Below, in pieces: positions 1-64,000 of a stretch of 64,000 bases of DNA. Positions within the stretch are counted from its first letter, which is position 1. Each line of letters begins with the position of its first letter. Under the pieces are notes generated by a model. It did not search any database. It saw nothing but the letters and a program-made list of their open reading frames with translations, and had not been told where the DNA came from. A program made the translations under genes and the position numbers. The stretch spans positions 1 through 64,000 of the forward strand of contig JAGMCI010000011.1 in the NCBI GenBank assembly GCA_023129325.1, in the 5' to 3' direction. Origin of the DNA: Caldifarciminota bacterium. Its GTDB lineage: Bacteria; Hydrothermota; UBA3073; JACQXS01; JAGMCI01.

Positions 1-2729
1 GTGAACATTATTGCAAATGGGTGAACAAAGGACTCAAATTGGGCAGCCATTACCATATATACAAGGATTAAGGCAAGAATGAATGCAATACCTAAAGTTA
101 TAAAAGTTTCTTTCATCTCTTTATATTCACCGCCAAATTCTATAGAATAGCCTGATGGGAGGGTCTTCTTTATTGACTCAATCTTTTTCGCAATATCCTT
201 TACAACACTTCCTAAATCTCTTCGCTCAATATTTGCTGTGACCGAGACTTTCCTGTTTTGCTCTTCTCTTTCAATTCTCACAGGTCCTTCAGTTAAAACT
301 ATCTCTGCAACTTGTTTTAAGAGAATACTTGTGCCAACCTGCCTCGCCGTCTCCGTCCCGCTTCGCTTGTCGGAGCGGGGCAGGAAGGAAGGAGTCATAA
401 TAGGAATATTTTCAAGAGACTTTATATCTTTTACATCCTCATTTCTGAATTCTACTAATATGTTTACTTCTTCTCCCTTTTCCCTGAATTTTGAAGCAGC
501 CATACCTTGAATAGCAGTCCTGACTTCTTGCCCTATTTGATGCACAGTTAGCCCAAATAGAGCTGCTTTCTCTTTATCAATCCTTATTTGTAATTCTGGC
601 TTCCCATGCCTCAAGGATGTGTCTATGTCCTTTATGCCTTTTACATCTTTTATTCGGGATGCTATTTGTTCGGAGATTCTTTTAAGGATAGACAAATCTT
701 TGCCAAAAATCTTTACATTTATTGGAGGTCCGCCCTTGCCTCCAAACATTTGCCCACTTGCATCAACAAATTCTATAGTTGCTCCTTCTATATGAGGAAT
801 CTTCTTTCTTATTTCCTCTACAATCTTTTGGACAGACCTTTTACGAGCGTTTCTTTCAACCAACTTTCCCATCACCTGAGCCTGATTTACTCCAGGGCTC
901 ACTGACCCGTATGCCACATCATATTGTGTTGCCTCACTGAGTCCTATCCAGGTACTTGTAATTTCTACTTCCGGAATATCATTAAGAATATCCTCAAATT
1001 GGGAGGCAACTCTATTTGTCTCTTCAAGAGAAGTTCCCACAGGCATTGTGACAGTTATCGATAAGAAAGGTATATCCATCTTGGGCATAAATTCTGTGCC
1101 CACAAGGGGAATTAGGCACAATGTAATAATGAATATCATAACTGTTATTAAAAGCGTTTTTCTTCTGTGGGTAAGAGCATATTGCAGAAATCTTCCATAT
1201 TTTTCTCTAAAGCTATTAAAAAATATATCAAATTTTCCCTGTTGCGAGGTTTCGCCTCTCTTTTTAAATAATGTGGATGCAAGCATAGGGACTAAGGTAA
1301 AAGCTATAAATAGAGAGGCAAAGAGGGCAAAGGATATTGTAAGGGCAAGGCTTCTTGATAATCTGCCTGCAATGCCAGCAGAAAAGATAAGGGGAATAAA
1401 CACAGAGACAGTAGTAAGTGTTGAGGCTGTAATTGCCATTCCAACTTCTGTTGTCCCCTGTATTGCTGCATCCTTTCTCTTGCTTCCTTCTTCCATTTTC
1501 CGATATATGTTTTCAATCACTACTATAGAATTATCAACTAACATTCCAACCCCAAGGGCTATTCCTGCAAGAGTCATCATGTTAAGGGTATAACCAGCAA
1601 AGTAAATGGCTATGAAGGTTGTGATAATTGAAAATGGTATAGCAAGAGCAATAGTTAAAGTTGGCCTCCAGTTTCTTAAGAAAAAGAATATGAATAAAAT
1701 AGCGAGGATGCCTCCCCAGAGAGCGGTTTCTCCTGTCCTTTTACTTATTTTCTTTATCATATCTCCTTGGTCAAAAAACAAATGAAGTTGTATATTGTGG
1801 GGAAGGATAGCTTTAATCTTCTGAAGTTCTTTATTTATTTTGTTAGAAATTATTACAGTATTTGCTCCAGCTTGTTTTGTTATGAACACTATAATACTTT
1901 CTTTGCCCTGAGTCCTTCCATAACTTCTAATTTCTTTATGGGTATCTTTTAGTTCTGCGATATCTTTGAGGCGTATAGGAACCCCATCTTTACTACTTAT
2001 TATTGTATTCCCTATCTCATCAATATTTTCATACTCACCCACTATCCTTATTGAATATTCTTTATATCCTTTGACAATATGCCCTGCACTAAAGTTTAAA
2101 TTTGCTGCCCGCAGTGCTGATACAACTTGAGAAAGCCCAATATTATAGGAGACAAGTTTTACTTTATCAATGGATATATTTATCTCTCTCTTTTGCCCTC
2201 CCATTAGCATACAGGATGCTACTCCATCTATTCTTTCTATTCTATCTTTTACCCTATCTTCAAGGACTTTGCGAAGTTCTCTTATACCACACTCGCCCGT
2301 AGCGCCATAAAATACAACAGGCATCATAGAGAGGTCAAATTTAAGGACTAAAGGGGTTGAAACATCTTCAGGAAGCCACTCCTTAATGAGACCAATCCTA
2401 TCCCTGATGTCCTGGGCAGCAAAGTCAAGGTTAGTTCCCCACTCAAATTCTACGATTACCACCGAGACTCCTTCTTCTGAACTTGAGTTCACAGACTTCA
2501 CACCGCTTATCATTGAGACTGATTCTTCTACTGGTCTTGTAACCTGTTCTTCTATCTCCTGAGAAGCCACACCTGGATAGGTCGTCATCACACTTACAAC
2601 AGGGTATTCAATATCTGGAAGAAGGTCAAGTCCAAGTTTGCTCAACGATATGAATCCCAAAAGGACTATTATTAAAACCATCATAGTAATAGTAACCCTT
2701 CTATTTACAGAAAATTTAATTAAGTTCAT
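1..2729 (-). CDS. RND efflux permease, HAE1/AcrB-like (C-terminus outside window)
   Basis: Inner-membrane proton-driven pump of a tripartite efflux system. About 909 codons are visible and the C-terminal end lies beyond the left edge. The N-terminus MNLIKFSVNRRVTIT followed by a hydrophobic segment is typical of the family. A TM4-type motif GVGMLVDNSIVVIEN is present; the canonical Asp-Asp pair is Asp-Asn here, a variant I have seen in HAE1-like pumps. The ATG at 2729 overlaps the adaptor stop codon as ATGA, so translation is probably coupled. A GC-rich palindrome at 339-395 is read in frame and adds about 18 residues to the second periplasmic region, between IPIMTPS and ILLKQVAEIVL. Substrate cannot be told from sequence. 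Confidence 0.93.
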   Translation of the reverse strand, partial: MNLIKFSVNRRVTITMMVLIIVLLGFISLSKLGLDLLPDIEYPVVSVMTTYPGVASQEIEEQVTRPVEESVSMISGVKSVNSSSEEGVSVVIVEFEWGTNLDFAAQDIRDRIGLIKEWLPEDVSTPLVLKFDLSMMPVVFYGATGECGIRELRKVLEDRVKDRIERIDGVASCMLMGGQKREINISIDKVKLVSYNIGLSQVVSALRAANLNFSAGHIVKGYKEYSIRIVGEYENIDEIGNTIISSKDGVPIRLKDIAELKDTHKEIRSYGRTQGKESIIVFITKQAGANTVIISNKINKELQKIKAILPHNIQLHLFFDQGDMIKKISKRTGETALWGGILAILFIFFFLRNWRPTLTIALAIPFSIITTFIAIYFAGYTLNMMTLAGIALGVGMLVDNSIVVIENIYRKMEEGSKRKDAAIQGTTEVGMAITASTLTTVSVFIPLIFSAGIAGRLSRSLALTISFALFASLFIAFTLVPMLASTLFKKRGETSQQGKFDIFFNSFREKYGRFLQYALTHRRKTLLITVMIFIITLCLIPLVGTEFMPKMDIPFLSITVTMPVGTSLEETNRVASQFEDILNDIPEVEITSTWIGLSEATQYDVAYGSVSPGVNQAQVMGKLVERNARKRSVQKIVEEIRKKIPHIEGATIEFVDASGQMFGGKGGPPINVKIFGKDLSILKRISEQIASRIKDVKGIKDIDTSLRHGKPELQIRIDKEKAALFGLTVHQIGQEVRTAIQGMAASKFREKGEEVNILVEFRNEDVKDIKSLENIPIMTPSFLPRSDKRSGTETARQVGTSILLKQVAEIVLTEGPVRIEREEQNRKVSVTANIERRDLGSVVKDIAKKIESIKKTLPSGYSIEFGGEYKEMKETFITLGIAFILALILVYMVMAAQFESFVHPFAIMF
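339..395. repeat. GC-rich palindromic insert inside the RND gene
   Basis: A GC-rich, self-complementary stretch in an AT-rich gene. On the minus strand it reads in frame through residues such as PRSDKRSGTET. It resembles the palindromes at 14923-14975 and 42170-42228. The reading frame stays open on both sides. Confidence 0.75.
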
Positions 2730-3613
2730 TGTTCTTTTACTTTTGCTCCATCCCGGAGTCCATAATTACCTAAAGTAATTACCTTTTCTCCTATTTTTAA
2801 TCCTTTTAATATTTCAATAGAACCCTCATTTTCGATACCGGTCTCAACTTCCCGCATCTCCGCACAATCTTCTTTTACGACAAAAAGGACTCTTTTACCA
2901 TTTTTTTGAATAACCGTTTTTTCAGGAACTACAATAGTATTGATATGCTTTTCTATTATTAGTTCCACTCTTGCAAACATTCCTGGTTTTAAAAGATGTC
3001 CTGGATTTGGTACAATAATTTCTCCGGGAGATGTCTTTGTCATAGGATTTACAAACGGAGAAAGGCCTTCCAATTTGCCCAAAAACTTTTTATCTGGAAA
3101 GATATCCACCGTTATAACTGCTGATTGCCCTTTATGAACTTTAGGCAAGTCCTTTTCTGGTATCTGAATTTTTACCTTTACTTTGTTGAGTTTAGCTATC
3201 GTTGCCACTGGAATCTGGGGCGATACCATAGCTCCTTTATCAAGAAATAACATCCCAACAGTTCCTGATATTGGCGATGTAATCTTTGCTGGTTTAAATT
3301 CCATTCCTTTAATAGACCTGTCTACAAGAGCAATTACCTGTCCCTTTTTAATAATATCCCCTTCTTTAACTAAATATTTAATCAATCTGCCAGTCTCTTC
3401 AATAGGATAAATATTTACTTGTTCCTTGCCTACGATGTTTCCCGTATAAGATAGAGTTTGGGCAATATCACCCCTTTTAACCTCTTCTATAACTACCTCA
3501 GTAGGAACCTCAACAATAGACTTTACAGTTTCTTTTGTCTTAAATTTTTGAATAATACGAAAGACAATAATTCCTACAATTACAATTATTACAATCCATC
3601 CAATCTTTTTCAT
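2726..3613 (-). CDS. RND periplasmic adaptor (HlyD/AcrA-type membrane fusion protein)
   Basis: Bridges the inner-membrane pump and the TolC channel. It has 295 residues. Residues 4-20 form a hydrophobic N-terminal anchor (IGWIVIIVIVGIIVFRI). A biotinyl-lipoyl-like half follows (GRLIKYLVKEGDIIKKGQV), then a second one (KITSPISGTVG), a beta-barrel region, and a C-terminal membrane-proximal domain ending GNYGLRDGAKVKEQ. The fold order matches the MFP family and the length is on the short side. It lies between tolC and the RND gene and its TGA overlaps the next ATG. Confidence 0.93.
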   Translation of the reverse strand: MKKIGWIVIIVIVGIIVFRIIQKFKTKETVKSIVEVPTEVVIEEVKRGDIAQTLSYTGNIVGKEQVNIYPIEETGRLIKYLVKEGDIIKKGQVIALVDRSIKGMEFKPAKITSPISGTVGMLFLDKGAMVSPQIPVATIAKLNKVKVKIQIPEKDLPKVHKGQSAVITVDIFPDKKFLGKLEGLSPFVNPMTKTSPGEIIVPNPGHLLKPGMFARVELIIEKHINTIVVPEKTVIQKNGKRVLFVVKEDCAEMREVETGIENEGSIEILKGLKIGEKVITLGNYGLRDGAKVKEQ

Positions 3614-3629
3614 TTCACCCCCCTTATGT

Positions 3630-3765
3630 AGTAGGCAGTAGGAAGTAAGCAGTAGGCAGTATTAAGGACAAAATTTGTCTGGTTGAGCAATCATCTGTTC
3701 TGTGCCATAGTTATTTTCCTAATTTACTCCATACTACTTACTGCTTACTACTTACTATTTCTCCC
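3630..3765. repeat. Inverted arrays of a 7-bp unit (AGTAAGC/AGTAGGC)
   Basis: Around 3632-3662 the plus strand carries repeated AGTAGGC/AGTAAGC-like heptamers. Around 3727-3762 the same heptamers occur in inverse orientation (ACTACTTACTGCTTACT). The two arms enclose about 65 bp between tolC and the adaptor gene, and the right arm runs into the tolC 3' end. A half-array in the right-arm orientation also lies at 5238-5276. Confidence 0.6.
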
Positions 3766-5235
3766 TGTTGCCTTTTCCAATCCTGCTTTTGCTATCAAAT
3801 AGTCTGATAATGATTGAAGCCAATTTGTTTTTGCTTTTGTTAAAGCAAGTTGTGTATCCATTACTTCAAGACTCGTAGCGAGACCCTGTTTATATCTTTT
3901 ATCTACAATTGATAATGCCTCTTTAGCTTGAGCAATGTTCTTTTCTTGGGATTCTACAATCCTTTTTGACTCTTCGAGTTGAAGATATGCCATCCTTACT
4001 TCTAATTCTATCGCATCTTTTAGTAAATTAAGTCCATGCTCTGCTTGAGAGACCCTTGCATTTGCTTGCCGTATTTTGCCGAGAGTTTCAAAGCCAGTAA
4101 GTAAAGGGAATTGCAAGGCGAGAGTTACATTCCAATCCGTTCCCCACTCGTTCTCAAAATATAACGGCTTCTTGTAATCATAATTTGCAATAAATGCAAG
4201 GTTTGGAAAGTTTGCCCTCTTTGCGATTGAGAGTGCTTTAAGTGTCATATTCTTCCTTAATTGAAGAGATTTAATCTCCGGACGATTGGCTTTTGCATCT
4301 TTTATACACTTTTGTAGGGGTGTATTGCGATACGCCCCTACTCTCAATTCTCCTTTTAGTTTAATAATCGTATCTTGAGATAATCCAAGAAGTGTCTTAA
4401 TGCCTATCTTTGCAATCTCTAAACCATTTTTTGCCTTAATTACTTGTGGCTCCATATTAGCAAGCTGGACTTTGGCTCTGAGTAAATCAAATTTTGATGC
4501 AAGCCCAGCATTGTATCGTTTCTCTACAACTTTAACATGTCTTTTTGTTTGTGTGTATGCATCAGAAGTCAGTTTTATAAGTTCATTCAAGACCAGAATT
4601 CCATAAAACGATTTTGTGACATTAAAAACTAACTCATTTTTCTGTTTTCTAAAATCTTCTCTTTCTGCCTCGAAGTTTAACTTTGAAATTTGATATGCAT
4701 TTAAAATCTTACCCCAGGTAAATAGCGGTTGTTGCAACGATGCTCTACTTAAATAATTTTCTTCCTCCCCCATCCTGAATGCCATAGTATCTATGCCCAC
4801 AACGCCAGGCACAATAGTATAGCCAGTTGGAATTCCAAGGGTATTAAATACTGGCACTTGTAACTCTCCATATTCTGGTGCTGCCATTTCAAGGGAAGGT
4901 AATTTTGCAAGTCTCGTATAACTTCCTTGAATATTTATTTTGGGTAAGAATCCAGACCTCCCAATTATAACACCTGCTTCTGCTTCCGTTATCTTGTTCC
5001 TTGCAACAAGGATACCTTCATTATGTTCCAATGCTCTCTCAATCGCTTCATCAAGTGTAATGGTTAAGGGAAATCCCAATCCGCCTAAGGCGGAACAAAT
5101 CTCAAAATTCAAACAAATTCCAAATATCAAATTCCAAATTATAAACTGTTTGTGTTTTGGGGCTTGGAATTTGAATATTGTTTGTAATTTGGTGCTTAGA
5201 ATTTGGAACTTATTCATTATTCGGATTTTTCTCAT
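3748..5235 (-). CDS. TolC-family outer-membrane efflux channel
   Basis: Outer-membrane component of the tripartite pump. The ORF is 495 residues. Two outer-membrane efflux repeats are visible, each starting with the typical amphipathic helix (LTITLDEAIERALEHNEG, then later GLATSLEVMDTQLALTKAK). Family similarity begins only near residue 57. The first 50 or so residues, including a hydrophobic stretch IIWNLIFGICLNFEI, are encoded by an AATTCCAAA-type inverted repeat and a small GC palindrome (see 5085-5217). They may act as an unusual signal peptide. Start is uncertain: Met at 5235 or 5217, with no clear Shine-Dalgarno. It lies 20 bp after tetR. Confidence 0.9.
   Translation of the reverse strand: MRKIRIMNKFQILSTKLQTIFKFQAPKHKQFIIWNLIFGICLNFEICSALGGLGFPLTITLDEAIERALEHNEGILVARNKITEAEAGVIIGRSGFLPKINIQGSYTRLAKLPSLEMAAPEYGELQVPVFNTLGIPTGYTIVPGVVGIDTMAFRMGEEENYLSRASLQQPLFTWGKILNAYQISKLNFEAEREDFRKQKNELVFNVTKSFYGILVLNELIKLTSDAYTQTKRHVKVVEKRYNAGLASKFDLLRAKVQLANMEPQVIKAKNGLEIAKIGIKTLLGLSQDTIIKLKGELRVGAYRNTPLQKCIKDAKANRPEIKSLQLRKNMTLKALSIAKRANFPNLAFIANYDYKKPLYFENEWGTDWNVTLALQFPLLTGFETLGKIRQANARVSQAEHGLNLLKDAIELEVRMAYLQLEESKRIVESQEKNIAQAKEALSIVDKRYKQGLATSLEVMDTQLALTKAKTNWLQSLSDYLIAKAGLEKATGRNSK
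5085..5217. repeat. AATTCCAAA-type inverted repeat plus small palindrome, coding for the TolC N-terminus
   Basis: The palindrome TCCGCCTAAGGCGGA lies at about 5086-5100. Next to it are degenerate units such as CAAATTCCAAAT in one orientation (5100-5145) and ATTTGGAATTTG-like units in the other (5160-5215). The whole stretch is open in the tolC frame. Confidence 0.65.
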
Positions 5236-5254
5236 TGTATCTACTTACTCCTTG

Positions 5255-5899
5255 CTACCCACTGCTTACTGTCCGTGCCCTTGCTCCCTCCAAAAATATA
5301 GTCGTTGTTATTTTAGCGGTTTGTTTAAGAGGTTCTTTCTCTTTTCTCATAATCCATTCACCGATAGTTGAACTGATTAAACCTAAAAGGATGCGTGATA
5401 GAACTATTGGCTCAATTTTCTTAAGCACTCCTGTTCTCACTCCTTCTTCCATAATTTTGGCTATAAAATTCACTCCCTCTTGATATTTAGGTATAACTCT
5501 TTTCTTTATTTCTGGATGTCTCTTTCTTGTAAAACCACCGCGCTCTGGAGTGAATATACAAAAGAAATCCCTGTTTTTCTCAGCATATTCTAAGATTTTT
5601 TGAATTTCTTTTTTAATCTTTTCAATTGGGGAAATAGAACTTTCAACTACACTCTTAGTTATCATTGAGAGTTCATCAAGCCCTTTTTCTATCAGGCTAA
5701 GGAACAAGTCATCTTTGTTTTTAAAATAACTATATATCGTACCCTTTGAAAACTCTGCCATCCTTGCAATATCATCCATCTTTGCGGCATCAAAACCATG
5801 CTCTGCAAAAACCTTCTTCGCTGCCTCTAAAATCGCTAATTTTCTTACCTCACGCTCTCGCTCTTTTCTCTTTAACTGACCAGTCATTTTATGACCCAT
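5255..5899 (-). CDS. TetR/AcrR-family transcriptional regulator
   Basis: Probable local repressor of the efflux operon that follows. It has 214 residues. The N-terminal TetR helix-turn-helix is clear (MDDIARMAEFSKGTIYSYFKNKDDLF, residues about 41-66, quoted here in two overlapping parts), followed by a helical ligand-binding domain with no recognisable ligand signature. The start at 5899 is supported by a consensus promoter ending 7 nt upstream. It heads the operon tetR-tolC-adaptor-RND, a common arrangement for drug or solvent efflux controlled by its own repressor. Confidence 0.92.
   Translation of the reverse strand: MGHKMTGQLKRKEREREVRKLAILEAAKKVFAEHGFDAAKMDDIARMAEFSKGTIYSYFKNKDDLFLSLIEKGLDELSMITKSVVESSISPIEKIKKEIQKILEYAEKNRDFFCIFTPERGGFTRKRHPEIKKRVIPKYQEGVNFIAKIMEEGVRTGVLKKIEPIVLSRILLGLISSTIGEWIMRKEKEPLKQTAKITTTIFLEGARARTVSSG
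5883..5895. promoter_or_regulatory. Possible TetR operator GTCATTTTATGAC
   Basis: A perfect 13-bp palindrome (5-bp arms, 3-bp centre) overlaps codons 2-6 of tetR, just downstream of its promoter. The position suits autorepression. Assignment is inference. Confidence 0.35.
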
Positions 5900-5906
5900 T
5901 GGTTAA

Positions 5907-5934
5907 ATTATATTTAAAAAAAATAATTTGTCAA
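5907..5934 (-). promoter_or_regulatory. Sigma-70-type promoter of the efflux operon
   Basis: On the minus strand TTGACA (5934-5929), 16-bp spacer, TATAAT (5912-5907). Both hexamers are perfect. The start codon follows 7 nt later, so the mRNA should be leaderless or nearly so. Confidence 0.8.
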
Positions 5935-5945
5935 GGAAAAAAATG

Positions 5946-6177
5946 ATTTAACCACAGAGGTAACAGAGAAAAGTCATAACCTTTGGGTTGTGTAAGTTAC
6001 TGAAAACGAAGGGCTTACAAAAAATAAGAGGGTTAAGTGATTAAAGCATAAATCACAAAGTTAACATCAGATTTCAGTTATTTAATGACTTACTGACTTA
6101 ATTACTTAATGACCCATTTTTAAAATCAAGATGGTATGTTCTGTGATTTTCCGTGGCTTATCTTGTGCAATCAGGGG
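5946..6177. repeat. Intergenic repeat region; copy A of a ~190-bp dispersed repeat
   Basis: No gene seen. It starts with an ACCACAGAGG-type unit at about 5950. From about 5985 to 6177 it aligns by eye with 8060-8250: shared blocks include GAAGGGCTTACAAAAA / AAAGGGCTTATAAAAA, GATTAAAG-ATAAATC and a GTG-AATCAG-GG-TA end. Both copies sit directly 3' of minus-strand genes. Confidence 0.6.
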
Positions 6178-6957
6178 TTAAAAAATTGGTTTTGAAAGCT
6201 GCCAGAAGTGGTTAAATGCATCCTTTAAAGTAATTGCAAGATTCGGATGCTTGATTAGCATTGAAGTGTGAAGTTCCCTGCCAGATACAGGGTCCTCAAG
6301 TGCATAAAGAACTGAAAATTTGTCAAATATGGCAAGTTTCATTGGAAGGTTGTCAATAATCCTTGATTCTTCACCTGCTTTATGTAATTCCTTAATATCC
6401 TCTTTTAAAGCCCCAATATTCTCAGAGCTGCACTCATAAATTGCAAGTTTCTTTATCCCCCTCTTTAGAGCTTTGACCTCATATCTATTTTCCTCAGGTC
6501 CTAAAACATAAGGAGGCTTTACCCAAGCTAATAACTCTTTTTTACACCCACTTACAAGTTCAATAAACCTTTGCTTTAAGTAAGAAGGGTCTCTGATGAA
6601 TTCAACATACCTGAGTGGGTCTTCAGCCCCAGCTTTATACATTGGACTCAGCTTTTCTATTAAAATCTCCGTAAGTTTTCCCTTCTCTTCCTGCTCTCTC
6701 TCTTGTCTTATAAGCAAATTCTTAAATCCAGTAGCTGGAGGAACTGCTCTAAATCTCCTGACTTTCCCTTGCTCACAAATGCAAAGCCCTTTTTCAACAA
6801 GAGATTCTAAAACAGGATAACTCTTTTGCCTTGGAATGCCAGATACCACCGAGAGTTCAGAGGCAGTATAACTTTCTCTGCCAAGTAATGTAAAATAGGC
6901 TTTTGCCTCATTTAATGTAAGTCCCGTTCTTTGTAAATCTGAAATAATTTCTCTCAT
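6178..6957 (-). CDS. TrmB-like transcriptional regulator
   Basis: Winged-helix regulator of the TrmB family, common in archaea and some bacteria and often tied to sugar uptake. It has 259 residues from this start. The N-terminal HTH is LTLNEAKAYFTLLGRESYT...SGIPRQKSYPVLESLVEKG, followed by a C-terminal effector region (LLAWVKPPYVLG, MLIKHPNLAITL). An upstream in-frame TTG at 6993 lies in the -35 box, so I place the start at ATG 6957 (MREIISDL), 7 nt after a -10 box. It stands alone, so its target is unknown; it may act on itself or on distant genes. Confidence 0.82.
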   Translation of the reverse strand: MREIISDLQRTGLTLNEAKAYFTLLGRESYTASELSVVSGIPRQKSYPVLESLVEKGLCICEQGKVRRFRAVPPATGFKNLLIRQEREQEEKGKLTEILIEKLSPMYKAGAEDPLRYVEFIRDPSYLKQRFIELVSGCKKELLAWVKPPYVLGPEENRYEVKALKRGIKKLAIYECSSENIGALKEDIKELHKAGEESRIIDNLPMKLAIFDKFSVLYALEDPVSGRELHTSMLIKHPNLAITLKDAFNHFWQLSKPIF

Positions 6958-6964
6958 CTTTAAA

Positions 6965-6993
6965 ATCATATTAAAAAGCTGCAAAAAAGTCAA
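6965..6993 (-). promoter_or_regulatory. Promoter of the TrmB-like gene
   Basis: Minus strand TTGACT (6993-6988), 17-bp spacer, TATGAT (6970-6965). ATG follows after 7 nt. This decides against the upstream TTG start, which lies inside the promoter. Confidence 0.65.
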
Positions 6994-7043
6994 GAAAATC
7001 TTTCTGATGCCCTGAATAAAATAAAGGGCTGATGATTAGATTT

Positions 7044-7118
7044 TTCCTGTCCCGTTCAACGGGATGACCCTGAGCTTGCCCGCTTCGCCAAAGCTTCAGC
7101 GAGGCGAGCCGAAGGGTC
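7044..7118. repeat. GC-rich palindromic repeats in intergenic DNA
   Basis: TCCCGTTCAACGGGA at about 7049-7063, followed by GACCCTGAGC...GCCGAAGGGTC, a long imperfect inverted repeat. A related GACCCT/AGGGTC block occurs at 12195-12245. The intergenic stretch 6994-7166 holds nothing else apart from the terminator. Confidence 0.65.
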
Positions 7119-7148
7119 AAAAAAAGGAGGTCATTTAGACCTCCTTCT
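7119..7148 (-). terminator. Rho-independent terminator of the DUF4382 lipoprotein gene
   Basis: On the minus strand AAGGAGGTC-TAAAT-GACCTCCTT followed by a T run, 20 nt after the stop codon. A 9-bp stem and T tract are a textbook intrinsic terminator. Confidence 0.85.
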
Positions 7149-7166
7149 CCTGTCCTTATTCGCTTC

Positions 7167-7946
7167 TTAAAACCTTAAGTCACACATTGTCTCTTGCTCT
7201 TTCATTACTGTGACAGACTCTGGCGCAGTCTTAAGAATATTCCCAGCATCGTCAACAATCTCAGCTTTCAACTCATACGAATCCTCGGGAAGGTATAGTT
7301 TATAATACCCGGTCCCTTTTGATATTGTGGAGGTCAGATCAGCACCACTGGATCTCTTAACGCTAACAGCACTCTTTATGCCAATGCCATTCTTATCCAG
7401 CACCTTCCCCGAAACTGTTCCACAGTTTGCCTTCTTGTGTGCATTGAAAGAGGGATTCAGTGAATAGCCACTCTCACCTTTAGTCACTGACTTAGCAACA
7501 TGAAAGTCTGACAGAATCTCAGAAACATTGCCACTTGAGACATCAAACTCAATTACCATATTAGCATCCGGCTCCTGGGTGCTTGGAACATTAAGCGGAT
7601 ATTCTGTCCCCTTAACAACAATCAAATTCTCTCTTGCCACAACAATCCTTATCCCATCGTAACTTCCTATATCTACAGGTATATCAATTGAATCTGTGAC
7701 ACCGTTGATAAGCTCCAGAAAATCACAGGTCTTGCCAACAGGATGAGTGTGCCACACTCCATTTACATCACGCACAGCAACTTCAACTATCCCCATGTAT
7801 ATGTGCTCAACATCCCCAATAGGTGGAGTGTCAAACAGATGTAGTCTTACGCCAGTATCTATAGTTGGCTCCAGAGGATTCTTGGCACAACCAGCAATAA
7901 GAGTGAGAGCGAAAAGGACACTCAATAATCCCTTCAGTTTATACAT
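7167..7946 (-). CDS. Lipoprotein with DUF4382 and carboxypeptidase-regulatory-like domains
   Basis: Probably a surface or periplasmic lipoprotein. It has 259 residues. A signal peptide ends in lipobox LIAGC with Cys at about residue 20. Residues 30-160 match the DUF4382 pattern (VRLHLFDTPP, VEVAVRDVNGVW, YDGIRIVV). Residues 175-259 look like a carboxypeptidase-regulatory Ig-like fold (GTVSGKVLDKNGIGIKSAVV-type start, TGYYKLYLPEDSYELKAE). It has its own promoter, a strong AAAGGAGGT ribosome site and its own terminator, so it is monocistronic. Function of DUF4382 is not known to me. Confidence 0.82.
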   Translation of the reverse strand: MYKLKGLLSVLFALTLIAGCAKNPLEPTIDTGVRLHLFDTPPIGDVEHIYMGIVEVAVRDVNGVWHTHPVGKTCDFLELINGVTDSIDIPVDIGSYDGIRIVVARENLIVVKGTEYPLNVPSTQEPDANMVIEFDVSSGNVSEILSDFHVAKSVTKGESGYSLNPSFNAHKKANCGTVSGKVLDKNGIGIKSAVSVKRSSGADLTSTISKGTGYYKLYLPEDSYELKAEIVDDAGNILKTAPESVTVMKEQETMCDLRF

Positions 7947-7987
7947 ACTTACCTCCTTTCACCACTCTTTGTGGTGTCTCTATAAAT

Positions 7988-8015
7988 AATATAATTGATT
8001 TTCAAGATTTGTCAA
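7988..8015 (-). promoter_or_regulatory. Promoter of the DUF4382 lipoprotein gene
   Basis: Minus strand TTGACA (8015-8010), 16-bp spacer, TATATT (7993-7988). Unlike most promoters here it is followed by a leader of about 35-40 nt with a CACCAC-AAAGA-GTGGTG hairpin and a good Shine-Dalgarno. Confidence 0.65.
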
Positions 8016-8040
8016 GTATTTTCTTGGATTTTTTAATAAA

Positions 8041-8250
8041 AAAATTTATCTTAAGAAGTCTGGGTTATTGAAAATAAAGGGCTTATAAAAACAAGGAGGG
8101 TTTATAATGATTAAAGTATAAATCCTGAGATTTTAAGTCATTAAGTTATTAGGTTATTTTCTTCAATATTTTTAGTGACTTATTTACATAATTACTGTTT
8201 TTTATCTTGTGGAAATCCGTGTAATCAGTGGCTACATTTATTTTTGTGGT
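8041..8250. repeat. Copy B of the ~190-bp dispersed repeat
   Basis: Intergenic stretch without a gene. About 8060-8250 is homologous to 5985-6177 by eye, and its right end carries an AATCCGTGTAATCAGTGGCTA unit of the ACAGAT family. It ends at the stop codon of the peptidase gene. Confidence 0.6.
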
Positions 8251-9378
8251 TTAAGATTTACAGATTTCTAAGAGGAGTTTTGCTCCTAATATAAGGTCTT
8301 GCACTTTGATGGATTCTTGTTTTGTGTGTACATTTTGCATACCGATTCCAAGAACAGCAGTTGGAATGCCCTTTTCATTAAATATGTTTGCATCTGAGCC
8401 GCCGCCACCTTTGCCTGTTCTTATTTCGAGTCCAATTTTCTTGCCAGCATTAATTGCTTTTTGCACAACAGGGGCAGAACTTGGGATGTTAAATTTTGTA
8501 TATTCACGGGTTGTTTTTTCTTCAATTCTTGCCAATAGCGGTTCACCATTAACTATCTTCTTGCTTTCCTGAACTGCATCTTTAAGGCACTGAATTATAT
8601 GCTGAGTCTGTTGTTCAAGCTTTTGTTCAGAGTGACTTCTTGCTTCTCCTTCAAGTTCGGCGTAGCCTGCTACAATATTTGTAGCACTGCCGCCTTTTAT
8701 TTTGCCTATATTGGCAGTTGTTTCCTCATCTATTCTACCAAGTTTCATCTTTGATATTGCTCGTCCTGCCACTTCAATGGCAGATATGCCCTTTTCTGGC
8801 TTTGCTCCGGCATGAGATTCAATGCCATAAATTTTGACAAAAATTTTGTTGTGAGATGGGGCAGATGTGGTAATTACATCTACTTTCTCGGAGTCCAGAG
8901 AATAGCCGTATTTGGCATCTAAAAGTGAATAATCAAGATTCTTGGCTCCTAAGAGACCTATTTCCTCAGATAAGGTGAAGACCACATCAATTGGAGGATG
9001 GGAAAGATGGTTCTCTTTTAAAACTCGTAGGACCTCAAATATAATTGCAACCCCTGCTTTGTCATCTGAACCGAGAATGGTTGTCCCATCACTTTTGATA
9101 ACTCCTTCCGAGATATTTGGATTTATGTTCTCGCCAGGTGTCACAGTATCAAGATGGGCATTAAGCAAGAGTGGGGGTAAATTATTTCCTTCTATTTTGG
9201 CAATGATATTTGAACCATCACTTCCTATAAGACTCCCAACTTTATCTAAAATAACCTTCACTCCCAAGGCATTTAGTTTTTCAGCAACTACTTCTGAAAA
9301 TTTACCTTCTTTTCCTGAAGGACTGCCAATCCTCACAAAATCAAGAAACTCATTTATTAATCTCTTCTCCTGAATCAT
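8251..9378 (-). CDS. PepT-like M20 metallopeptidase
   Basis: Cytoplasmic zinc aminopeptidase or tripeptidase of family M20 (PepT-like). It has 375 residues. Visible ligands and catalytic residues: H75 and D77 (AHLDTV), D105/D106 (GSDDKAG), E138-E139 (TLSEEIGLLG), and the lid/dimerisation domain in the middle (SHAGAKPEKGISAIEVAG). The late metal-site region GGGGSDANIF is also present. Length fits the family. An AAGGAG ribosome site lies 6 nt before the ATG. Substrate range is unknown. Confidence 0.9.
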   Translation of the reverse strand: MIQEKRLINEFLDFVRIGSPSGKEGKFSEVVAEKLNALGVKVILDKVGSLIGSDGSNIIAKIEGNNLPPLLLNAHLDTVTPGENINPNISEGVIKSDGTTILGSDDKAGVAIIFEVLRVLKENHLSHPPIDVVFTLSEEIGLLGAKNLDYSLLDAKYGYSLDSEKVDVITTSAPSHNKIFVKIYGIESHAGAKPEKGISAIEVAGRAISKMKLGRIDEETTANIGKIKGGSATNIVAGYAELEGEARSHSEQKLEQQTQHIIQCLKDAVQESKKIVNGEPLLARIEEKTTREYTKFNIPSSAPVVQKAINAGKKIGLEIRTGKGGGGSDANIFNEKGIPTAVLGIGMQNVHTKQESIKVQDLILGAKLLLEICKS

Positions 9379-9393
9379 AAGTTCTCCTTTTAG

Positions 9394-9477
9394 CCACTGA
9401 TTTCACAGATTTGCCCTGATTCCACGGATTAAAAAGTCTGTGTAATCTTTTGAAATCAGTGTAATCTGTGGCTTCAT
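9394..9477. repeat. ACAGAT-family inverted repeat
   Basis: Left arm GCCACTGATTTCACAGATTT..., right arm ...AATCAGTGTAATCTGTGGC in inverse orientation around a centre near 9432. Unit ACACAGATT/ACACTGATT recurs at 10-11 bp. It lies between the peptidase gene and the small gene at 9474-9692. Confidence 0.75.
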
Positions 9478-9692
9478 TTTGAAAAATTTACTGTCCAAAC
9501 ACTGCCATTATAGATAAGTTTATAGATTCCTTTGTCAGTTTTAACTTTAAAAATACGCTTTCTTTTGCCAGTTAATGAATCCTCTACTAATTCCTCACTA
9601 ATTACTTTTCTTATTATTTGTTCTGCACCATTTACAGTAAAGGTAGCTGGCTTTTCTTCACCTTTATAACCAGAATACCATTTAACTTGCAT
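9474..9692 (-). CDS. Small conserved protein (72 aa), function unknown
   Basis: Small soluble protein starting MQVKWYSGYKGEEKP. I recall similar short proteins with a YSGYK..E.P start and a YFKV..D.G..Y.L ending, here RIFKVKTDKGIYKLIYNG; this is memory, not a search. A GTG two codons upstream (9698) touches the -10 box, so ATG 9692, which lies 6 nt after the -10 box, is preferred. It is transcribed divergently from serS, with both promoters in a 75-bp gap. Confidence 0.65.
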   Translation of the reverse strand: MQVKWYSGYKGEEKPATFTVNGAEQIIRKVISEELVEDSLTGKRKRIFKVKTDKGIYKLIYNGSVWTVNFSK

Positions 9693-9698
9693 AATCAC

Positions 9699-9726
9699 AT
9701 TTTACACTGATTTGACTGATTGTCAA
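9699..9726 (-). promoter_or_regulatory. Promoter of the small 72-aa gene
   Basis: Minus strand TTGACA (9726-9721), 16-bp spacer, TAAAAT (9704-9699), then 6 nt to ATG 9692. Confidence 0.7.
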
Positions 9727-9733
9727 GTTTTTC

Positions 9734-9761
9734 TTGACTTTCATTTAATTTATACTATCAT
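9734..9761 (+). promoter_or_regulatory. Promoter of serS
   Basis: TTGACT (9734-9739), 16-bp spacer, TATCAT (9756-9761), 6 nt to ATG 9768. The mRNA is predicted to begin at the start codon. Confidence 0.7.
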
Positions 9762-9767
9762 TTAAAT

Positions 9768-11021
9768 ATGCTTGATATGAAATTTATTAGGGAGAACTTT
9801 GACCTTGTCAAAAGGGCAATTGAGGGCAAGGGAGAAAGCGTTGATATATCTAAATTTGAAGAACTTGATGAACGACGGAGAAAATTTATAATGGAGAGAG
9901 ATAAACTAAGATTTGAGAAGAAAAAGTTATCACCCAAAATAGCTAATTTGAAAAGGACTGATAAGGATGCAACCAAGCTTATTCAAGAATCAAAATTGCT
10001 TGACCAAAGGGAGACAGACTTACAAAATGAACTTCAGAGTATTGAATCAGAACTGCGTAGTATAATTATTTGGATTCCTAATATCCCTCATTCCTCTGTC
10101 CCTCAGGGCAAAGAAGGTGTTATAATAAGAAAATGGGGCAAGAAAAGGAGATTTGCTTTCAGACCTTTTACTTGTTATGACTTATGTAATGCACTTGGAA
10201 TCCAGGATTTTAAGAGGGGCAGTAAATTAGCTGGCTCAAATTTCCCCTGTTATAAAGGATTGGGAGCAAGACTTGAGCGTGCTCTTATTAATTTTATGCT
10301 TGACTTACATATTAAACAAGGTTATACAGAAATATTCCCGCCCTTCCTTGTCAACCGACGCTCAATGTTTGGGACTGCCCAGCTTCCAAAATTAGAAGAT
10401 GATATGTATATTATAGAAGAAGATGACCTCTTTCTTAATCCAACTGCTGAAGTGCCACTTGTAAATCTGCATCAAGATGAGATTTTGGACGAAGATGAGT
10501 TATCAATCAAATATGTTGGTTATACTGCTTGTTTCAGGCGTGAAGCTGGCTCCTATGGAAAGGAGACAAAAGGATTAAGAAGGGTGCACCAATTTAATAA
10601 AGTTGAACTCATAAAATTTACTAAACCAGAAAACTCTTATAAAGAACTTGAACTAATGCTTGAGGATGCAGAAAGGGTATTAAAATTACTAAATCTCCAA
10701 TATCGTGTCAATCTTCTTTCTACAACCGAAATGAGCTTTGCATCTGCCAAGACTTATGATATAGAAGTATGGGCTCCTGTGACCAGGGAATGGCTTGAAG
10801 TCTCAAGTGTAAGTAATTGTGAAGACTTCCAAGCCAGACGTGCAGAGATTAAATTCAGGAGAAAAGGAGAAAGTGAATTTGCCCACATTTTAAATGGTTC
10901 AGGGCTTGCAACCCCAAGAACTTTTATTGCCATTATAGAAACTTATCAGCAAAGAAATGGCACAATCCAAATCCCAGACGCCCTCCTCCCATATATGGGC
11001 GGAGTGAAAGTAATTAGTTAA
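9768..11021 (+). CDS. serS: Seryl-tRNA synthetase
   Basis: Charges tRNA-Ser. It has 417 residues, the usual length. The N-terminal coiled-coil arm spans about residues 30-100 (FEKKKLSPKIANLKR, LLDQRETDLQNELQSIESEL). Class II core motifs follow: motif 2 TACFRREAGSYGKETKG.LRRVHQF and motif 3 ending NGTIQIPDALLPYMGG. Start MLDMKFIREN is the family's typical start. A leaderless-type promoter precedes it. The next gene is 146 bp away and has its own ribosome site. Confidence 0.96.
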   Translation: MLDMKFIRENFDLVKRAIEGKGESVDISKFEELDERRRKFIMERDKLRFEKKKLSPKIANLKRTDKDATKLIQESKLLDQRETDLQNELQSIESELRSIIIWIPNIPHSSVPQGKEGVIIRKWGKKRRFAFRPFTCYDLCNALGIQDFKRGSKLAGSNFPCYKGLGARLERALINFMLDLHIKQGYTEIFPPFLVNRRSMFGTAQLPKLEDDMYIIEEDDLFLNPTAEVPLVNLHQDEILDEDELSIKYVGYTACFRREAGSYGKETKGLRRVHQFNKVELIKFTKPENSYKELELMLEDAERVLKLLNLQYRVNLLSTTEMSFASAKTYDIEVWAPVTREWLEVSSVSNCEDFQARRAEIKFRRKGESEFAHILNGSGLATPRTFIAIIETYQQRNGTIQIPDALLPYMGGVKVIS

Positions 11022-11167
11022 AATGCGAATTTAAGAATAGGTAAGAGCTAAATTCATAAAATGGAAGGAAAAATAAATACGGGCTCTGTCCCTATATTGT
11101 ATACTATTTATTCTAAAGAGGGGCGAATTTTACTAAAAGTGTTGTAGAAGAACAAGGAGGTGTTATT

Positions 11168-12088
11168 ATGATTAATAGGTTACTAAAAACCATGGTGTTT
11201 TTTATTGGAATATTTTCTTTGAATGCCTGCGCTCAAACTCCACAAGAGCGGGAATTAAATTGGCTATCGCAGTGGAAATCATCGATTGTCATGTTGGGAG
11301 ATATAGGCAAGAGAGAAAATGGACAAAAAGTGTTTATGACTAAAGGAACGGGTTTCTTGGTATATAATTATGCAGAGCATGGGAGGTGTCCGTTTCTTGT
11401 TACTGCTCGACATATTTTTGAACATAGGAAAACTATTCGTATAAGATTCTCTGGTGCAACCTCTAAATCCTTAACGGAAGATTTTGGATACAAACTTAAT
11501 CTAATTGATAAAAGAGATCATCCAAAATGGAAAGGACATCCGTCCCATACAGATAACAATGTTATAGATGTCGCAGCCATTAGATTAGATTTTCCTGTTA
11601 GAGAAGATATAAAACCGCTTTCTATTCCATACTCCTACTTCATGTTTACTGATTCTATATATGAATCAGATGCTGTCATGTGTCTTGGTTATCCTGGCAA
11701 CGTTGGGAATCTTGAAGAAATTTATCTGACCCAACCTATTCTGCGTAGTGGAATAGTTTCTTGGCTCTCCTCTTCACAAAGTGAGACACCCACTGATTTT
11801 CTTATAGATATATCAACATATGGTGGTAATAGTGGTGGGCCAGTTTTTCTTGCACCAACAATGTCAAGGCCAATTTCTCCCAATGTGGTAAAGATAACAG
11901 AAACAAAATGCGTAGGACTGGTTTCACGGTTCGTTCCAGAATTGACTCTTTCGCATGACGCGAGAGTAATGCTAATTTTACAAGTGGGCCAGAACTCTGG
12001 ACTTACTGAAGTTGTGCCTACCGAAATGATTATAGAAACTCTAAGATTATTGGGGAATCCTGAAAAAATTCGACAATTATTGAAATAA
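11168..12088 (+). CDS. Secreted trypsin-like serine protease (lipoprotein)
   Basis: Chymotrypsin-fold protease of the Trypsin_2/S1 type, 306 residues. The signal peptide ends in LNAC with lipid-attachment Cys21. The catalytic triad is complete: H82 (LVTARHIF), D134 (NNVIDVAAIRL), S222 (YGGNSGGPVF). No PDZ domain, so it is not a full DegP. A strong AAGGAGGTG lies upstream. The 146-bp gap before it shows only a weak TATACT-type box near 11100. Probable envelope quality-control or processing role; substrate unknown. Confidence 0.85.
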   Translation: MINRLLKTMVFFIGIFSLNACAQTPQERELNWLSQWKSSIVMLGDIGKRENGQKVFMTKGTGFLVYNYAEHGRCPFLVTARHIFEHRKTIRIRFSGATSKSLTEDFGYKLNLIDKRDHPKWKGHPSHTDNNVIDVAAIRLDFPVREDIKPLSIPYSYFMFTDSIYESDAVMCLGYPGNVGNLEEIYLTQPILRSGIVSWLSSSQSETPTDFLIDISTYGGNSGGPVFLAPTMSRPISPNVVKITETKCVGLVSRFVPELTLSHDARVMLILQVGQNSGLTEVVPTEMIIETLRLLGNPEKIRQLLK

Positions 12089-12112
12089 GGACAGAGGCAA
12101 TATTTCTCTTTA

Positions 12113-12300
12113 CACTTAGGACCATTCCTGAAATAATAAAAGCCACAAAATTATACAAGATTTCCCGATAAATCGGGATGAGCCTCGGGCTCAAACGCCA
12201 GATGTTACCCTGAGCGAAGTGAAGGGTCTATGAGATTCTTCGGCTTCGCCTCAGAATGACATTTCTTGTGAAAATCTGTGTAATCTGTGGTTGCTTTTTT
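12113..12300. repeat. Intergenic repeat cluster (palindromes plus half ACAGAT element)
   Basis: No gene. It contains TTTCCCGATAAATCGGGA (about 12162-12179), a GAGCCTCGGGCTC palindrome, TACCCTGAGCGAAGTGAAGGGT (about 12204-12226), TTCTTCGGCTTCGCCTCAGAA, then AAATCTGTGTAATCTGTGG at about 12269-12288. Confidence 0.7.
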
Positions 12301-12301
12301 C

Positions 12302-12329
12302 TTGACTTGTTTGATTTTTGTGGTATTTT
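12302..12329 (+). promoter_or_regulatory. Promoter of leuC
   Basis: TTGACT (12302-12307), 16-bp spacer, TATTTT (12324-12329), 6 nt to ATG 12336. The GAGGG before the ATG is too close to act as a normal Shine-Dalgarno. Confidence 0.6.
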
Positions 12330-12335
12330 GAGGGT

Positions 12336-13628
12336 ATGACAATTTCTGAAAAGATATTAGCCCGAGCATCGGGAAAGAAAAAAGTGAGTCCAGGCGAAAT
12401 TGTTGATGCTAATGTTGATTTATGTATGTCCCATGATAATGCGGCTCTTGTGTGTAAAAAGTTTAAAGAAATTGGTGTAAAGAAAGTATGGAATAGAGAT
12501 AAGATTGTTCTCCTTTTTGACCATCGTATTCCAGCTGAATCAGTTAAAACAGCTATCGGACATAAAGAAGTGCGTGAGTTTGTTGAACAACAAAAGATAA
12601 AGCATTTTTACGATATGAGGGCTGGTATATGTCATCAAATACTTCCTGAAAAAGGTTATGTGAAGCCCGGTGAACTTATTGTTGGCACTGATTCGCATAC
12701 CACAACTTATGGAGCCTTTGGTGCATTTTCTACAGGTATTGGAGCAACTGAGATGGCAGGAGTATGGGCTACTGGCAAGTTATGGCTTAAAGTGCCACCA
12801 ACAATTAAGATTAAAGTTAAAGGTAATTTTAAGGTGTGGGTGAGTGCTAAAGATTTAATCCTTTATATCATTGGTAAGCTTAGTGCAAGTGGTGCAAATT
12901 ATAAGGCAATTGAGTTTTATGGAAACACTATTAGCAATTTAAGTATAGCCAGTCGGATGGTACTTTCAAACTTATCAATGGAAGCAGGAGCAAAGGCGGC
13001 AATTGTGCCTCCAGATGAAAAAACTATGGATTATGTAAATCAAAGAATGCAAAAGCAATTCGTTACACTTCAACCTGTATATGCAGATAAGGACGCAGTT
13101 TATGAGAATGAGTTATCTTTTAATGTTTCCAATCTTGAGCCTCAGCTTGCTTGTCCTCATCAAGTTGATAATGTGCATCCTGTTTCAAAATTTAAGGGGC
13201 TCAAAATTCATCAAGCTTTTTTGGGTTCTTGCACAAATGGCAGACTTGAAGACCTTGAAATAGCGGCTAAAATCATTAAAGGTAAAAAGATACCGATGAG
13301 TGTTCGTTTGCTTATAATTCCAGCAAGCTGGGACATATGGCTTCAAGCAATGAAACTTGGATTACTGGAAATATTTGTAAAAGCTGGAGGGTTGGTCTTA
13401 AATCCAGGCTGTGGTCCTTGTCTTGGGGCACATCAGGGTTTATTGGCACCTGGCGAAAGATGTATTGCTACAACAAATCGCAATTTTCAAGGTCGGATGG
13501 GTTCACCGGAGGCAGAAGTTTATTTAGCATCTCCAGCAACAGTGGCCGCATCAGCAGTCAACGGAAAAATCGTTGACCCACGGAGATACACGGATGAGAA
13601 CACAGATATACACGGATATGAATGCTGA
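12336..13628 (+). CDS. leuC: 3-isopropylmalate dehydratase large subunit (or homoaconitase type)
   Basis: Large subunit of the isopropylmalate isomerase/homoaconitase family, leucine pathway. It has 430 residues from ATG 12336; an in-frame TTG at 12318 overlaps the promoter region and is not used. [4Fe-4S] ligands are C299 (GSCTNGR) and C359/C362 (PGCGPCLG). The substrate signature GTDSHTTTYGAFGAF is intact. The family's end is KIVDPR; the last ~14 residues (RYTDENTDIHGYEC) are encoded by an inserted ACACGGAT array, so the native stop has been lost. leuD follows after the inserted GxxExxY gene. LeuC versus homoaconitase cannot be settled without leuB-type neighbours. Confidence 0.92.
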   Translation: MTISEKILARASGKKKVSPGEIVDANVDLCMSHDNAALVCKKFKEIGVKKVWNRDKIVLLFDHRIPAESVKTAIGHKEVREFVEQQKIKHFYDMRAGICHQILPEKGYVKPGELIVGTDSHTTTYGAFGAFSTGIGATEMAGVWATGKLWLKVPPTIKIKVKGNFKVWVSAKDLILYIIGKLSASGANYKAIEFYGNTISNLSIASRMVLSNLSMEAGAKAAIVPPDEKTMDYVNQRMQKQFVTLQPVYADKDAVYENELSFNVSNLEPQLACPHQVDNVHPVSKFKGLKIHQAFLGSCTNGRLEDLEIAAKIIKGKKIPMSVRLLIIPASWDIWLQAMKLGLLEIFVKAGGLVLNPGCGPCLGAHQGLLAPGERCIATTNRNFQGRMGSPEAEVYLASPATVAASAVNGKIVDPRRYTDENTDIHGYEC

Positions 13629-14084
13629 TAGAGATAAAAAATCACGGATAGGCCTATTGTATGAAAAGCTAAGCTATGAGTTACGAGGAGCAGCTATTGA
13701 AGTTAGAAGGAACTTAGGCCCGGGCCATAAAGAGAACATATACCAAAAAGCCTATGCTGAAGAGCTTTTGAGCAGAAATATTCATTTTGAGCAAGAAAAG
13801 CCCATTAATATATATTCACCCAAAACAGGAAAGCTTATAGGCACCTATCGCCCAGATTTTATAGTGAAAGATAAAATCATTGTTGAACTAAAAGCGATAA
13901 GAAGTCTTCCTGAGCAAGCATTAGAGACCTTGTATAATTATTTACGAAACAGCAAATGTGAGTTAGGTTTTTTAATTAATTTTGGAAGTAACCGACTTTA
14001 TATTAAGAGAATTATTTATACAAATGACAGAAAGCCGTGGCTCTGTGTTAATCCGTGTTCCAGTCCGTGTTTATCCGTGTTTAA
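13578..14084 (+). mobile_element. Candidate mobile element: GxxExxY gene flanked by inverted ACACGGAT arrays
   Basis: Left arm 13578-13622 has four units of the type CACGGAT/CACAGAT spaced 10-12 bp. Right arm 14034-14084 has the same units in inverse orientation (ATCCGTGT, CCGTGTTT, CTGTGTTAATCC). Between them lies one gene for a PD-(D/E)XK-like GxxExxY protein. The unit interrupts the leuC-leuD pair, which is normally contiguous. No target-site duplication could be confirmed by eye. Confidence 0.6.
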
Positions 14085-14559
14085 AGGTTATGCCTGGAAG
14101 TTTGGTGATGATGTGAATACTGATGTGATATATCCTGGTAAGTATTTACCTCTCACCGATTCACAGGAAATGAAGGAACATGCTTTTGAAAGTGTTTATC
14201 CTGATTTTGTAAAAGAGTTTAAAAAAGGTGATATAATAGTGGCTGGTGAATATTTTGGTTGTGGGAGTTCAAGGGAGCAAGCCGCAACCTGTCTTAAAGT
14301 TTTAGGGGTAGCATGTATAATTGCTGAGTCATTTGCAAGGATTTATTATAGAAATGCTATAAATCAAGGATTGCCTATTCTTGAATGTCCTGGGATTTCA
14401 AAGAAAGTAAAAGAAGGAGACCAACTTGAGGTAAATTTAGAAAAAGGACTTATAAAAAACCTCTCAACTGGAGAAAGCTTTAAAGCCAATCCCCTACCAC
14501 CTTTTATCCTTGAAATATTAAGAGACGGTGGTCTCATCCCTCATTTAAAAAAAGAATAA
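13618..14559 (+). CDS. GxxExxY-family nuclease-like protein, reading in frame into LeuD
   Basis: The ORF codes for 313 residues. Residues 8-133 are a GxxExxY protein (PDDEXK_3-like): the name motif is G36-H-K-E39-N-I-Y42, and the putative active site is P79-D80 (YRPDFIV) with E90-L-K92 (VELKAI). Function of the family is unproven; the motif suggests a nuclease fold. No stop codon separates it from LeuD, so a fusion is possible, but a GTG at 14077 offers leuD its own start. The start is uncertain: ATG 13618 overlaps the leuC stop by 11 bp, and ATG 13594 and TTG 13573 lie upstream in the repeat. The residues before the domain are repeat-encoded. Confidence 0.7.
   Translation: MNADRDKKSRIGLLYEKLSYELRGAAIEVRRNLGPGHKENIYQKAYAEELLSRNIHFEQEKPINIYSPKTGKLIGTYRPDFIVKDKIIVELKAIRSLPEQALETLYNYLRNSKCELGFLINFGSNRLYIKRIIYTNDRKPWLCVNPCSSPCLSVFKGYAWKFGDDVNTDVIYPGKYLPLTDSQEMKEHAFESVYPDFVKEFKKGDIIVAGEYFGCGSSREQAATCLKVLGVACIIAESFARIYYRNAINQGLPILECPGISKKVKEGDQLEVNLEKGLIKNLSTGESFKANPLPPFILEILRDGGLIPHLKKE
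14077..14559 (+). CDS. leuD: 3-isopropylmalate dehydratase small subunit (internal start)
   Basis: Swivel-domain subunit of isopropylmalate isomerase, about 160 residues, the length of the short archaeal-type LeuD. Motifs: GYAWKFGDDVNTDVIYPGKYL near the start (quoted across the domain opening), GEYFGCGSSREQAA, and ESFARIYYRNAINQGLP. No ATG lies near the domain start. GTG 14077 falls in the last ACACGGAT-type unit and gives MFKGYAWKFG, close to the family's usual start, so the inserted repeat seems to have supplied the start codon. It may instead be made only as a fusion with the GxxExxY domain. Confidence 0.8.
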   Translation: MFKGYAWKFGDDVNTDVIYPGKYLPLTDSQEMKEHAFESVYPDFVKEFKKGDIIVAGEYFGCGSSREQAATCLKVLGVACIIAESFARIYYRNAINQGLPILECPGISKKVKEGDQLEVNLEKGLIKNLSTGESFKANPLPPFILEILRDGGLIPHLKKE

Positions 14560-14601
14560 GATTTAAAAATCTGTGTCTATTTGCGGTTAAATGTTTTTTG
14601 C

Positions 14602-14629
14602 TTGACAACACTAAATAGTTAGGTATAAT
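14602..14629 (+). promoter_or_regulatory. Promoter of the DUF4416 gene and downstream operon
   Basis: TTGACA (14602-14607), 16-bp spacer, TATAAT (14624-14629), both perfect. GTG 14637 follows after 7 nt. Confidence 0.8.
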
Positions 14630-14636
14630 TTAAAAT

Positions 14637-15206
14637 GTGGAGTTCGCAGCAAAACTTGTATGTGGTATTATTATAGCACAGGATTGTGAGCTTAAAGAAG
14701 TTATAAAAAAGTTAGAGGAGAAATTTGGAGATATAGATTTAGAGAGTAAAATTATACCATTTGATTTTACTGATTATTACAATAAAGAAATGGGCAAGGG
14801 GCTTAATAGAAAATGGGTAAGCTTTGAGAAACCTATCTTTAAAGAAGATTTAGGATTTGTAAAGCATAAAACCATTAAAATTGAGAATGAGTTTTTAAGA
14901 ACAGGTGGGGCAAGGAGAGCCTGCCTCGCCCCCGCCTGCCAAAGCGAAGCGACGGGCAGGGAGTCAAGGCGGGTAAATCTTGACCCAGGGTATATAGATT
15001 TATCCAGGCTTGTGCTTGCGAGCACAAAAGACTATTCGCATCGTATTTATCTTGGAGATAAAGTATTTGCTGAAGTAACACTTATTTATAAAGACAATCA
15101 TTTTCATCCATTAGATTGGACTTATCCTGATTATCGTAAGAATATACAATTCTTTGAGGATGTAAGAGAGAAATTTAAAATTCAAAATGAAAAGTTCAAA
15201 ACTTAA
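14637..15206 (+). CDS. DUF4416 family protein
   Basis: Protein of unknown function, 189 residues, start GTG (VEFAAKLVCGIIIA). Family features: PFDFTDYYNKEMG, SFEKPIF, VNLDPGYIDLSRLVLAS, YSHRIYLGDKVFAEVTL and WTYPDYR. A GC-rich palindrome adds about 22 residues (RRACLAPACQSEATGRESR region) just before VNLDPGYI; homologues as I recall them run straight through. The C-terminus KFKIQNEKFKT is also repeat-like (AATTCAAAA units). An S55 protease gene follows after 6 bp. Confidence 0.82.
   Translation: MEFAAKLVCGIIIAQDCELKEVIKKLEEKFGDIDLESKIIPFDFTDYYNKEMGKGLNRKWVSFEKPIFKEDLGFVKHKTIKIENEFLRTGGARRACLAPACQSEATGRESRRVNLDPGYIDLSRLVLASTKDYSHRIYLGDKVFAEVTLIYKDNHFHPLDWTYPDYRKNIQFFEDVREKFKIQNEKFKT
14923..14975. 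repeat. GC-rich palindromic insert inside the DUF4416 gene
   Basis: CCTGCCTCGCCCCCGCCTGCC and its partial inverse GGGCAGGGAGTCAAGGCGGG. It is in frame, GC-rich in an AT-rich gene, and splits a conserved block. Confidence 0.75.
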
Positions 15207-15287
15207 CCACAGATGAACACAAATTTTAATAGATTACACAGATTTTTAGAAGTTATTCTAATCAGTGCAATCTGTGGCGTAAGTTTA
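15205..15287. repeat. ACAGAT-family inverted repeat that encodes a start codon and signal peptide
   Basis: Left arm AACCACAGATGAACACAAATTTT, centre near 15245, right arm ...AATCAGTGCAATCTGTGG. The ATG of the S55 protease gene is part of the first unit. Confidence 0.75.
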
Positions 15288-16856
15288 AATTTATATGCGA
15301 CTGAGTTTATGGGGATAGATGAGATAAAACCTGGAATGAAGGGATATGGCCTCACAGTTTTTAAAGGCACAAAGATTGATACCTTTCAAGTAGAGATAAT
15401 AGATGTAATGCGCAAAAGATTACCAAAGGGCGATGTAATACTGTCTGAAATTTCAGGTGGCATCGTTGATACAGCTGGTGTAATATCTGGTATGAGCGGT
15501 AGTCCTATATATATTGATGGTAAGCTAATAGGGGCGCTGGCTTATAGCTATGGTGCCTTTCCTAAAAAAGCATTAGCTGGTATAACACCAATAAATGAGA
15601 TGTTAAATCCTCCATCCGGTGGATATGGAGTGCCAGGAGGTAAATTTTCTCCAATCAAAATTCCTCTATGCTGTCCGGGACTTGATGAAGGGATAATTCA
15701 GGAATTAAAGGAAGCAATTCCTTGTTTTAATGTAAGGAAGGTTGAAGGTTCTGGTGGGATTTTTGATGACAGCATTTTACCTTTTCCTGGTTCACCACTT
15801 GGAATTCCATTGGTTATGGGAGATATAAACTGGTATGGAGTAGGCACCTGCACTTATAAAGAAGGCAATAAGGTATGGGGATTCGGACATCCTATGTCAG
15901 CACTTGGTGAAACAGAGCTCCCTATGACAGCTGGATATATTTATTCTATTGTGCCATCGCTTTATGATTCTTATAAGATGGGGGCTCCTACAAAGATAAT
16001 TGGGACTATAAAGAATGATAATGAGAGAGGGATTATAGGTGTTATAGGTAAGATTCCAGATTTAATAGATTTTAATTTAAAGATTAATCCGCCTAAGGCG
16101 GAATCAGGTGGAGAAAAATTCCACTATCGGATTGTAAAAGAGAAGGCATATTTTCCTTCTCTTTTTAGGGGGTTAACCTTTTATTCTATTTACACTGGTT
16201 TTAAAGGCACAGGCGAGATGACAATGGAAGTTGATTTAGAAATAGAGGGTTCTCGTGATTTTCAATTTAATAATCTTTATACTGGAACGATAATAGATAT
16301 ATCAAAATCCATAGCCAGAGTATTTGGACTTATCTGGAATAATCCTTTTCAGGAAGTAGAGATAGACAAAATTTCAATGAATTTAGTTTCTTCTAACCAA
16401 ATTAAATTAGCGAAAATTGAAAGGCTTTCTGTTGATAAGAAAGAAATCAAAACGGGCGACAGCTTAAATTTAGTCCTTTTATTATCAAGTTATCAAGAGG
16501 GACTTGTGAAACAGCATATATCAATTAAGATTCCAAGTTGGTCAAAGAAAGGCAAACTAACCCTTAGCATAGAAGGTGGTGACGCAATTAGAAATGAAGA
16601 TATTGTCAATATTAAGACAATTGATGGTCTTGCGAGATGGCTTACGACAGCTCCAAGTGATAATGAGTTAGTGCTAAGATTAACTCAAAAGGGAAAGAGC
16701 ACTTGGATTATAGGTGAAAGATTTCCATCCCTCCCACCTTCAAGGAGTTCTTTTCTAAAGGGGGATATTGAAGAAAAAGATGTAATTTTAGAAAAAAGGA
16801 TAAAAACAGAATGGGTAATAAAGGGTGAAAAATCAATAGAATTGGAGGTAAAATGA
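15213..16856 (+). CDS. SpoIVB-type S55 domain protein, secreted
   Basis: Secreted or periplasmic protein, 547 residues. Residues 31-150 carry the S55 (SpoIVB peptidase) pattern: GIDEIKPGMKGYGLTVFKG, then ISGMSGSPIYIDGKLIGAL, where the GMSGSP serines (S95/S97) include the expected nucleophile. The rest is beta-rich and unassigned. Residues 1-29 (LHRFLEVILISAICGVSLN core) look like a signal peptide and are wholly encoded by the ACAGAT repeat. A palindrome TCCGCCTAAGGCGGA lies in frame near 16089 (NPPKAESGG). The ATGA overlap at 16853 couples it to the next gene. Confidence 0.8.
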   Translation: MNTNFNRLHRFLEVILISAICGVSLNLYATEFMGIDEIKPGMKGYGLTVFKGTKIDTFQVEIIDVMRKRLPKGDVILSEISGGIVDTAGVISGMSGSPIYIDGKLIGALAYSYGAFPKKALAGITPINEMLNPPSGGYGVPGGKFSPIKIPLCCPGLDEGIIQELKEAIPCFNVRKVEGSGGIFDDSILPFPGSPLGIPLVMGDINWYGVGTCTYKEGNKVWGFGHPMSALGETELPMTAGYIYSIVPSLYDSYKMGAPTKIIGTIKNDNERGIIGVIGKIPDLIDFNLKINPPKAESGGEKFHYRIVKEKAYFPSLFRGLTFYSIYTGFKGTGEMTMEVDLEIEGSRDFQFNNLYTGTIIDISKSIARVFGLIWNNPFQEVEIDKISMNLVSSNQIKLAKIERLSVDKKEIKTGDSLNLVLLLSSYQEGLVKQHISIKIPSWSKKGKLTLSIEGGDAIRNEDIVNIKTIDGLARWLTTAPSDNELVLRLTQKGKSTWIIGERFPSLPPSRSSFLKGDIEEKDVILEKRIKTEWVIKGEKSIELEVK

Positions 16857-18721
16857 AAAAATGGTTTTCTTTTTTCTTTTTAATTATCTTGCCTTGTCTA
16901 AGCTTTTCAGTCACAACTTCAATGTGGGAAGTAAGGGATTTTAAGGAGTGCAAGCTTGAAAATATAATGCTTGACAAAGACGGATTTGCGAGGTTATCGC
17001 CTGAAATTAAATGTGTCTGGGATAATCCAGAAGTTTATATCTGGTCATTTCTTAAACTTGGAAAGGGTTTATATGTAGGCACAGGAGCAGAGGGGAAAGT
17101 ATATAAAATTGAATCTCCGCCTAAGGCGGATAAGGGGAAGCTCTTATTTGATACAAAGGAAGCAGGAGTTTTTTCTCTTAATTTATGGAAAGGCAAGCTT
17201 TATGCTGGCACCGCTCCTCATGGTTTCATTTATGTGATAGATAAAAAAGGAGAAGGTAAAATTTTTAAGGAAACGGGTGAAGAATATATATGGGATATTG
17301 TATTTGATGAAAAAGGCAATCTTTATGCGGCAACTGGCACAGAAGGCAAGATACTCAAAATTACAAAGCAGGGTGTATTAGATACTTTTTATATCACAGG
17401 AGAGATGAATGTAAGTTCCCTTCTTTATTCCAAGCCTTATCTTTATGCTGGGACTGGAGAAAGTGGACTCTTATTTCGGATTAATAAATATGGTAAAGGT
17501 TTCTGTATATACGATGCGAGCGAGCCAGAAATTACTGAAATTATTTTAAGAGATACTTTATTATTTATTGCGACCACTGGAGACACTTCTGGCTCCATTT
17601 ACAAGATTTTTCCTGATAATAAAGTAGAAAAAATATGGCAAACAAATTCTCCAATTCAAGGGATGCAAAAAGTGCCTGCCTCGCCGAGTCAATGCGGGGG
17701 TAATAAGTTTTTAGTTGCTACCAAAAATCGTGTGTATAGAATAGATACTGATGGCGAAGAGGAACTTCTTTTTGAACTACCAACAAATATATCTTGTATA
17801 AGTGATAATTGGGTTGGAACATCTGAGGTTGGAAAAGTATATAAAATGAGCGCTAGATTAGCAAAAGACGGGACTCTTGAATCAACTCCTTATGATACTA
17901 AAGGCATTTCTATATGGGGCAGACTTGATTTTGAAGGAGAGGGAAATATTGGATTCCAAACAAGGTCCGGGAATACAGGCAAACCAGATAAAACATGGGA
18001 AGATTGGAAATGTCTGGGAAGTGATGACAAGATTAAGAGTTCTCCAAGCAGATTTATTCAATGGAAAGCTTCATTAAAGAACGCTAATGCCATACTTAAA
18101 GAAGTTAAATTTGCTCACTTGCCTCAAAATGAGAAGCCGATGATTTTGAGTATTGAGTTTTCCAAACCAATGCCTGAAGAAAATATTCCTGAAGGAGCAA
18201 AAGAGATTTCCTGGACAGCTAATGACCCAAATGGAGATAGTTTAAGTTTTAATCTATACTTTAAGTTAACAACTGAAAAGGAATGGACTCTTTTAGAGGA
18301 ATCTTTTAAAGATACTTTTTATTATATAGACCCAAAATCATTTCCTGATGGCAAATATATCTTTAAAGTTGAAGCCTCAGATTCTCCAAGTAATCCACCA
18401 GGCTCTGCTTTAAGAAGTGAAAAACTATCAACTGTTTATTTAATTGATAACACAGCACCAGAAATTGAGATAAAGAATGTAGGAACAGGGCTTGCCCCTG
18501 TCCTTTCCTTTAAAGTCACAGATAATTTAAGTTATATAAAGTCTTGTGAATATGCACTTGATGGAGGGTCATGGAAGCTTATTTTTCCTGCAGATAAGCT
18601 CTTTGATTCAAAGATTGAGGAGTTCAAAATTAAAATTGGAGAGGCAAAAAAAGTAGTTATAAGGGTTAGCGATGCTTGTGGTAATATGGGTCTTAAAAGC
18701 CAATTAATAAAATTAAAATAA
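16853..18721 (+). CDS. Secreted beta-propeller-like protein with C-terminal Ig-like domain
   Basis: Not assigned to a named family. It has 622 residues, with signal peptide MKKWFSFFFLIILPCLSFS. From about residue 65 to 350 there are repeated blades such as LYVGTGAEGKVYKI, LYAGTAPHGFIYVI, LYAATGTEGKILKI and LYAGTGESGLLFRI, typical of a beta-propeller. Residues 430-620 resemble Ig/fibronectin-like folds (ISWTANDPNGDSLSFNLYF). Two small palindromes are read in frame (near 17117, SPPKADKGK, and near 17670, VPASPSQCGG). It overlaps the S55 gene by ATGA, suggesting that the two work together at the cell surface. Confidence 0.72.
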   Translation: MKKWFSFFFLIILPCLSFSVTTSMWEVRDFKECKLENIMLDKDGFARLSPEIKCVWDNPEVYIWSFLKLGKGLYVGTGAEGKVYKIESPPKADKGKLLFDTKEAGVFSLNLWKGKLYAGTAPHGFIYVIDKKGEGKIFKETGEEYIWDIVFDEKGNLYAATGTEGKILKITKQGVLDTFYITGEMNVSSLLYSKPYLYAGTGESGLLFRINKYGKGFCIYDASEPEITEIILRDTLLFIATTGDTSGSIYKIFPDNKVEKIWQTNSPIQGMQKVPASPSQCGGNKFLVATKNRVYRIDTDGEEELLFELPTNISCISDNWVGTSEVGKVYKMSARLAKDGTLESTPYDTKGISIWGRLDFEGEGNIGFQTRSGNTGKPDKTWEDWKCLGSDDKIKSSPSRFIQWKASLKNANAILKEVKFAHLPQNEKPMILSIEFSKPMPEENIPEGAKEISWTANDPNGDSLSFNLYFKLTTEKEWTLLEESFKDTFYYIDPKSFPDGKYIFKVEASDSPSNPPGSALRSEKLSTVYLIDNTAPEIEIKNVGTGLAPVLSFKVTDNLSYIKSCEYALDGGSWKLIFPADKLFDSKIEEFKIKIGEAKKVVIRVSDACGNMGLKSQLIKLK

Positions 18722-18734
18722 TCTATCTTATCTA

Positions 18735-21476
18735 ATGCAAAACCTTTTACAGATAATTTCTCTTTATCTTCCACGGGCTGTGGCAAGGAAGTCGGAGGTT
18801 GAGTTACGGAAGGGGAAATGGCAAGATAGAGCAATATTATTGGTAGATATTTCAGGATTCACTCCTCTAACTGAGAAACTTACAGCTCTTGGAAAGGAAG
18901 GGGCAGAGGAAATCACCGGTATAGTTAATTCATATTTTACACCACTTCTTGATATTATGGGCAAGTATGGAGGAGACCTTTTAACTTTTAGTGGAGATGC
19001 TCTAATAGTTATATTCTCGGGCAAAGATAAAGAGTTGAGAGCTGGACAGGTAGCTTGGGAAATGCAAGAGTTTATGAAGAAATTTGCCAAGGTGAAAACT
19101 TCTCAAGGTGTGTTTCCATTGTCGTTACATATTGGGATACATACAGGGAAAGTGTTAGAAACTGTGGTAGGGACCAAAAAGTTAGGTTTGTGTTATGCAA
19201 TTTTGGGAAAAGTGGCTAACAAAGTTGCCTTAATTGGAGAGAAATCAAAAGCTAAGGAAATTCTTATAAGTGAAGCCGTGCTTAAGAAAATAAAGGAAAA
19301 GGTGCAAGTAGAGGATAAGGAGAAAGGTATCTACGGGTTGATAGAGTTAAAAGAGAAACTTAAGCCAGGCAAGACGAAGGCTAAAGCCCATGTCTACAAA
19401 GAGAAGAAAAAAATTATAGAAAAGCTTGAATCAATAGTCCCACACCTCCTGCCAGGGCTCCTTGATAAAATCAAAGCGCATCCTGAATCTAAAGAAATAT
19501 GGGGTGAACATCGGCGGGTAACCAGTTTGTTTTTAAACTTCTGGGGTATGGACTACGAGAGTGATAAGAAAGCGGTTAAGAAATTACAGACTTATTTTTC
19601 TCAAATCCAGCAGAGTGTTCACAAATATGGAGGCACAATTGACAAGATAGATTTTTCACCTTTGGGAGATAGAATACTCATTTTGTTTGGTGTCCCTTAT
19701 GCCCATGAAGATGATGAGGAACGTGCAGTAAGATGTGCCACAGAGATTATGGCTATGTCACCAGAGGATTTCAGTCAGAGGATAGGTATAAACAGTGGCT
19801 TTATTTTCGCAGGTAATGTTGGTTCTGAGATAAGGCGCAAATACACAGTAATGGGAGATGAGATAAATCTCGCCGCCAGGTTAATGAGTATTGCAAAAAA
19901 GGAGATGTTAATAAGTGAGGCAGTGGCTAATAAAGCAAAGGAGAAGTTTGAAATTGAACCCTTGAGACTTGTAAAAGTGAAAGGCAAGACAAAACTTGTA
20001 AAGCTTTATAGACTCGTTGGCTTGAAGGTAGAGGAGCGGGAGCTCTTTAAGATACGCATGGGTGAAAGCAAAATTATGGTTGGCAGAGATAAAGAGCGTA
20101 ATACAATGAAGAAGGTCATTGAAAAGGTAAAATTAAGTAAAGGGCAAATGGTTTCTATTACTGGTGAAGCTGGTATAGGTAAGTCAAGGCTTGCCAGAGA
20201 GCTAACAGATGAGTGGGGCAAACAAGGGTTTAAATTTTATGGCGGTGACTGCCAATCTTATGGGAAGTCTATCTCTTATTTGTTATGGATAGATTTAGTA
20301 AGTTCCTATATGGGGATTTTCAAGTTTGATTCTAAAAAAGATAAGTGTGCCAAGATAGAAAAATTTATGAAGGAAGTAGATACCAAACTCAAGGAATGGA
20401 CACCAATAATTGGTGAACTCTTAGGAGTGAAAATTCCAGAGACTTCTCTCACTAAATCTTTGGATGCCAAACTTAGGAGGCAGAGGCTGTTTGATATAGT
20501 ACTACAGTTTATTAGATGGCACGCAGAGAAAGAACCTGTGATGTTAGTTCTTGAGGACTTGCACTGGGCAGATACGGGGTCTATTGAATTGCTTAATTAT
20601 GTGGCAAGAAACATAGGAGACTATGCTATCCTGCTTTGTCTTGTTTATCGTCCTATCAAGGAAAAAATGGAATTTATGGAAAAGCCATACTATACTGCTT
20701 TTACTTTAAAAGAGCTATCTGATAAGGACAATATTGACCTGGCAAAGTTACTGCTTAATACAGAGGGGTTACCTGCCCAGCTAAGAAACCTCGTCCTTAC
20801 CAAGACGCAGGGCAACCCATTCTTCACAGAAGAGGTGATTAAGTCCTTAATGGAGCAAGGGGCACTGAAGTTAGAAGCTGAGAATTGGAAGTTGGTTACC
20901 GAGAAGTTAGAGCTTCCGGACACAATTCAGGGTGTGATAATGAGCCGTATAGACAGATTAGATGAGGAGACAAAGCATGTGCTACAGGTGGCATCAGTGA
21001 TTGGTAGGGAATTTGAGTATCGTTTACTGGATGGCATCTATCCGTCAAAAATAGACTTAAAAAATGAGCTTTCAATACTTGAAGAGCTTGATTTGATTCT
21101 TTTGGAGAGAAGGGAGGGACAAGAACGGTATTTCTTTAAACATATAATGACTCAAGAGGTAGCTTACGATTCCCTTGCCTTTAAACGACGACGAAGTTTT
21201 CATAATACTCTCGGTGATTTTCTTGAAAAACTCTATAAAGAGAGCTTGGAAGAGCAGTATGGATTTTTGGCACACCACTATTATCAAGGACATAATTGGG
21301 AAAAATCATTTTACTACTCCATAGAAGCGGGTAATAAGTCAAAGAAGGCCTATGCCAATCAAGAAGCTCTAAATTATTATGACAGGGCACTCGAGGTTTT
21401 TGATAAATTATGTAAAGAAGGATACCATAAGAAGTTTCTAAAGAGAATCCAAAAAGAGTTAGAAAAAGAAAAGTAA
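18735..21476 (+). CDS. Soluble-adenylyl-cyclase-like protein: two cyclase domains plus STAND/AAA ATPase
   Basis: Cytoplasmic class III cyclase, 913 residues, with the layout of mammalian soluble adenylyl cyclase minus the TPR tail. Domain C1 (about 33-190) supplies both metal Asp residues: D38 (LLVDISGFT) and D88 (FSGDALIV). Domain C2 (about 260-400) supplies K304, T371, N378 and R382 (KYTVMGDEINLAARL) for adenine and transition-state binding. Together they make one active site. Residues aligned by eye to the two bicarbonate-binding residues of the human enzyme are T84 and A165 instead of Lys and Arg. Walker A is GEAGIGKS (477-484) and Walker B VMLVLEDLHWAD. TPR domains are encoded by the next four genes. 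It starts 13 bp after the previous gene. Product is probably cAMP. Confidence 0.88.
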   Translation: MQNLLQIISLYLPRAVARKSEVELRKGKWQDRAILLVDISGFTPLTEKLTALGKEGAEEITGIVNSYFTPLLDIMGKYGGDLLTFSGDALIVIFSGKDKELRAGQVAWEMQEFMKKFAKVKTSQGVFPLSLHIGIHTGKVLETVVGTKKLGLCYAILGKVANKVALIGEKSKAKEILISEAVLKKIKEKVQVEDKEKGIYGLIELKEKLKPGKTKAKAHVYKEKKKIIEKLESIVPHLLPGLLDKIKAHPESKEIWGEHRRVTSLFLNFWGMDYESDKKAVKKLQTYFSQIQQSVHKYGGTIDKIDFSPLGDRILILFGVPYAHEDDEERAVRCATEIMAMSPEDFSQRIGINSGFIFAGNVGSEIRRKYTVMGDEINLAARLMSIAKKEMLISEAVANKAKEKFEIEPLRLVKVKGKTKLVKLYRLVGLKVEERELFKIRMGESKIMVGRDKERNTMKKVIEKVKLSKGQMVSITGEAGIGKSRLARELTDEWGKQGFKFYGGDCQSYGKSISYLLWIDLVSSYMGIFKFDSKKDKCAKIEKFMKEVDTKLKEWTPIIGELLGVKIPETSLTKSLDAKLRRQRLFDIVLQFIRWHAEKEPVMLVLEDLHWADTGSIELLNYVARNIGDYAILLCLVYRPIKEKMEFMEKPYYTAFTLKELSDKDNIDLAKLLLNTEGLPAQLRNLVLTKTQGNPFFTEEVIKSLMEQGALKLEAENWKLVTEKLELPDTIQGVIMSRIDRLDEETKHVLQVASVIGREFEYRLLDGIYPSKIDLKNELSILEELDLILLERREGQERYFFKHIMTQEVAYDSLAFKRRRSFHNTLGDFLEKLYKESLEEQYGFLAHHYYQGHNWEKSFYYSIEAGNKSKKAYANQEALNYYDRALEVFDKLCKEGYHKKFLKRIQKELEKEK

Positions 21477-21486
21477 TAAAAGATAA

Positions 21487-21563
21487 TAGTAACCACGAAT
21501 ACATATACAAATTTTTAGAAACCTCTTCCTATTGAAAGAGTAATTCTTACATACAATCTGTAG
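21487..21563. repeat. Degenerate ACAGAT-type inverted repeat
   Basis: AACCACGAATACATATACAA at the left and TACATACAATCTGTAGCC at the right, in inverse orientation, fill the gap between the cyclase gene and the first TPR gene. Confidence 0.5.
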
Positions 21564-21565
21564 CC

Positions 21566-23185
21566 ATGAAAGAGCTCATTTATTATCCTTTTACTTCACT
21601 TGTTGAAGACTATCTAGGTATCAGTGAAGAAGATAAGTCTGAGAATCCTCCCTTCAGAATAGATTTGGAGCGCTGTTTCAGGAATAGTGGCAGTAGGGGG
21701 TTCAGGAATTTTGTGAAGGCGATGATTGGATTGAATAAAGTTGCTGTTCTCAAGCTTATCGGTGAATACAAAGCCGGGATCAAATTAGGAAAGAAATCTC
21801 TGACCCTGATGGAACGGGCAAATCTCCAAAGAGGAAAGGTAAAATCGCTGTTGAGCCTGAGTAATATGTATGATGGCATTAGCTCGTATGCTGAGTTGGG
21901 AAAAGTAGCCAAAGTAGCACGTAGGATATGTGAAAGGCTCAAAGACCGAGAATATGAAGCAATGAGCCTTCACTGCATTGGTCTGGCTCATTATAGGCTC
22001 GGTGATTATAAACAAGCCCTAAAATACTACCATCACTCTCTTAAGATACGAAAAGAGATTGGCAGTAAAAGGGGTGAGGGAGCTAGCTTCCATAACATTG
22101 GCGTTGTGTGGTATAGCCTTGGTAGCTATGAGAAGGCGCTAAAATACTACAAACACGCACTCACAATAAGAGAAGAGATTGGTGACAGAAGGGGTGAAGC
22201 TCTGAGTCTCAACAACATCGGTCTCGTTCTCACCGATATTGGCGATTATAAGCAGGTTCTCAAATACTACCGTCAATCCCTTAAGATACAAGAAGAGATC
22301 GGCGATAGAGATGGTGAAGGGAAAAGTCTTATCAATATAGGCATTCTTTATCACAATCTGGGTAACTATAAAGAAGCTTTGAAATATTTCGAACGTTCCC
22401 GTAGAATATTTGCAGATATCGGTGCTAAGAGTTATGAGGCAACAAGTCTCAGTAATATCGGTGTCGTTTACGAAAGACTCGGTGACCATAAGAAGATACT
22501 AAAATATTACTACCGCTCACTAAAAATAAAAGAAGAAATTGGTGATATACGTGGTAAAGCAGTTTGTCTCAACAACATTGGTATTGTGAGTTATAATCTT
22601 GGGGAGTATGAGCAGTCACTAAGACACTACAGCCAGGCACTTAAGATAAATAAGGAAGTCGGTGATAAGAGTGACGAGGCAATTAGCCTTATCAATATTG
22701 GTAATACTCATCTGAAAACAGGGGGTTTTGAAAAGGCAGAAAAGTTTTTTAATAAAGCATTGGGTATTGCACATGAGCTGGGCTCAAAAGATGTTTTATA
22801 TCGAGTCCTTTTTTCTATGACGATGCTTTACCTTGAGAGAGAAGAGATAGACAAAGCAGAAGAATATGTGAATAAGATCTCACAATCTGCTGTCGAATTG
22901 GGTTCAAAGTCTGATGAAGCTGCTGCGTTGCGTCTTTCCGGGAGACTTTCGACCCTTAAGGCTGAATGGCAAAAGGCAAAAGAGTCGTTTGAGAAAAGCA
23001 TTGCTATTTTTAAAGAGATGGAAAACAGATTTGAACTTGGTAAAACATATTACCGTTATGGAGAAATGAAAACCTTAACACAAGAATCCGAGCTTGCAAA
23101 GAAATACTTAATGAAAGCGAGGAAAATATTTAAGAAGTTAGGTGCTCAGGACTGGCTGACAAAAATAAAGAAGGTTATTAAGTAA
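21566..23185 (+). CDS. TPR repeat protein, paralogue 1 of 4
   Basis: Cytoplasmic scaffold or sensor, 539 residues. The N-terminus YYPFTSLVEDYLGISEEDK, then RCFRNSGSRGFRNFVK, is shared with the next two genes. Residues about 130-400 are seven or more 40-residue TPR units of the type NIGxVYxxLGDYKxALKYYxxSLKIxxEIGD. A more diverged helical-repeat C-terminus ends in a TPR-like AKKYLMKARKIFKKLGAQDWL. Such repeats normally bind proteins. Its place directly after the ATPase suggests it replaces the missing TPR domain of the cyclase, working in trans; this is inference. Confidence 0.85.
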   Translation: MKELIYYPFTSLVEDYLGISEEDKSENPPFRIDLERCFRNSGSRGFRNFVKAMIGLNKVAVLKLIGEYKAGIKLGKKSLTLMERANLQRGKVKSLLSLSNMYDGISSYAELGKVAKVARRICERLKDREYEAMSLHCIGLAHYRLGDYKQALKYYHHSLKIRKEIGSKRGEGASFHNIGVVWYSLGSYEKALKYYKHALTIREEIGDRRGEALSLNNIGLVLTDIGDYKQVLKYYRQSLKIQEEIGDRDGEGKSLINIGILYHNLGNYKEALKYFERSRRIFADIGAKSYEATSLSNIGVVYERLGDHKKILKYYYRSLKIKEEIGDIRGKAVCLNNIGIVSYNLGEYEQSLRHYSQALKINKEVGDKSDEAISLINIGNTHLKTGGFEKAEKFFNKALGIAHELGSKDVLYRVLFSMTMLYLEREEIDKAEEYVNKISQSAVELGSKSDEAAALRLSGRLSTLKAEWQKAKESFEKSIAIFKEMENRFELGKTYYRYGEMKTLTQESELAKKYLMKARKIFKKLGAQDWLTKIKKVIK

Positions 23186-23242
23186 TTAGGTAATTGGTTA
23201 ATTTGCATTTTATGCTTTATAACTTGCGATTTACAATTTAAT

Positions 23243-24979
23243 ATGATGTACTATCCCTATACTTCACTTATTAAAGACTATCTGGATATCAGTGAAGAAG
23301 ATAAGTCTGAAAATCCTGCATTTAGAATAGATTTAGATTGCTGTTTCAAGGACAAAGGGATCAAGGGATTTAAGAACTTTGTAAAAGCTGAATTGGGATT
23401 GAAAAAGATTGAGGTCCTTAATATAGTTGGTAAATATGATAAAGGGCTCAAACTGGGGCAGGAGAGTCTTGCCCTGATGCAGGAAGCAAATCTACAAAAG
23501 GGAAAGGCAAATTCACTCGTGACCCTTAGTGAAGTTTATGATGGTATTAGCCGCTATGATGAGATGAAAAAAGTAGCCAGAGCAGCCCACAGCATATATA
23601 AGAGACTTAAGGATAAAAAAGGTGAGGCAGAAAGCCTCAGCAATATCGGTACTGTGCATTACAGCCTTGGTGACTACAAGCAGGCACTGAAATACTACAG
23701 CCGCGCACTTAAGATACAAGAAGAAATCGGCGACCGAAGTGGTGAGGCAGTGGGTCTCAACAACATTGGTGCTGTGCATACTATGCTGGGTGACTATGAG
23801 GAGGCACTGAAATATCACAGCCGCGCACTCAAGATAAAAAAAGAAATCGGCGACCGAAGTAGTGAGGCAGCCAGCCTCAGCAACATCGGTATTGTGCATT
23901 ACAGCCTGGGTAACTACAAGCAGGCACTGAAATACTACAGCCATTCACTTAAGATAAGACAAGAAATCGGCGACCGAAGTGGTGAGGCAGTGAGTCTCAA
24001 CAATATTGGTCTCGTGCCCTCCAGCCTTGGTAACTACAAGCAGACACTGAAATACTACAGCCGCGCACTTAAGATAAGACAAGAAATCGGCGACCGAAGT
24101 GGTGAGGCAAACAGTCTCAACAACATCGGTCTTGTGCATGATAGCCTGGGTGACTACAAGACGGCACTGAAATACTACAGCCGCGCACTTAAGATAGAAA
24201 AGGAGATCGGCAACCGAAGTAGTGAGGCAGTGAGTCTCAACAACATTGGTGCTGTGTATGACAACCTGGGTGACTATGAGGAGGCACTGAAATACTACAA
24301 CCATTCACTTAGGATAAGACAAGAGATCGGCGACCGAAGTGGTGAGGCAAACAGTCTCAACAACATCGGTTTTGTGCATGATAGCCTGGGTGACTACAAG
24401 ACGGCACTGAAATACTGCAGCCGCGCACTTAAGATAAGACAAGAAATCGGCGACCGAAGGGGTGAGGCAGTGAGTCTCAACAACATCGGTAATACTCATT
24501 TGGAAACAGGTAAATTAGAAAAGGCAGAAGAATACTATACTAAAGCGCTGGATATCGCAAATGAACTGGGCTCAAAGGAGATAGACTCACGAGTTCTCTC
24601 TTCTATGGCTTCTTTTTGTATTAAAAAAGGAGATGTTGATAGGGCGGAAGGTTATCTGAAGGAAACATCGCAACTGGCAAACGAGCTGGATTCAAAGTCT
24701 GTTACTGCTTCAGCTTTTTGTCTATCTGGTCGCCTGCAAAGTCTGAAAGGTGAACTGGAAAAAGCAAAAGACTCCTTTGAGAAATCTATTGCTCTTTTCA
24801 AAGAACTAAAAGATAAATTTGGGCTTGGCAGAACATATTACTACTATGGGAAGATGAAATCCGAAAACCGAAAGCTGAAAGAAGGAAAGAAATACTTTAT
24901 TGAAGCGAAGAAGATATTTAAAGAGCTTGGCGCTGAGGGCTGGCTCCTTAAAGTAGACAAGGAATTAGCTAATAAGTAG
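23243..24979 (+). CDS. TPR repeat protein, paralogue 2 of 4 (near-identical repeats)
   Basis: 578 residues. Shares the N-terminal block YYPYTSLIKDYLDISEEDK with its neighbours. Eight consecutive 40-residue TPR units at about 123-420 (NNIGLVHDSLGDYKTALKYY type) are almost identical at the DNA level, with exact 120-bp periodicity. The C-terminal 150 residues are diverged TPRs like those of paralogue 1. No enzyme motif. Lies 57 bp after paralogue 1, the gap holding only AT-rich repeat-like sequence. Long open antisense frames across the repeats are a by-product of the repetition. Confidence 0.85.
   Translation: MMYYPYTSLIKDYLDISEEDKSENPAFRIDLDCCFKDKGIKGFKNFVKAELGLKKIEVLNIVGKYDKGLKLGQESLALMQEANLQKGKANSLVTLSEVYDGISRYDEMKKVARAAHSIYKRLKDKKGEAESLSNIGTVHYSLGDYKQALKYYSRALKIQEEIGDRSGEAVGLNNIGAVHTMLGDYEEALKYHSRALKIKKEIGDRSSEAASLSNIGIVHYSLGNYKQALKYYSHSLKIRQEIGDRSGEAVSLNNIGLVPSSLGNYKQTLKYYSRALKIRQEIGDRSGEANSLNNIGLVHDSLGDYKTALKYYSRALKIEKEIGNRSSEAVSLNNIGAVYDNLGDYEEALKYYNHSLRIRQEIGDRSGEANSLNNIGFVHDSLGDYKTALKYCSRALKIRQEIGDRRGEAVSLNNIGNTHLETGKLEKAEEYYTKALDIANELGSKEIDSRVLSSMASFCIKKGDVDRAEGYLKETSQLANELDSKSVTASAFCLSGRLQSLKGELEKAKDSFEKSIALFKELKDKFGLGRTYYYYGKMKSENRKLKEGKKYFIEAKKIFKELGAEGWLLKVDKELANK
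23618..24498 (+). repeat. 120-bp tandem coding repeats
   Basis: Seven to eight units of 120 bp, for example recurring GGCGACCGAAGTGGTGAGGC and CTGAAATACTACAGCCGCGC every 120 bp. Conservation at synonymous positions indicates recent expansion or gene conversion. Confidence 0.9.
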
Positions 24980-25009
24980 TTGGAGTTAGTGAGTCATTAA
25001 GAATTTACA

Positions 25010-26512
25010 ATGAAAACCCCTCTTTATTATCCTTACACTTCACTTGTTAAAGACTATCTTGATATTAAGGAAGAAGATAAATCTGAGAATCCTGCATTCC
25101 GAAGGGATTTGGAGCGCTGTTTCAGGAATAGTGGTAGTAGGGGGTTCAGGAATTTTGTGAAGTCTGAGTTGGGGTTAAAAAAGATTGAAGTCCTTAATTT
25201 AATTGGTAAATACAATGAAGGACTCAAGATAGGGAAAGAATGCCTTACCCTGATGGAACAGGTAAATATAAAAAGAGGGAAGGCAGACTCACTTTTGAGC
25301 TTGAGTGAAGCTTATGATGGCATTAGTTCATATAATGAGATGAAAATTGCAGCCAAGGCAGCATACAGTATATATAAGAGTCTCAAAGATAAAAAAGGTA
25401 TGGCAATGAGTCTCAACAACATTGGTTATGTATATAGTAGTTTCGGCAATTATAACAAGGCGCTTGAATATCACAATCGTTCACTTAAGATAGAAGAAGA
25501 GACAGGCAATAGAAGTGGCGCGGCAATAAGTCTCAACAACATCGGTTATGTGTATAGTAGTCTCGGCAATCACAACAAGGCATTGGAGTATTACAATCAC
25601 TCGCTTAAAATAAGAGAAGAGATAGGCGACAGGAAAGGTGAGGCAACAAGCCTCGGCAATATTGGTAGTGTGTATAGTAGTTTCGGCAATTACAACAAGG
25701 CGCTTGAATATCACAATCGTTCACTTAAGATAGAAGAAGAGACAGGTAATAGAAGTGGCGCGGCAATAAGTCTCAATAACATTGGTTTTATGTGTGACAA
25801 TCTTGGCAACTATAAGAAGGCACTGGAATACTACAGGCGCTCACTTAAGATGCAAGAAAAGATTGGTGACAAAATGCACGATGCAACAAGCCTTAGCAAT
25901 ATCGGTTATGTGTATAAGAACCTTGGCGACTATAACAAGGCACTTAAATATCATAGCCGTTCACTTAAAATAGAAGAAGAGATAGGAAATAGAAGTGGTG
26001 AGGCAATAAGTCTTAATAACATTGGAAACATATATTTGGAAATAGAGAGGTTTGAAAAAGCGGAAGAACACTTTAATAAAGCATTAACTATTGTAAAAAA
26101 ACTGGAATCGAAGGATATGTCATTAAGCGTATTCTCTTCTTTTGCAACTCTCTGCCTTGAAAAGGAAGATATTGATAAAGCAGAGGGCTATGTAAATAAG
26201 GCAGTAGAACTTGCAGAAAAAATGGACTCAAAATCCACCAGGGCTTTTGTCCTTTGTTTATCTGGTCGCCTCGCAACTCTCAAAGGCGAATGGCAAAAAG
26301 CAAAAGAATCTTTTGAGCAAAGCATTGCTATTTTTAAAGAGATGAAGGATAAATTTGAGCTTGGCAAAACATATTACTACTATGCTAAGTCTCAAGTCTC
26401 AAGTTACAAGACTCAAGACTACAAAAAATATCTTATTGAAGCGGAAAAGTTATTTAAGGAACTTGGTGCAAAAGCTTGGCTTAAGAAAGTAGAAGCTGTT
26501 TTAAAAACTTGA
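25010..26512 (+). CDS. TPR repeat protein, paralogue 3 of 4
   Basis: 500 residues. N-terminal block YYPYTSLVKDYLDIKEEDK plus ERCFRNSGSRGFRNFVK; the latter is nearly identical in DNA to paralogue 1, which suggests gene conversion. About six 40-residue TPR units (NNIGYVYSSFGNYNKALEYH) at residues 128-345, including a 240-bp-spaced near-identical pair. A diverged TPR-like C-terminus ends GAKAWLKKVEAVLKT. The gene starts 30 bp after paralogue 2; the next start follows its stop by 2 bp. Confidence 0.85.
   Translation: MKTPLYYPYTSLVKDYLDIKEEDKSENPAFRRDLERCFRNSGSRGFRNFVKSELGLKKIEVLNLIGKYNEGLKIGKECLTLMEQVNIKRGKADSLLSLSEAYDGISSYNEMKIAAKAAYSIYKSLKDKKGMAMSLNNIGYVYSSFGNYNKALEYHNRSLKIEEETGNRSGAAISLNNIGYVYSSLGNHNKALEYYNHSLKIREEIGDRKGEATSLGNIGSVYSSFGNYNKALEYHNRSLKIEEETGNRSGAAISLNNIGFMCDNLGNYKKALEYYRRSLKMQEKIGDKMHDATSLSNIGYVYKNLGDYNKALKYHSRSLKIEEEIGNRSGEAISLNNIGNIYLEIERFEKAEEHFNKALTIVKKLESKDMSLSVFSSFATLCLEKEDIDKAEGYVNKAVELAEKMDSKSTRAFVLCLSGRLATLKGEWQKAKESFEQSIAIFKEMKDKFELGKTYYYYAKSQVSSYKTQDYKKYLIEAEKLFKELGAKAWLKKVEAVLKT
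25434..25793 (+). repeat. Near-identical duplicated TPR segment, 240 bp apart
   Basis: About 25437-25555 and 25677-25795 differ at only a few bases, including shared TTCGGCAATTA.AACAAGGCG and AGTGGCGCGGCAATAAGTCTC. A diverged unit lies between them. Confidence 0.8.
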
Positions 26513-26514
26513 AT

Positions 26515-27981
26515 ATGAGGACAGAACGATATTACCCTTTCACTGCCTTTTTCAGAGATTACTCAGCAAAAGAATTGAATGCTCTAAAATCCTTTCTTGC
26601 AAGTGAGAAGTTCGTTAAATTTATAGACCTTGCCATAGGACTGAAGAAGATAGAAATTTTAGCTCGGATTGGTAAGTGGGATGAAGGACAACAATTGGCA
26701 GAAAGTAAACTTATCGTTGCTGAAAGCATAAGAGATAAGAGTTCTCAGAGCAAGTGTCTATCTATGATTGCCGAATTTAACTGGGACCGTAGTGCTTATG
26801 AGGATGCCTTAATCTATTGTAACACTGTATTAGAACTGGCTCAAGAGGCAAATAACAAGAAGATAGTGATTAAAGTATTAGGTAATATTGGTGGAATATA
26901 TAATTCAAAGGGTAACTATGACATGGGGCTTGAAAAATACAAGCAAGTCTTGAATATGGTTCGTAAGATTGGCGACCATCAGAACGAGGGAAAGGCGCTT
27001 GGTAATATTGGAATCACTTATTATTTAAAGGGAGAATATGATTCTGCGTTGAAATATTTGAATGAAGGGCTTAAAATACTGCAAGAAAGGGGAGATAAAA
27101 TAAATGAGGGGATGGGCTTTGGCTCTATCGGAGCCATCTATGAAGAAAGGGGTGAGTATAAAAAGGCATTAGAATATCATTCAAAAGCATTAAAGATGTT
27201 TCAAGAGCTCGGCAGCACAGATAACGAAGCTATCTGGCTGGGTAATATAGGAAATATCTACTTAAATATAGGAAATTATAAAAGAGCAGAGAAATGTTTC
27301 GGTAAGGCACTTGAGGGAGCAAAGAAGACAGGTGACAGATGGACCGAAGGAATCAATCTCGGGAATATGGGTAAGCTTTATTATGAGAAGGGCGTTCTTG
27401 ATTTAGCCATAAATTATTTTCAGCAAGCACTTGGATTAGCTAAGAAGCTCGGCGAAAAAAGAAGCGAGGCTATATGGCTTAAAGAGATTGGCGAAGTTTA
27501 TAGGATAAAAGGCTTGTATGAGCAGGCACTAAAATACTATAATCAAGCACTTAAAATATACGGGGGAATAAATAAAAAGTTTAAATGTGCAACTCTAATG
27601 GATATAGGAGTTCTATACTTTGAAAAAGAAGAGTATGAAATTGCAGAAAATTATTTGGTGAACGCTGTCAAACTTGCTGAAGAAACTAAAGACATAGCGA
27701 CAAAAGCAATTGTGCTCTTTTATCTTGGGGCAAGCAGAGCAGCTCGCGAGAAAACAGAAAAGCCCTTACAACTCATTTATAGGGGTATTAGAATTGCTGA
27801 GAAATTAGAAAACAAGAAATTGATGGCAGAGGGTTATTTCGTTCTTGGTAAAGCTAAAGCATTAATTGACAAAAGATTGGAAGCCGAAGAAATACTGCAA
27901 AAAGCACACAAATTAGCAAAAGATATAAATAATAAAAGTCTTTATGATGAAATTTGGAGAGAACTAAAGAGAATCTCGTGA
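26515..27981 (+). CDS. TPR repeat protein, paralogue 4 of 4 (diverged)
   Basis: 488 residues from ATG 26515 (MRTERYYPFTAFFRDY). An upstream TTG at 26509 overlaps the previous stop codon and is unlikely. The N-terminal block is shortened and lacks the EEDKSENP segment. TPR units continue through most of the protein (GNIGGIYNSKGNYDMGLEKY, GSIGAIYEERGEYKKALEYH, GNIGNIYLNIGNYKRAEKC). Repeats are diverged at DNA level, so this copy is older or under different selection. Last gene of the cyclase operon. The CNB gene converges on it with a 7-bp gap. Confidence 0.84.
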   Translation: MRTERYYPFTAFFRDYSAKELNALKSFLASEKFVKFIDLAIGLKKIEILARIGKWDEGQQLAESKLIVAESIRDKSSQSKCLSMIAEFNWDRSAYEDALIYCNTVLELAQEANNKKIVIKVLGNIGGIYNSKGNYDMGLEKYKQVLNMVRKIGDHQNEGKALGNIGITYYLKGEYDSALKYLNEGLKILQERGDKINEGMGFGSIGAIYEERGEYKKALEYHSKALKMFQELGSTDNEAIWLGNIGNIYLNIGNYKRAEKCFGKALEGAKKTGDRWTEGINLGNMGKLYYEKGVLDLAINYFQQALGLAKKLGEKRSEAIWLKEIGEVYRIKGLYEQALKYYNQALKIYGGINKKFKCATLMDIGVLYFEKEEYEIAENYLVNAVKLAEETKDIATKAIVLFYLGASRAAREKTEKPLQLIYRGIRIAEKLENKKLMAEGYFVLGKAKALIDKRLEAEEILQKAHKLAKDINNKSLYDEIWRELKRIS

Positions 27982-27988
27982 ATATTTT

Positions 27989-28534
27989 TCAGCTACTTGA
28001 AAAGCCCTTCATCCCTGCCATCCAATCTGCGAGTTCTGAGAAAATTGACCGTGTTGTTCTGGATATCACACGGGAAGGTAATTTTGATATCCTATTCCGT
28101 AACTGAACAGTAGTATCCCTTAATTTTCTTGAAACCAGCACAGCAAGATTCCTCATCACTACGAGTTCTATATTAGAATTCTGTTTGCAGAGTTTGTTAA
28201 AGTCAGCTCTGTATAGCTCTATTATTGCAGCGCCTTCCAGGCACTTCGCCGTGGTAGAACGAGGTATACCATCTATAAATGCAAGCTCACCAAATGTATC
28301 CTTTGACTTTAGGATGCAGATTTTAACATAATCCTTAAAACCTGGTATTTTAGCATCTACTTGCAGACTTCCCTGGACAAGGATACTCAAGGTCTCTTCA
28401 ATATCACCTTGCTCAATTACGATGGCTCCTTTTTTAAATTTTGACTCCTTGCATATCTTTGCCGTAGCTTTAAACTCCTCTTCATTAAGTCCACTAAATA
28501 CGGAAATATCTTTTAAATCATCTATATCTACCAT
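27989..28534 (-). CDS. Cyclic-nucleotide-binding domain protein
   Basis: 181 residues with one CNB domain at about 9-130. The phosphate-binding cassette reads FGELAFIDGIPRSTTA (81-96), with E83 and R92 in the expected places to bind the ribose and phosphate of cAMP or cGMP. The C-terminal 50 residues are helical and hold no HTH, so this is not a Crp-type DNA-binding protein. It converges on the cyclase-TPR operon and is the obvious candidate receptor for its product. The effector step is not visible; the C-terminus may bind a partner such as a TPR protein. Confidence 0.85.
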   Translation of the reverse strand: MVDIDDLKDISVFSGLNEEEFKATAKICKESKFKKGAIVIEQGDIEETLSILVQGSLQVDAKIPGFKDYVKICILKSKDTFGELAFIDGIPRSTTAKCLEGAAIIELYRADFNKLCKQNSNIELVVMRNLAVLVSRKLRDTTVQLRNRISKLPSRVISRTTRSIFSELADWMAGMKGFSSS

Positions 28535-28621
28535 TTCCTCTCCCTTGTTTCTTAATCTACTCTATAAATTCTCTAAAGCCTTATTTCTGTCTGAATTCTT
28601 AACAAACATTTAATTGTGCAT

Positions 28622-29875
28622 TTATGGGAAAATTCCTCGTTGTTTAAGTGCTTTTGCCACTCTATCTATGGCAAGCATATAAGCACCAGTTCTCATATCC
28701 ACTTTCTTGTCTTTAGAAAATGACCACACTTCATCAAAACCCTTGCCCATAATTCGTTTTAGATTTTTATTTACCTCATCAACATCCCAGAAAAATGCTT
28801 GAATATCCTGTACCCATTCAAAATAAGATACTACAACACCTCCAGCATTAGCCAATATATCCGGAACTAAAGTAACCCCTTTGTCTCTTAGTATTTTATC
28901 AGCTTCAGGTGTGGTTGGTCCATTTGCACCTTCTGCTATAATCTTTGCCTTCAGTTTAGATGCATTCTCTTTCGTAATTTGATTTTCCAATGCCGCTGGT
29001 ATAAGAACATCTGCGTCTAAAAGAAGCAGTTCTTCATTAGAGACAGTCTCAGCATCTCCTTTATATCCTTCAAGAAGATGGTTCTTAGATACACTGACAT
29101 GTTTATTTATACTGGCAAGGTCTAACCCCTTTGGATTATAAAATCCTCCCGATACATCACTTACTCCAATAATCTTACAGCCAGCTTCATGAAGGAGGTT
29201 TGCTGCTACTGAGCCAACATTGCCAAAGCCTTGTACAACGACTGTAGTATTTGATATATCGTAGCCTAATTTCTTCATCGTTTCCAAAGTTACAAGCATT
29301 ACTCCTCTTCCTGTTGCCTCACGCCTACCTAATGAGCCCCCTAATCCAATGGGTTTTCCCGTAACAATATCCAGGACAGTTCGTCCTTCAAACATACTAA
29401 TTGTATCCATAATCCATCCCATTGTTTCTGCCCCAGTGTTTACATCAGGAGCAGGAATGTCCCTCTTGGGACCAAGGATTGGCATAATCATAACTGTATA
29501 TCTCCTCGTCATTCGTTGAATTTCATCCTTTGACATTTTGAAAGGGTCACATTTAATACCACCTTTAGCTCCGCCGTATGGAATATTCATTACTGCACAC
29601 TTCCAGGTCATCCAAGCAGCAAGAGATTTAACCTCATCCAGACTAACATCAGGATGGTATCTTATTCCTCCTTTGCAAGGACCTCTTATGCTGGAATATT
29701 GCACACGATGTCCAGTAAATACTTCTACATGCCCATCATCCATTTTTACAGGAATAGCAACTGTAAGCTCTCTCTCTGGATGTTTAAGGATTGTATGAAT
29801 ATTCTCATCTAAGTTGAGATTCTTTGTGGCAATATCAAGTTGTTTCAAAACCATTGAAAAAAGACTACCTGCCAT
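28622..29875 (-). CDS. gdhA: Glutamate dehydrogenase
   Basis: Interconverts glutamate and 2-oxoglutarate plus ammonia. It has 417 residues, the size of the hexameric bacterial/archaeal enzyme. Substrate and catalytic region: KGGIRYHPDV, then IPYGGAKGGIKCDP with catalytic Lys, and APDVNTGAETMGWIMD. The nucleotide-binding motif is VQGFGNVGS; the residue after the second strand (VSDVSGG) gives no sure NAD/NADP choice. The ribosome site GGGGAGG precedes ATG. It lies downstream of the iron-sulfur glutamate synthase and hydrogenase genes but has its own promoter. Confidence 0.95.
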   Translation of the reverse strand: MAGSLFSMVLKQLDIATKNLNLDENIHTILKHPERELTVAIPVKMDDGHVEVFTGHRVQYSSIRGPCKGGIRYHPDVSLDEVKSLAAWMTWKCAVMNIPYGGAKGGIKCDPFKMSKDEIQRMTRRYTVMIMPILGPKRDIPAPDVNTGAETMGWIMDTISMFEGRTVLDIVTGKPIGLGGSLGRREATGRGVMLVTLETMKKLGYDISNTTVVVQGFGNVGSVAANLLHEAGCKIIGVSDVSGGFYNPKGLDLASINKHVSVSKNHLLEGYKGDAETVSNEELLLLDADVLIPAALENQITKENASKLKAKIIAEGANGPTTPEADKILRDKGVTLVPDILANAGGVVVSYFEWVQDIQAFFWDVDEVNKNLKRIMGKGFDEVWSFSKDKKVDMRTGAYMLAIDRVAKALKQRGIFP

Positions 29876-29927
29876 TTTTCCTCCCCTTGTTATTTATACT
29901 TGACAATTTTCTTTAAAATTCAAATTT

Positions 29928-29956
29928 ATTTTATTATATTTTAGCACTTTTGTCAA
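29928..29956 (-). promoter_or_regulatory. Promoter of gdhA
   Basis: Minus strand TTGACA (29956-29951), 17-bp spacer, TAAAAT (29933-29928). A second TTGACA-like box on the opposite strand at about 29899-29905 makes an inverted TTGACAA/TTGTCAA pair across the leader. Confidence 0.6.
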
Positions 29957-30034
29957 GAAATTTTTATAGAATTTCCAGATAAATGTAGTAAATAAATGGG
30001 GAATAATTTTAGGGGTTTTTCTCTATTAAGTCAA

Positions 30035-30163
30035 TTCTTCTAAATCCTTTTTACCTAAATTCTCAACGAATATTGATTTTGGCATTTACAGGAAAACTCC
30101 ACGTGGTTTATGTGCTTATCTTACTCTCTTTATAACAAGCATATAGGCACTTGTCTTCATTTA
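30035..30163 (-). pseudogene. Degenerate duplicate of the gdhA 3' end
   Basis: The stretch aligns by eye with the last ~28 codons and 3' flank of gdhA (about 28567-28710). Shared blocks include CAAGCATATA.GCAC, TTTA.GTGCTT and GGAAAA.TCC. On the minus strand it can be read as an AYMLVIKRV-like remnant of gdhA's AYMLAIDRV, with a stop nearby. It begins right at the stop of the small Cys-rich gene. The rest of 29957-30034 shows nothing. Confidence 0.65.
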
Positions 30164-30328
30164 GATTTTCTTCACGGGTTTCAGGGTCTTCTTGGAGAAA
30201 TTAGAATTCTTTTTGGAAATGGGCTTACCACATACATATTCATCACAATGATAGACGCCTGTTGCTTGTCTCTTGTAAGTGCAGATGTTTCTATACTTAC
30301 AACTACTGCACAACCCCTTCTTCTTCAT
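30161..30328 (-). CDS. Small Cys-rich protein (55 aa)
   Basis: Short ORF MKKKGLCSSCKYRNICTYKR... with Cys at 7, 10, 16, 28 and 33, suited to bind zinc or an iron-sulfur centre. A strong TAGGAGGTGA ribosome site lies 6 nt before the ATG. It sits between the iron-sulfur glutamate synthase gene and gdhA in the same orientation, so it may be a small redox or assembly partner. Its last codons run into the gdhA remnant, so the tail KTLKPVKKI may be recent. I recall similar small proteins with a CxxC...C...C pattern near such clusters but cannot name a family. Confidence 0.7.
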   Translation of the reverse strand: MKKKGLCSSCKYRNICTYKRQATGVYHCDEYVCGKPISKKNSNFSKKTLKPVKKI

Positions 30329-30348
30329 TTTAATCACCTCCTATAGAC

Positions 30349-31812
30349 TTAAGGTATGTCTTCTGCTCCGATTAGCTTGATGCCAGTTATATCTGCTGCC
30401 CCTCTATTAAGGGTTCTCAAGTCATCCTTTGTTAACTTATAAATATCATCGTATCCTGCTAACATAGTCAGTATTTTTAGTTCTCCTGTCATTACTGCCA
30501 GGAAATTTGCAATCCTTCTAGCACCTTCATTTATATCTAGCCGTAGGCTCAAATCCGGGTCCTGAGTTGCTATCCCATATACGCACTTTCCAGTGTTGCA
30601 CTGTTTGCAAACTCTGCATCCAAGTGCTATAAGAGCCGCTGAAGCGATACCAACAATATCAAACCCCATGGCAATAGCTTTAACAGTATCTGCTCCTGTC
30701 TTGATACCACCAAGTAGCATCAACTTGATCTTGTCTTTATGACCTGAATCTTCCAATGCTTTTACAGCAGGAACTATGCATCCCAGAGTGGGGATACCAG
30801 CATGCTCAGTGGTTATTTCAGGAGATGCTCCTGTTCCACCCTCCATACCATCAATAGCAATAGCATCAGGTTCTGCTTCAATTGCAAATTTTACATCGTT
30901 ATATATATTTCCAGGTCCTAATTTAATAATTATGGGAATCTGCCAATCTGTTACTTCTCTCAACAATTCTACATGTTTATCCAAGTCCCCTGGCCGGGTC
31001 ATATCTAAGTGTCTGCAAGGTGATAGAACATCAGTTCCAACAGGTATTCCTCTTACCTTTGCTATTTCAGGAGTGACCTTGTCTGCCATAAGATGGCCAC
31101 CCATCCCCGGTTTTGCACCTTGACCGACTTTGATCTCAATTGCATCTGCTGTCTTCAGATAATGAGTATTGCAACCAAATCTCCCAGTTGACCACTGAAC
31201 AATTAGGTTCTTAGCCAATTTTCTCTCTTCAGGGAAAGAGCCCCCTTCTCCTGTATTAGCAGCAGAGCCCGCCTGAGCAGTTCCTTTCGCTAAAGCCATT
31301 TTGGCATTCTTACTTATTGCTCCATAAGACATTGCCCCAAGCACAATTGGAATATCCAGAGCCAATGGTTTCTTCACCCTCCCTTTACCAATTACTACCT
31401 TGGTGTTGCATTCCTGCCTATATTTATCAACTGGTGTTTTTGAGAGCTGCGCCGGAACGACAATTATATCATCCAGTGTAGGTAATGGACGGCTGGAGCC
31501 ATAGCCCCTTAAGGCATATTCTCCAGTCTCCGCTTTTAAATGAATTGTCTCTACAACATCTGATGTCCAAGAGCCCCTTGACAAAACCTCAGGAGTTATT
31601 GGATCGACAGTAATTGCTTTGACAGGACAGTTTTCTTCGCATATAAGACAACCAGAACACTTTTCAGGATAATATAGGAATGGAGCTGGAAAAGTCTCTC
31701 GTATTCTCTCAAGGAGTGCCTCAGTTGGACAATTTTTCACACATAATAAACATCCAATACACTTATTCCTATCAATGGTTACACGATAAGCTCGCCTGTG
31801 CGATCTAATCAT
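30349..31812 (-). CDS. Iron-sulfur/FMN glutamate synthase domain protein (archaeal-type GltB)
   Basis: Makes glutamate from 2-oxoglutarate and ammonia using low-potential electrons, by family. 487 residues: two [4Fe-4S] ferredoxin motifs at about 18-65 (CIGCLLCVKNCP, CSGCLICEENCP), then the FMN-binding glutamate synthase barrel (PIVLGAMSYGAISKNAK, GEGGSFPEE, IDGMEGGTGASPEI, LLGGIKTGADTVKAIAMG) and a Cys cluster CRVCKQCNTGKCVYGIA. It lacks the glutaminase domain, and no separate one is in the window. The GXGXG domain is encoded upstream at 33914. The start has an AGGAGG ribosome site and lies 12 bp after the hydrogenase large-subunit stop codon. Confidence 0.93.
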   Translation of the reverse strand: MIRSHRRAYRVTIDRNKCIGCLLCVKNCPTEALLERIRETFPAPFLYYPEKCSGCLICEENCPVKAITVDPITPEVLSRGSWTSDVVETIHLKAETGEYALRGYGSSRPLPTLDDIIVVPAQLSKTPVDKYRQECNTKVVIGKGRVKKPLALDIPIVLGAMSYGAISKNAKMALAKGTAQAGSAANTGEGGSFPEERKLAKNLIVQWSTGRFGCNTHYLKTADAIEIKVGQGAKPGMGGHLMADKVTPEIAKVRGIPVGTDVLSPCRHLDMTRPGDLDKHVELLREVTDWQIPIIIKLGPGNIYNDVKFAIEAEPDAIAIDGMEGGTGASPEITTEHAGIPTLGCIVPAVKALEDSGHKDKIKLMLLGGIKTGADTVKAIAMGFDIVGIASAALIALGCRVCKQCNTGKCVYGIATQDPDLSLRLDINEGARRIANFLAVMTGELKILTMLAGYDDIYKLTKDDLRTLNRGAADITGIKLIGAEDIP

Positions 31813-31824
31813 TATTATTTCCTC

Positions 31825-33171
31825 CTATATTGGTTTCTTTATGACCCTTAATTGTGTAGCACCTGCACATGACATGCAGGGGTCGTAAGCACGAATTGCT
31901 TGCTCTATCTTTATCTTCTCCTCATCTGAACACTTACCTTTCTTGCCATTAAGCACAATTTTGGCTGCTTCAAAGGTAGACCTTTCAATGCTTCCCTGAT
32001 GAAAGGTAGTCGGTGCAATTACCCTTGCCTTTCTGACTATGCCTTCACTATCTATTTCGTACTGATGAAGCAGTAAGCCTCGTGGAGCTTCTACCACCGC
32101 TACCCCAATCCCGTCTTTTTGATGTGCAACATTTTTTATGTCCTTATCCAACCCAGATTTAATAATATTCTTCATTCCTTTTATACATTCCACCATCTCT
32201 GCCACTCTTGCAATGTCATAACCCATTGTGGATTGTGTAAAAGTACCAAAAATTTTCTTAAATTCATGAAAGGTTGGATTATCCCAGCTTGCGTCCTCCT
32301 GAATTCTTGCGAGAGCTCCAGTTCTAAACTGACCATTATCTGACCCTAAATCTGTTATATATGGATGTCTTACATAAGAATAATCTTTCTTCTCTTCAGT
32401 TATCCTTTCCAGAATCTGGGTGGGTGTCAAAATATCCACTTTCCCATTTTTCATTAAAAGTTCTATAGGGTTATCGTAGAGCTCAAGTCTTTTACTTTGC
32501 TTGAGTGCTAAAAAGTGGGTCTCAATCATCCCAAATGATAGCATATAATCTTTTCTGTCAGAAAGAATACGATGTGAATAATCCTCCATAATCTCAATCG
32601 GCTCGCTCGCTGAATCCAGCAATTTCATAATATTATCCTGTTTTTCTTGCTCTAATACTCCTAAAACACCGCCGGGTACCGCTATGGTTGTATGCACTTT
32701 TCTACCTGCAATTATTTCTGAAATTTGCTGACCAATCATTCGTAGTTCTATTCCAGCTTCAGGAAAGTCTGGGTATTTTTTCTGCAAGTCGGCTATTGTG
32801 TTCGCTCCTTCAATAAGTAACCCAGGTCCTGCAAGGAAGAAAGTATGTAATGCGTGACTCGCGAGTGTATTCGCAAATAATAGTAATTCACGTATCTTCT
32901 TTGCAGAATCAGGAATAGGAGTTTCCCATGCATCTTCTAATGCTTTACAGGCACAAATATTATGTGCAGTGTAGCAGATACCACATATTCTGGCTGCCAA
33001 CATCGGTACCTCAGAGGCATGTTTTCCTTTAAAGATAATATCAAATCCTCTTGACGGTTCAGTAGCCAGATACTCGGCTTTTTCTACTCCACCGTCTTTA
33101 TCCAGATATAATGTGACAGAAGCATGCCCCTCTAACCTGGCAACATTATCAATTGTAATTACTTTAGACAT
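31825..33171 (-). CDS. [NiFe] hydrogenase large subunit, group 3-like
   Basis: Catalytic subunit for H2 oxidation or evolution. It has 448 residues. Ni-Fe ligands: C63/C66 (RICGICYTAH) and C432/C435 (DPCMSCAGATQLRV). It resembles the soluble MvhA/HoxH-type group 3 enzymes. The residue three after the last Cys is Ala438, where most hydrogenases have His or Arg at the C-terminal cleavage site, so normal maturation is in doubt. It overlaps the small-subunit gene by 13 bp and is followed by the glutamate synthase gene, so the hydrogenase may feed electrons there. No diaphorase or MvhD subunit is present. Confidence 0.92.
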   Translation of the reverse strand: MSKVITIDNVARLEGHASVTLYLDKDGGVEKAEYLATEPSRGFDIIFKGKHASEVPMLAARICGICYTAHNICACKALEDAWETPIPDSAKKIRELLLFANTLASHALHTFFLAGPGLLIEGANTIADLQKKYPDFPEAGIELRMIGQQISEIIAGRKVHTTIAVPGGVLGVLEQEKQDNIMKLLDSASEPIEIMEDYSHRILSDRKDYMLSFGMIETHFLALKQSKRLELYDNPIELLMKNGKVDILTPTQILERITEEKKDYSYVRHPYITDLGSDNGQFRTGALARIQEDASWDNPTFHEFKKIFGTFTQSTMGYDIARVAEMVECIKGMKNIIKSGLDKDIKNVAHQKDGIGVAVVEAPRGLLLHQYEIDSEGIVRKARVIAPTTFHQGSIERSTFEAAKIVLNGKKGKCSDEEKIKIEQAIRAYDPCMSCAGATQLRVIKKPI

Positions 33172-33923
33172 CTCAAGATTTCTTTCTTCTCTTCATCAGT
33201 AAACTTCTTAAATCCTCTATGAAGAAGTATTGGCCCCCTGCACCCCTCACAGGGCATATTTGCCTTAATGCAGGATGCATTACAGCCTCCAATTGTCTGC
33301 CTCCCAAGACATAAATAACCCTGCTCAAGAAAACACTTCTTTGGGTCAGGAGCTTCATCAAGTGCAGTTTTCCATTTACCCCCTGGTGGAATTGGGGGTG
33401 GTTCACCTGTTCTCTCTCTGTCGCACTCATCGCAAACCGTATGAGCAATCTCAGGAACAGGCTTTCCCTCAACCAGAGCAAAGAGGACATCCCTAATCAC
33501 ATTTGCGGGCGGTGGACAACCAGAAATGAAATAATCAACATCAATAAAAGCCTTTGGTGAACATACTAAAGGGTGGAGTTTATGATCAGATTTATTGAAA
33601 TCCCCTTTCTGTGGTCTAAAAGGGGTTTCAAGATTTCCCAAACAGGCAATCCCCCCAAAACAGGCGCACGAACCAATGGCAACCACTTTCTTGGCATGCG
33701 GAGCCATACACTTCACTAAATCTTCGTCCCTATTGGTCAATATTGCCCCTTCTATTATTAGAATGTCCGTTTCAGCTTCTATTGTGGCGGTGACTTTATC
33801 CATCAAGAGGTAGGAATGCACAATATTGATTCCCCCTTTAAACAGGTCTTTACCAATATCCAGGATAGAAACATGACAGCCAGAGCATCCTCCTAACTGT
33901 ATTGTAGAAACATTTATTCCCAT
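33159..33923 (-). CDS. [NiFe] hydrogenase small subunit (MvhG-like)
   Basis: Electron-transfer subunit, 254 residues. Cys ligands for the proximal cluster: C13/C16 (GGCSGCHVSIL), GSCACFGG and SGCPPP. Further Cys in the C-terminal third (CDECDRERTGE, CFLEQGYLCLG, GGCNASCIKANMPCEGCRGP) suggest three clusters in all. No Tat signal, so the enzyme is cytoplasmic. Overlaps the GXGXG gene upstream by 10 bp and the large-subunit gene downstream by 13 bp. Confidence 0.92.
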   Translation of the reverse strand: MGINVSTIQLGGCSGCHVSILDIGKDLFKGGINIVHSYLLMDKVTATIEAETDILIIEGAILTNRDEDLVKCMAPHAKKVVAIGSCACFGGIACLGNLETPFRPQKGDFNKSDHKLHPLVCSPKAFIDVDYFISGCPPPANVIRDVLFALVEGKPVPEIAHTVCDECDRERTGEPPPIPPGGKWKTALDEAPDPKKCFLEQGYLCLGRQTIGGCNASCIKANMPCEGCRGPILLHRGFKKFTDEEKKEILRCLK

Positions 33924-34564
33924 CCTTCACCACCTCCGTAGAATGGACGTAGTCTTTTTGGAACTATTTTCTTAATCTTATCTATTAGGAATTGTATCTT
34001 ATTCTCATTAAATAAAGTTTCTAAAAAAATTTTATCATTGCCACCCAACTCACGGATAATTGCATTATTACCGAGGCTTGCTATGTTCCCACCAACAAAT
34101 ATTCTTCCCTTAATCATCCAATCGCCTGTCTTTTCGCCGATGTTGCCTAAAACTATAATGTCTCCACCTGTCAAGTATAGACCAACGAAGTCACCAGCGA
34201 TACCCTTTATGAGAATTACCCCGCCCTTACTGATTTGACCAATATTATCTCCTACATTGCCATTGGCAATAACTTGCCCTCCATACATATACATTCCTGC
34301 CCCTTCACCACAATTCCCATTGATGACTATTTTCCCGCTTCGCATAACATCTCCTACGAATCGACCCGCGTTGCCATTCAAGACTATGTACGCTCCATTA
34401 TTCAAGGCACCAAAGAAATCGCCGGCATTGCCATTTACAGTGACCCTTACCCTTTCATCCAAACCCACGGCAACAGAATCCTGCTCATCAACATCAGTCG
34501 TTACCGACTTCGCTTTTTTAGTCTCATTGTATAGATATTGATTTAATTCTCTTGTGCTTCTCAT
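33914..34564 (-). CDS. GXGXG-domain protein (glutamate synthase alpha C-terminal type)
   Basis: Stand-alone right-handed beta-helix domain, 216 residues, with serial repeats of the type GxxGxxxGxxxxGGxIxxxGNxG (AGDFFGALNNGAYIVLNG, GEGAGMYMYGGQVIANGN). In split archaeal-type glutamate synthases this domain completes the enzyme that here has its FMN domain at 30349; related domains occur in formylmethanofuran dehydrogenase subunit C. Encoded first among the large genes of the hydrogenase operon. ATGA overlap with the tiny upstream gene. Confidence 0.88.
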   Translation of the reverse strand: MRSTRELNQYLYNETKKAKSVTTDVDEQDSVAVGLDERVRVTVNGNAGDFFGALNNGAYIVLNGNAGRFVGDVMRSGKIVINGNCGEGAGMYMYGGQVIANGNVGDNIGQISKGGVILIKGIAGDFVGLYLTGGDIIVLGNIGEKTGDWMIKGRIFVGGNIASLGNNAIIRELGGNDKIFLETLFNENKIQFLIDKIKKIVPKRLRPFYGGGEGWE

Positions 34565-34677
34565 GGTTTGCTCCTCATCTTTTGTTTTCTGATGCGATTA
34601 TCTATATGCCCAATCTTCTCTGCCTTCATCATCTCATTGCCACAACTCGGACACTTCATCTTATTTTTTATGTCCAT
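34561..34677 (-). CDS. Tiny CxxC protein (38 aa)
   Basis: Short ORF starting MDIKNKMKCPSCGNEMMKAE. One CPSCG zinc-ribbon-like knuckle; the second knuckle is absent, so it may dimerise or be a remnant. A GGAGG ribosome site lies 5 nt before the ATG, and its TGA overlaps the ATG of the GXGXG gene, which argues for real translation. No function assigned. Confidence 0.55.
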   Translation of the reverse strand: MDIKNKMKCPSCGNEMMKAEKIGHIDNRIRKQKMRSKP

Positions 34678-34852
34678 TTTTCCTCCTGTTCTTCATCCAC
34701 TCTTTATAAATAGAACATTCCAGATAATCTTCACAACTACAAAATCTCTCTTTCTCTGTTCTTGAAGGAATCATTATCCTTTTTGCCAGAGCCTTGCAAT
34801 ACCTAAAAGTTTTTTCCTCAAAAAATGGGCACTTCTTATCCAAATCTTGCAT
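34661..34852 (-). CDS. Small Cys-rich protein (63 aa)
   Basis: Reads MQDLDKKCPFFEEKTFRYCK... with Cys at about 8, 19, 42, 44 and 51 (CPFFEE, YCKAL, FCSCEDYLECSIYKEW). I recall similar small proteins in anaerobes with CPF.EE..V.YC, but that is memory. The ORF is open up to a TTG at 34918, but that TTG overlaps a TATAAT box at 34916-34911, so ATG 34852 is preferred. First gene of the hydrogenase-glutamate synthase operon. Overlaps the next tiny gene by 17 bp. Confidence 0.65.
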   Translation of the reverse strand: MQDLDKKCPFFEEKTFRYCKALAKRIMIPSRTEKERFCSCEDYLECSIYKEWMKNRRKNGHKK

Positions 34853-34962
34853 TCCTCTATTTGATATAGCAAATACTGTGCCACAAAAACAAAAGAGCCC
34901 TAAATAATGATTATACAAGGGATTAGTAGCTTTGTAGGTCTACATTGTGCTATTCCAGGATT

Positions 34963-35035
34963 GTATAAAAATTAAACAAGAATTAAGAAATGCTTTAATT
35001 GTAGGGAATTCAGCGAGGGGGTATAAAAATTATAC
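34963..35035. promoter_or_regulatory. Shared A/T motif sites between the hydrogenase operon and the two-component genes
   Basis: GTATAAAAATTAAACAAG at 34963-34980 and the perfect palindrome GTATAAAAATTATAC at 35021-35035. A closely related CTTGTTTAAAAATTATAC lies at 38097-38114, over the sensor-kinase promoter. Possible binding sites for the adjacent regulator. No good sigma-54 promoter was found in 34919-35078. A GC palindrome lies at about 35050-35075. Confidence 0.35.
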
Positions 35036-35078
35036 AGTGTTTAATAATTACCCGCCTGCCGTTTGTCGGGCAGGATGG

Positions 35079-36422
35079 CTATTTTTTTATTTTATACTTT
35101 TTTATTTTGTTATATAGCGTTGTGCGGTTTATTTTGAGGGTCTTCGCTGTTTTGGAAAGGTTCCAACCCGTTTCTTGCAGGACATTGGTTATGTATTCCT
35201 TTTCTACTTCTCCAAGTGATTTGTTGGGTGGATAGTGTGGCTTATCTTTCTTGACCTCTTTTATTATTCTTGGCAAATCGTTCGGCATTAAAAATTCATC
35301 TTTACCAAGGATGACAGCCCGCTCTATCACATTTTCAAGTTCCCGAACATTGCCAGGCCAGTTATATCTTGTGAACAATTCAAGTGCTTCTTTTGACATA
35401 CCTTTTATAACTCTATTGGTTTTTTTGCTATATTTCTTTAAGAAATGTTGAACTAAAAGCGGTATGTCCTCCCTCCTCTCTCTTAATGGAGGTAGTTGAA
35501 TAGAGATAACATTTAATCTATAATATAAATCTTCTCTGAGGTTACCAGAAGCGACTTCCTCCTCTATATTTTTATTACTTGATGTTATAATCCTGACATC
35601 AATGGGTATCAATTTTCCTCCCCCAACTCTTCTGAATTCTCTTTCCTGCAATACTCGCAAGAGGTCAACTTGAGTATTTGGCTTCATGTCAGTTATCTCA
35701 TCCATGAATAGTGTCCCACCATTTGCGAGTTCAAATCTTCCCTTTTTAGTTTGTATAGCACCAGTAAAGGCACCTTTCTCGTAGCCAAATAACTCACTTT
35801 CAAGAAGGTTTTCAGGTATTGCTGCACAATTTACTGTTATAAATGGTCTGTTTGCTCTTGAACTCCTTTGATGAATAGCTCGGGCTATAATCTCTTTACC
35901 TGTGCCTGATTCTCCTTGAATAAGTATAGTAGAATTGCTATCAGCGATGGCTTCAATCAATTTAAAAATCTCCTGCATCTTTTGACTTTTACCTATGACA
36001 TTTTCAAAGCTATATCGTTCCCTAAGTTGTTCTCTGAGTGCAATATTTTCTGTTATTAGTTTTTGGTGTTCTATTATTTTTTTTATGACTAAACTAACTT
36101 CCTCAAGATTAAACGGTTTAACAAAGTAATCATATGCCCCTTGTTTCATCGCTTCAACAGCAGTCTCAATAGATGCGTAAGCTGTAATTATTATAACGGG
36201 CATTTCTGGATTCATCTTTTTCAATCTACGAAGCACCTCTATCCCATCTATTCCCGGAAGTTTAAGGTCAACTATTGCTATATCAAATTTATTATTTTTG
36301 TTCTTCTCAATTGCCTCTTCACCAGTTATGGCTGTCTCCGTATTATAACTCTCTTTCTGAAGCCAATCAGAGAGAGTCTCTCTCAGGACAGATTCATCAT
36401 CAACAATTAAAATCTTTGGCAT
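35079..36422 (-). CDS. NtrC-family sigma-54-dependent response regulator
   Basis: 447 residues. Receiver domain 1-120 with phospho-acceptor D52 (IAIVDLKLPG) and K102 region (VKPF). AAA+ domain about 140-380: Walker A GESGTGKE (170-177), GAFTGA sigma-54 contact loop (217-222), Walker B GGTLFMDEI. C-terminal Fis-type HTH (NLSKTAKTLKINRTTLYNKI). Pairs with the sensor kinase gene, which it overlaps by 16 bp. Its targets should have -24/-12 promoters; none is obvious in the neighbouring gaps. Confidence 0.95.
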   Translation of the reverse strand: MPKILIVDDESVLRETLSDWLQKESYNTETAITGEEAIEKNKNNKFDIAIVDLKLPGIDGIEVLRRLKKMNPEMPVIIITAYASIETAVEAMKQGAYDYFVKPFNLEEVSLVIKKIIEHQKLITENIALREQLRERYSFENVIGKSQKMQEIFKLIEAIADSNSTILIQGESGTGKEIIARAIHQRSSRANRPFITVNCAAIPENLLESELFGYEKGAFTGAIQTKKGRFELANGGTLFMDEITDMKPNTQVDLLRVLQEREFRRVGGGKLIPIDVRIITSSNKNIEEEVASGNLREDLYYRLNVISIQLPPLRERREDIPLLVQHFLKKYSKKTNRVIKGMSKEALELFTRYNWPGNVRELENVIERAVILGKDEFLMPNDLPRIIKEVKKDKPHYPPNKSLGEVEKEYITNVLQETGWNLSKTAKTLKINRTTLYNKIKKYKIKK

Positions 36423-38095
36423 ATCGGTAATCTTATTGTGAACTTTGTCCCTTTTCCAACTTCACTCTCAACCCTAATACTTCCATCATGCTTGTCTATT
36501 ATATCATATACGACTAATAGCCCAAGTCCTGTCCCTTCACGCTTTGTTGTAAAAAAAGGCTCAAAAATTTTACCCATGTCTTCTTCTTTAATGCCAGTCC
36601 CTGTATCAGAAAATACTATTTCTATGTGCTTATCTTTCTCCAGGGTCTGAATGCGTAATTTACCTCCACCTGGCATAGCACTCAGAGAATTTAAGATTAT
36701 ATTTGTAAATGCCTGCCCAAGCTGGACTCCATCTGCCGCTATTGTGGGAATAGTATCCAATTCTTTATCTATGATTACCTTTTGGGAAGCACATTGGGGT
36801 GTAATAAGGAGAAGCGTGTCTTCTATGACTTGGTTGATGTGAACTTCACCAATCTTTAATTCAGATTCCCGAGTAAAATTTAAGAAATCTCTAATGGTCT
36901 TGGCGCATCTCATTGCCTCTCGTTCTATTGAAGTTAAATACTTGCTGACTTTCTTACTCTCCTTGCCCAACTCCCTTGATATGAGTTTAACACAATTGAT
37001 GATACCAGCTAATGGATTACCAATTTCGTGTGCAATGCCAGCAGCAAGTTTGCCAGCGGCGGATAGCTTTTCTGTCCTTAAGAGTTCTTTCGTCTTGATG
37101 GCTAACTCATCATCTTTTTTCTTTAAGATATTTATAATTCTCCCTGATAGAATCAAAGAAGCACCTATAACTAATACTATAGTAGCCAAGCATATTCCTA
37201 TAGTAGTATTCCTCAGGGTTGATATTTGGGAAAATGCTTCATGTACATCCTGTTCAACCATCAAGCACCATTTCCTTTCCGGCATCCAGAGATAGCTTCC
37301 TAAAACAGGTCTGCCTCTGTAGTCAATATATTCTCCAACTCCTTGATGATACTGAATACAATTTTCATAGCCTTCAGTAGAGACCTTCTTTTTTAATACG
37401 CAGTCAGGCTCAAACTTTGACTCAGTGAGAAAATAGCCTTCCTTATTTAATAAATAACTCTCGCCTGTTTTGCCTACTTTGATTTCCCGCATTATTTTAC
37501 TTATCAAGTCTAACTTGATTCTCTCTACCAAAACTCCGACCACTTTGTTATATTTATCTCTAATAGAATGTGATATAAGCATAGTAGGTTTGCCCGTAGA
37601 TTCTGATTCCCTTATGTCTGTGACTACAGGCATTCCATTTCTGGCATTTATGAAATAATCCCTGTCTGATTTATTTTCTTCTTCCCCGCCAGTGCCAATG
37701 ACAAAATTTCCATATATATCAAGTATAAAGAGTTCATCATAATAGCCATAGTTCTCTTTTACTAATTTTAAATGATGGGTCAATTCTGCATGTAAACTGT
37801 GCGGGATTTGTGCCTGCCCGCCGTTTGCCGACTTTGGCAGGCGGGGGTGTTCCAATGCTTCCCTTATCCAGGGGGACTTGGAAATTACCTTTGCGTCTGT
37901 GACCCTTTCAAATATCCAGTTATTGATAGAGGAAGCTTTATCCTTAGCAATCTGGGTCAAGTTTTTTGTAATGCTTTTGTATAAAGAATTACGGGACCTT
38001 TCATAGGAAAGATAAGTTACTAAAGAGAGAGGCACTATTGAGAGGAGGAGAAAAATTATGATTAAGAGTCTCTGTAAGTTTTTATATTCTCGCAT
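36407..38095 (-). CDS. Membrane sensor histidine kinase with extracytoplasmic Cache domain
   Basis: 562 residues. TM1 about 8-28, extracytoplasmic Cache-like domain about 35-290, TM2 about 297-318, HisKA with H356 (AAGIAHEIGNPLAGI), HATPase with IILNSLSAM (N box), DTGTGIKEE (G1) and GTGLGLLVVYDII (G2). Residues 83-98 come from a GC palindrome inserted in frame in the sensor domain, near its membrane-proximal helix. Signal unknown; Cache domains often bind small organic acids or amino acids. Promoter with an operator-like motif lies just upstream. Confidence 0.93.
   Translation of the reverse strand: MREYKNLQRLLIIIFLLLSIVPLSLVTYLSYERSRNSLYKSITKNLTQIAKDKASSINNWIFERVTDAKVISKSPWIREALEHPRLPKSANGGQAQIPHSLHAELTHHLKLVKENYGYYDELFILDIYGNFVIGTGGEEENKSDRDYFINARNGMPVVTDIRESESTGKPTMLISHSIRDKYNKVVGVLVERIKLDLISKIMREIKVGKTGESYLLNKEGYFLTESKFEPDCVLKKKVSTEGYENCIQYHQGVGEYIDYRGRPVLGSYLWMPERKWCLMVEQDVHEAFSQISTLRNTTIGICLATIVLVIGASLILSGRIINILKKKDDELAIKTKELLRTEKLSAAGKLAAGIAHEIGNPLAGIINCVKLISRELGKESKKVSKYLTSIEREAMRCAKTIRDFLNFTRESELKIGEVHINQVIEDTLLLITPQCASQKVIIDKELDTIPTIAADGVQLGQAFTNIILNSLSAMPGGGKLRIQTLEKDKHIEIVFSDTGTGIKEEDMGKIFEPFFTTKREGTGLGLLVVYDIIDKHDGSIRVESEVGKGTKFTIRLPICQRF
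37808..37853. repeat. GC-rich palindromic insert inside the sensor kinase gene
   Basis: GCCTGCCCGCCGTTTGCCGAC and its inverse TTTGGCAGGCGGG, in frame, read on the minus strand as PRLPKSANGGQAQIP. Confidence 0.75.
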
Positions 38096-38107
38096 ATCTT
38101 GTTTAAA

Positions 38108-38135
38108 AATTATACATTAAATTCAGAAGATGTCA
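38108..38135 (-). promoter_or_regulatory. Promoter of the two-component operon
   Basis: Minus strand TTGACA (38135-38130), 16-bp spacer, TATAAT (38113-38108); ATG after 12 nt. The CTTGTTTAA...TTATAC motif overlaps the -10 box and leader, which would suit autoregulation. Confidence 0.7.
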
Positions 38136-38189
38136 ATAAAAAATTAAAAAGTCCCAAACGCAGATAAATGTTTGGAACTTTAAAGAAAG

Positions 38190-38340
38190 ATTTAATTTAT
38201 TTCTGTGTCTTTCCCGACCCGTACCGTGTCGGGACGGGTCTGTGGCTATTTTTCTCTGTGTCCTCTGTAGTTATTATTTGAGTAACCCGCCCCGCACTTA
38301 TGTATAAGTGCGGGGTGAATGTCATTCGTGGTTGCTTTTT
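38190..38340. repeat. ACAGAT-type repeat carrying GC palindromes
   Basis: No gene in 38136-38379. TTTCTGTGTCTTT and TCTCTGTGTCCTCTGTAGTT units flank CCCGACCCGTACCGTGTCGGG (about 38214-38234). A second hairpin CCCCGCACTTATGTATAAGTGCGGGG lies at 38291-38316. Confidence 0.7.
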
Positions 38341-38342
38341 GC

Positions 38343-38370
38343 TTGACTTTTGAGGTTTTAGTGGTAAATT
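38343..38370 (+). promoter_or_regulatory. Promoter of uppP
   Basis: TTGACT (38343-38348), 16-bp spacer, TAAATT (38365-38370), 9 nt to ATG. Confidence 0.6.
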
Positions 38371-38379
38371 TTTATCTCT

Positions 38380-39117
38380 ATGGGAATATTCCATTCCTTT
38401 ATTTTAGGTATTGTTCAAGGTTTAACAGAATTCTTCCCAATATCTTCATCTGCTCATCTGGCATTATTAGAGGGAATCTTTGGAATTAAGAGTAAACTTA
38501 CAATTACTGTATTTTTACACTTTGGCTCACTAATTGCTCTTATTGTAGTTATGTGGAAAGATATTAAAGAAATTATAATCAATGACAGACGGCTCATTTT
38601 GTTCCTCATCATAGGTTCTATACCAGCTGGAGTTTTTGGTTTATTTTTAAAGGATAAAGTAGCACTTATATTTGAGAGTCCATTTTTAATTGGCATTGCT
38701 CTTGTGGTGACAGGTATAATCTTATGGCTTACGCGAAATATAAAAGAAAAAAGGAAAAAGATTAGGCTTCTGGATGCCATTTTGATTGGCATAGCTCAAG
38801 CCATTGCCATTGTTCCTGGAATATCAAGGTCTGGGATTACAATTTCAGCTGGTATTTATTTAGGGGCTGAGCGGGTTCAGGCAGCTAAATTTTCTTTCCT
38901 TTTAGCTATAATTTCAATTCTTGGAGCAAATATAATTGAGACAAAAAATATAGTCTTGAGGGAGCTACCTATTCTTCCTATATTTATAGGAATTGCTGTT
39001 TCTTTTTTAGTGAGCTATTTTGCAATTAAGGTCCTTTTGAGGATTGTGAAAAGAAAAGGGTTCTCTCTCTTTTCTCTTTATTGTTGGGCATTGGGATTCT
39101 TCGTCCTTTTTTCTTGA
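38380..39117 (+). CDS. uppP: Undecaprenyl-diphosphate phosphatase
   Basis: Recycles the lipid carrier for peptidoglycan and other envelope polymers (BacA/UppP family). 245 residues, somewhat shorter than the usual 260-275. Signature regions present: GIVQGLTEFFPISSSAH with its catalytic Glu and Ser residues, and VPGISRSGITISAG with catalytic Arg. Seven to eight hydrophobic segments. Leaderless-type promoter. The next promoter overlaps its last codons. Confidence 0.94.
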   Translation: MGIFHSFILGIVQGLTEFFPISSSAHLALLEGIFGIKSKLTITVFLHFGSLIALIVVMWKDIKEIIINDRRLILFLIIGSIPAGVFGLFLKDKVALIFESPFLIGIALVVTGIILWLTRNIKEKRKKIRLLDAILIGIAQAIAIVPGISRSGITISAGIYLGAERVQAAKFSFLLAIISILGANIIETKNIVLRELPILPIFIGIAVSFLVSYFAIKVLLRIVKRKGFSLFSLYCWALGFFVLFS

Positions 39118-39142
39118 CAAATAAGTTAGGTTAAGATAAAAT
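39114..39142 (+). promoter_or_regulatory. Promoter of the PDZ-protein operon
   Basis: TTGACA (39114-39119, overlapping the uppP stop), 17-bp spacer, TAAAAT (39137-39142), then a short leader with AAAGGAGG before ATG 39165. Confidence 0.65.
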
Positions 39143-39164
39143 AAGAAATTAAAAAGGAGGTATT

Positions 39165-40184
39165 ATGAGAAGAGGTATTTTTTATATTAGTATCTTGGTT
39201 TTTATACCCGCACTCCTTATGGGTGCCCAAAAGCAAGGGTTTCTTGGAGTCTATCTTGAGGAACTTAGTGGAGTCACAAAGGCAGCTATAGGAGTGGAAT
39301 ATGGTGTATTTGTTAAGGGGATAGTAGAAGGTTCGCCAGCCGAATCAGCTGGTATTAAGGCAGGTGATGTTATATTAGCAATAAACGATGAGAAAATGGA
39401 AGATAAGGCTGGGCTATCAAACTTTATAAAACAAAGACCAGGTGAAGAGGTAGAATTTACAATTTTCAGGCAAGGTAAAGAAATAAAGCTTAAAGCTAAG
39501 TTTGGAGAGAAAGAGATGCCTCATCTTGGAGACGAAATGGAGCTGGAAGACGGTGGAGTCTGGGGTGGAGGAGGTGGGCCAAATGTTATGTATTTCCCCC
39601 CTAAACTTGATGATATAAATAAAGAATTGAAAGCGGCGACTGTATTAGGAAAGACTTTTGATGGAGGTATGTTTTTAACAGGAGGCTGGGGCTGTGGAAC
39701 CGTATGTGAAAACTTAAGAATTGGTGGCGGTGGTGGAGGCGGAAGTCAAGTAATTACAGGAAAAGACAGAAAGGCAGAGCTCTCCATAGACTATGGTGGG
39801 TTTTTAACCGAATATATAATTCCTATTGGAAAACTTCAAATCTTTCTGGGTGGAATGATAGGGGGAGGTAGCATAGGGCTTAAAATATCAAGAGCCTCAG
39901 GTTTAAGCTGGGACGAAATGTGGGATAACTTTAATCAAGGAGATTCTGTTTCAGGCAAATATTATGAAGCGGACTTGAAAGCAGGATTTTTATATTATCA
40001 GCCTTATATAGGAATTCAATTTCCAGTAATGCCATGGTGCTATTTGACTTTGCAAGGCGGTTATTTTGGAACAAAAATGTATGCCTGGAAACAAATGGGA
40101 AAAGAGCTTACAGATTATCCTGAAATGAATCTCTCTAATTATTGTATAACCTTAGGTGTTATGTTTGGCTACTTTACTCATTAA
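39165..40184 (+). CDS. Secreted PDZ-domain protein
   Basis: 339 residues. Signal peptide to about residue 19 (LVFIPALLMGAQ). A single PDZ domain at about 22-110 (VEGSPAESAGIKAGDVILAINDEKM, quoted across the binding core; EEVEFTIFRQGKEIKL) with no protease domain attached. The C-terminal 200 residues are glycine-rich (GGGGGGSQVI) with beta-strand patterns, possibly a small outer-membrane-like barrel. Not assigned further. First gene of a small operon with two short membrane proteins. Confidence 0.72.
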   Translation: MRRGIFYISILVFIPALLMGAQKQGFLGVYLEELSGVTKAAIGVEYGVFVKGIVEGSPAESAGIKAGDVILAINDEKMEDKAGLSNFIKQRPGEEVEFTIFRQGKEIKLKAKFGEKEMPHLGDEMELEDGGVWGGGGGPNVMYFPPKLDDINKELKAATVLGKTFDGGMFLTGGWGCGTVCENLRIGGGGGGGSQVITGKDRKAELSIDYGGFLTEYIIPIGKLQIFLGGMIGGGSIGLKISRASGLSWDEMWDNFNQGDSVSGKYYEADLKAGFLYYQPYIGIQFPVMPWCYLTLQGGYFGTKMYAWKQMGKELTDYPEMNLSNYCITLGVMFGYFTH

Positions 40185-40197
40185 TAGGAGGTGAAAA

Positions 40198-40395
40198 ATG
40201 TTTCATTGGAGAGGAAGAGTGACTGGTGGACTTATTATATTAATTATTGGGGTGATATTTTTGTTACGCAACTTGGGTATAATTCAACAGCCTGCTTGGA
40301 GTGTTATGTGGCCCACAATCCTGATTGTCATTGGGTTAGGGACACTTATTGAGGGTGGAATACGGGTGAGGATAAGAAGAAAGAAGGGAGAATAA
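40198..40395 (+). CDS. DUF5668-like small membrane protein (LiaI/LiaF TM-region type)
   Basis: 65 residues, two TM helices: GGLIILIIGVIFLLRNLGII and MWPTILIVIGLGTLIEGG, with a Trp-Pro between. This pattern is that of DUF5668/LiaI-LiaF-like N-terminal regions linked to envelope stress. Ribosome site AGGAGGTG. Lies 13 bp after the PDZ gene. Confidence 0.78.
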   Translation: MFHWRGRVTGGLIILIIGVIFLLRNLGIIQQPAWSVMWPTILIVIGLGTLIEGGIRVRIRRKKGE

Positions 40396-40396
40396 A

Positions 40397-40690
40397 ATGG
40401 AGAAGAGAGTATCCGGCAAAGCCATAACTTCACTTGTTTGTGGAATAGCAAGTATTTTAGTGCCATTCGCAGGATTTGCGCTTGGCATTCTTGGCGTTGT
40501 ATTTGGGATTATAGCAAAGAGTGAAATCAAGCGAAGTGAAAGCGAGATTGGTGGTGAGGGGATGGCAATTGCTGGCTTTGTTTGTGGGATTGTTGGATTG
40601 GTGACAAATGGAATTATGATTGCAGTCTTGACGACAATTTTTGGAACTATTGGAACTCTGTTTAACTCAGTTATCTGGAATACGGTATAA
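40397..40690 (+). CDS. DUF4190-domain membrane protein
   Basis: 97 residues. The DUF4190 pattern is clear: SGKAITSLVCGIASILVPF, FALGILGVVFGIIAKSEI, then GGEGMAIAGFVCGIVGLV. Two to three TM helices. Starts one base after the previous stop. Role unknown. Confidence 0.82.
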   Translation: MEKRVSGKAITSLVCGIASILVPFAGFALGILGVVFGIIAKSEIKRSESEIGGEGMAIAGFVCGIVGLVTNGIMIAVLTTIFGTIGTLFNSVIWNTV

Positions 40691-40711
40691 AGAGCAAAAC
40701 TGCGGAATAAG

Positions 40712-40796
40712 TAAATATACTTGCCTGCTGACCAAGTTGTTTATACCCTGTTGCTTCAGCGATGGAGTGTTTTTGGGCAGGTGATAAGTATATTTA
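40712..40796. other. Long stem-loop in the gap 40691-40809
   Basis: Arms TAAATATACTT-GCCTGC (40712-40728) and GCAGG-TGAT-AAGTATATTTA (40777-40796) pair over about 16 bp with a small internal bulge and a loop of about 48 nt. No T run follows. Could be a structured RNA or terminal repeats of a tiny element. Confidence 0.45.
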
Positions 40797-40809
40797 AGAA
40801 AAAAGTTTT

Positions 40810-41451
40810 ATGAAAAGATTAGCATTTCTACTATTTCTTGCACAGGTTTCAGTGGTGGGCTTAACTCCACAGATTATGGCTAAGAAAAGTACTCCGAAAT
40901 TTCTTAGATTAAGAATAACTGAAACTGGAAAGAAAGCCACTTATGTGAGAATAAATTTGCCTCTCTCTATGTCTCAATATATAAATGTATTTCTCTCTGG
41001 CCATATAAAAGAAGAATTAGAAAACAAGGAGCTAAATCTGAAGGAATTGATAGTAGATGCAATAGCTGAAGCTGGTGACAAGATTGGCAAATTGTTGATA
41101 ATAGAATTAAATGGTACCAAATTGAGTGCTGAACTTGTGGCTTCAAAAAGTGTAATTAAGCGTACCAAAAAAATGGGCAAATTAGAATGGCTTGCATTGA
41201 AAGTTAAAAAGAAAAAGGGCAAAAAAGTAATTGTAACAACCGCTCAATTTCCACTGACATTGGCTGACCCTATGCTAAGAATATTGCGATATTTTCAAAC
41301 CCGCCCGTTATTACTGCAGGGAGTTGATGAAAACAATGAAAGAATCCAAGCCTTTGAAAAATTAGTAAAAGAGACCAAGAAGTTGAGGGGTATCTACAAG
41401 TTTATGTATATAAAGGATAAAAAAGAGGAAATTGATATTTACTTTAAATGA
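40810..41451 (+). CDS. Secreted protein of unknown function (213 aa)
   Basis: I do not recognise a family. Signal peptide MKRLAFLLFLAQVSVVGLTPQIMA, then a mixed alpha/beta protein with many Lys residues (VIKRTKKMGKLEWLALKVKKKKGKK). Two similar halves may exist: LRLRITETGKKATYVRINLPLSM and ALKVKKKKGKKVIVTTAQFPLTLADPM share a V-NLPL/QFPL pattern. Its TGA overlaps the ATG of the maturation protease remnant, so the pair was probably co-translated. Confidence 0.65.
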   Translation: MKRLAFLLFLAQVSVVGLTPQIMAKKSTPKFLRLRITETGKKATYVRINLPLSMSQYINVFLSGHIKEELENKELNLKELIVDAIAEAGDKIGKLLIIELNGTKLSAELVASKSVIKRTKKMGKLEWLALKVKKKKGKKVIVTTAQFPLTLADPMLRILRYFQTRPLLLQGVDENNERIQAFEKLVKETKKLRGIYKFMYIKDKKEEIDIYFK

Positions 41452-41849
41452 GAATAGTAATTACAGGTATTGACAATAGGCTAAAAGGAGATGATGGCGC
41501 CGGTTCCCGATTTATAGATTTTTTGCATTAAAATAAGACTTTACCCTTATTTAATTGTGAGGAAGTGCCAGAAAATTATATCTCTCCTATAGTTGATACA
41601 AATTCGGACCTCATTATAATAGTAGATGCTGTAGATTTTGGCGATAAGCCGGGTACCATTAAAGTCTTTTCCCCTGATGAAATAGATTCCTGCAGTTTAT
41701 CAACACTTACCCTTTCTTTGACTCACTTTATAGAGCAACTCAAACGCGAGACACATGCTAAAATCTTTATACTCGGCATCCAGGTTAATTCCTGTAAATT
41801 TGGAGAACCACTCCGTGGTGAAGGTCGTGGCGAACCATTTTTTCTGTAA
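41448..41849 (+). pseudogene. Hydrogenase maturation protease (HycI/FrhD type) with an in-frame stop
   Basis: Codons 1-27 read MRIVITGIDNRLKGDDGAGS..., a TAA stands at 41529-41531, and the same frame then continues NKTLPLFNCEEVPENYISP..., IIIVDAVDFGDKPG, TLSLTHFIEQL, FILGIQVNSCKFGEPL. The three metal-binding positions of the family (GDDG Asp, VDAVDFG Asp, the THFIE His) are all intact. Only one codon is wrong, and the C-terminus may be shortened. Options: recent nonsense mutation, sequencing error, or recoding. Such proteases trim the large subunit of [NiFe] hydrogenases. Confidence 0.8.
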
Positions 41850-41874
41850 CCTTTCTTATCCGAAATTCTTGCAT

Positions 41875-41905
41875 ATCCCCTCCTTTTTTCTTTCTTGGAG
41901 GGGAT
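41875..41905. other. Strong hairpin ATCCCCTCC...GGAGGGGAT
   Basis: A perfect 9-bp stem with a T-rich 13-nt loop. No T run on the plus side, so terminator function is doubtful. The rest of 41850-41935 holds nothing. Confidence 0.4.
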
Positions 41906-41935
41906 TATACACCAAATGGGATTACAGAAAAAAAC

Positions 41936-41963
41936 TTGACATTTTCAAATTAGTGAGTAACAT
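41936..41963 (+). promoter_or_regulatory. Promoter upstream of the sorted secreted protein
   Basis: TTGACA (41936-41941), 16-bp spacer, TAACAT (41958-41963). Unlike the other promoters it precedes a leader of about 120 nt. Confidence 0.5.
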
Positions 41964-42005
41964 GTAATGGTAAACAATTATAAAATATTTTAGGAGGTGA
42001 TGCGT

Positions 42006-42029
42006 ATGGATATATTTAGAGAAGGATAA
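42006..42029 (+). CDS. Possible 7-codon leader peptide MDIFREG
   Basis: ATG-GAT-ATA-TTT-AGA-GAA-GGA-TAA preceded by a very strong AGGAGGTGA ribosome site at optimal distance. A small AGGG-TTTTG-CCCT hairpin follows at 42061-42073, then the real gene's own ribosome site. The layout suits a leader peptide; no run of one amino acid to suggest attenuation. Confidence 0.35.
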   Translation: MDIFREG

Positions 42030-42091
42030 AGTGTTGGTTTAAGACAAGGAAATGCAGTATAGGGTTTTGCCCTGTAGAAGAAGGAGGTAAG

Positions 42092-43885
42092 ATGAAGAAG
42101 ATATATCTTTTTTGTTCGCTATTAGTTTTTTGTGGAACTGCGTTGGCAATGAACAATAATTGGAGCACTCCTGCCCGCCCCGTTCCGACAAGCGAAGCGG
42201 GACGGAGACGGCTGGCAGGCAGGAATGTTATAGAATATTCGGCTATGAAGGAAACTGTTCCCGCATGGAAAGGGCTTGAGAAGATGAGTTTAAATGAGCA
42301 GGAAAATGCTATCTTGGAGATTGAGCTTCCAGGTAACACTTCTTTAGAAGCTATTGAACATTCCAGGTTAGTGGAAAATAGATGGAACAATGGGGACTAT
42401 GATGGAGCGATTGAGCTATTGCGTAATTTTACAGACCTTCAGGATGCAGATTATGGGATACAATGGAGAAAGCCTATAAAAACAGAAACAAAGTGGGGAG
42501 GAGATGCGCAAATTGGAAATAGAGACTCAATTTATGTTGTGGGTCTTGATTTTCATGAGACAACTGGAAATTTATTTGCAGCACTTTTGTTCCAAAAAGA
42601 AACAGGATATGCCTGGTCAGTTAACATATCAGAGGATACGGGCAAAACCTGGGAAGAAACTTATACCTGGAATGCTGGTTATTATATCAATGACATAAGT
42701 AGTGTGGTGCTTGACAATTATTTCTATGTCGGCTATACCCGTTTTAGTGGTCAAACCGCTGCTAATATAAGAAGATTTGATACAGATAGTGGCTATGTTG
42801 ATACACTATATGGCTGGCATAATGTTTTTGATATTGGGACCAAGATAGAAGATATAGCCTTAACCAGTAATGCTGATTACTATAACGATCGTATATACTA
42901 CTCGGCAATTATGTTTAGTGATAGCCTCTATTATTACTGGAGTGATACATCTGCTACAACCTGGCATGAACTCAATCCTCCAGTTGATAATGCAAGAAGG
43001 GGGCTTGATATCTGTGCCAATAAGCCGATGTCAGTCGGTTCTGATATATATGCCTTTATTTCTTATATTAATATAAACGATAGTGTGGCAGTAGTAGGGG
43101 CTGATTACGATGATGCTTGGCACAATTTTGGTGCCCTTGATTACGCTATACCATATTGGGGTACCCCAGTAGTCTCATCAATTTCTGCATATGGGGATAC
43201 TGTTATAACCGTATTTCCACATCAGGGAGCAGTTAACGATTGGATAAAGTATCGCATCTCTTATAATGGTGGAACTGTATGGGATACTTATCATATAGGG
43301 GATACAACAAATTCATGTAAAATGCCTGATGTTACATCTCGGAAAGGAGATGGAATGGGAGTTGTTTATTGGTCCTGGGATGGCGAACATCAACGCGGGA
43401 TGTATTCCTGGAGAGATTATCCTAATGGAGTATGGAGCGCACCCTTTGATTTCAACGATTATGAGCCTCGTTATAATGTTAAGCCTGCAATAGAACGCGT
43501 GGCAAGTGGTGTTTATGGTATAGTTTATGCTGATTATCCTCCTCAAAATGCATACTTTGATAGAAGTGACTGGGTAGGAATAACTGAAATTCCAGTTTCA
43601 AAGCCAGATATTGTTATGCTTTTGGATAACTATCCAGAGCCATTCAATCAGTATACATCTATTAAGTATCAATTGCCTGTTAGAAGCAAGGTATCTTTAA
43701 AGGTTTATAATATAACAGGTAGACTGGTAAAAACACTATTTGATGGCGAGAATGGGCCTGGCAGTTACACAGTTACATGGAATGGCAAGGATGAATCTGG
43801 AAGAAAACTTTCAAGTGGCACTTACTTCTACCGCATTGAAACTCCAAACTGGACGAGCACAAAGAAAATGGTATTGCTCAGATAA
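42092..43885 (+). CDS. Secreted protein with FlgD-like C-terminal sorting domain
   Basis: 597 residues. Signal peptide KIYLFCSLLVFCGTALA. Middle region has BNR/sialidase-like strands (WSVNISEDTGKTWEETYTWN, SDTSATTWHELNPP). C-terminal 85 residues are the FlgD-like/type IX-like sorting domain (NYPEPFNQYTSIKYQLP, VYNITGRLVKTLFDG, SSGTYFYRIET, KKMVLLR). A GC palindrome just after the signal peptide adds TPARPVPTSEAGRRRLAGR. Ribosome site AAGGAGG. Likely displayed on the cell surface; ligand unknown. Confidence 0.82.
   Translation: MKKIYLFCSLLVFCGTALAMNNNWSTPARPVPTSEAGRRRLAGRNVIEYSAMKETVPAWKGLEKMSLNEQENAILEIELPGNTSLEAIEHSRLVENRWNNGDYDGAIELLRNFTDLQDADYGIQWRKPIKTETKWGGDAQIGNRDSIYVVGLDFHETTGNLFAALLFQKETGYAWSVNISEDTGKTWEETYTWNAGYYINDISSVVLDNYFYVGYTRFSGQTAANIRRFDTDSGYVDTLYGWHNVFDIGTKIEDIALTSNADYYNDRIYYSAIMFSDSLYYYWSDTSATTWHELNPPVDNARRGLDICANKPMSVGSDIYAFISYININDSVAVVGADYDDAWHNFGALDYAIPYWGTPVVSSISAYGDTVITVFPHQGAVNDWIKYRISYNGGTVWDTYHIGDTTNSCKMPDVTSRKGDGMGVVYWSWDGEHQRGMYSWRDYPNGVWSAPFDFNDYEPRYNVKPAIERVASGVYGIVYADYPPQNAYFDRSDWVGITEIPVSKPDIVMLLDNYPEPFNQYTSIKYQLPVRSKVSLKVYNITGRLVKTLFDGENGPGSYTVTWNGKDESGRKLSSGTYFYRIETPNWTSTKKMVLLR
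42170..42228. repeat. GC-rich palindromic insert inside the sorted secreted protein gene
   Basis: CCTGCCCGCCCCGTTCCGAC... with inverse ...CGGCTGGCAGGCAGG; in frame. Shares ACAAGCGAAGCGGGACGGAG with the reverse strand of the RND insert at 339-395. Confidence 0.8.
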
Positions 43886-43904
43886 GAATTACTGAGAGAC
43901 ACGA

Positions 43905-43940
43905 AAGAGCCCCAAAGTTATTCTCTGGGGCTCTTTATTA
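43905..43940 (+). terminator. Rho-independent terminator
   Basis: AGAGCCCC...GGGGCTCT followed by TTATTATTTT, 20 nt after the stop codon. Confidence 0.85.
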
Positions 43941-43999
43941 TTTTATTTCATAACATTGTAGGCACAAATTTCCCGTACATAGATTATGTGCGGGATGCT

Positions 44000-44275
44000 T
44001 TACACTATTTTGGGGACGACAAAGTAGTCTCTTTCTTTAATAGGAGCATTAAAGAGGGCAGATTCTTTAGAAAGAGTTTGAGAGGGTTTATCTTCCCTTA
44101 AGCGAAGAGAAGTTAACTCTAGTTCCTTTAGTTTCTCTAATTTTAACTCCCTTAATTTGTTTATGTAATCTATAATTTTTGAAAGCTCTTTAGTAAGTTT
44201 TTTAAGTTCTTCTTGACTGAGCTTAAGTTTGGAGAGTTCTGCTATATGAGAGACTGTTTTTAAATCAATACCCAT
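44000..44275 (-). CDS. gatC: Aspartyl/glutamyl-tRNA amidotransferase subunit C
   Basis: Small stabilising subunit of the GatCAB tRNA-dependent amidotransferase. 91 residues, typical length. Pattern VSHIAELSKLKLSQEELKKL, KIIDYINKL, then RLREDKPSQTLSKESALFNAP is that of GatC. It stands alone here; gatA and gatB must lie elsewhere. An asnS gene is present in the window, so GatCAB would mainly serve Gln-tRNA. The promoter ends 6 nt before the ATG. A CCCGCACAT..ATGT.CGGG hairpin lies 3' at about 43972-43994. Confidence 0.92.
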   Translation of the reverse strand: MGIDLKTVSHIAELSKLKLSQEELKKLTKELSKIIDYINKLRELKLEKLKELELTSLRLREDKPSQTLSKESALFNAPIKERDYFVVPKIV

Positions 44276-44281
44276 TTTTAA

Positions 44282-44310
44282 AATTATAACTCAAATTACC
44301 TAATTCGTCA
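44282..44310 (-). promoter_or_regulatory. Promoter of gatC
   Basis: Minus strand TTGACG (44310-44305), 17-bp spacer, TATAAT (44287-44282), 6 nt to ATG 44275. Confidence 0.75.
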
Positions 44311-44324
44311 AGAAAATAATTTAA

Positions 44325-44450
44325 ATCACGAAAACACGAAACCCGTATAAATATTATTAGCACACAGATATACACAGGTTTAATAGATTCCCACAGATTT
44401 AATTTATCTTCTGTGTAAATCTGTCCTATCTGTGAGAATCTGTGTGCAAA
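44325..44450. repeat. Complete ACAGAT-family inverted element
   Basis: Left arm GCACACAGATATACACAGG..., CCCACAGATT; right arm AATCTGTCCTATCTGTGAGAATCTGTGTGC in inverse orientation. Terminal 10 bp GCACACAGAT/ATCTGTGTGC match exactly. It overlaps the 3' end of the MFS gene and encodes its last residues LHTDSHR. Confidence 0.8.
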
Positions 44451-45622
44451 GAGTAAATTTGCAGTAAAATTATTGCTATAAAAGCTATTGACCCCCCAAA
44501 AATAAATGTTATAGCAGGATTAATGCCCCATAAAGTTCCTGCTATTAAGCTTGCTGGTAAGGCAACTAAGCCGGTTAATGTATGGAAAGCTCCAAGTCCT
44601 GTAGCTCGCAAATCAGTTGGCACCATATCTGAAACAAAAGCCCTTTGATTCCCATCTATACAGGCGTAAACTAAACCATATAATGCAAATAAAATTATAA
44701 ATGAAATTAAGGAATGAGAAAATGCAAAGCCCAAACAAGTTAAAACAAATAAAGAATATCCCAATAAAATAACATTCTTTTTCCCTATCCTATCTGAAAG
44801 AATGCCAGAGGGAATTGAAAATGAGGCATAAAAAATGTTAAATAATATATATAAAAGAATTGGTATTCCAATTGCAAATTTACCTGTAAAAAATTCTTGT
44901 GCCTTTAAAATGAAGAACATATAGCTAAAATTGCCAAGCCCAAAGATAGTAGCTATTAAAATAAATAACCTGCTTTTTTTAGGTAAGCTTTTTAAACTTA
45001 TTTTAAATAAAAGATTCTTAGGCTCTTTTTTCTTTTCTTTTACAAAATGAATAGGGATTAAAGAAACAAAAGCTAAGATTGCTGCAATTAATATTATTTG
45101 ATTAAATCCAAATTTCATAAACCAAAACAAAATAAATGCAAGTGCTGACCCAATAATTGCCCCACTTGTGTCAAATGCGCGATGGATACCAAATCCTTTA
45201 CCTTTCCTTTCTGGCACGGAATCAGCTATGATGGCATCTCTGGGGGCAGTTCTTAAGCCCTTACCTATTCTTTCTGATGAGCTAAAAATAAGAACCTGGG
45301 GCCAAACTTTTGAAAAAGAAAGAAATAATTTAAACAAAGCAGAAATAAAATAACCAGAAAAAATAAACGGCTTTCTTTTTCCAATCTTATCAGACCAAAA
45401 GCCAGCAAATACTTTTAATATACTGGCTATGCTATCCCTTAATCCTCCAACAAGTCCTACAATTAAGCCCGTTCCTCCCAAAGCAGTGATAAACATAGGC
45501 AAGATAGGCATTATCATCTCACTACTCATATCATTTAGAAAACTTATAATACCAAACAAAATTATATTAAAATATAAAGCTTTGGATAGGGTTCTATGAG
45601 GAATCATTTTTTTCTTATCCAT
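44426..45622 (-). CDS. MFS transporter
   Basis: 398 residues with about 12 hydrophobic segments and the MFS loop motif (GFWSDKIGKRKPF after TM2; GILSDRIGKKNVI after TM8). The pattern SERIGKGLRTAPRDAIIADS, quoted in part, is typical of a group of MFS proteins in metal- or drug-related families. Substrate unknown. The ATG lies 6 nt after a -10 box. The C-terminus LHTDSHR comes from an ACAGAT repeat, so the original stop was replaced. Confidence 0.88.
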   Translation of the reverse strand: MDKKKMIPHRTLSKALYFNIILFGIISFLNDMSSEMIMPILPMFITALGGTGLIVGLVGGLRDSIASILKVFAGFWSDKIGKRKPFIFSGYFISALFKLFLSFSKVWPQVLIFSSSERIGKGLRTAPRDAIIADSVPERKGKGFGIHRAFDTSGAIIGSALAFILFWFMKFGFNQIILIAAILAFVSLIPIHFVKEKKKEPKNLLFKISLKSLPKKSRLFILIATIFGLGNFSYMFFILKAQEFFTGKFAIGIPILLYILFNIFYASFSIPSGILSDRIGKKNVILLGYSLFVLTCLGFAFSHSLISFIILFALYGLVYACIDGNQRAFVSDMVPTDLRATGLGAFHTLTGLVALPASLIAGTLWGINPAITFIFGGSIAFIAIILLQIYSLHTDSHR

Positions 45623-45628
45623 TAAGGT

Positions 45629-45657
45629 ATATTATTAAACAAACGCCCAAAAGTCAA
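45629..45657 (-). promoter_or_regulatory. Promoter of the MFS gene
   Basis: Minus strand TTGACT (45657-45652), 17-bp spacer, TAATAT (45634-45629), 6 nt to ATG 45622. Confidence 0.65.
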
Positions 45658-45675
45658 CCTTTTAAAACTTTTTAT

Positions 45676-45704
45676 TTGACAAAGTCTCTTATGGTAGTTA
45701 ATAT
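45676..45704 (+). promoter_or_regulatory. Promoter of plsY
   Basis: TTGACA (45676-45681), 17-bp spacer, TAATAT (45699-45704), 8 nt to ATG 45713. Confidence 0.6.
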
Positions 45705-45712
45705 ATTATTTA

Positions 45713-46333
45713 ATGGTGTTCCTTTTGATAATAATTGGCTATCTTATAGGGTCTATTCCATGCGGATATATAGCAGGCAAGATAAAAGGAGTAGATGTGA
45801 TGAAAGAGGGATTCAAGAAAATAGGGGCTTCTAATATTTATAGAACAATGGGTCCTCTTCCTGCCTTACTTGTATTTTTTGGTGATTTTATGAAAGGTAT
45901 TATTCCAATACTTATTGGTAAAGCTATGGGATTTCCAGAGTCTCTTGCGTCTATTGCCGGGATTGCGGCTATTTGTGGTCATAATTGGCCTGTATGGCTT
46001 GGATTTAAAAGCGAGGGAAGAGGGACTGCTACTTCCTTGGGGGCATTATATTACCTTATGCCACGCGAAGCCCTCATTTTGTTTGTTGTAATTGTTGTTG
46101 GACTTACCTTGATTGTGAAAAGCACACCAGTTGCATTCCTTATTTTCTTCTTTCTTATGCCATTTGGAACAAGATTATTTCATGAGCCTTTATGGATGGC
46201 TTGGTTTGCAATCGGTATATTTGGGCTTATATTATTTACAAGAATTATCAGTGGCATGAAAGAAATTAAAGCAAGTGAATCAAAAAAGAAAACACTTTTA
46301 AATCTGATTTTATTTGATAAAATAAGCAGATAA
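45713..46333 (+). CDS. plsY: PlsY-like glycerol-3-phosphate acyltransferase
   Basis: Membrane acyltransferase that makes lysophosphatidic acid from acyl-phosphate. 206 residues, five to seven TM segments. Motif 1 GYLIGSIPCGYI, motif 2 GASNIYRTMG in place of the common GSGNPGATN, motif 3 GHNWPVWLGFKSEGRGTATSLG against the common GFKGGKGVAT. So it is a divergent branch; substrate could differ. It converges on the M23 peptidase gene and their 3' ends overlap by 24 bp. Confidence 0.85.
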   Translation: MVFLLIIIGYLIGSIPCGYIAGKIKGVDVMKEGFKKIGASNIYRTMGPLPALLVFFGDFMKGIIPILIGKAMGFPESLASIAGIAAICGHNWPVWLGFKSEGRGTATSLGALYYLMPREALILFVVIVVGLTLIVKSTPVAFLIFFFLMPFGTRLFHEPLWMAWFAIGIFGLILFTRIISGMKEIKASESKKKTLLNLILFDKISR

Positions 46334-47488
46334 AGGAAGAATTTTTTTAAGGGTCTTTATGCCGCTCATTAAAGTAAAGAGTTCCTTCTTATATTCTTTA
46401 TATCTTTGGAGTTCCTTTCCTTTTAAAGGTTTAATGGAAGGCGGATTTAATTTAAGTGGATTTATCCACTTGCCATGTTTCTTTAATCTGAAATCAAGGT
46501 GAGGTCCTGTTGAAAGTCCTGTAGAACCAACATAACCTATTACCTTTCCCTGCTTTACATATTTTCCCTTCTTGATTCCTTTTCTAAATCTTGATAAATG
46601 TCCATAATATGATTTAAATCCTCTACTATGCCGAATAATCACCTGTCTACCGAAACCTTTTCTCCATCCAACAAATGTCACTTTTCCATCGCCTATGGTC
46701 CTGATAGGTGTTCCTGTTGGAGCCGCATAATCTACTCCCAAATGAGGTCTCCGAATGCGTAATATGGGATGAAACCTTGAATAAGAAAATCTGGACGATA
46801 CCCTTACATAGCTAAGCGGAGCTTTTAAAAACAGACGCTGTAAAGATTTTCCATCTAAACTGTAATATCCATGTCTTCCTTTGGGGTAATAAATGCCTGT
46901 GTATTTTTTATTTTTTTGCCACTCCTTTGGCAGGTAGGTAGCAAATAATATCTTTCCATAGCCTATAAACCTATTCTCTATATACCTTGCAGTTGTGAAG
47001 ATCTCAAATTTATCTCCATTTCTTGTTTCAACATTGAAGTCAATATCCCATGGGAACACTGTTTCGGCAAATTCATATACCAGTTTCGGAGTTCCGCCAA
47101 TTGAGAGTAAAGCGTCCCATAATGAACCTTTTTCAATAGTTCCTTTTAAATAAATAAGAACTTTTCTTTCTTTTAATTTAGATACATTATTTAAACTATC
47201 AACAACCCAGGTAGCATGTGGCTGCTCATATTTAAGCTCAATAAATTTGCCCTCCCTCCCCGACGGCTGGCTAGCGGGTCTGGTAGTAATATATAATTTA
47301 TCACCGGGTTTGCATTTTCTTAAATTTATTTTCTTGCCAAGAGCCGAGACTACTTGAGCTGTGCTTTTCTTTGAGATTCCATTTGAGAGTAAAATTTCAG
47401 CTATATTCTCGCCTGATTTTAAAGTATGGGTCCGAGTAACTAATAAAAAGGAGACAAAAATCCAGAACATCTGGTTCAGTATACACAT
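46310..47488 (-). CDS. M23 family peptidase (MepM/NlpD-like)
   Basis: Envelope peptidoglycan endopeptidase or an inactive activator, 392 residues. N-terminal hydrophobic signal (LNQMFWIFVSFLLV), an OapA/LysM-like region (LKSGENIAEILLSNGISKKS), an intermediate Csd3-like domain, and the LytM domain (about 250-345): HLGVDYAAPTGTPI supplies His and Asp, GHLSRF another His. The final motif is PHLDFRL where LytM has HLHY, so one usual zinc His is Asp. A GC palindrome adds RPASQPSGREGK near residue 70. The start could be a later Met. Confidence 0.84.
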   Translation of the reverse strand: MCILNQMFWIFVSFLLVTRTHTLKSGENIAEILLSNGISKKSTAQVVSALGKKINLRKCKPGDKLYITTRPASQPSGREGKFIELKYEQPHATWVVDSLNNVSKLKERKVLIYLKGTIEKGSLWDALLSIGGTPKLVYEFAETVFPWDIDFNVETRNGDKFEIFTTARYIENRFIGYGKILFATYLPKEWQKNKKYTGIYYPKGRHGYYSLDGKSLQRLFLKAPLSYVRVSSRFSYSRFHPILRIRRPHLGVDYAAPTGTPIRTIGDGKVTFVGWRKGFGRQVIIRHSRGFKSYYGHLSRFRKGIKKGKYVKQGKVIGYVGSTGLSTGPHLDFRLKKHGKWINPLKLNPPSIKPLKGKELQRYKEYKKELFTLMSGIKTLKKILPLSAYFIK

Positions 47489-47529
47489 AATTTTTCATTT
47501 TGCAACCTTTTTCTTAATGAAATTATAAA

Positions 47530-47670
47530 CGCCACAAAACCACACAGTGTTTAGTTAATTAGCCATTAGTTAATTAGAGATTAGTTGATTATCTTGCCTT
47601 ACTAATTAACCAGTTAACTAATTCACTAATCAACTACTTCAACTCTCTGTGTTCTCTGTGGTTGCAGTTT
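47530..47670. repeat. Inverted element with TTAGTTAATTAG and ACAGAG units
   Basis: No gene. Left: AACCACACAG then three TTAGTTAATTAG-like units. Right: CTAATTAACCAGTTAACTAATT, CTAATCAACTA, then CTCTGTGTTCTCTGTGGTT in inverse orientation. Same architecture as the ACAGAT elements with a different inner unit. Confidence 0.7.
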
Positions 47671-47674
47671 TTCC

Positions 47675-47702
47675 TTGACAAAGAGAGTAGATTTTGTATA
47701 AT
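47675..47702 (+). promoter_or_regulatory. Promoter of asnS
   Basis: TTGACA (47675-47680), 16-bp spacer, TATAAT (47697-47702), 6 nt to ATG 47709. Perfect hexamers. Confidence 0.82.
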
Positions 47703-47708
47703 GTGATA

Positions 47709-49001
47709 ATGGCATATATTAAAGAGATTGCAAAGTACGAGGGCCAGGAAATTACAATTAAAGGCTGGCTCTATAATAAGAGGTCAAGTGGTAAAATATA
47801 TTTTCTTCTTATCCGTGATGGAACTGGAATTATACAAGGATTAGTATTAGAAGATAATGTAAGTAAAAAAACATTTGAACTCTGTGACAGACTTACTCAA
47901 GAGTCCTCAATTATAGTAAAGGGTAAAGTTAGAAAAGATTCCCGTGCCCCTGGTGGTTATGAACTTGAATTAAATGATATAAAAGTTGTCCAACTTACAG
48001 AGTCTTATCCTATATCAAAAAAAACTCACGGGATTGACTTTCTTCTTTCTAATCGTCATCTCTGGCTCAGGTCAAGGCGTCAATATGCTATTTTGAAGGT
48101 AAGGGCTGAGGTCATAAGAGCGATAAATGATTTTTTTGATTCTCGTGGTTTCTTGAGATTTGATGCCCCTATTCTGACACCATCATCTTGTGAAGGGACA
48201 ACGACGCTATTTGAAGTTCCTTATTTTGACAACAAGGTTTATCTTTCCCAGTCAGGACAACTTTATGCAGAAGCAGGCTGTATGGCTTTTGGCAAGGTGT
48301 ATACCTTTGGACCTACTTTCCGTGCCGAACTTTCAAAGACAAAGCGTCATATTACTGAATTCTGGCAAATAGAGCCCGAGGTTGCTTATGCAAATCTTGA
48401 TGATATAATGAAATTAGCTGAAGAATTTGTAAGTTACATAGTTAAAAGAGTGCTTGATAAAAGGGAAGAAGAACTTTCTATTCTTGAGCGTGATACAAAA
48501 CTCTTAGAAAAAATAAAACTCCCATTCTCGCGTATTACTTACAAGGAGGCTCTTAATTTGCTTGACAAGCAAACTGAAGCGCCTAAACTCAAATGGGGGG
48601 AAGACCTTGGTGCTCCTCAGGAGACTTATTTAGCGAATCAGTTTGAAGTACCATTTTTTATTCATCACTATCCGGCAAGCTGTAAAGCCTTTTATATGAA
48701 ACGCGACCCTGAAAATTCTGAACTTTCTCTGTGTATTGATATGCTCGCACCTGAAGGGTATGGTGAGATAATGACTGGTTCAGAAAGGGAAGATAATTTG
48801 AAAATATTAGAACAAAGACTAAAAGAATTTAATTTACCAAAGAAACCACAGGAATGGTATCTTGACCTCCGTAGATATGGTTCAGTCCCTCATTCAGGAT
48901 TTGGGCTTGGACTTGAACGCACAATTGCATGGTTATGTGGACTTAAGCATATTCGCGAAGCTATCCCATTCCCAAGAACAATTGATAGAGCATATCCATA
49001 A
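47709..49001 (+). CDS. asnS: Asparaginyl-tRNA synthetase
   Basis: Class IIb synthetase, 430 residues. N-terminal OB fold ([25 protein letters not shown], quoted across strands), then motif 2 ([22 protein letters not shown]) and motif 3 ([16 protein letters not shown]). SQSGQLYAE region points to Asn rather than Asp. Met 47709 (MAYIKEI) is chosen over an upstream in-frame ATG at 47694-type extension because the -10 box ends 6 nt before it. The gap to the next gene has an AATCCG...CGGATT hairpin. Confidence 0.95.
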
Positions 49002-49067
49002 TAAAAGTGTAATCCGGCAACTGACGGATTAAAATGCAAAATTAAACCACAGAGAGATTGCTGAGGA

Positions 49068-50147
49068 ATGCAGATTTTTTTACTTATAGTAGTTTTAAGT
49101 TTAATTAGATGGACACAAGCAAAGACATACCCAACTCTTATTGTTCGAGAGAGTCTTCCAAAGATAGAAGTTGAGCCATTCCATTTTTTCCCTTATCGGG
49201 GTATTTATTTGAATCATTATAGAGCTACAAGATTAAAAGAATATTTGCCTCATATTGACAAGACTGAGATAAATTGCATAGTAGTTGATTTTAAAGAAGC
49301 AAGAGGAATGGTAACTTATAATACTAATGTAGAATTTGCCAAAACTATAGGTGCCAGAAAACCTTATATAAATCTTGAGCGTTTACTTTCTATGTGCAAA
49401 TCTCATGGACTTAGACTTATCGGGAGGGTAGTGGTCTTTCAAGATTCTATACTCGCCTGCTATAATGACGGTGAATATTCTATGAAGTCTCTTGATGGAA
49501 GAATCTGGAAAGATGGACATGGTAGGTGCTGGACAAATCCCTGTTTAAAAGAGGTTCAGAAATATAATATTGAGATTGCCAAAGACCTCACGAGGAGAGG
49601 TGTTCCTGAGATTCAATTTGATTACATTAGATTTCCATCAAAAACAGGCAGATTTAGACCTTATAAACTTGATTGTGAGGACAAAACAAAAGTTATCGCC
49701 AGTTTTCTAAAACTGGCAAGGCAAGAATTAAAGCCATTAGGAGCTACGATTGCTGGTGATGTATATGGGTATGCACTCTGGTATCCTCTCAAGGGTGAAG
49801 GGCAAAATCTCAGGCTTATGGCAAAGTGGCTTGATATAATTAATCCAATGCTTTATCCTTCGCATTTTCACAAACACCATGAAAAGTCATCTGGCCCAGG
49901 GAAAAGGGAGTATAACCTCATTTTTAAAAGCATAGTTAAAGGAGAAGCACTTATTGGCGAATCCTTGTCCGCCTCAGGCGGAAAATTTGTTCCTTATATT
50001 CAGGGCTTTAATTTAAAGTCACCTAATTTTGGACCTGACTACATAGCCAACCAGATAGAAGCAGTCCGCAATTCTCGTGCCTGGGGCTACATAGTCTGGA
50101 ATTCAAGAGGCAAATACAAACCCCTCTGGGAACTGCTTGAAAGATGA
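49068..50147 (+). CDS. DUF4015 putative glycoside hydrolase, secreted
   Basis: 359 residues. Signal peptide MQIFLLIVVLSLIRWTQA. TIM-barrel-like DUF4015 core: FFPYRGIYLNHYRA, INCIVVDFKEARGMVTY, GLRLIGRVVVFQD, GVPEIQFDYIRFPSK (Asp likely catalytic), WLDIINPMLYPSHF, WGYIVWNSRG. Enzymatic activity is inferred from the fold class only. The start codon falls at the edge of an ACAGA-type repeat (AACCACAGAGAGATTGCTGAGG just upstream). A TCCGCCTCAGGCGGA palindrome is read in frame near 49967 (ESLSASGGKF). Confidence 0.84.
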   Translation: MQIFLLIVVLSLIRWTQAKTYPTLIVRESLPKIEVEPFHFFPYRGIYLNHYRATRLKEYLPHIDKTEINCIVVDFKEARGMVTYNTNVEFAKTIGARKPYINLERLLSMCKSHGLRLIGRVVVFQDSILACYNDGEYSMKSLDGRIWKDGHGRCWTNPCLKEVQKYNIEIAKDLTRRGVPEIQFDYIRFPSKTGRFRPYKLDCEDKTKVIASFLKLARQELKPLGATIAGDVYGYALWYPLKGEGQNLRLMAKWLDIINPMLYPSHFHKHHEKSSGPGKREYNLIFKSIVKGEALIGESLSASGGKFVPYIQGFNLKSPNFGPDYIANQIEAVRNSRAWGYIVWNSRGKYKPLWELLER

Positions 50148-50280
50148 GTCACGGATGAACACGGATAACGACACGGAACTTCACTGATTTTCTAACCACG
50201 AATTAAAAAAAGGCACACAGATTAACACAGAAAAAACGCAGATAAACACTGATTTTTTTCTTGACTTTCTCACTTTACAA
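50148..50280. repeat. ACACGGAT/ACACAGAT repeat region
   Basis: CACGGATGAACACGGATAAC then GCACACAGATTAACACAGA and ACGCAGATAAACACTGATT units, all in one orientation. The stretch 50281-50368 has a TTGACT box near 50261 and a short ORF that I do not believe; nothing else seen. Confidence 0.65.
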
Positions 50281-50368
50281 AAATGTCACCTCACCTCCTC
50301 CGTGTTTGTGAAGTCCTAAAGGGATTTAGCGAAGTATTGCAAATACGCTGTTATACGCAGTGGCGGTT

Positions 50369-51415
50369 CTATAGTTCATATAGCCAACTTCTTCCAATTT
50401 CTTCTGAATATCTTTTGGAATTATACTTACCTGGCAAACAGAAGACTACCTGGACATCCGGATGCGACTGACAAAATAGATATGTAGCTACCGTTTGCAA
50501 TTTGCTACACTGCGGAGTAATTGCTATATTGAAATTTTCGTAAAGTATTCTCCCTTCTATCTCAGATATATAGGTTTTCTCAAGTTCATCAATGATTTTT
50601 GAAATGTAAAAAGTTGATATTGGTTTATTCTTTTTTAAATAAGGATATTGTTCAAATACTCTAAACTTTTCATGCAACTTCATAGAAAATTGAGTTCTCC
50701 ACTTAAAATATTCATGAGGTGAATCCCCGTAACAAGGAATTACGACATTAGGTCGGTAGGTTTCCAAAAGTCCGATAGCTCGTGATGGCTCATATCCTAC
50801 AAAGAAAATTAGAGTTGTAGGGAAATCTTCTTTGAAACTCCCTTTAAAATCAGTAGGAATTAATGTTTCCCGTGCACCAGATGCTTGAAGTTTTTCACTT
50901 AATTTCATTATACTCTCATCATCTTTTTTCTCTGCAAGCGTTAGTATTTCATCTTGCTCATCTTCTTTGGGATAATAGTTTTTTGCTTCTGTATATAAGA
51001 TAAAAATCTTTTTATCATAAAAAATAGTGTGTGCCATTTTTAATATAAGAAGGATCAAGAAATTTGTCATTCCTGAAATGTCAATAAAGATAGCTTCAAT
51101 TTCTTCTCTCGGTATTTTCTTTAATCTATCTGTCAAATTGTCTCGGCTGAAAAGTAGATTATCTATATCAATTTTTACATTTTTAAGATGATAAGATGAG
51201 CATTTATCTAATGAGTCTTCCAGAAAATCTAAATTTTCTTTGTTATCTTCTTGGTGCACAGTGTACTCCGAGATAAAAGAATACTTGAAAACCTTTTCAT
51301 TTAATTTTTGGAGGATATTAATTATTCCTTTCACTCTATCTTCAAATCCCCCTGCACAGATGTATAAAGAATTTTTTCTGTTTGTTATTAAGTCGGGTTT
51401 AAACTCCTGTATCAT
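50369..51415 (-). CDS. Unknown protein of the kinase/methyltransferase operon
   Basis: 348 residues from ATG 51415 (MIQEFKPDL); an upstream in-frame TTG is less likely. I cannot assign a family. Two alpha/beta halves are suggested: N-terminal SLYICAGGFEDRVKGIINIL ... AIFIDISGMTNFLILLILKM, similar in feel to CARF-like Rossmann folds with a D-S-G-M loop, and C-terminal TTLIFFVGYEPSRAIGLL ... PNVVIPCYGDSPHEYFKW. No TM segments. It overlaps the kinase gene by 17 bp, so it is part of the same operon, and may be the sensor or the effector partner of the ATPase. Confidence 0.7.
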   Translation of the reverse strand: MIQEFKPDLITNRKNSLYICAGGFEDRVKGIINILQKLNEKVFKYSFISEYTVHQEDNKENLDFLEDSLDKCSSYHLKNVKIDIDNLLFSRDNLTDRLKKIPREEIEAIFIDISGMTNFLILLILKMAHTIFYDKKIFILYTEAKNYYPKEDEQDEILTLAEKKDDESIMKLSEKLQASGARETLIPTDFKGSFKEDFPTTLIFFVGYEPSRAIGLLETYRPNVVIPCYGDSPHEYFKWRTQFSMKLHEKFRVFEQYPYLKKNKPISTFYISKIIDELEKTYISEIEGRILYENFNIAITPQCSKLQTVATYLFCQSHPDVQVVFCLPGKYNSKRYSEEIGRSWLYEL

Positions 51416-54116
51416 TTTTATTGCCCCTTTTAAAGTCAAAAAGCATAGGTTGAGAATCGTCCTTTATACCTTTCTCAATTAACCTCTTCCTAAATCTATC
51501 TGGCTCTGTCAGAAATTCTTCAAGTTGTTTTTTGATGAGTCGCAAATGCTCTCTTTCCCTGAAGGTTGTTCTGAGTTTAGGAGTATATTTCTTGTGCAAA
51601 GTAAATTTTTGGACTAATCCCATCTGCTCTCTTGAGAAACTAAAACCTTTATCGAGAAACACAGAATGACGAATTAATTTTCCTAACAACTTCTCTGCAT
51701 TGCCAGAGAGTTTTTCTGAATCTTTTCGTTCTATTGTAATCATTTCATATTTTCTACCTTTTTTCTTTGTTATCTCTCGCTCTAAGTATTTTCTTGAAAT
51801 TTCACCAAAATTTCTAACAACATCAAAAATTTCTTTGCCTATGGATTCAATGTTGATTAGAGAAGCATATACTTCCTCAGAATATTTTCTAATTCCTTTG
51901 TCTTGAATTTCTATAGAGATTATATCCTCACCCTTTTTCAGTTTTTCGTGTTTTTGGGGGTCTCCGTATTGTTTAAAAATAGACTCGCAAATTGCTAACC
52001 CGTCCCGAACACTCCAAGAAGATAATTGAACAAGCAACTTCCACCCACCGTATTTAGTTTTAGTGTAAGTTTTTTTTGATAAAAAATCAATTAACTTTTC
52101 ATGTGTATAGGGCAGTTTTTTAAGATACTCTTTTATTTTTTTAGCGTATCCCCCAATTTCTAATTGTCGATTTATTATTTTTTTAAGATACTCTTTATAA
52201 TTATCCATCTCAGACATATCAATATATGCATAATCATGAGGTAGTTGTAATGCCTTGCCAAACATATCTTCAAAAGTATAGGCGTATTTATCTGTTGAGA
52301 ACTTGCAGCAATATATTTCATTGTGACAAGCCATTAGACAATTGAGTATCTTTTGGACTTCCAGATTGACTTGAGGTTCACTGACATCATCGAATATAAT
52401 ATAAAACCTTTTATCCAATAGCTCAGAAACAGATTTTTTAACTGTTTTAAAGAATTGTATCAAAATATTTTCATTTAATAATTTGCTTTCAGATGGGTAT
52501 TTTGGTATATCTCCTAATATATCTATGCAACAATTCTCTTCATTTCTTAAAATAGATGTGAGCTCCTTAAAGGGTTTCTCACGAGCAGATATAGTCATTC
52601 TAATTTCCTTAAGCAACAGATAATCAGAAAGAAAATTCAATATTAATTCTGGTTTGGGCTCACTCGTGAATATTTCCTCATTGTACGCCTCAGCTATTAA
52701 AGAAACTGTTCTTCTAATAATTTTCAATATCAGTATGTGCTTAAGAAATAGCTGATTTTTAAATTCTTTGAAATTGTACTGTTTATCAGAAAAATACTTA
52801 AATTCACCTTGCCTACAAGGGAAATAGATGCCAAAAATTCCTTTAAAATAAGCTACTTTGTTTTTTATCTTTATATATTGGGGTTTTTGAGCTAATTTTA
52901 TTAATCTAGGGATAAAACTTAACGATCTCAGATAAATTGTTTTACCTCCACCTCTTGGGCCCGAACATATAAGTGGTCCAAAATTTATAAAATTGCTGTA
53001 TAGTCGAAGTTCGGGCTCAAACCGCTCAAGCCACAAGAGCTCTTTTACATCGTAGTTTTCAAATATAAGATAATTAAACGGTTGTTCTATAGAAAGTTTT
53101 TCACCACTTGGTATTTTCTCCGAAAGACCATTAATTACTGCTTCAATAGAAGTATATTTGTTTTGAATAAGATTACCATATATATAAAAAAGTCTCTCCT
53201 CTAATTTTTTTCTATCTATTTTGCCCGATGGAGTTAAACAATATTTTCTAATTATTTTGAGAAAGTTCTCTTTAAAATATTCAAAGTCAGTTTTCTCATA
53301 TTCTCTGAACTCCCCAGATGAGTTTACCCCAATGAAATCTATGAGTCTAAAATGAAATATTCCTCGTTTTTGATATTCTTCTATTTCATCATCCTCTACT
53401 AAAATATTGTTATCATGAAGGTCTCCATGCATAAACCCATTGTCTTTAATTGTTTTTAGTGCTCCTCCTACTTCCCTGATGAAATTTCTTAATGTTTCCT
53501 GTAAGGCCATGTTTGTATTTTTTGCTAAAAATTCCCTCAAGGAATCGCCTTCAACATATTCCATCACGACATACTTCAAATTTATATCAGTATAAGGAAA
53601 TTCGCCCCAGTCAAATGGAACCACTAAATGCGAAGATTTGAGATGGATTATTTTTTTAATCTTTTCTTCAAAATTTATATGATCTAATATGCCTGGTTTG
53701 AACACCTTCAGTACAACATCTCGTCCAGTTTTTTTTATATTTGCTTTGTAAGTTACAGAAGTAGAACCTTTGCCTAATGACTTCATTAAAGTGTATCCAT
53801 TAATTATTTTAGGAGGTAAATTACTAATATCGTATTGGGAATATTTCACCGTTTTTACTATGTCTTTCCCTTTTTCAGAGAGGCTAAGCACCTCTTCCTT
53901 TAATTCTATGAATTTATTGGCTATCAAAAAGTCCATTAGAGTATCAAATTGGGGGAGAAGTTTCTCGACTTTTCCTTTTAAACCAGATAATTTAATCCCT
54001 TGGTGTCGACTAATATAGATTAGCAGTATTAATGCCTCCTTGTTCTTCAGAAGTTTTGTTTCTTTTTTATACTTTTCCAATAGTTTCCAAATTTCTCTTA
54101 TGCTACTTGTTGTCAT
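51399..54116 (-). CDS. wHTH - protein kinase - P-loop NTPase fusion
   Basis: 905 residues. Order: winged-helix-like domain (about 25-90); Ser/Thr-type kinase (about 107-265) with G-loop SLGKGSTSVTYKA, K137 (VVLKVF), H230-G-D-L-H234 (HGDLHDNNILV) and D260-F-I; then an ORC/STAND-like NTPase with Walker A GPRGGGKT (386-393) and a Walker B-like YIIFDDVSEP near residue 575; then a helical C-terminal region. All kinase catalytic residues are present. Starts directly after the stop of the preceding gene. The fusion of kinase and NTPase next to a DNA methyltransferase recalls phage-defence signalling; the specific system is unknown to me. Confidence 0.82.
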   Translation of the reverse strand: MTTSSIREIWKLLEKYKKETKLLKNKEALILLIYISRHQGIKLSGLKGKVEKLLPQFDTLMDFLIANKFIELKEEVLSLSEKGKDIVKTVKYSQYDISNLPPKIINGYTLMKSLGKGSTSVTYKANIKKTGRDVVLKVFKPGILDHINFEEKIKKIIHLKSSHLVVPFDWGEFPYTDINLKYVVMEYVEGDSLREFLAKNTNMALQETLRNFIREVGGALKTIKDNGFMHGDLHDNNILVEDDEIEEYQKRGIFHFRLIDFIGVNSSGEFREYEKTDFEYFKENFLKIIRKYCLTPSGKIDRKKLEERLFYIYGNLIQNKYTSIEAVINGLSEKIPSGEKLSIEQPFNYLIFENYDVKELLWLERFEPELRLYSNFINFGPLICSGPRGGGKTIYLRSLSFIPRLIKLAQKPQYIKIKNKVAYFKGIFGIYFPCRQGEFKYFSDKQYNFKEFKNQLFLKHILILKIIRRTVSLIAEAYNEEIFTSEPKPELILNFLSDYLLLKEIRMTISAREKPFKELTSILRNEENCCIDILGDIPKYPSESKLLNENILIQFFKTVKKSVSELLDKRFYIIFDDVSEPQVNLEVQKILNCLMACHNEIYCCKFSTDKYAYTFEDMFGKALQLPHDYAYIDMSEMDNYKEYLKKIINRQLEIGGYAKKIKEYLKKLPYTHEKLIDFLSKKTYTKTKYGGWKLLVQLSSWSVRDGLAICESIFKQYGDPQKHEKLKKGEDIISIEIQDKGIRKYSEEVYASLINIESIGKEIFDVVRNFGEISRKYLEREITKKKGRKYEMITIERKDSEKLSGNAEKLLGKLIRHSVFLDKGFSFSREQMGLVQKFTLHKKYTPKLRTTFREREHLRLIKKQLEEFLTEPDRFRKRLIEKGIKDDSQPMLFDFKRGNKNDTGV

Positions 54117-54707
54117 TTATCTTACTCCTTTATATTTTACATAAGTATAGTATATTGAAACTATTCTTATATCTTCAGCTATTTCTGATACTTTTTTACC
54201 CACCTTGCATTTATTGATATCATCCCTACAAAAAGTATCTAAATGTCCCTTACCCCCACGGATGAAGCCTATATTATCATTTAGTGTCCATGCGGAATGA
54301 GACTTACAATCGTTTGCATAGAAGCAATATATTTTTGAGACACACTCTGGAAGACCAGAAAAGGCACTTAATTCATGCTCTACCCCTGGACAATTTGGAA
54401 CATATATAAATACAGCTATGTCGCACCAATGTTCTATTGAATATTTCTCAAAAGCGGTTATATTTGAGAATTCTTTCCCTTGCTTTTTTGCCTCTTCATA
54501 TGCTTCTTCTGGTAATACTGCATTGTGCTTATTTTCTATCAACAATTTCTTGATTTGCAAACGCTTGTTATAACATGCCTTCGCATACTCATCAGGGTTT
54601 CCTTTACCGGGACCAAATATTAGGACTTTCAGTTTCTCTTTTTGTAGAGCATTTTCGTATTTTTTTACCATACTACTTTTTATAAATTCAATCTCACTAT
54701 TGCTCAT
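54117..54707 (-). CDS. Alpha/beta protein of NDT/TIR/SLOG-like type
   Basis: 196 residues. The core at about 26-125 reads KVLIFGPGKGNPDEYAKACYN-type strand and loop, a helix with KRLQIKKLLIENKHNAVLPEE, then CDIAVFIYVPNCPGVEHELSAF. The pattern of a loop after strand 1, a D at the end of strand 4 (D96) and a PG-x-x-E (E110/E112) resembles nucleoside deoxyribosyltransferase, TIR and SLOG folds that act on nucleotides or NAD. That assignment is inference. It overlaps the methyltransferase gene by 11 bp and abuts the kinase gene, so it is likely the enzyme effector of the operon. Confidence 0.65.
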   Translation of the reverse strand: MSNSEIEFIKSSMVKKYENALQKEKLKVLIFGPGKGNPDEYAKACYNKRLQIKKLLIENKHNAVLPEEAYEEAKKQGKEFSNITAFEKYSIEHWCDIAVFIYVPNCPGVEHELSAFSGLPECVSKIYCFYANDCKSHSAWTLNDNIGFIRGGKGHLDTFCRDDINKCKVGKKVSEIAEDIRIVSIYYTYVKYKGVR

Positions 54708-55542
54708 ACTTTTTCACCTTGTTTTTATAGAAAACAAGAATAGAAGCGTGTTTGCTTGTCTCTTTAAGACTCATCATAGCTTTATCAATATATTCTTTTT
54801 TTATATCTATACCGATGGAGTTTCTGTTTAATTTCAAAGCCTCTAAATTTGTTGTTCCTATTCCACAAAATGGATCTAACACAGTATTGCCATAAAAAGA
54901 ATACATTTTAATTAACCTATAGGGAAGTTCATTAGGGAAAACCGCTGGATGCTCTTTCTTGCTCACTCCATTTAAATACCATATTGGTTCCCTGAATTTT
55001 CTAAATTCTTCTTTTGTTATTCTAGATTTTTCTTTTATTTCTTTGGAAACTTTTCTCCTTCCTATTTTTCTGAATACATGAATCGCTTCCAATGCCGTAG
55101 AAATCATAAAATTGGAAGGATAGGGATAACTACCAAATAGAACAGCACCGTTCCGTGAGGTAGTTTTTTTCCAATAAATAGTACCCATAAATTTCAAGTC
55201 TTTGTGCTTATCCAAAAATTTCCATAAGTCTAAAATCAAATTTACAGTATACTTTCTTTTCTCATCGTTTTTATTACTATAAATATTGCCCATATTTAAA
55301 GCAATTTTACCATCTGGTAATAATATCCTGATGCACTCTTTAAAAATATTTCCCATTTTTATAAGATACTCTTCATACTTATCATTGAAACCAATCTGTT
55401 TATGATGCTTATAATCTCGGGCATTCCAATAAGGTGGAGAAGTAACTATTAGTTGCACACTAGCATTTCTTAGCTCACGTAGTTCTTCATCGGTGCCACC
55501 TACATATAGCTCATGTATAGTTTTGTTGCATGTCTCATTCAT
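54697..55542 (-). CDS. DNA methyltransferase, beta-class (m4C or m6A)
   Basis: 281 residues. Motif IV TSPPYWNARDY (34-39 TSPPYW) comes before motif I DPFCGIGTT (223-231), the beta-class order. TSPPYW is more common in N4-cytosine enzymes, but N6-adenine cannot be excluded. No target-recognition domain beyond the central variable region (about 130-195). No restriction enzyme gene is recognised next to it. First gene of the four-gene operon, with its own promoter. Confidence 0.88.
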   Translation of the reverse strand: MNETCNKTIHELYVGGTDEELRELRNASVQLIVTSPPYWNARDYKHHKQIGFNDKYEEYLIKMGNIFKECIRILLPDGKIALNMGNIYSNKNDEKRKYTVNLILDLWKFLDKHKDLKFMGTIYWKKTTSRNGAVLFGSYPYPSNFMISTALEAIHVFRKIGRRKVSKEIKEKSRITKEEFRKFREPIWYLNGVSKKEHPAVFPNELPYRLIKMYSFYGNTVLDPFCGIGTTNLEALKLNRNSIGIDIKKEYIDKAMMSLKETSKHASILVFYKNKVKKYEQ

Positions 55543-55596
55543 ATTTTCATCTTCCTATTATTCAAACTACTATTGTGTATAACTTATCTATATCCA

Positions 55597-55624
55597 ATTT
55601 TACTATAAAAAACACATTTGTCAA
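55597..55624 (-). promoter_or_regulatory. Promoter of the methyltransferase-kinase operon
   Basis: Minus strand TTGACA (55624-55619), 16-bp spacer, TAAAAT (55602-55597), then a leader of about 50 nt with a weak AGGAAGA before ATG 55542. Confidence 0.65.
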
Positions 55625-55907
55625 GAAATAATTTAACACGAACAAGACACGAACAAAAACCAATCTCAATATCCGTATGGACAAAACACGAACTTACTCA
55701 CAAAAATTTTTACAAAGAAAAATGGTTCGCCCCGTTTCCATACGGAACGGGGTTCGTGTGCTGTTCGCCCCGCACCGAGATTTCTCTGGTGCGGGGTTCG
55801 TAAATGTTCGTGCTGAGTTCGTGTTAAAACCTGTTTAATTTAATCTGTGGCTATTTCTCTCTGTGTGCTCTGTGAACTCTGTGGTTGCAACTTTGTGTGC
55901 TTTGTGG
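55625..55907. repeat. ACACGAAC-type inverted element with GC hairpins, followed by ACAGAG units
   Basis: No gene. AACACGAACAAGACACGAAC at about 55632-55651 and AACACGAAC near 55685; inverse GTTCGTGTGCTGTTCG near 55750 and GTTCGTGCTGAGTTCGTGTT at about 55806-55825. Two hairpins lie inside: CCCCGTTTCCATACGGAACGGGG (about 55731-55753) and CCCCGCACCGAG...CTGGTGCGGGG (about 55768-55796). Then TCTCTGTGTGCTCTGTGAACTC-type units up to tgt. Confidence 0.75.
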
Positions 55908-56972
<1,065 letters not shown>

Positions 56973-56975
56973 TTA

Positions 56976-57003
56976 ATTTTACATTAAAAGATTAAAAAAT
57001 CAA
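56976..57003 (-). promoter_or_regulatory. Promoter of tgt
   Basis: Minus strand TTGATT (57003-56998), 16-bp spacer, TAAAAT (56981-56976), 6 nt to ATG. Confidence 0.6.
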
Positions 57004-57088
57004 GATTATTCTATATAATAATTATCAAATTCTCAAAGAATTAGATGGAAATAATAGGAAAATAAGTTTTTAATTGACAAGATTTTTC

Positions 57089-57117
57089 TTGACAAGAGGC
57101 TTTTTTTAAGATATAAT
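57089..57117 (+). promoter_or_regulatory. Promoter of the fabH-oxidoreductase operon
   Basis: TTGACA (57089-57094), 17-bp spacer, TATAAT (57112-57117), 12 nt to ATG 57130. A second TTGACA lies at 57074-57079. Confidence 0.78.
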
Positions 57118-57129
57118 TAAATTCAGACA

Positions 57130-58110
57130 ATGAGGAAATTGAAAATTATTGGCACTGGCTCCTATGTCCCCCCAAAAGTTCTCACGAACTTTGATTTAGA
57201 AAAGATGGTAGATACTTCAGACGAGTGGATAAGGGGACGCACTGGAGTCAAGGAGAGGCATATTGTTGAAGGCAACACAGCAACATCTGACTTAGCAGTT
57301 GAAGCTGCTAAAGATGCACTTTCTGATGCTGGTCTTAAGGCTCAAGACCTTGATGTCATAATAATAGCCACTGCCACTCCAGACACAGCTTATCCCTCCA
57401 CTGCCTGCTGGACTCAGAAGGGGCTTGGCATAAAAGATATACCTGTTTTTGATATAGGAGCTGCTTGTTCTGGCTTCCTTTATGGGTTTGAAGTAGCTGC
57501 CAGTCTGATAGCGACAGGTAAATATAATAATATTTTAGTCTCAGGTGCTGAAGTAATGTCTAAAGTTGTGGATTGGGAAGACAGGAACACTTGTGTTTTA
57601 TTTGGTGACGGAGCAGGTGCCTGTATTGTAGCTGCGACTGATGGCGACAGTGGTATTCTTGCTTCTTATTTAGGGGCAGATGGGACAATTGGCCACCTCT
57701 TGGTCCAGCCAGCTGGTGGCACCCGGATGCCTGCTTCTCATGAGACAGTTGATAAGAAGCTGCATACAGTACATATGCAAGGTCGTGAAGTATTCAAATA
57801 TGCTGTGAGGACAATGGGGGGTTCAGTAGCCAAAGTCCTAAAGGAGGCAAATCTAACAGCCGAAGACATAGCCCTTTATGTTCCTCATCAAGCCAATCTT
57901 CGCATTGTTGAAGCCACTTGCAGGAGGGTAAATATGCCAATGTCCAAGACTTCAGTGATAATTGACAAATATGGCAATGTTCCTGCTTCTTCAATTCCAT
58001 TGGCGCTTGATGCGGCAAACAAGAAAGGGAAGATAAAATCTGGAGATTTAGTTCTTTTTTCTGCATTTGGTGCTGGTTTTACATGGGGGGCAATGATATT
58101 TAAATGGTAA
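57130..58110 (+). CDS. fabH: 3-oxoacyl-ACP synthase III
   Basis: Starts fatty acid synthesis by joining an acyl-CoA primer to malonyl-ACP. 326 residues. Catalytic triad present: C113 (DIGAACSGFLYG), His in VPHQANLRI, Asn in YGNVPASSIPLAL. Its stop codon touches the ATG of the ferredoxin-like subunit gene. The link to a 2-oxoacid oxidoreductase suggests that acyl-CoAs made from branched-chain 2-oxoacids prime this enzyme; inference. Confidence 0.95.
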   Translation: MRKLKIIGTGSYVPPKVLTNFDLEKMVDTSDEWIRGRTGVKERHIVEGNTATSDLAVEAAKDALSDAGLKAQDLDVIIIATATPDTAYPSTACWTQKGLGIKDIPVFDIGAACSGFLYGFEVAASLIATGKYNNILVSGAEVMSKVVDWEDRNTCVLFGDGAGACIVAATDGDSGILASYLGADGTIGHLLVQPAGGTRMPASHETVDKKLHTVHMQGREVFKYAVRTMGGSVAKVLKEANLTAEDIALYVPHQANLRIVEATCRRVNMPMSKTSVIIDKYGNVPASSIPLALDAANKKGKIKSGDLVLFSAFGAGFTWGAMIFKW

Positions 58111-58341
58111 ATGGAAGAAACAATAACTAAGCTTAAAGCAAAAATAAAGATTATTGAGACACTTTGTAAAGGATGTGGCTATTGTATTGATGCCTGTCCT
58201 AAGAAGATTTTGGAGATGGCTTCTTATTCTAATCAAAGCGGCTATCATCCAGCTCGTTGTATTAAACCCGAGGATTGCATAGGCTGCGCCTTATGCTATC
58301 AAGTCTGCCCAGAAATAGCGATAGAAGTTGAGAAGTTATGA
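58111..58341 (+). CDS. 2-oxoacid:ferredoxin oxidoreductase delta (ferredoxin-like) subunit
   Basis: 76 residues with two [4Fe-4S] motifs, CKGCGYCIDACPKKIL and CIGCALCYQVCPEIAI. Carries electrons from the TPP site of the partner subunits to ferredoxin. Starts immediately after fabH and overlaps the alpha gene by ATGA. Confidence 0.92.
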   Translation: MEETITKLKAKIKIIETLCKGCGYCIDACPKKILEMASYSNQSGYHPARCIKPEDCIGCALCYQVCPEIAIEVEKL

Positions 58342-59453
58342 AGAACATGGAAAAATATAAGATGGGTGAGAAGGTGTTAATGAAGGGTAATGAGGCACTT
58401 GCAGAGGGTGCCGTTAGGGCGGGTTGCAGGTTTTTTGCTGGCTATCCGATTACACCACAAAATGAGATTCCAGAGTATCTATCTTGGCGTATCTTTGAAG
58501 TCGGTGGCACTTTCATACAATCTGAATCTGAGATTGCTGCTATCAATATGATATTTGGCGTAGCGGCTTGTGGTGTTAGGGGGATGACATCCTCATCTGG
58601 CTGTGGCATAAGTTTAAAGCAAGAAGGCATCTCGTATATAGCTTCAGCAGAGCTGCCGTTCTTTTATGCAAACATAATCCGTGGTGGTCCGGGACTTGGC
58701 AATATTGCCCCAGCTCAAAGTGACTACTTTCAGGCAACTCGTGGTGGTGGGCATGGCGATTATCGGGTGATTGTTTTGGCGCCAAATTCGGTGACTGAGA
58801 TGGGTAATTTCCCAAAGTTAGCTTACGACTTGGCAGATAAGTATAGGAATCCGTGCATGGTACTTGCTGATGGATTGCTGGGGCAAATGATGGAGCCAAT
58901 GGAATTTAACTTTGACTGGGTTGACCCAGATAAACTCCCGCCAAAGGACTATATTGTGACAGGTTGTAAAGGTAGACCAAGGAGGATTATAAATACGCTT
59001 CATATGATACCAAGTATCCTTGAAAAGCACAACTGGCATTTGTATGAAAAATATCAAAGAATAGAAGAAAATGAAGTGCGGTTTGAGGGGTGCAACTTAG
59101 AAGATGCTGAAATTGTCATCGTAGCATATGGGACTTCAGCCCGTATTTCAACTGAAGCTGTGATAAAAGGTAGAAAAAAGGGTATAAAAGTTGGGCTCTT
59201 TAGGCCGATAACTTTATGGCCCTTTCCGAAGAAGGCTATTAATGAGCTTGCTGATAGAGTCAAGAAGCTTTTGGTAGTAGAAATGAATATGGGACAAATG
59301 GTTGAGGATGTGGAGATAGCTGTTTCTGGTAAATCTGCTATTCATTTCCTGGGTCGCCCTGGAGGTAGCTTACCAACAGGAGATGAAGTATTAGATAAAG
59401 TAGAAGAAATATTAAGCAAACCTGCTTCGCCGGAGCGAGAGCGAGGCAAGTAA
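58338..59453 (+). CDS. 2-oxoacid:ferredoxin oxidoreductase alpha subunit (VorB/KorA type)
   Basis: 371 residues. Pyrimidine-binding domain with FFAGYPITPQNEIPEYL, then SSGCGISLKQEGISY and GPGLGNIAPAQSDYFQATRG; C-terminal transketolase-like domain (VEMNMGQMVEDVEIAV). Alpha and gamma subunits are separate, as in VOR/KOR rather than fused POR. The C-terminus KPASPERERGK comes from a GC palindrome (about 59425-59450), which has replaced the native end. VOR (branched-chain) and KOR (2-oxoglutarate) cannot be told apart by eye. Confidence 0.9.
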   Translation: MKNMEKYKMGEKVLMKGNEALAEGAVRAGCRFFAGYPITPQNEIPEYLSWRIFEVGGTFIQSESEIAAINMIFGVAACGVRGMTSSSGCGISLKQEGISYIASAELPFFYANIIRGGPGLGNIAPAQSDYFQATRGGGHGDYRVIVLAPNSVTEMGNFPKLAYDLADKYRNPCMVLADGLLGQMMEPMEFNFDWVDPDKLPPKDYIVTGCKGRPRRIINTLHMIPSILEKHNWHLYEKYQRIEENEVRFEGCNLEDAEIVIVAYGTSARISTEAVIKGRKKGIKVGLFRPITLWPFPKKAINELADRVKKLLVVEMNMGQMVEDVEIAVSGKSAIHFLGRPGGSLPTGDEVLDKVEEILSKPASPERERGK

Positions 59454-59454
59454 A

Positions 59455-60201
59455 ATGGGAAGAATTTACAAAAAGCCAGTGAGTATGACCAAGATTGCGA
59501 TGCGTTACTGCCCTGGTTGTGGACACAGTATTGCTCATCGTTTAATTGCAGAAGTAATTGATGAGCTTGATATAAGGGAGCGTGCGGTTGGTATTGCGCC
59601 TGTGGGATGTTCTGTGTTCCTTGATGAGTATATGGACTGTGATATGATACAAGTTCCACATGGCAGGGGTTGTGCATCTGCCACAGGTATGAAGAGGGTG
59701 CGTCCAGATTTAATTGTCTTCTCATATCAGGGCGATGGTGATTTAGCTGCTATTGGGACAGCTGAGACCATTCATGCAGCCACTCGGTCAGAAAACTTTA
59801 CGGTCATCTTTATTAACAACGCCATCTATGGCATGACTGGTGGTCAGCAGGCGCCAACGACGATGCCAGGACAGAAGACGACAACCAATCCTTATGGCAG
59901 GGAGGTCAAGGTTCACGGGTATCCCATAAAAGTCTGTGAGATGCTGTCTGCTCTGGATGGACCTATATATCTGGAGAGAGTCGCTGTAAATAATGTTCCC
60001 AATGTTCTGAAAGCGAAGCGTGCCATTAAGAAGGCATTCCAAATTCAGCTTGATGGACTTGGATTTACATTAGTAGAGATTCTTTCACCGTGTCCTACAG
60101 GCTGGGGTGTAATTCCTAAGAAAGCTTGTGAATATGTGGACGAGAAGATGAGCAAATATTATCCATTGGGTGTATACAAGGATTTGACCAAAAAGAAATG
60201 A
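59455..60201 (+). CDS. 2-oxoacid:ferredoxin oxidoreductase beta subunit (TPP-binding)
   Basis: 248 residues. TPP/Mg motif GDGDLAAIGTAETIHAA ... NNAIYGMTGGQ. N-terminal RYCPGCGHSIAHRL has a Cys pair typical of these beta subunits. Starts one base after the alpha stop and overlaps the gamma gene by ATGA. Acts with alpha and gamma to make acyl-CoA, CO2 and reduced ferredoxin from a 2-oxoacid. Confidence 0.92.
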   Translation: MGRIYKKPVSMTKIAMRYCPGCGHSIAHRLIAEVIDELDIRERAVGIAPVGCSVFLDEYMDCDMIQVPHGRGCASATGMKRVRPDLIVFSYQGDGDLAAIGTAETIHAATRSENFTVIFINNAIYGMTGGQQAPTTMPGQKTTTNPYGREVKVHGYPIKVCEMLSALDGPIYLERVAVNNVPNVLKAKRAIKKAFQIQLDGLGFTLVEILSPCPTGWGVIPKKACEYVDEKMSKYYPLGVYKDLTKKK

Positions 60202-60737
60202 GACAAGAGGTAATCATAGCTGGTTTTGGTGGTCAGGGAGTTATCAAGGCTGGTGTATTACTGGCAACTTCGGCTATGAATGAGGGTAAGCATTGCACAC
60301 ACTTTCCATCCTATGGGGCTGAAATGAGAGGCGGTACAGCTAACTGCTCAGTGATTATTTCCACTGACGAAATTGCTTCTCCTGTGGTTACTGAGCCAGA
60401 TACAGTTATTGCTATGAACGAGCCTTCCCTTGACAAGTTTGAGCCCAGGCTGAAGAAAGGGGGATTGCTTATATACAATTCGTCACTTATCTCAAGGAAA
60501 CCAAAAAGAAATGATATTGAAGTTCTTGCCGTGCCAGCCAATGAGATAGCAGAAAAACTTGGGACTGTAAAGTGTGCCAATATGGCTGTTGTAGGAGCAT
60601 ACATATCTAAAACAAAAGCTATTGCCCTTGAGAGTATAAAGTCATCACTCCCTACGGTCTTCTATAAACTAAAGCAAGATTTCATCAACATAAATAAAAA
60701 CGCCCTTGATAAAGGCTCCACATATGCACAGAAGTAG
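60198..60737 (+). CDS. 2-oxoacid:ferredoxin oxidoreductase gamma subunit
   Basis: 179 residues. Typical start EVIIAGFGGQGVIKAGVLLA, then PSYGAEMRGGTANCSVIIS and NMAVVGAYISKTKA. Last gene of the fabH operon; a GTGGCTCTGAGCCAC palindrome 65 bp downstream may help end transcription. Confidence 0.92.
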   Translation: MRQEVIIAGFGGQGVIKAGVLLATSAMNEGKHCTHFPSYGAEMRGGTANCSVIISTDEIASPVVTEPDTVIAMNEPSLDKFEPRLKKGGLLIYNSSLISRKPKRNDIEVLAVPANEIAEKLGTVKCANMAVVGAYISKTKAIALESIKSSLPTVFYKLKQDFININKNALDKGSTYAQK

Positions 60738-60855
60738 CTAATTTTCAACTCTGCCTGTCGGATATTTCGCTCTAAAATCCATCAGTATCTTACCTCCAGT
60801 GTGGCTCTGAGCCACTACTCATTATATTTTATAAAGCATATTGCAAGAAAAAAAC
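60738..60855. other. Intergenic stretch with palindrome GTGGCTCTGAGCCAC
   Basis: The 15-bp palindrome lies at 60802-60816 and is followed by an AT-rich stretch but no clean T run. Weak terminator candidate. Nothing else seen. Confidence 0.4.
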
Positions 60856-60883
60856 TTGACAAATTTAATTTAGCTATTAAAAT
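60856..60883 (+). promoter_or_regulatory. Promoter of tRNA-Ala
   Basis: TTGACA (60856-60861), 16-bp spacer, TAAAAT (60878-60883). The tRNA starts about 67 nt downstream. Confidence 0.65.
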
Positions 60884-60950
60884 AAATAACTAAAGGGAAA
60901 AGATGATTTTGGTTTTTGATATTTAATCTTTGATATTTGATTTTATTTAT

Positions 60951-61023
60951 GGGGGTGTAGCTCAGTTGGGAGAGCGTCTGGCTGGCAGCCAGAAGGTCAG
61001 GGGTTCGACCCCCCTCACCTCCA
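60951..61023 (+). tRNA. tRNA-Ala (anticodon GGC)
   Basis: 73-nt cloverleaf. Acceptor GGGGGTG pairs with CACCTCC; D arm GCTC-AGTTGGGA-GAGC; anticodon arm TCTGG-CTGGCAG-CCAGA with anticodon GGC; variable AGGTC; T arm AGGGG-TTCGACC-CCCCT; discriminator A. CCA is not encoded. An open frame runs through it in frame with the next gene but is not translated. Confidence 0.97.
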
Positions 61024-61043
61024 TAATTAACAGGAGGAGAGAA

Positions 61044-62438
61044 ATGAAAGGAATGATTATGGGAAGCAAAAGATTATTAAGCTTTTTGTTGCTTGGATGC
61101 TTGGTTTTTGGCTTGTTTGTAAGTATAGGTTGTAAGAGTAAAGGTGGATATCAGGATATTGCTCTTGTTAAGCAGGCGACAAGAGAAATCAGGAGAATAA
61201 GAAATGCACTTGAAGAATATAAATTGGATTATAGTTATTATCCATCCGAAGGAAGTGATTTAAAGGTTAGACTTGCTTCTTATTTATCCAAGTTCTCCTA
61301 TCATGAGGACAAGATAGTGCGTGAGTATTCAGGAACTGTTCTCTCTGCGCAAAACACTCTTGACCAAATAATTAACATACTTTCTGGATGCGGGAGGATA
61401 AAAAATGAGCAAATTGAAGACAGATTTGCTAAGGTTCAGGAGAATCTTGAGCTTTACAAAGAAGAGCTTGAAGGAATTTCACATAAAATTCCATCAATAG
61501 TTGAAGATGTTAAAAAGATACAATCAGTTATTAATGACTTGAATCCTGAGAAATCAAAATCTTTAAAACAAGATTCTCTTATTAGTCTTGGAGATAGGAT
61601 TGTAACTACTGTAGATTCACTGATTAAGGAGGTAACTGGCGAAGAGAAAACTCACTTACAAAATATAGGGAGTACTTTTGGTTGGTATAAGTTAAAGCTT
61701 CTTGGCAAGGAGCCCAAAAAGCCACCTGAGCTTTATTCTCCGGAGGGGGAGATTACCACTTTGAAAGGAGTAAGCAAAGATACTATATCTCTGTCCGAGG
61801 AATGGCAAATGGGAATACTTGAGCTTGAAGGGATGATAGAAAATTATCGGCAAATTGAGTCTTCAATAAATTATTGTGATTTCCTTATAGGAACTCAAAA
61901 AGATATTAACCGTGCCTTAAAACTTATTTCAAGTTTTCAAGAAAAGAGAGAGAAAGCTAAAAAGGCAGCTGTGATTGTGGAAGCACAAGCGAAGTTGTAT
62001 CGTATGGCTGATGTTTTAAGAGATTATAGAAGAAAGAATTTAACATTCCCTGAACCAAATGTAAATACAGACTCCCTTTTTCATCCTTATTTTATAGAGA
62101 CAACGATGAGTGGTGAGCAAATAGACCGCTGGGAAGCTACTTTATCTTGGTTTTCGTCCAGTCCAGTGTATAAGACTAAAGACCCAACTACAAGTTTTAT
62201 GCTTGAGGCAAAAGTCAATAATAAAGAGCGCACTTCTCTCGCCTGTTGGGTTCAGGTTGAAAATCAGTGGGGCAAGATATTAAGTTCTTTTTCAAGTCCA
62301 TTGATTTATACCACTCCGGATTCTCTTCGGACTTATTTTATAAAAGCAAGAGCAAAAGACAGTGGCAAAACTTGGATAACAGACCGTCCACCAATTGCCA
62401 AGACCCGTCTGCCGTCTGTCGGGCAGAAAGGAGGCTAA
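61044..62438 (+). CDS. Coiled-coil lipoprotein of unknown function
   Basis: 464 residues from ATG 61044, which has an AGGAGGAG ribosome site; the frame is open further upstream through the tRNA, which is not a real start. Signal peptide LLSFLLLGCLVFGLFVSIGC with lipid-attachment Cys in SIGC. Mostly helical, with long charged coiled-coil stretches (ALEEYKLDYSYYPSEGSD, FAKVQENLELYKEELEGI). The C-terminal part is beta-rich (SFMLEAKVNNKERTSLACW). Ends in TRLPSVGQKGG, encoded by a palindrome (about 62402-62430). No family recognised. Directly followed by a TPR lipoprotein. Confidence 0.75.
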   Translation: MKGMIMGSKRLLSFLLLGCLVFGLFVSIGCKSKGGYQDIALVKQATREIRRIRNALEEYKLDYSYYPSEGSDLKVRLASYLSKFSYHEDKIVREYSGTVLSAQNTLDQIINILSGCGRIKNEQIEDRFAKVQENLELYKEELEGISHKIPSIVEDVKKIQSVINDLNPEKSKSLKQDSLISLGDRIVTTVDSLIKEVTGEEKTHLQNIGSTFGWYKLKLLGKEPKKPPELYSPEGEITTLKGVSKDTISLSEEWQMGILELEGMIENYRQIESSINYCDFLIGTQKDINRALKLISSFQEKREKAKKAAVIVEAQAKLYRMADVLRDYRRKNLTFPEPNVNTDSLFHPYFIETTMSGEQIDRWEATLSWFSSSPVYKTKDPTTSFMLEAKVNNKERTSLACWVQVENQWGKILSSFSSPLIYTTPDSLRTYFIKARAKDSGKTWITDRPPIAKTRLPSVGQKGG

Positions 62439-63611
62439 ATGAGTAAATCCTTATATCTTACCCGCCTGCTATTCGTCGGGCAGGTATCTGTTTTGTGTCT
62501 TATAATTAGTTGTGCACCACCACCCGGATTAGAGGAGAAACCAGAGGGCTCAAATGCCCAATTTAGCGAATCCAAAAAGCACTATAGTTTTTGTCGAGAG
62601 TATCTTAAAAATAAGATGTGGGATGATGCAATTAAGAATTGCGAACTTGCTGTTCAGGAAAGCACCTCTTATGTTGATGCTTATGTGGGACTTGGATTAG
62701 CTTATCGGGGAAAAAGGGAATATAATAAAATGGAAGAGACCTATGTTAAAATGATAGAAATTGCTCCACTTAAAGGTCATTATGCTTTAGGGCAACTTTA
62801 TACTGAAGAAAGGAAATATGAAAAAGCTTTATCCCGTTATAAAGAAGCTCTGAAAGTAGATACAAGTTATGCTGATGCTTGGTATGGTATAGGGTATGTT
62901 TATGAAAAAAGAGGCGACCTCTCGACTGCTATTAAGAATTACAAACATGCTTTAAAACTTGACCCTGAGAGTGAGAATATAAGATATAGTCTTGGAAAAG
63001 CATATATAGAGAGTGGAGAACATGAAAAGGGCATAGCCGAACTTAAAATTTTAATTGCTACTTATCCAGAAGACTTGGATATCAGAGCCGCACTTGGAAA
63101 AGCTTATTTGTCCTTAAAAGATTATAATAAAGCCAAACAGGAATTTAGTTATATCATCCAGCAATCTCTAACTGATGTTACAAATAGGCTGAATTTTGGC
63201 ATAACATGTGAGGGATTAAAGGATTATGAATCTGCTGTCCATATATATAAAGAAGCCATTTCTATAGATACGACAAACATTTCTTCGTATTGTCATTTGA
63301 TAAACCTTTACATAAAGTTGAAGGACCCGGCTAAAGCTCTTAAATATCTGAATAAAGCTCGCCAAATAAATCCGAAGAGCCAAATCCTTTACTGTCTTTT
63401 TGGAGATATTCATATTTTAAGCGGAGATAAGCTATTCAATAAAAAGGAATTTGATGCCTCTATATCAAAATATAATAAAGCAATCAAAGAGTATAAGCTT
63501 GCTATTCAAGGGGAAGAAGCTGAATGGGTCTCTTATGCCCAAAAGGCTATAAAAATGGCAAAGGCTAAAATTAAAAATGCAGAAGAAGAAGCCTTCTGGC
63601 ACCGTAAATAA
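62439..63611 (+). CDS. TPR repeat lipoprotein
   Basis: 390 residues. The signal peptide LTRLLFVGQVSVLCLIISC ends in the lipobox; its hydrophobic core TRLLFVGQV is encoded by a palindrome (about 62460-62484) of the same family as the one ending the previous gene. About nine TPR units of 34 residues follow (YVDAYVGLGLAYRGKREYNK, YADAWYGIGYVYEKRGDLST, SENIRYSLGKAYIESGEHEK). Probably an outer-membrane or periplasmic assembly scaffold. Starts right at the previous stop; its 3' end overlaps the HNH gene by 35 bp. Confidence 0.85.
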   Translation: MSKSLYLTRLLFVGQVSVLCLIISCAPPPGLEEKPEGSNAQFSESKKHYSFCREYLKNKMWDDAIKNCELAVQESTSYVDAYVGLGLAYRGKREYNKMEETYVKMIEIAPLKGHYALGQLYTEERKYEKALSRYKEALKVDTSYADAWYGIGYVYEKRGDLSTAIKNYKHALKLDPESENIRYSLGKAYIESGEHEKGIAELKILIATYPEDLDIRAALGKAYLSLKDYNKAKQEFSYIIQQSLTDVTNRLNFGITCEGLKDYESAVHIYKEAISIDTTNISSYCHLINLYIKLKDPAKALKYLNKARQINPKSQILYCLFGDIHILSGDKLFNKKEFDASISKYNKAIKEYKLAIQGEEAEWVSYAQKAIKMAKAKIKNAEEEAFWHRK

Positions 63612-64000
63612 AGCGTGTCTTGTTTTAAACCAGAACTATGAACCTCTTTCAATAACTCGTGTTAAGAGAGCTTTTTGCCTTATTTATCTCGGGAAGGCTG
63701 AAGTAGTTGAGCCTTACTCTTTTAAAATTCACTCCATCTCTACCTCTTTTGTTGCTCCATCGGTTTTAAGATTGCTCTATTTTATTCATGTAAAAAGGCC
63801 AAGCCTTCCACTCACCAAACGCAATATTTTAAAACGCGATAATTATACCTGTCAGTATTGTGGCGCCCAGAATGTTTCTATGACCACAGACCATATAATC
63901 CCTAAAAAACTTGGTGGTGAGGATAGCTGGGAAAATATGGTCTGTGCCTGTGTTAGATGTAATAATAAAAAAGGAGACAGCACTCTGGAAAAAGCAGGGC
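63577..64000 (+). CDS. HNH endonuclease (3' end outside window)
   Basis: 141 codons visible. Reads MQKKKPSGTVNKACLVLNQN, then YEPLSITRVKRAFCLIYLGKAEVVE, the N-terminal block of a widespread HNH family. HNH core: YTCQYCG with the first Cys pair, TTDHIIPKKLGGEDSWEN with the catalytic His, and CVRCNNKKGD with the second Cys pair. The start is placed at ATG 63577, inside the 3' end of the TPR gene, because no closer start exists. Housekeeping role of this family is unknown. Confidence 0.85.
   Translation, partial: MQKKKPSGTVNKACLVLNQNYEPLSITRVKRAFCLIYLGKAEVVEPYSFKIHSISTSFVAPSVLRLLYFIHVKRPSLPLTKRNILKRDNYTCQYCGAQNVSMTTDHIIPKKLGGEDSWENMVCACVRCNNKKGDSTLEKAG

Follow-up and report, generated by a model that had tools for sequence, protein, structure and literature searches.

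Translation of messages that lack a 5' leader is an established mode of initiation in the Actinobacteria, in Deinococcus-Thermus and, by prediction, in about one-fifth of bacterial species. Published work describes several systems close to the one reported here. In Deinococcus-Thermus, about 30% of genes were found to have a -10 motif some 6–7 bp ahead of the start codon (PMC12340547, citing de Groot 2014), and two further features of that account, the presence of Shine-Dalgarno (SD) genes in the same genome and the correction of start sites, are shared with our genome. The motif given there is a TANNNT box, whereas the WOR-3 genome studied here (37% GC) keeps near-perfect TTGACA and TATAAT boxes 16–17 nt apart. 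Zheng et al. 2011 (PMC3160421) identified leaderless genes in 207 of 953 bacterial genomes. As in our data, genes with a TA-like signal some 12 bp ahead of the start were read there as leaderless, these genes coexisted with SD genes, and the mode changed between relatives. The group list in that paper does not name WOR-3, and one genome in it is unclassified. GeneMarkS-2 predicted leaderless transcription in 21.6% of 4,769 representative bacterial species, with up to 40% of transcripts and, again as here, mixed with SD-led transcription (PMC9581028). In mycobacteria, leaderless genes beside SD genes were described from RNA data (PMC3898074, PMC4633059), whereas our reading is made from DNA alone.

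The host phylum is called WOR-3 or Stahlbacteria (Candidatus Stahliibacteriota at NCBI), and a cultured strain of it, sy37, is described in PMC12285271. A search under the first two phylum names, which covered few subscription papers, found no report of leaderless genes, and the words leaderless and promoter are absent from a 2025 survey of the phylum. WOR-3 therefore seems to be new as a phylum with leaderless genes.

Promoters and start codons in the window

The stretch of DNA analysed (the window) is 64,000 nucleotides long, and its genes were named from NCBIfam and Pfam profile matches. The promoter distance k was defined as the number of bases from the end of the -10 hexamer to the start codon, and both the promoter sequences and their distances were read exactly in the sequence. 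The serS promoter, TTGACT-16-TATCAT (9734..9761, + strand), lies at k=6 to ATG 9768 of serS (9768..11021, + strand). On the opposite strand, TTGACA-16-TAAAAT (9699..9726, - strand) lies at k=6 to ATG 9692 of a 72-aa gene (9474..9692, - strand), which had no family match in NCBIfam or Pfam and for which ATG 9692 was preferred over GTG 9698 as the start. The 75-nt gap between the two genes (9693-9767) holds both divergent promoters, and because their -35 boxes stand back to back, a terminator-like inverted repeat appears at 9722-9738.

The same arrangement was seen at other genes of the window. At k=6 were the promoters of a leuC/hacA-like gene of the 3-isopropylmalate dehydratase large subunit family (12336..13628, + strand; TTGACT-16-TATTTT, 12302..12329, ATG 12336), of asnS (47709-49001, + strand; TTGACA-16-TATAAT, a 12/12 match, 47675..47702, ATG 47709), of tgt (55908-56969, - strand; TTGATT-16-TAAAAT, 56976..57003, ATG 56969) and of an MFS gene (44426-45622, - strand; TTGACT-17-TAATAT, 45629..45657, ATG 45622). 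For the MFS gene, k is 6 with TAATAT and 8 in the other register, with AATAAT. Its divergent partner, plsY (45713-46333, + strand), has TTGACA-17-TAATAT (45676..45704) at k=8 to ATG 45713. At k=7 were the promoters of a tetR-family gene (5255-5899, - strand; TTGACA-16-TATAAT, 12/12, 5907..5934, ATG 5899), a TrmB-like gene (6178-6957, - strand; TTGACT-17-TATGAT, 6965..6993, ATG 6957), a DUF4416 gene (14637-15206, + strand; TTGACA-16-TATAAT, 12/12, 14602..14629, GTG 14637) and gatC (44000-44275, - strand; TTGACG-17-TATAAT, 44283..44311, ATG 44275), together with a weaker promoter, TTGCAA-16-TATACT (47478..47505, - strand), before ATG 47470 of an M23-peptidase gene. The promoter of uppP (38380-39117, + strand; TTGACT-16-TAAATT, 38343..38370) lies at k=9 to ATG 38380. 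Two 12/12 promoters fitted loosely: TTGACA-17-TATAAT (57089..57117, + strand) at k=12 to ATG 57130 of fabH, and TTGACA-16-TATAAT (38109..38136, - strand) at k=13 to ATG 38095 of a histidine kinase gene. Messages of these two genes would carry a very short leader rather than none.

Profile matches confirm several of the start codons. At serS (TIGR00414), at the leuC-like gene (NF001614) and at uppP, position 1 of the profile falls on residue 1 of the protein that starts at the promoter-adjacent ATG, and for gatC, plsY, asnS and tgt the profile begins within a few residues of the promoter-adjacent start. The initial annotation had listed twelve promoter distances, eleven of which (6–9 nt) stand, while gatC, given as 6, has k=7; it had also given ATG starts, which is right for most of the listed genes but not for the DUF4416 gene with its GTG. 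Its statement that the promoter rule corrects several start sites is borne out by the profile at the leuC-like gene, and is plausible at the TrmB-like gene, at asnS and at the 72-aa gene.

Two other features of the window were recorded. A short dispersed repeat with a consensus near AATCTGTGTAATCTGTGG is present in seven copies with at most three mismatches (8214-8231, 9394-9411, 9435-9452, 9454-9471, 12273-12290, 15227-15244 and 15260-15277), against 0.03 expected by shuffling; by position the copies are mostly intergenic or at gene edges, and one of them is just upstream of the leuC-like promoter. A tRNA-Ala (GGC) gene at 60950-61024 lies inside a long ORF with a TTG start (60930-62438), which makes ATG 61044, with an AGGAGG site ahead of it, the more likely start of this gene.

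Promoter distances across the genome

The genome comprises 2.02 Mb in 57 contigs and is 89% complete. In a 402-kb sample, 25 sites matched the consensus at 12/12 positions, compared with one when the sequence was reversed, and 15 ATGs opening ORFs of at least 60 codons stood at k=4-8 after such sites. Weak 9/12 matches were close to background in the same 402 kb (2731 versus 2279 in the reversed sequence) and were discarded as evidence in genome scans. With the exact pattern, the whole genome gave 42 sites at k=5-8 and 9 at k=15-18, and the reversed pattern gave none.

Start codons were also chosen from a hexamer coding score and start-codon frequency only, which excludes circular picking of starts. 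With these starts the peak in the distance from the -10 box stayed: 26 of the 61 best promoters (at least 10/12, within 90 nt upstream of 167 promoter-proximal genes) were at k=4-9. The same test gave 0 of 6 in Geobacillus, 1 of 14 in Caloranaerobacter and 0 of 1 in a Bacillus. An unsupervised mixture fit on 798 kb, begun with a weak consensus and with the spacing left flat over k 2-15, sharpened to TTGACA (0.98/0.98/0.94/0.88/0.81/0.71) and TATAAT with a spacer of 16–17 nt and a k mode of 6-8. The fitted distances were 6 (22%), 7 (28%), 8 (14%), 9 (10%) and 10 (10%), so the rule of exactly 6 nt in the initial annotation was too strict. Its broader proposal of widespread leaderless or near-leaderless messages is the best-fitting reading, and the peak at k=6-8 was found with or without promoter-guided starts.

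Among 336 first genes, the fit assigned 98 to a leaderless-type promoter, 101 to an SD site and 137 to neither. With the model trained on this genome, a threshold was then calibrated on 2885 decoy ATGs within genes, of which 15 passed. With coding-only starts in the 798 kb, a promoter 4–10 nt upstream was found for 71 of the 336 promoter-proximal genes, compared with 9 of 316 operon-internal genes (Fisher p about 7e-14) and 6 of 338 out-of-frame upstream ATGs (Fisher p about 5e-17). When the nearest in-frame start was taken, 23 of the 40 perfect promoters in the 798 kb stood at k=4-10 before a called gene; the remainder were at k=11-14 (2), at 15-250 (10), before tRNAs (2), within a gene (1) or elsewhere (2). 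The spacing rule is not a product of start choice. Roughly one-fifth to three-tenths of the promoter-proximal genes in this genome would be of the leaderless type. Avoidance of leaderless starts by exported proteins was considered but found no support: 22 of the 98 first genes of the leaderless type encode hydrophobic N-termini, and so do 28 of the 101 with an SD site (Fisher p 0.42).

With the housekeeping sigma factor, bacterial transcription usually begins about 7–8 nt past the -10 box, and a k mode of 6-7 places the purine of the start codon 7–8 nt after this box. A pyrimidine at -1 and a purine at +1 are expected of a transcription start, as a soft expectation and not a defining rule. The base before the start codon was not enriched in pyrimidines at k=6-8 (27 of 74, versus 64 of 201 in the SD class). 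No pyrimidine signature at -1 was seen, so leaders of a few bases may occur.

Shine-Dalgarno initiation in the same genome

The 3' end of the 16S rRNA carries an intact anti-SD sequence, and the mixture fit placed 201 of the 652 genes of the 798-kb sample in the SD class. Loss of SD initiation, looked for in the anti-SD end and in the SD sites, was not found in this genome, which has both. Both modes coexist, because the 16S rRNA keeps its anti-SD end and about one-third of the genes have SD sites. Genes inside operons had been described in the initial annotation as having SD sites or overlaps, which is correct only in part; 100 of 316 were SD-led, but 12 were assigned to a leaderless-type promoter and 204 to neither. 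Coupling to the upstream gene is likely for these 204.

The AGGAGG site ends mostly 4–5 nt before the start here (798 kb) and in relatives (samples of 71–100 kb). It is farther away in the Firmicutes samples, where Geobacillus has 7–9 nt between site and start, and Caloranaerobacter and Bacillus mostly have 7 nt. Absence of ribosomal protein S1 was considered as a cause favouring leaderless messages and dropped, since the genome encodes a full-length S1-like protein, which covers positions 6-514 of the 516 in the profile with 547.8 bits, under a curated cut-off of 577.

The phylum and other bacteria

Mixture fits on the small comparison samples (43–93 genes each) were unreliable, and in Geobacillus 8 of 50 first genes were assigned with blurred boxes. 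All genomes were therefore scored with the decoy threshold by the model of this genome, to whose training the other genomes had not contributed. In six other genomes of the phylum, 44 of 176 promoter-proximal genes passed (G136 9/44, G143 0/34, G072 13/26, G101 10/25, G054 5/28 and G112 7/19), compared with 3 of 132 in three Firmicutes (Geobacillus 1/50, Caloranaerobacter 2/47 and Bacillus 0/35). The arrangement thus recurs in five of the six, with G143 as the exception.

Exact consensus matches with 16–18 nt spacers were also counted in whole genomes. In the 147 genomes of the phylum, 3015 matches fell at k=5-8, compared with 1113 at k=15-18; 115 of these genomes had more at k=5-8, 14 had fewer and 18 were tied, 8 of them with neither. 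In 44 genomes from outside the phylum, obtained by starting from 47 of the 80 serS loci (46 genomes) and leaving out two phylum members recognised by exact contig match, there were 57 at k=5-8 and 39 at k=15-18, with a maximum of 7 at k=5-8 in any one genome. A low count is no evidence of absence, because the exact consensus misses genomes with other promoter habits. The predicted leaderless habit is common in the WOR-3 (Stahlbacteria) phylum, not universal.

Conserved start codons were compared directly at three genes, and one locus of 30 was dropped for each of serS, asnS and tgt as a partial or late match. At the serS start, 9 of 29 phylum loci, this genome included, had a promoter at k=5-9, and others had an SD site. 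The homologous codon in other bacteria is mostly preceded by SD-like sites, and a promoter at k=4-10 was found at 5 of 77 other loci (Fisher p 0.002 versus 9 of 29). The 77 loci were L005-L007 and L009-L082; L003 and L008, exact copies of phylum loci, were omitted, as was L004, whose phylum is unclear. L022 (Caldipriscus) was counted among them and had no promoter at k=4-10; Caldipriscus is named as a WOR-3 lineage in PMC12285271. For asnS and tgt, 8 of 29 and 4 of 29 phylum loci, respectively, this genome included, had a promoter at a plausible start, some of them weak (9/12). Start codons thus appear to have moved between the leaderless promoter and the SD arrangement. Outside the phylum, the promoter-like boxes at the serS genes of L021 (Caldimicrobium; TTGACA-17-TATGAT, k=6) and L006 (Verrucomicrobiae; TTGCCC-17-TATCAT, k=7) hint at leaderless serS.

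Interpretation

Messages without a leader, or with one of 1–4 nt, are very probably what strong promoters in much of WOR-3 commonly produce. Here we infer the position of transcription start and leader-free initiation from the DNA. In the mechanism that we propose, a housekeeping-sigma promoter would adjoin the start codon of many promoter-proximal genes, and the transcript made by RNA polymerase would open with the A (or G) of that codon or 1–4 bases ahead of it. The ribosome would then initiate on the 5'-terminal AUG without an SD site, as is known from other bacteria, and genes with leaders, together with about one-third of operon-internal genes, would use SD sites that pair with the intact 16S tail. 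Where k is at least 8, a putative leader of 1–4 nt cannot be told from none. Several results speak against the leaderless reading: the base before the start codon shows no pyrimidine enrichment, G143 gives 0 of 34, 14 of the 147 phylum genomes have fewer matches at k=5-8 than at k=15-18, and most orthologues are without the arrangement, which serS, asnS and tgt have at 9, 8 and 4 of 29 loci.

The closest competing explanation accepts the promoters as real and has transcription begin 2–8 nt upstream of the start codon, so that these messages have very short leaders. The tail of distances at k=9-14, the loose fits of fabH (k=12) and the histidine kinase gene (k=13), and the lack of pyrimidine preference at -1 speak for it, but the mode of k sets the start-codon purine at the usual distance of transcription start, and no obvious selection would favour leaders that have no room for an SD site. 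We consider this explanation rather unlikely. Translation could also start further downstream, behind an ordinary leader, the promoter-adjacent ATG being false. Some genes do have nearby in-frame starts, such as the second ATG of serS 9 nt downstream of ATG 9768, but the profiles that begin on residue 1 contradict this for serS, the leuC-like gene and uppP, and the serS codon is the same start that is mostly preceded by SD sites in other bacteria. A downstream start is accordingly very improbable. A last explanation takes the boxes for AT-rich sequences that match by chance, or for operator sites, and the spacing for a result of choosing starts that fit. It might be suggested by the 37% GC of the genome and by 9/12 matches barely above the reversed sequence; the excess of 12/12 sites (25 to 1) already contradicts it, and the peak survives independently chosen starts and is almost lacking at decoys and internal genes as well as in the low-GC Firmicutes. 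The chance of this is close to nil.

Leaderless or nearly leaderless messages from strong promoters are thus the reading that we keep, and we lean, with only slightly better than even confidence, towards a wider form of it. In much of WOR-3, the strongest housekeeping promoters would be leaderless by default, and in 20–50% of promoter-proximal genes the start codon would be fixed by where the promoter lies and not by an SD site. The ribosomes would be fully competent for SD initiation, and at orthologous starts a leaderless promoter and an SD leader would have replaced each other repeatedly.

By this reading, a deep and nearly uncultured phylum would join the bacteria with heavy use of leaderless messages. 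Two papers on WOR-3 used Prodigal, and gene callers oriented towards SD sites may misplace WOR-3 starts. The position of the promoter would give a simple rule for start codons in WOR-3.

Follow-up and report, generated by a model that had tools for sequence, protein, structure and literature searches.

This locus raises the question of what controls a bacterial adenylyl cyclase of the soluble type (sAC, or ADCY10), and where the cAMP that it would make is read. We analyzed a 64,000-nucleotide stretch of a Caldifarciminota bacterium genome (hereafter the window), in which the gene for a 913-aa cyclase protein is followed by four genes for TPR proteins on the same strand and by one gene for a cyclic-nucleotide-binding protein on the other (Table 1).

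Table 1. Features of the cyclase locus, with positions counted from the first letter of the window.
Feature	Position	Strand	Evidence
sAC-type adenylyl cyclase gene, C1-C2-STAND ATPase, 913 aa	18735..21476	+	ORF list, Pfam, phmmer, profile, fold
C1 catalytic domain, residues 30-198, metal Asp D38 and D88	18822..19328	+	Pfam, relatives' alignment
Codon of T84, position of human K95	18984..18986	+	four alignments
Codon of A165, position of human R176	19227..19229	+	four alignments
C2 catalytic domain, residues 255-430, K304, T371, N378, R382	19497..20024	+	Pfam, alignments
STAND ATPase half, residues 441-913	20055..21473	+	AAA_16, motifs, AlphaFold2, Foldseek
Walker A GEAGIGKS, residues 477-484	20163-20186	+	motif reading
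Walker B LVLEDLHW, residues 604-611	20544-20567	+	motif reading
GNP motif, residues 693-695	20811-20819	+	motif reading
TPR protein 1, 539 aa, proposed trans sensor	21566..23185	+	
TPR protein 2, 578 aa, proposed trans sensor	23243..24979	+	
TPR protein 3, 500 aa, proposed trans sensor	25010..26512	+	
TPR protein 4, 490 aa, more distant paralogue	26509..27981	+	
Cyclic-nucleotide-binding protein, 181 aa	27989..28534	-	Pfam, pocket motif; convergent with TPR array

First, we found that the 913-aa protein, judged by its sequence and predicted structure, is a bacterial representative of the soluble-type (ADCY10-like) tandem adenylyl cyclases. Pfam assigned two PF00211 stretches and an AAA_16 domain to it, and human sAC was its best sequence match among solved structures by phmmer (E about 1.6e-24), with C1 paired with C1 and C2 with C2 in the same order. 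When a profile of 19 tandem relatives was searched against the PDB, human sAC was reached at an E-value of 1.8e-54 and the next cyclase, 3r5g, at 2.8e-33. Pairwise BLOSUM62 scores against human sAC (118 for C1 and 141 for C2) dwarfed the shuffle maxima (11.5 and 13.0, respectively), and the match is therefore far beyond chance. In addition, the AlphaFold2 model of C1-C2 (residues 1-440) reached a pLDDT of 88.5 and a pTM of 0.88, and the first 24 PDB matches in a fold search with this model were all human sAC, covering both domains at a TM of about 0.8. As in sAC/ADCY10-like cyclases, two class III cyclase domains lie in one soluble chain, with the metal Asp pair in C1 and the Lys, Thr, Asn and Arg in C2. 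The sAC-type layout proposed in an earlier sequence-only reading of this DNA is thus borne out by domain, sequence, profile and fold searches alike.

A search of the genome contigs with the single 913-aa protein revealed no relatives, and a profile search of genome contigs revealed 517. The titled relatives came from bins of Chloroflexota, WOR-3, Edwardsbacteria, Zixiibacteriota, Actinomycetota and Acidobacteria, as well as from bins labelled Cloacimonadota. In a tree of separate domains, each human domain grouped with its sampled bacterial counterparts, C1 with all C1 (support 100/100) and C2 with all C2 (support 100/97), and single-domain cyclases fell outside both groups. With long human branches and no root, the tree supports a single tandem C1-C2 ancestor without proving it, and it suggests that animals and bacteria share the C1-C2 fusion, which would then not have arisen within the animals. 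Bacterial sAC domain structure, including sAC-like proteins with a P-loop, was reportedly described earlier by Kobayashi in 2004.

Second, four alignments with human sAC (HMMER pairwise, MAFFT with 30 relatives, MAFFT with 97 relatives and BLOSUM62 pairwise) all placed the residues of the active site in the same way. The metal-binding D47 and D99 of human C1 correspond to D38 and D88, at positions that were invariant in 19 relatives, whereas K334, T405, N412 and R416 of human C2 correspond to K304, T371, N378 and R382; human V167 falls on I156. Since the Lys and Arg are missing from C1 (T84 and L166 are found there) and the first metal Asp from C2 (N268, from the alignment), one working and one dead site are expected. 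C1 and C2 would pack as a pseudo-dimer around a single ATP site, the second site being dead, with D38 and D88 of C1 binding the metals and K304, T371, N378 and R382 of C2 serving the adenine and the transition state. This placement agrees with the earlier claim of one composite active site, with the Asp pair in C1 (D38, D88) and Lys, Asn and Arg in C2 (K304, N378, R382).

All six catalytic residues are kept, as they are in 65 of 98 relatives, and from these residues we infer adenylyl cyclase activity for the 913-aa protein. Their retention also argues against the reading of the cyclase domains as a nucleotide-sensing pseudo-enzyme instead of a catalyst, which may be suspected because some class III-like proteins merely bind ATP (6yii, among the fold matches) and because K144 of human C1, a pyrophosphate contact, is replaced by H132. 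However, this His was invariant in 19 relatives, and we consider the pseudo-enzyme very improbable. The kinetics of the window cyclase may differ, since its K144 equivalent is His. Two relatives of one genus (L052 and L054) have tandem cyclases with Ala at both the C2 Lys and the C2 Thr, and their substrate choice may therefore differ.

Third, the Lys95 and Arg176 of bicarbonate-regulated mammalian sAC are both replaced. The sequence-only reading had placed T84 and A165 at these positions, and all four alignments agreed with it, none of them placing Lys or Arg there. On the other hand, its view of the missing pair as a special trait of this enzyme was not supported. In a control alignment of 98 distinct bacterial tandem proteins, not one had a basic residue at the R176 position (Ala in 47), and the K95 position was occupied by Lys in 46, Arg in 22, Thr in three and varied residues in the rest; a missing Arg is the bacterial norm and a missing Lys a minority state. 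Most non-mammalian animal sACs also lack one or both of these residues (PMC12867704).

The structure of human sAC shows R176 as the switch by which D99 is released (PMC12250328), and homodimeric bacterial cyclases respond to bicarbonate without it (PMC4506562), so that its loss alone is no proof of bicarbonate insensitivity. Lys95 is the sole residue of the human pocket that bicarbonate-responsive cyanobacterial enzymes share, and in the Anabaena enzyme this Lys is important for the response (PMC4506562). The change from K95 to T84 is thus the stronger of the two arguments, and because of it the window cyclase is likely to be insensitive to bicarbonate. The same Thr, together with the recurrence of TPR genes beside cut cyclases but never beside fused ones (see below), also makes it unlikely that the sAC-type cyclase still answers bicarbonate or, more plausibly, pH through other residues and that the TPR genes are unrelated neighbours, although bacterial enzymes do respond without R176, the Thr at the T371 position was taken in older work as a predictor of bicarbonate response (PMC3383692), and sea-urchin and salmon sACs, which lack one of the pair, are pH-gated and show no bicarbonate activation (PMC12867704). 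The window protein is an sAC-type tandem cyclase outside the bicarbonate-switch subset. By itself, the bicarbonate point changes little: the K95/R176 switch is absent from the bacterial tandem lineage, which agrees with a 2026 report that assigns it largely to mammals.

We then turn to the second half of the protein, whose Walker A, Walker B and GNP motifs have key positions invariant in 16 relatives. This half is more conserved among relatives than the cyclase half (42-54% and 32-49%, respectively). A phmmer search with it against the PDB gave no sequence match; its AlphaFold2 model (pLDDT 87.4) was matched by Foldseek to Apaf-1, the TPR-sensor STAND protein PH0952 (6mfv), CED-4 and MalT. With Walker A, Walker B and GNP in the sequence and a fold that matches 6mfv, MalT and Apaf-1, the ATPase half is, by its motifs and model, a STAND switch of the MalT/Apaf-1 type. 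It follows C2, as the P-loop STAND region does in sAC-type cyclases, and the chain ends at residue 913 without the same-chain TPRs of TPR-sensor STAND proteins. Known proteins of that group are kept closed through sensor contacts (PMC6468293). Full-length human sAC is less active than the truncated form, and a 2025 study that tested nucleotides found no regulator specific to full-length sAC and none for its STAND region (PMC12802110). In the window protein, the STAND ATPase may gate cyclase activity by switching between two states, closed with ADP and open with ATP. The earlier suggestion that the ATPase and the TPR proteins control the enzyme has gained a genuine STAND module and TPR genes that recur beside cut relatives; as for control itself, it is a reasonable guess.

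The TPR genes were then compared with the relatives. Most relatives have a TPR tail in the same chain, mostly of 320-600 aa and in one case of 708 aa. Eighteen comparable relatives end where the window protein does (tails of 0-13 aa past the query end), and a TPR gene comes next, on the same strand and less than 200 bp away, in nine of these 18 cut relatives and in none of 41 fused ones (Fisher p 4e-6, which is indicative only, the sequences being related and not independent). The succession of cyclase gene and TPR gene was seen repeatedly, in several families; L040-L043, the four closest relatives, have no TPR gene downstream. In the window, the cyclase gene and TPR genes 1, 2 and 3 are spaced by 89, 57 and 30 bp, and TPR genes 3 and 4 overlap. 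TPR proteins 1-3 are close paralogues with N-termini 62-71% identical, and the N-terminus of TPR protein 4 is 27-31% identical to those of the other three. No further occurrence of this N-terminal region was found elsewhere in the genome.

These observations suggest that the TPR sensor arm, which lies in cis in most relatives, is supplied here by four separate TPR proteins, which would bind the ATPase half in trans and either relieve or establish autoinhibition when a signal arrives. The alternative is that regulation lies entirely in the ATPase half and its final helices and that the TPR proteins are independent scaffolds derived from tandem duplication. Nine of the 18 cut relatives lack a neighbouring TPR gene, and repeats of 120 bp have recently expanded within the TPR genes, both of which fit independent scaffolds; but the cut lies exactly where fused relatives run on into TPRs, and the cyclase-TPR order recurs in several families, and we regard this alternative as rather unlikely. 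With regard to the proposed trans sensors, it is conceivable, if doubtful, that the four TPR proteins are interchangeable, each with a different signal, and that they converge on one cAMP pool and receptor. If true, the locus would hold a split version of the sensor arrangement of full-length human sAC. In the literature searched, with most subscription journals outside it, no description of a split sensor layout was found. The split layout matters more than the bicarbonate point: a separate, soluble and purifiable TPR arm would let the response of the STAND region be tested by mixing parts.

Several other observations concern the surroundings of these genes. The 120-bp (40-aa) repeats occur at 23621-24490 in TPR gene 2 (7.3 copies) and at 25402-26025 in TPR gene 3 (5.2 copies), and their near identity points to a recent expansion of the TPR array. 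An origin of the TPR N-terminus as a copy of an ATPase stretch was considered and dropped, with only an E-value of 0.25 in one relative. A 622-aa ORF without a Pfam match (16853-18721) lies 13 bp upstream of the cyclase gene and may be in the same transcript; a promoter and terminator scan gave counts near the shuffled expectation.

Finally, the 181-aa cyclic-nucleotide-binding protein is the candidate receptor. Its gene lies eight bases past the last TPR gene, tail to tail. The pocket motif FGELAFIDGIPRSTT has the canonical Glu and Arg, and the closest solved structures are PKA regulatory subunits. Beyond this domain, no further Pfam domain, DNA-binding domain, membrane span or TIR was found in the protein. 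Family searches identified the cyclase as the only PF00211 protein and the binding protein as the only PF00027 match in the genome; at an assembly completeness of 89%, further cyclases or receptors may have escaped these searches. Random placement would bring the two genes this close (6.5 kb) with a chance of about 0.8%. In an order-level relative (G133), the orthologous binding protein aligns at 49% over 172 of the 181 residues, tail included, and its gene stops 18 bp short of a cyclase-AAA_16-TPR fusion gene that runs towards it. The same tail-to-tail pairing was seen in two other genomes, where the binding protein is less closely related. Outside this order, the binding protein is not regularly beside tandem cyclases. 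From its sequence, the 181-aa protein probably binds cAMP, and it would read the cAMP made by the adjacent cyclase.

Related loci differ in several ways. In G139 (L092), two cyclase/ATPase-TPR genes flank a cyclic-nucleotide-binding gene, all on the same strand. No class III cyclase was found in G001, a genome of the same family, and its only cyclic-nucleotide-binding match was weak and degenerate, with neither the Glu nor the Arg; this genome may have lost the cAMP pathway. Elsewhere in the genome of the window (L103:1-3201, G000:C32), a kinase-AAA_16-TPR gene lies beside the start of YacP-like and acyltransferase-like ORFs, and homologous-looking YacP-like and acyltransferase-like neighbours flank the cyclase-AAA_16-TPR and binding-protein pair of G133 (L094:2919-6976). 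A swap of output domain, kinase versus cyclase, between these two loci is possible on this sequence evidence.

Domain identity, residue placement, the STAND fold, the recurrence of TPR genes after cyclase genes and the finding of a single cyclase and receptor are computed results, and the functional steps of a cAMP pathway would connect them in the order signal, TPR protein, STAND half, C1-C2, cAMP and binding protein. We consider it reasonably probable that the locus encodes a STAND-gated sAC-type adenylyl cyclase with trans-acting TPR sensors, which sends cAMP to the adjacent receptor. A Pycsar-like anti-phage system, in which a nucleotide cyclase works with a cyclic-nucleotide-sensing effector, appears extremely improbable. 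PADLOC PycC models matched both cyclase domains and effector models matched the binding protein over its sensor domain, but these matches extend no further than the generic cyclase and nucleotide-binding domains. Pycsar pairs a pyrimidine cyclase with a membrane or TIR effector, whereas the base residues here are of the ATP type (Lys304 and Thr371 match the ATP-recognising residues of sAC, the top match), the binding protein has neither a TIR nor a membrane span, and no defence neighbours were seen.

Among known systems, human or mammalian sAC is the closest to the window protein, being the best PDB match by sequence, profile and fold alike, with about 21% identity over the aligned fold. The two have in common the tandem C1-C2 order, the same catalytic residues on the same domains and the cytosolic layout, and full-length human sAC also shares the P-loop STAND region after C2. 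The window protein differs in having T84/A165 for K95/R176 and H132 for K144, and in a chain that stops after the STAND half, with TPRs encoded as separate genes. Class IIIb homodimeric cyclases (Spirulina/Anabaena CyaC and P. aeruginosa CyaB) share the fold and the base-recognition Thr, but they have one domain per chain and two active sites, unlike the tandem protein, and their bicarbonate-responsive members keep the Lys that it lacks. The TOMM kinase/cyclase fusion family TIGR03903 gave a partial match across C2 and the ATPase and was rejected, the score of 275.5 bits being below the curated cut-off of 705.75 and a kinase domain being absent. The bacterial cyclase-AAA_16-TPR fusions, found mainly in Chloroflexota and also in Zixibacteria, Actinomycetota and others, have the same C1-C2-STAND core and likewise no basic residue at the R176 position; they carry about 420-600 aa of TPRs in cis with no adjoining TPR gene, whereas the window has separate genes. 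TPR-sensor STAND regulators such as MalT and PH0952 share the fold and motifs of the ATPase half and the TPR sensor logic (PMC6468293). In contrast with them, the output in the window is a cyclase pair and the TPR sensor apparently acts in trans.

Follow-up and report, generated by a model that had tools for sequence, protein, structure and literature searches.

A candidate anti-invader cassette in Caldifarciminota combining an NDT-like enzyme with an ORC-CDC6-like ATPase and a CARF6-family sensor

What does a compact operon of four genes do for the Caldifarciminota bacterium that carries it, and does it belong to any system already described? The original prediction, concerning the stretch of 64,000 nucleotides analysed here (the window), saw in it a candidate undescribed defence system made of a methyltransferase, an NDT-type enzyme, a switch protein with kinase and P-loop parts, and an unknown fourth protein. 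Our profile searches agree with the first three assignments, whereas the fourth protein turns out to match CARF6 profiles (2e-24). The four genes, all encoded on the same strand (Table 1), overlap or abut as had been claimed: the methylase and NDT-like genes overlap by 11 bp, the NDT-like gene directly abuts the kinase gene (0 bp), and the latter overlaps the CARF6 gene by 17 bp or 41 bp if translation of the last gene starts at the ATG or at the TTG codon, respectively. Purine-rich, Shine-Dalgarno-like sequences precede the gene starts and the operon looks co-transcribed. As for the proposed shared promoter, a site with 11 of 12 consensus matches is present 55 bases upstream of the methylase start, but promoter-like sites are no more numerous in the region than in shuffled sequences, so that a single promoter for the operon is no more than plausible.

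Table 1 Features of the operon, in window coordinates
Feature	Position	Strand	Description	Basis
ORF1	54697..55542	-	Beta-class DNA amino-methyltransferase, 281 aa	PF01555, PADLOC MTase_II, motifs
ORF2	54117..54707	-	NDT-like N-glycosidase, 196 aa, predicted effector, candidate catalytic Glu112	Profiles and predicted structure
ORF3	51399..54116	-	905 aa; ~95 aa N-terminal part, kinase about 108-261, ORC-CDC6-like ATPase about 371-end	
ORF4	50369..51415 (ATG) or 50369..51439 (TTG)	-	CARF6-family protein, 348 aa (ATG) or 356 aa (TTG)	PADLOC profiles, alignment
Promoter-like site	55597..55624	-	TTGACA-16-TAAAAT, upstream of ORF1	Sigma-70-like consensus scan, 11/12 matches

Profile searches identify ORF1 as an N4/N6 DNA methylase (PF01555, 3e-42; PADLOC MTase_II, 2e-65). 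We assign it to the beta class because its TSPPY motif (residue 34) precedes FCGIGTT (residue 225), an order typical of that class, and the SPPY motif suggests N4-methylcytosine (m4C) as its product. ORF3 combines a kinase domain (PF00069, 5.8e-15), with the residues K137, HGDLHDNN at 230 and D260, and a P-loop part that corresponds to an ORC-CDC6-like ATPase (PF24389, 8e-33), with an arginine within its P-loop (GPRGGGKT at 386). It matches the PADLOC CARF6 model CARF_STK_AAA (7e-19), and mad6 is the best PADLOC model for its kinase domain (4e-20). No profile confirms the wHTH domain that had been proposed for its N-terminal ~95 residues.

ORF4 matches the PADLOC profile PDLC01917 (2.2e-24), seven further CARF6 profiles and the C-terminal part of CARF_STK_AAA (6e-11). 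The alignment of 18 homologues reveals two Rossmann-like halves, each containing a G[FY]ExxR motif. By these PADLOC profiles ORF4 is a predicted CARF6-family sensor, a label supported by weak cross-matches of two homologues, one to CARF1 and CARF_Card1 (locus L014) and the other to CARF3 (L031). An ORF4 profile compared with the PDB retrieved no CARF match, and the AlphaFold model of the protein (50369-51415; pLDDT 44.7) is unreliable and too poor for a structure search. CARF domains bind nucleotide ligands, and a census of them was reportedly made by Makarova in 2020. Since ORF3 and ORF4 both match CARF_STK_AAA/CARF6 profiles, together they correspond to a known fused protein type divided over two genes; in locus L012 a CARF of the ORF4 type is indeed fused to the C-terminus of an ORF3-type protein.

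Structure prediction was more informative for ORF2 (54117-54707). This protein matches the PADLOC NDT_II-A model (5e-4 for the window protein and 2.5e-7 for its homologue in locus L003), and a two-row ORF2 profile compared with the PDB has as top match the retron Ec86 effector 7v9x (E=0.016), a weak sequence match when taken alone, in which Glu112 of ORF2 lies opposite the catalytic Glu106 of Ec86. The three best Foldseek matches of its AlphaFold model (pLDDT 69, pTM 0.68) are 7xjg (5.8e-5), 8qbl (2.3e-4; entitled ‘inactive effector (E106A)’) and 8qbk, all of them retron Ec86/Eco1 effectors, followed by nucleoside/CMP N-glycosidases such as MilB. By sequence and predicted fold, ORF2 thus matches the NAD-cleaving effectors of type II-A retrons, and it probably destroys NAD or nucleotides, NAD being the presumed substrate. 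Ec86 defence works through NAD+ hydrolysis (PMC12405507).

An identically ordered set of these four genes is present in the archaeal MAG Candidatus Argoarchaeum (L003), which implies that the set is under selection and rules out that the genes are chance neighbours. Identities between the two operons reach 68% for ORF1, 52% for ORF3 (51% when first found) and 52% for ORF4, ORF2 diverging fastest of the four (38%). The homologous genes thus keep their association across domains, and a search of 385 genomes (147 + 238) gave no member of the ORF2 family other than those in this cassette. The cassette was absent from all other searched genomes of the window's order, so that its distribution is patchy and it is probably mobile; a viral origin was rejected, as relatives were found neither in viral contigs nor in phage records.

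A wider class emerged when the ATPase (PF24389) or ORF3 served as query (E<=1e-10), with strong ORC matches in 13 genomes (5 of the 147 and 8 of the 238); together with five plasmid loci found via their CARF gene and with an adjoining ATPase, they make up 18 cassettes. Two loci with weak ORC matches and no CARF neighbour (L029 and L030) were excluded. CARF6 is adjacent to or fused with the ATPase in all 13 genomes (the CARF gene of L013 is cut by the contig end), and 14 of the 18 cassettes contain a DNA methylase (10/13 genomes and 4/5 plasmid loci), some of these labels being based on catalytic motifs and record annotation, not on profile search. The cassettes without methylase are L051, with a DpdA/DUF6884-like gene instead, L028 and L015, with none recognized, and L032, cut at the record start. 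Seven loci are of the kinase type (the window, L003, L012, L013, L014, L031 and L052), every one of them with an SPPY methylase directly upstream. The ATPase tree places them in one supported group (97/99) and the CARF tree concurs, more weakly (92/92), with the window and L003 as sisters (100/100). The kinase-ATPase genes of L013 and L052 are interrupted, by either decay or sequencing error. ORF2 is present only in the window and L003, in just 2 of the 18 cassettes, and therefore the core works without it. The effector slot is otherwise occupied by HD-CE (L027, L033, L034, L049 and L053, the last four by Pfam), PRTase-CE (L026), a fused SIR2, ThsA-like domain (L051) or a metallophosphoesterase (L050). 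Since the PRTase-CE protein resembles the retron PRTase_III-A (7e-31) just as ORF2 resembles NDT_II-A, the effector families are those of proven defence systems. As retrons and Thoeris share the contents of this exchangeable slot (NDT, HD, PRTase, SIR2, kinase), it seems that one set of NAD- and nucleotide-acting enzymes is passed among unrelated sensors of different defence systems.

How much of this composition is new? The initial statement that no named system has it was too strong, given the CARF6 identity of ORF4 and the known parts it joins. A kinase plus AAA+ ATPase with an arginine inside the P-loop, fused upstream of a CARF, was described in 2014 (PMC4012209), and PADLOC contains CARF_STK_AAA (PDLC01925), which has the same kinase, Arg-in-P-loop ATPase and CARF6 part as our operon; here, by contrast, CARF and kinase-ATPase are encoded by two genes, and a methylase and an NDT-like enzyme precede them. 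Cassettes with the PF24389 ATPase and HD-CE (PF24391) or PRTase-CE (PF24390) share with the window the ATPase, CARF6 and a DNA methylase, but differ in methylase class and in their effector slot, filled in the window by the kinase and the NDT-like enzyme. The consecutive accessions PF24389, PF24390 and PF24391 suggest a common source linking these families, possibly Burroughs and Aravind 2020. The chassis is therefore already known at the family level from PADLOC, Pfam and the 2014 work, and the operon, with its NDT-like gene and this methylase, seems to be one form of a larger modular class. What stands of the claim to an undescribed system is this pairing: in the literature searched, neither an NDT-like effector nor this methylase type turned up in any description of such a cassette.

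Membership in other systems was rejected case by case. Type II-A retrons (Ec86/Eco1) have an NDT-like effector with a conserved catalytic Glu, as predicted for ORF2, although the latter is shorter (196 aa versus 307 aa in Ec86) and is matched over the NDT part only; the operon and the ten flanking genes scanned contain no reverse transcriptase. BREX/Pgl systems are similar in their methylase, kinase (PglW-like at the domain level only) and ORC-type ATPase, BrxC/BrxD being ORC/Cdc6 proteins (PMC12839542), but no PglZ, BrxX or BrxC-family gene exists in the operon or its flanks. The exclusion of BREX in the original prediction holds, the genome yielding a single protein with a PglZ domain, a PorX-like response regulator with an adjacent histidine kinase on another contig (L065 835-2340, G000:C56). 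The likeness to MADS is confined to the partial match of the kinase domain to mad6, all other MADS genes being absent. A CARF effector accessory to type III CRISPR was likewise discarded, as no Cas10 (PF22335, E<=0.01) was detected in the source genome, which is 89% complete. CARF6 thus represents here a CARF branch without evident CRISPR link.

We consider it reasonably probable that the operon is an anti-invader cassette, belonging to a modular class whose core is an ORC-CDC6-like ATPase together with a CARF6 sensor, and the gene set is coherent with the defence role first proposed for it. ORF1 would methylate host DNA and mark it as self, acting as a putative self/non-self gate. ORF3, with its ATPase and kinase, and ORF4, with its CARF, would together form the switch, in agreement with their linkage by constant adjacency and by the fusion in L012: the ATPase may contact DNA or assemble in ORC style, ORF4 may sense a nucleotide-type or invader-derived signal, and the ATP/kinase activity of ORF3 would relay it, possibly with ORF2 as kinase target. 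Once released or phosphorylated, ORF2, as an NDT-fold N-glycosidase, would destroy NAD+ or nucleotides, leaving the infected cell dormant or dead. Against this reading stand the housekeeping genes around the operon, the absence from it of any known maker of cyclic nucleotides together with the failure to detect Cas10, the presence of ORF2 in just two cassettes, the weak PDB sequence match of ORF2 and the dependence of ORF4's CARF label on PADLOC profiles. More tentatively, and with some doubt, we propose a general, formally unrecognized defence class in which a fixed chassis of DNA modification enzyme, ORC-CDC6-like ATPase and CARF6 sensor would receive plug-in effectors common to retrons and Thoeris; the window would contribute a new effector type, an NDT-like N-glycosidase under the control of a protein kinase rather than of a reverse transcriptase and msDNA. 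Compact, conserved across a bacterial and an archaeal genome, and offering an obvious toxin candidate as well as putative catalytic residues, this operon makes CARF6 sensing testable.

Alternatively, ORF2 might be the signal maker, comparable to the TIR protein of Thoeris, producing a nucleotide-derived messenger sensed by ORF4, with the kinase/ATPase as effector, acting by phosphorylation of proteins of the host or the phage. The ligand-binding capacity of CARF domains fits this scheme, no other messenger synthase being encoded in the operon, and in the five kinase-type loci without ORF2 (L012, L013, L014, L031 and L052) the kinase is the sole enzyme besides the ATPase and the methylase, as it should be if it acts as effector. 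Nevertheless, CARF6 is present in all cassettes and ORF2 in few, so that the ligand cannot generally come from ORF2, and the nearest structural relatives of ORF2 are NAD-hydrolysing retron effectors, which makes this scheme rather unlikely.

A restriction-modification-like or addiction module, in which the methylase would shield host DNA and the ORC/CARF/kinase complex would attack cells with unmodified DNA, mainly maintaining a mobile element, would agree with the DNA-modifying gene in most cassettes, with the annotated restriction endonuclease close to L031 and with the plasmid location of several relatives. Its mechanism overlaps with that of the anti-invader cassette, but neither the window operon nor L003 has a nuclease and the effector slot is occupied by nucleotide- or NAD-acting enzymes, and we regard it as improbable. 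Finally, ORC-CDC6-like ATPases can act on DNA and some relatives are adjoined by ThyX and MutY-like genes, as would befit an ordinary regulatory operon for kinase-linked control of DNA replication or repair, with no role in defence; the patchy spread (5/147 and 8/238 genomes), transfer between domains, plasmids and exchangeable toxin-like effectors make such an operon very improbable.

The surroundings of the operon are those of housekeeping genes: MFS, PlsY, M23 peptidase, AsnS and DUF4015, and Tgt, FabH and POR/KOR-type oxidoreductase subunits. No defence island was detected among the ten flanking genes scanned. The AsnS-DUF4015 pair is conserved in genome G001, whose contig stops just past DUF4015. 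The repeat elements thought to border the operon on both sides seem to be repeats of the genome at large and not limits of the operon. The left-hand one, CACAGATTAACACAGA at 50216, is dispersed, with five copies in the window against 0.02 expected (14042, 15208, 44410, 44429 and 50216), and no second copy of the right-hand one (55637) was found within the window. Elsewhere in the window, two arrays of 120-bp tandem repeats (23621-24491 and 25402-26025) have coding-like periodicity and possibly encode TPR repeats.

Several neighbours recur in the wider class. The DpdA/DUF6884-like protein of L051 (2682-4004), of the 7-deazaguanine DNA modification type, lies beside the SIR2-ORC and CARF6 pair, and the third gene of L028 (2492-3193), with no Pfam match, resembles by eye its N-terminal part. 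In five cassettes (L026 4132-4755, L027 3456-3929, L031 7100-8023, L034 6490-7449 and L053 6959-7897) the CARF gene has as neighbour a gene for ThyX, the FAD-dependent thymidylate synthase, and an HhH-GPD glycosylase of the MutY/EndoIII type adjoins three cassettes with C5-methylases (L026, L027 and L049), a possible link to nucleotide metabolism or to the repair of deaminated 5mC.
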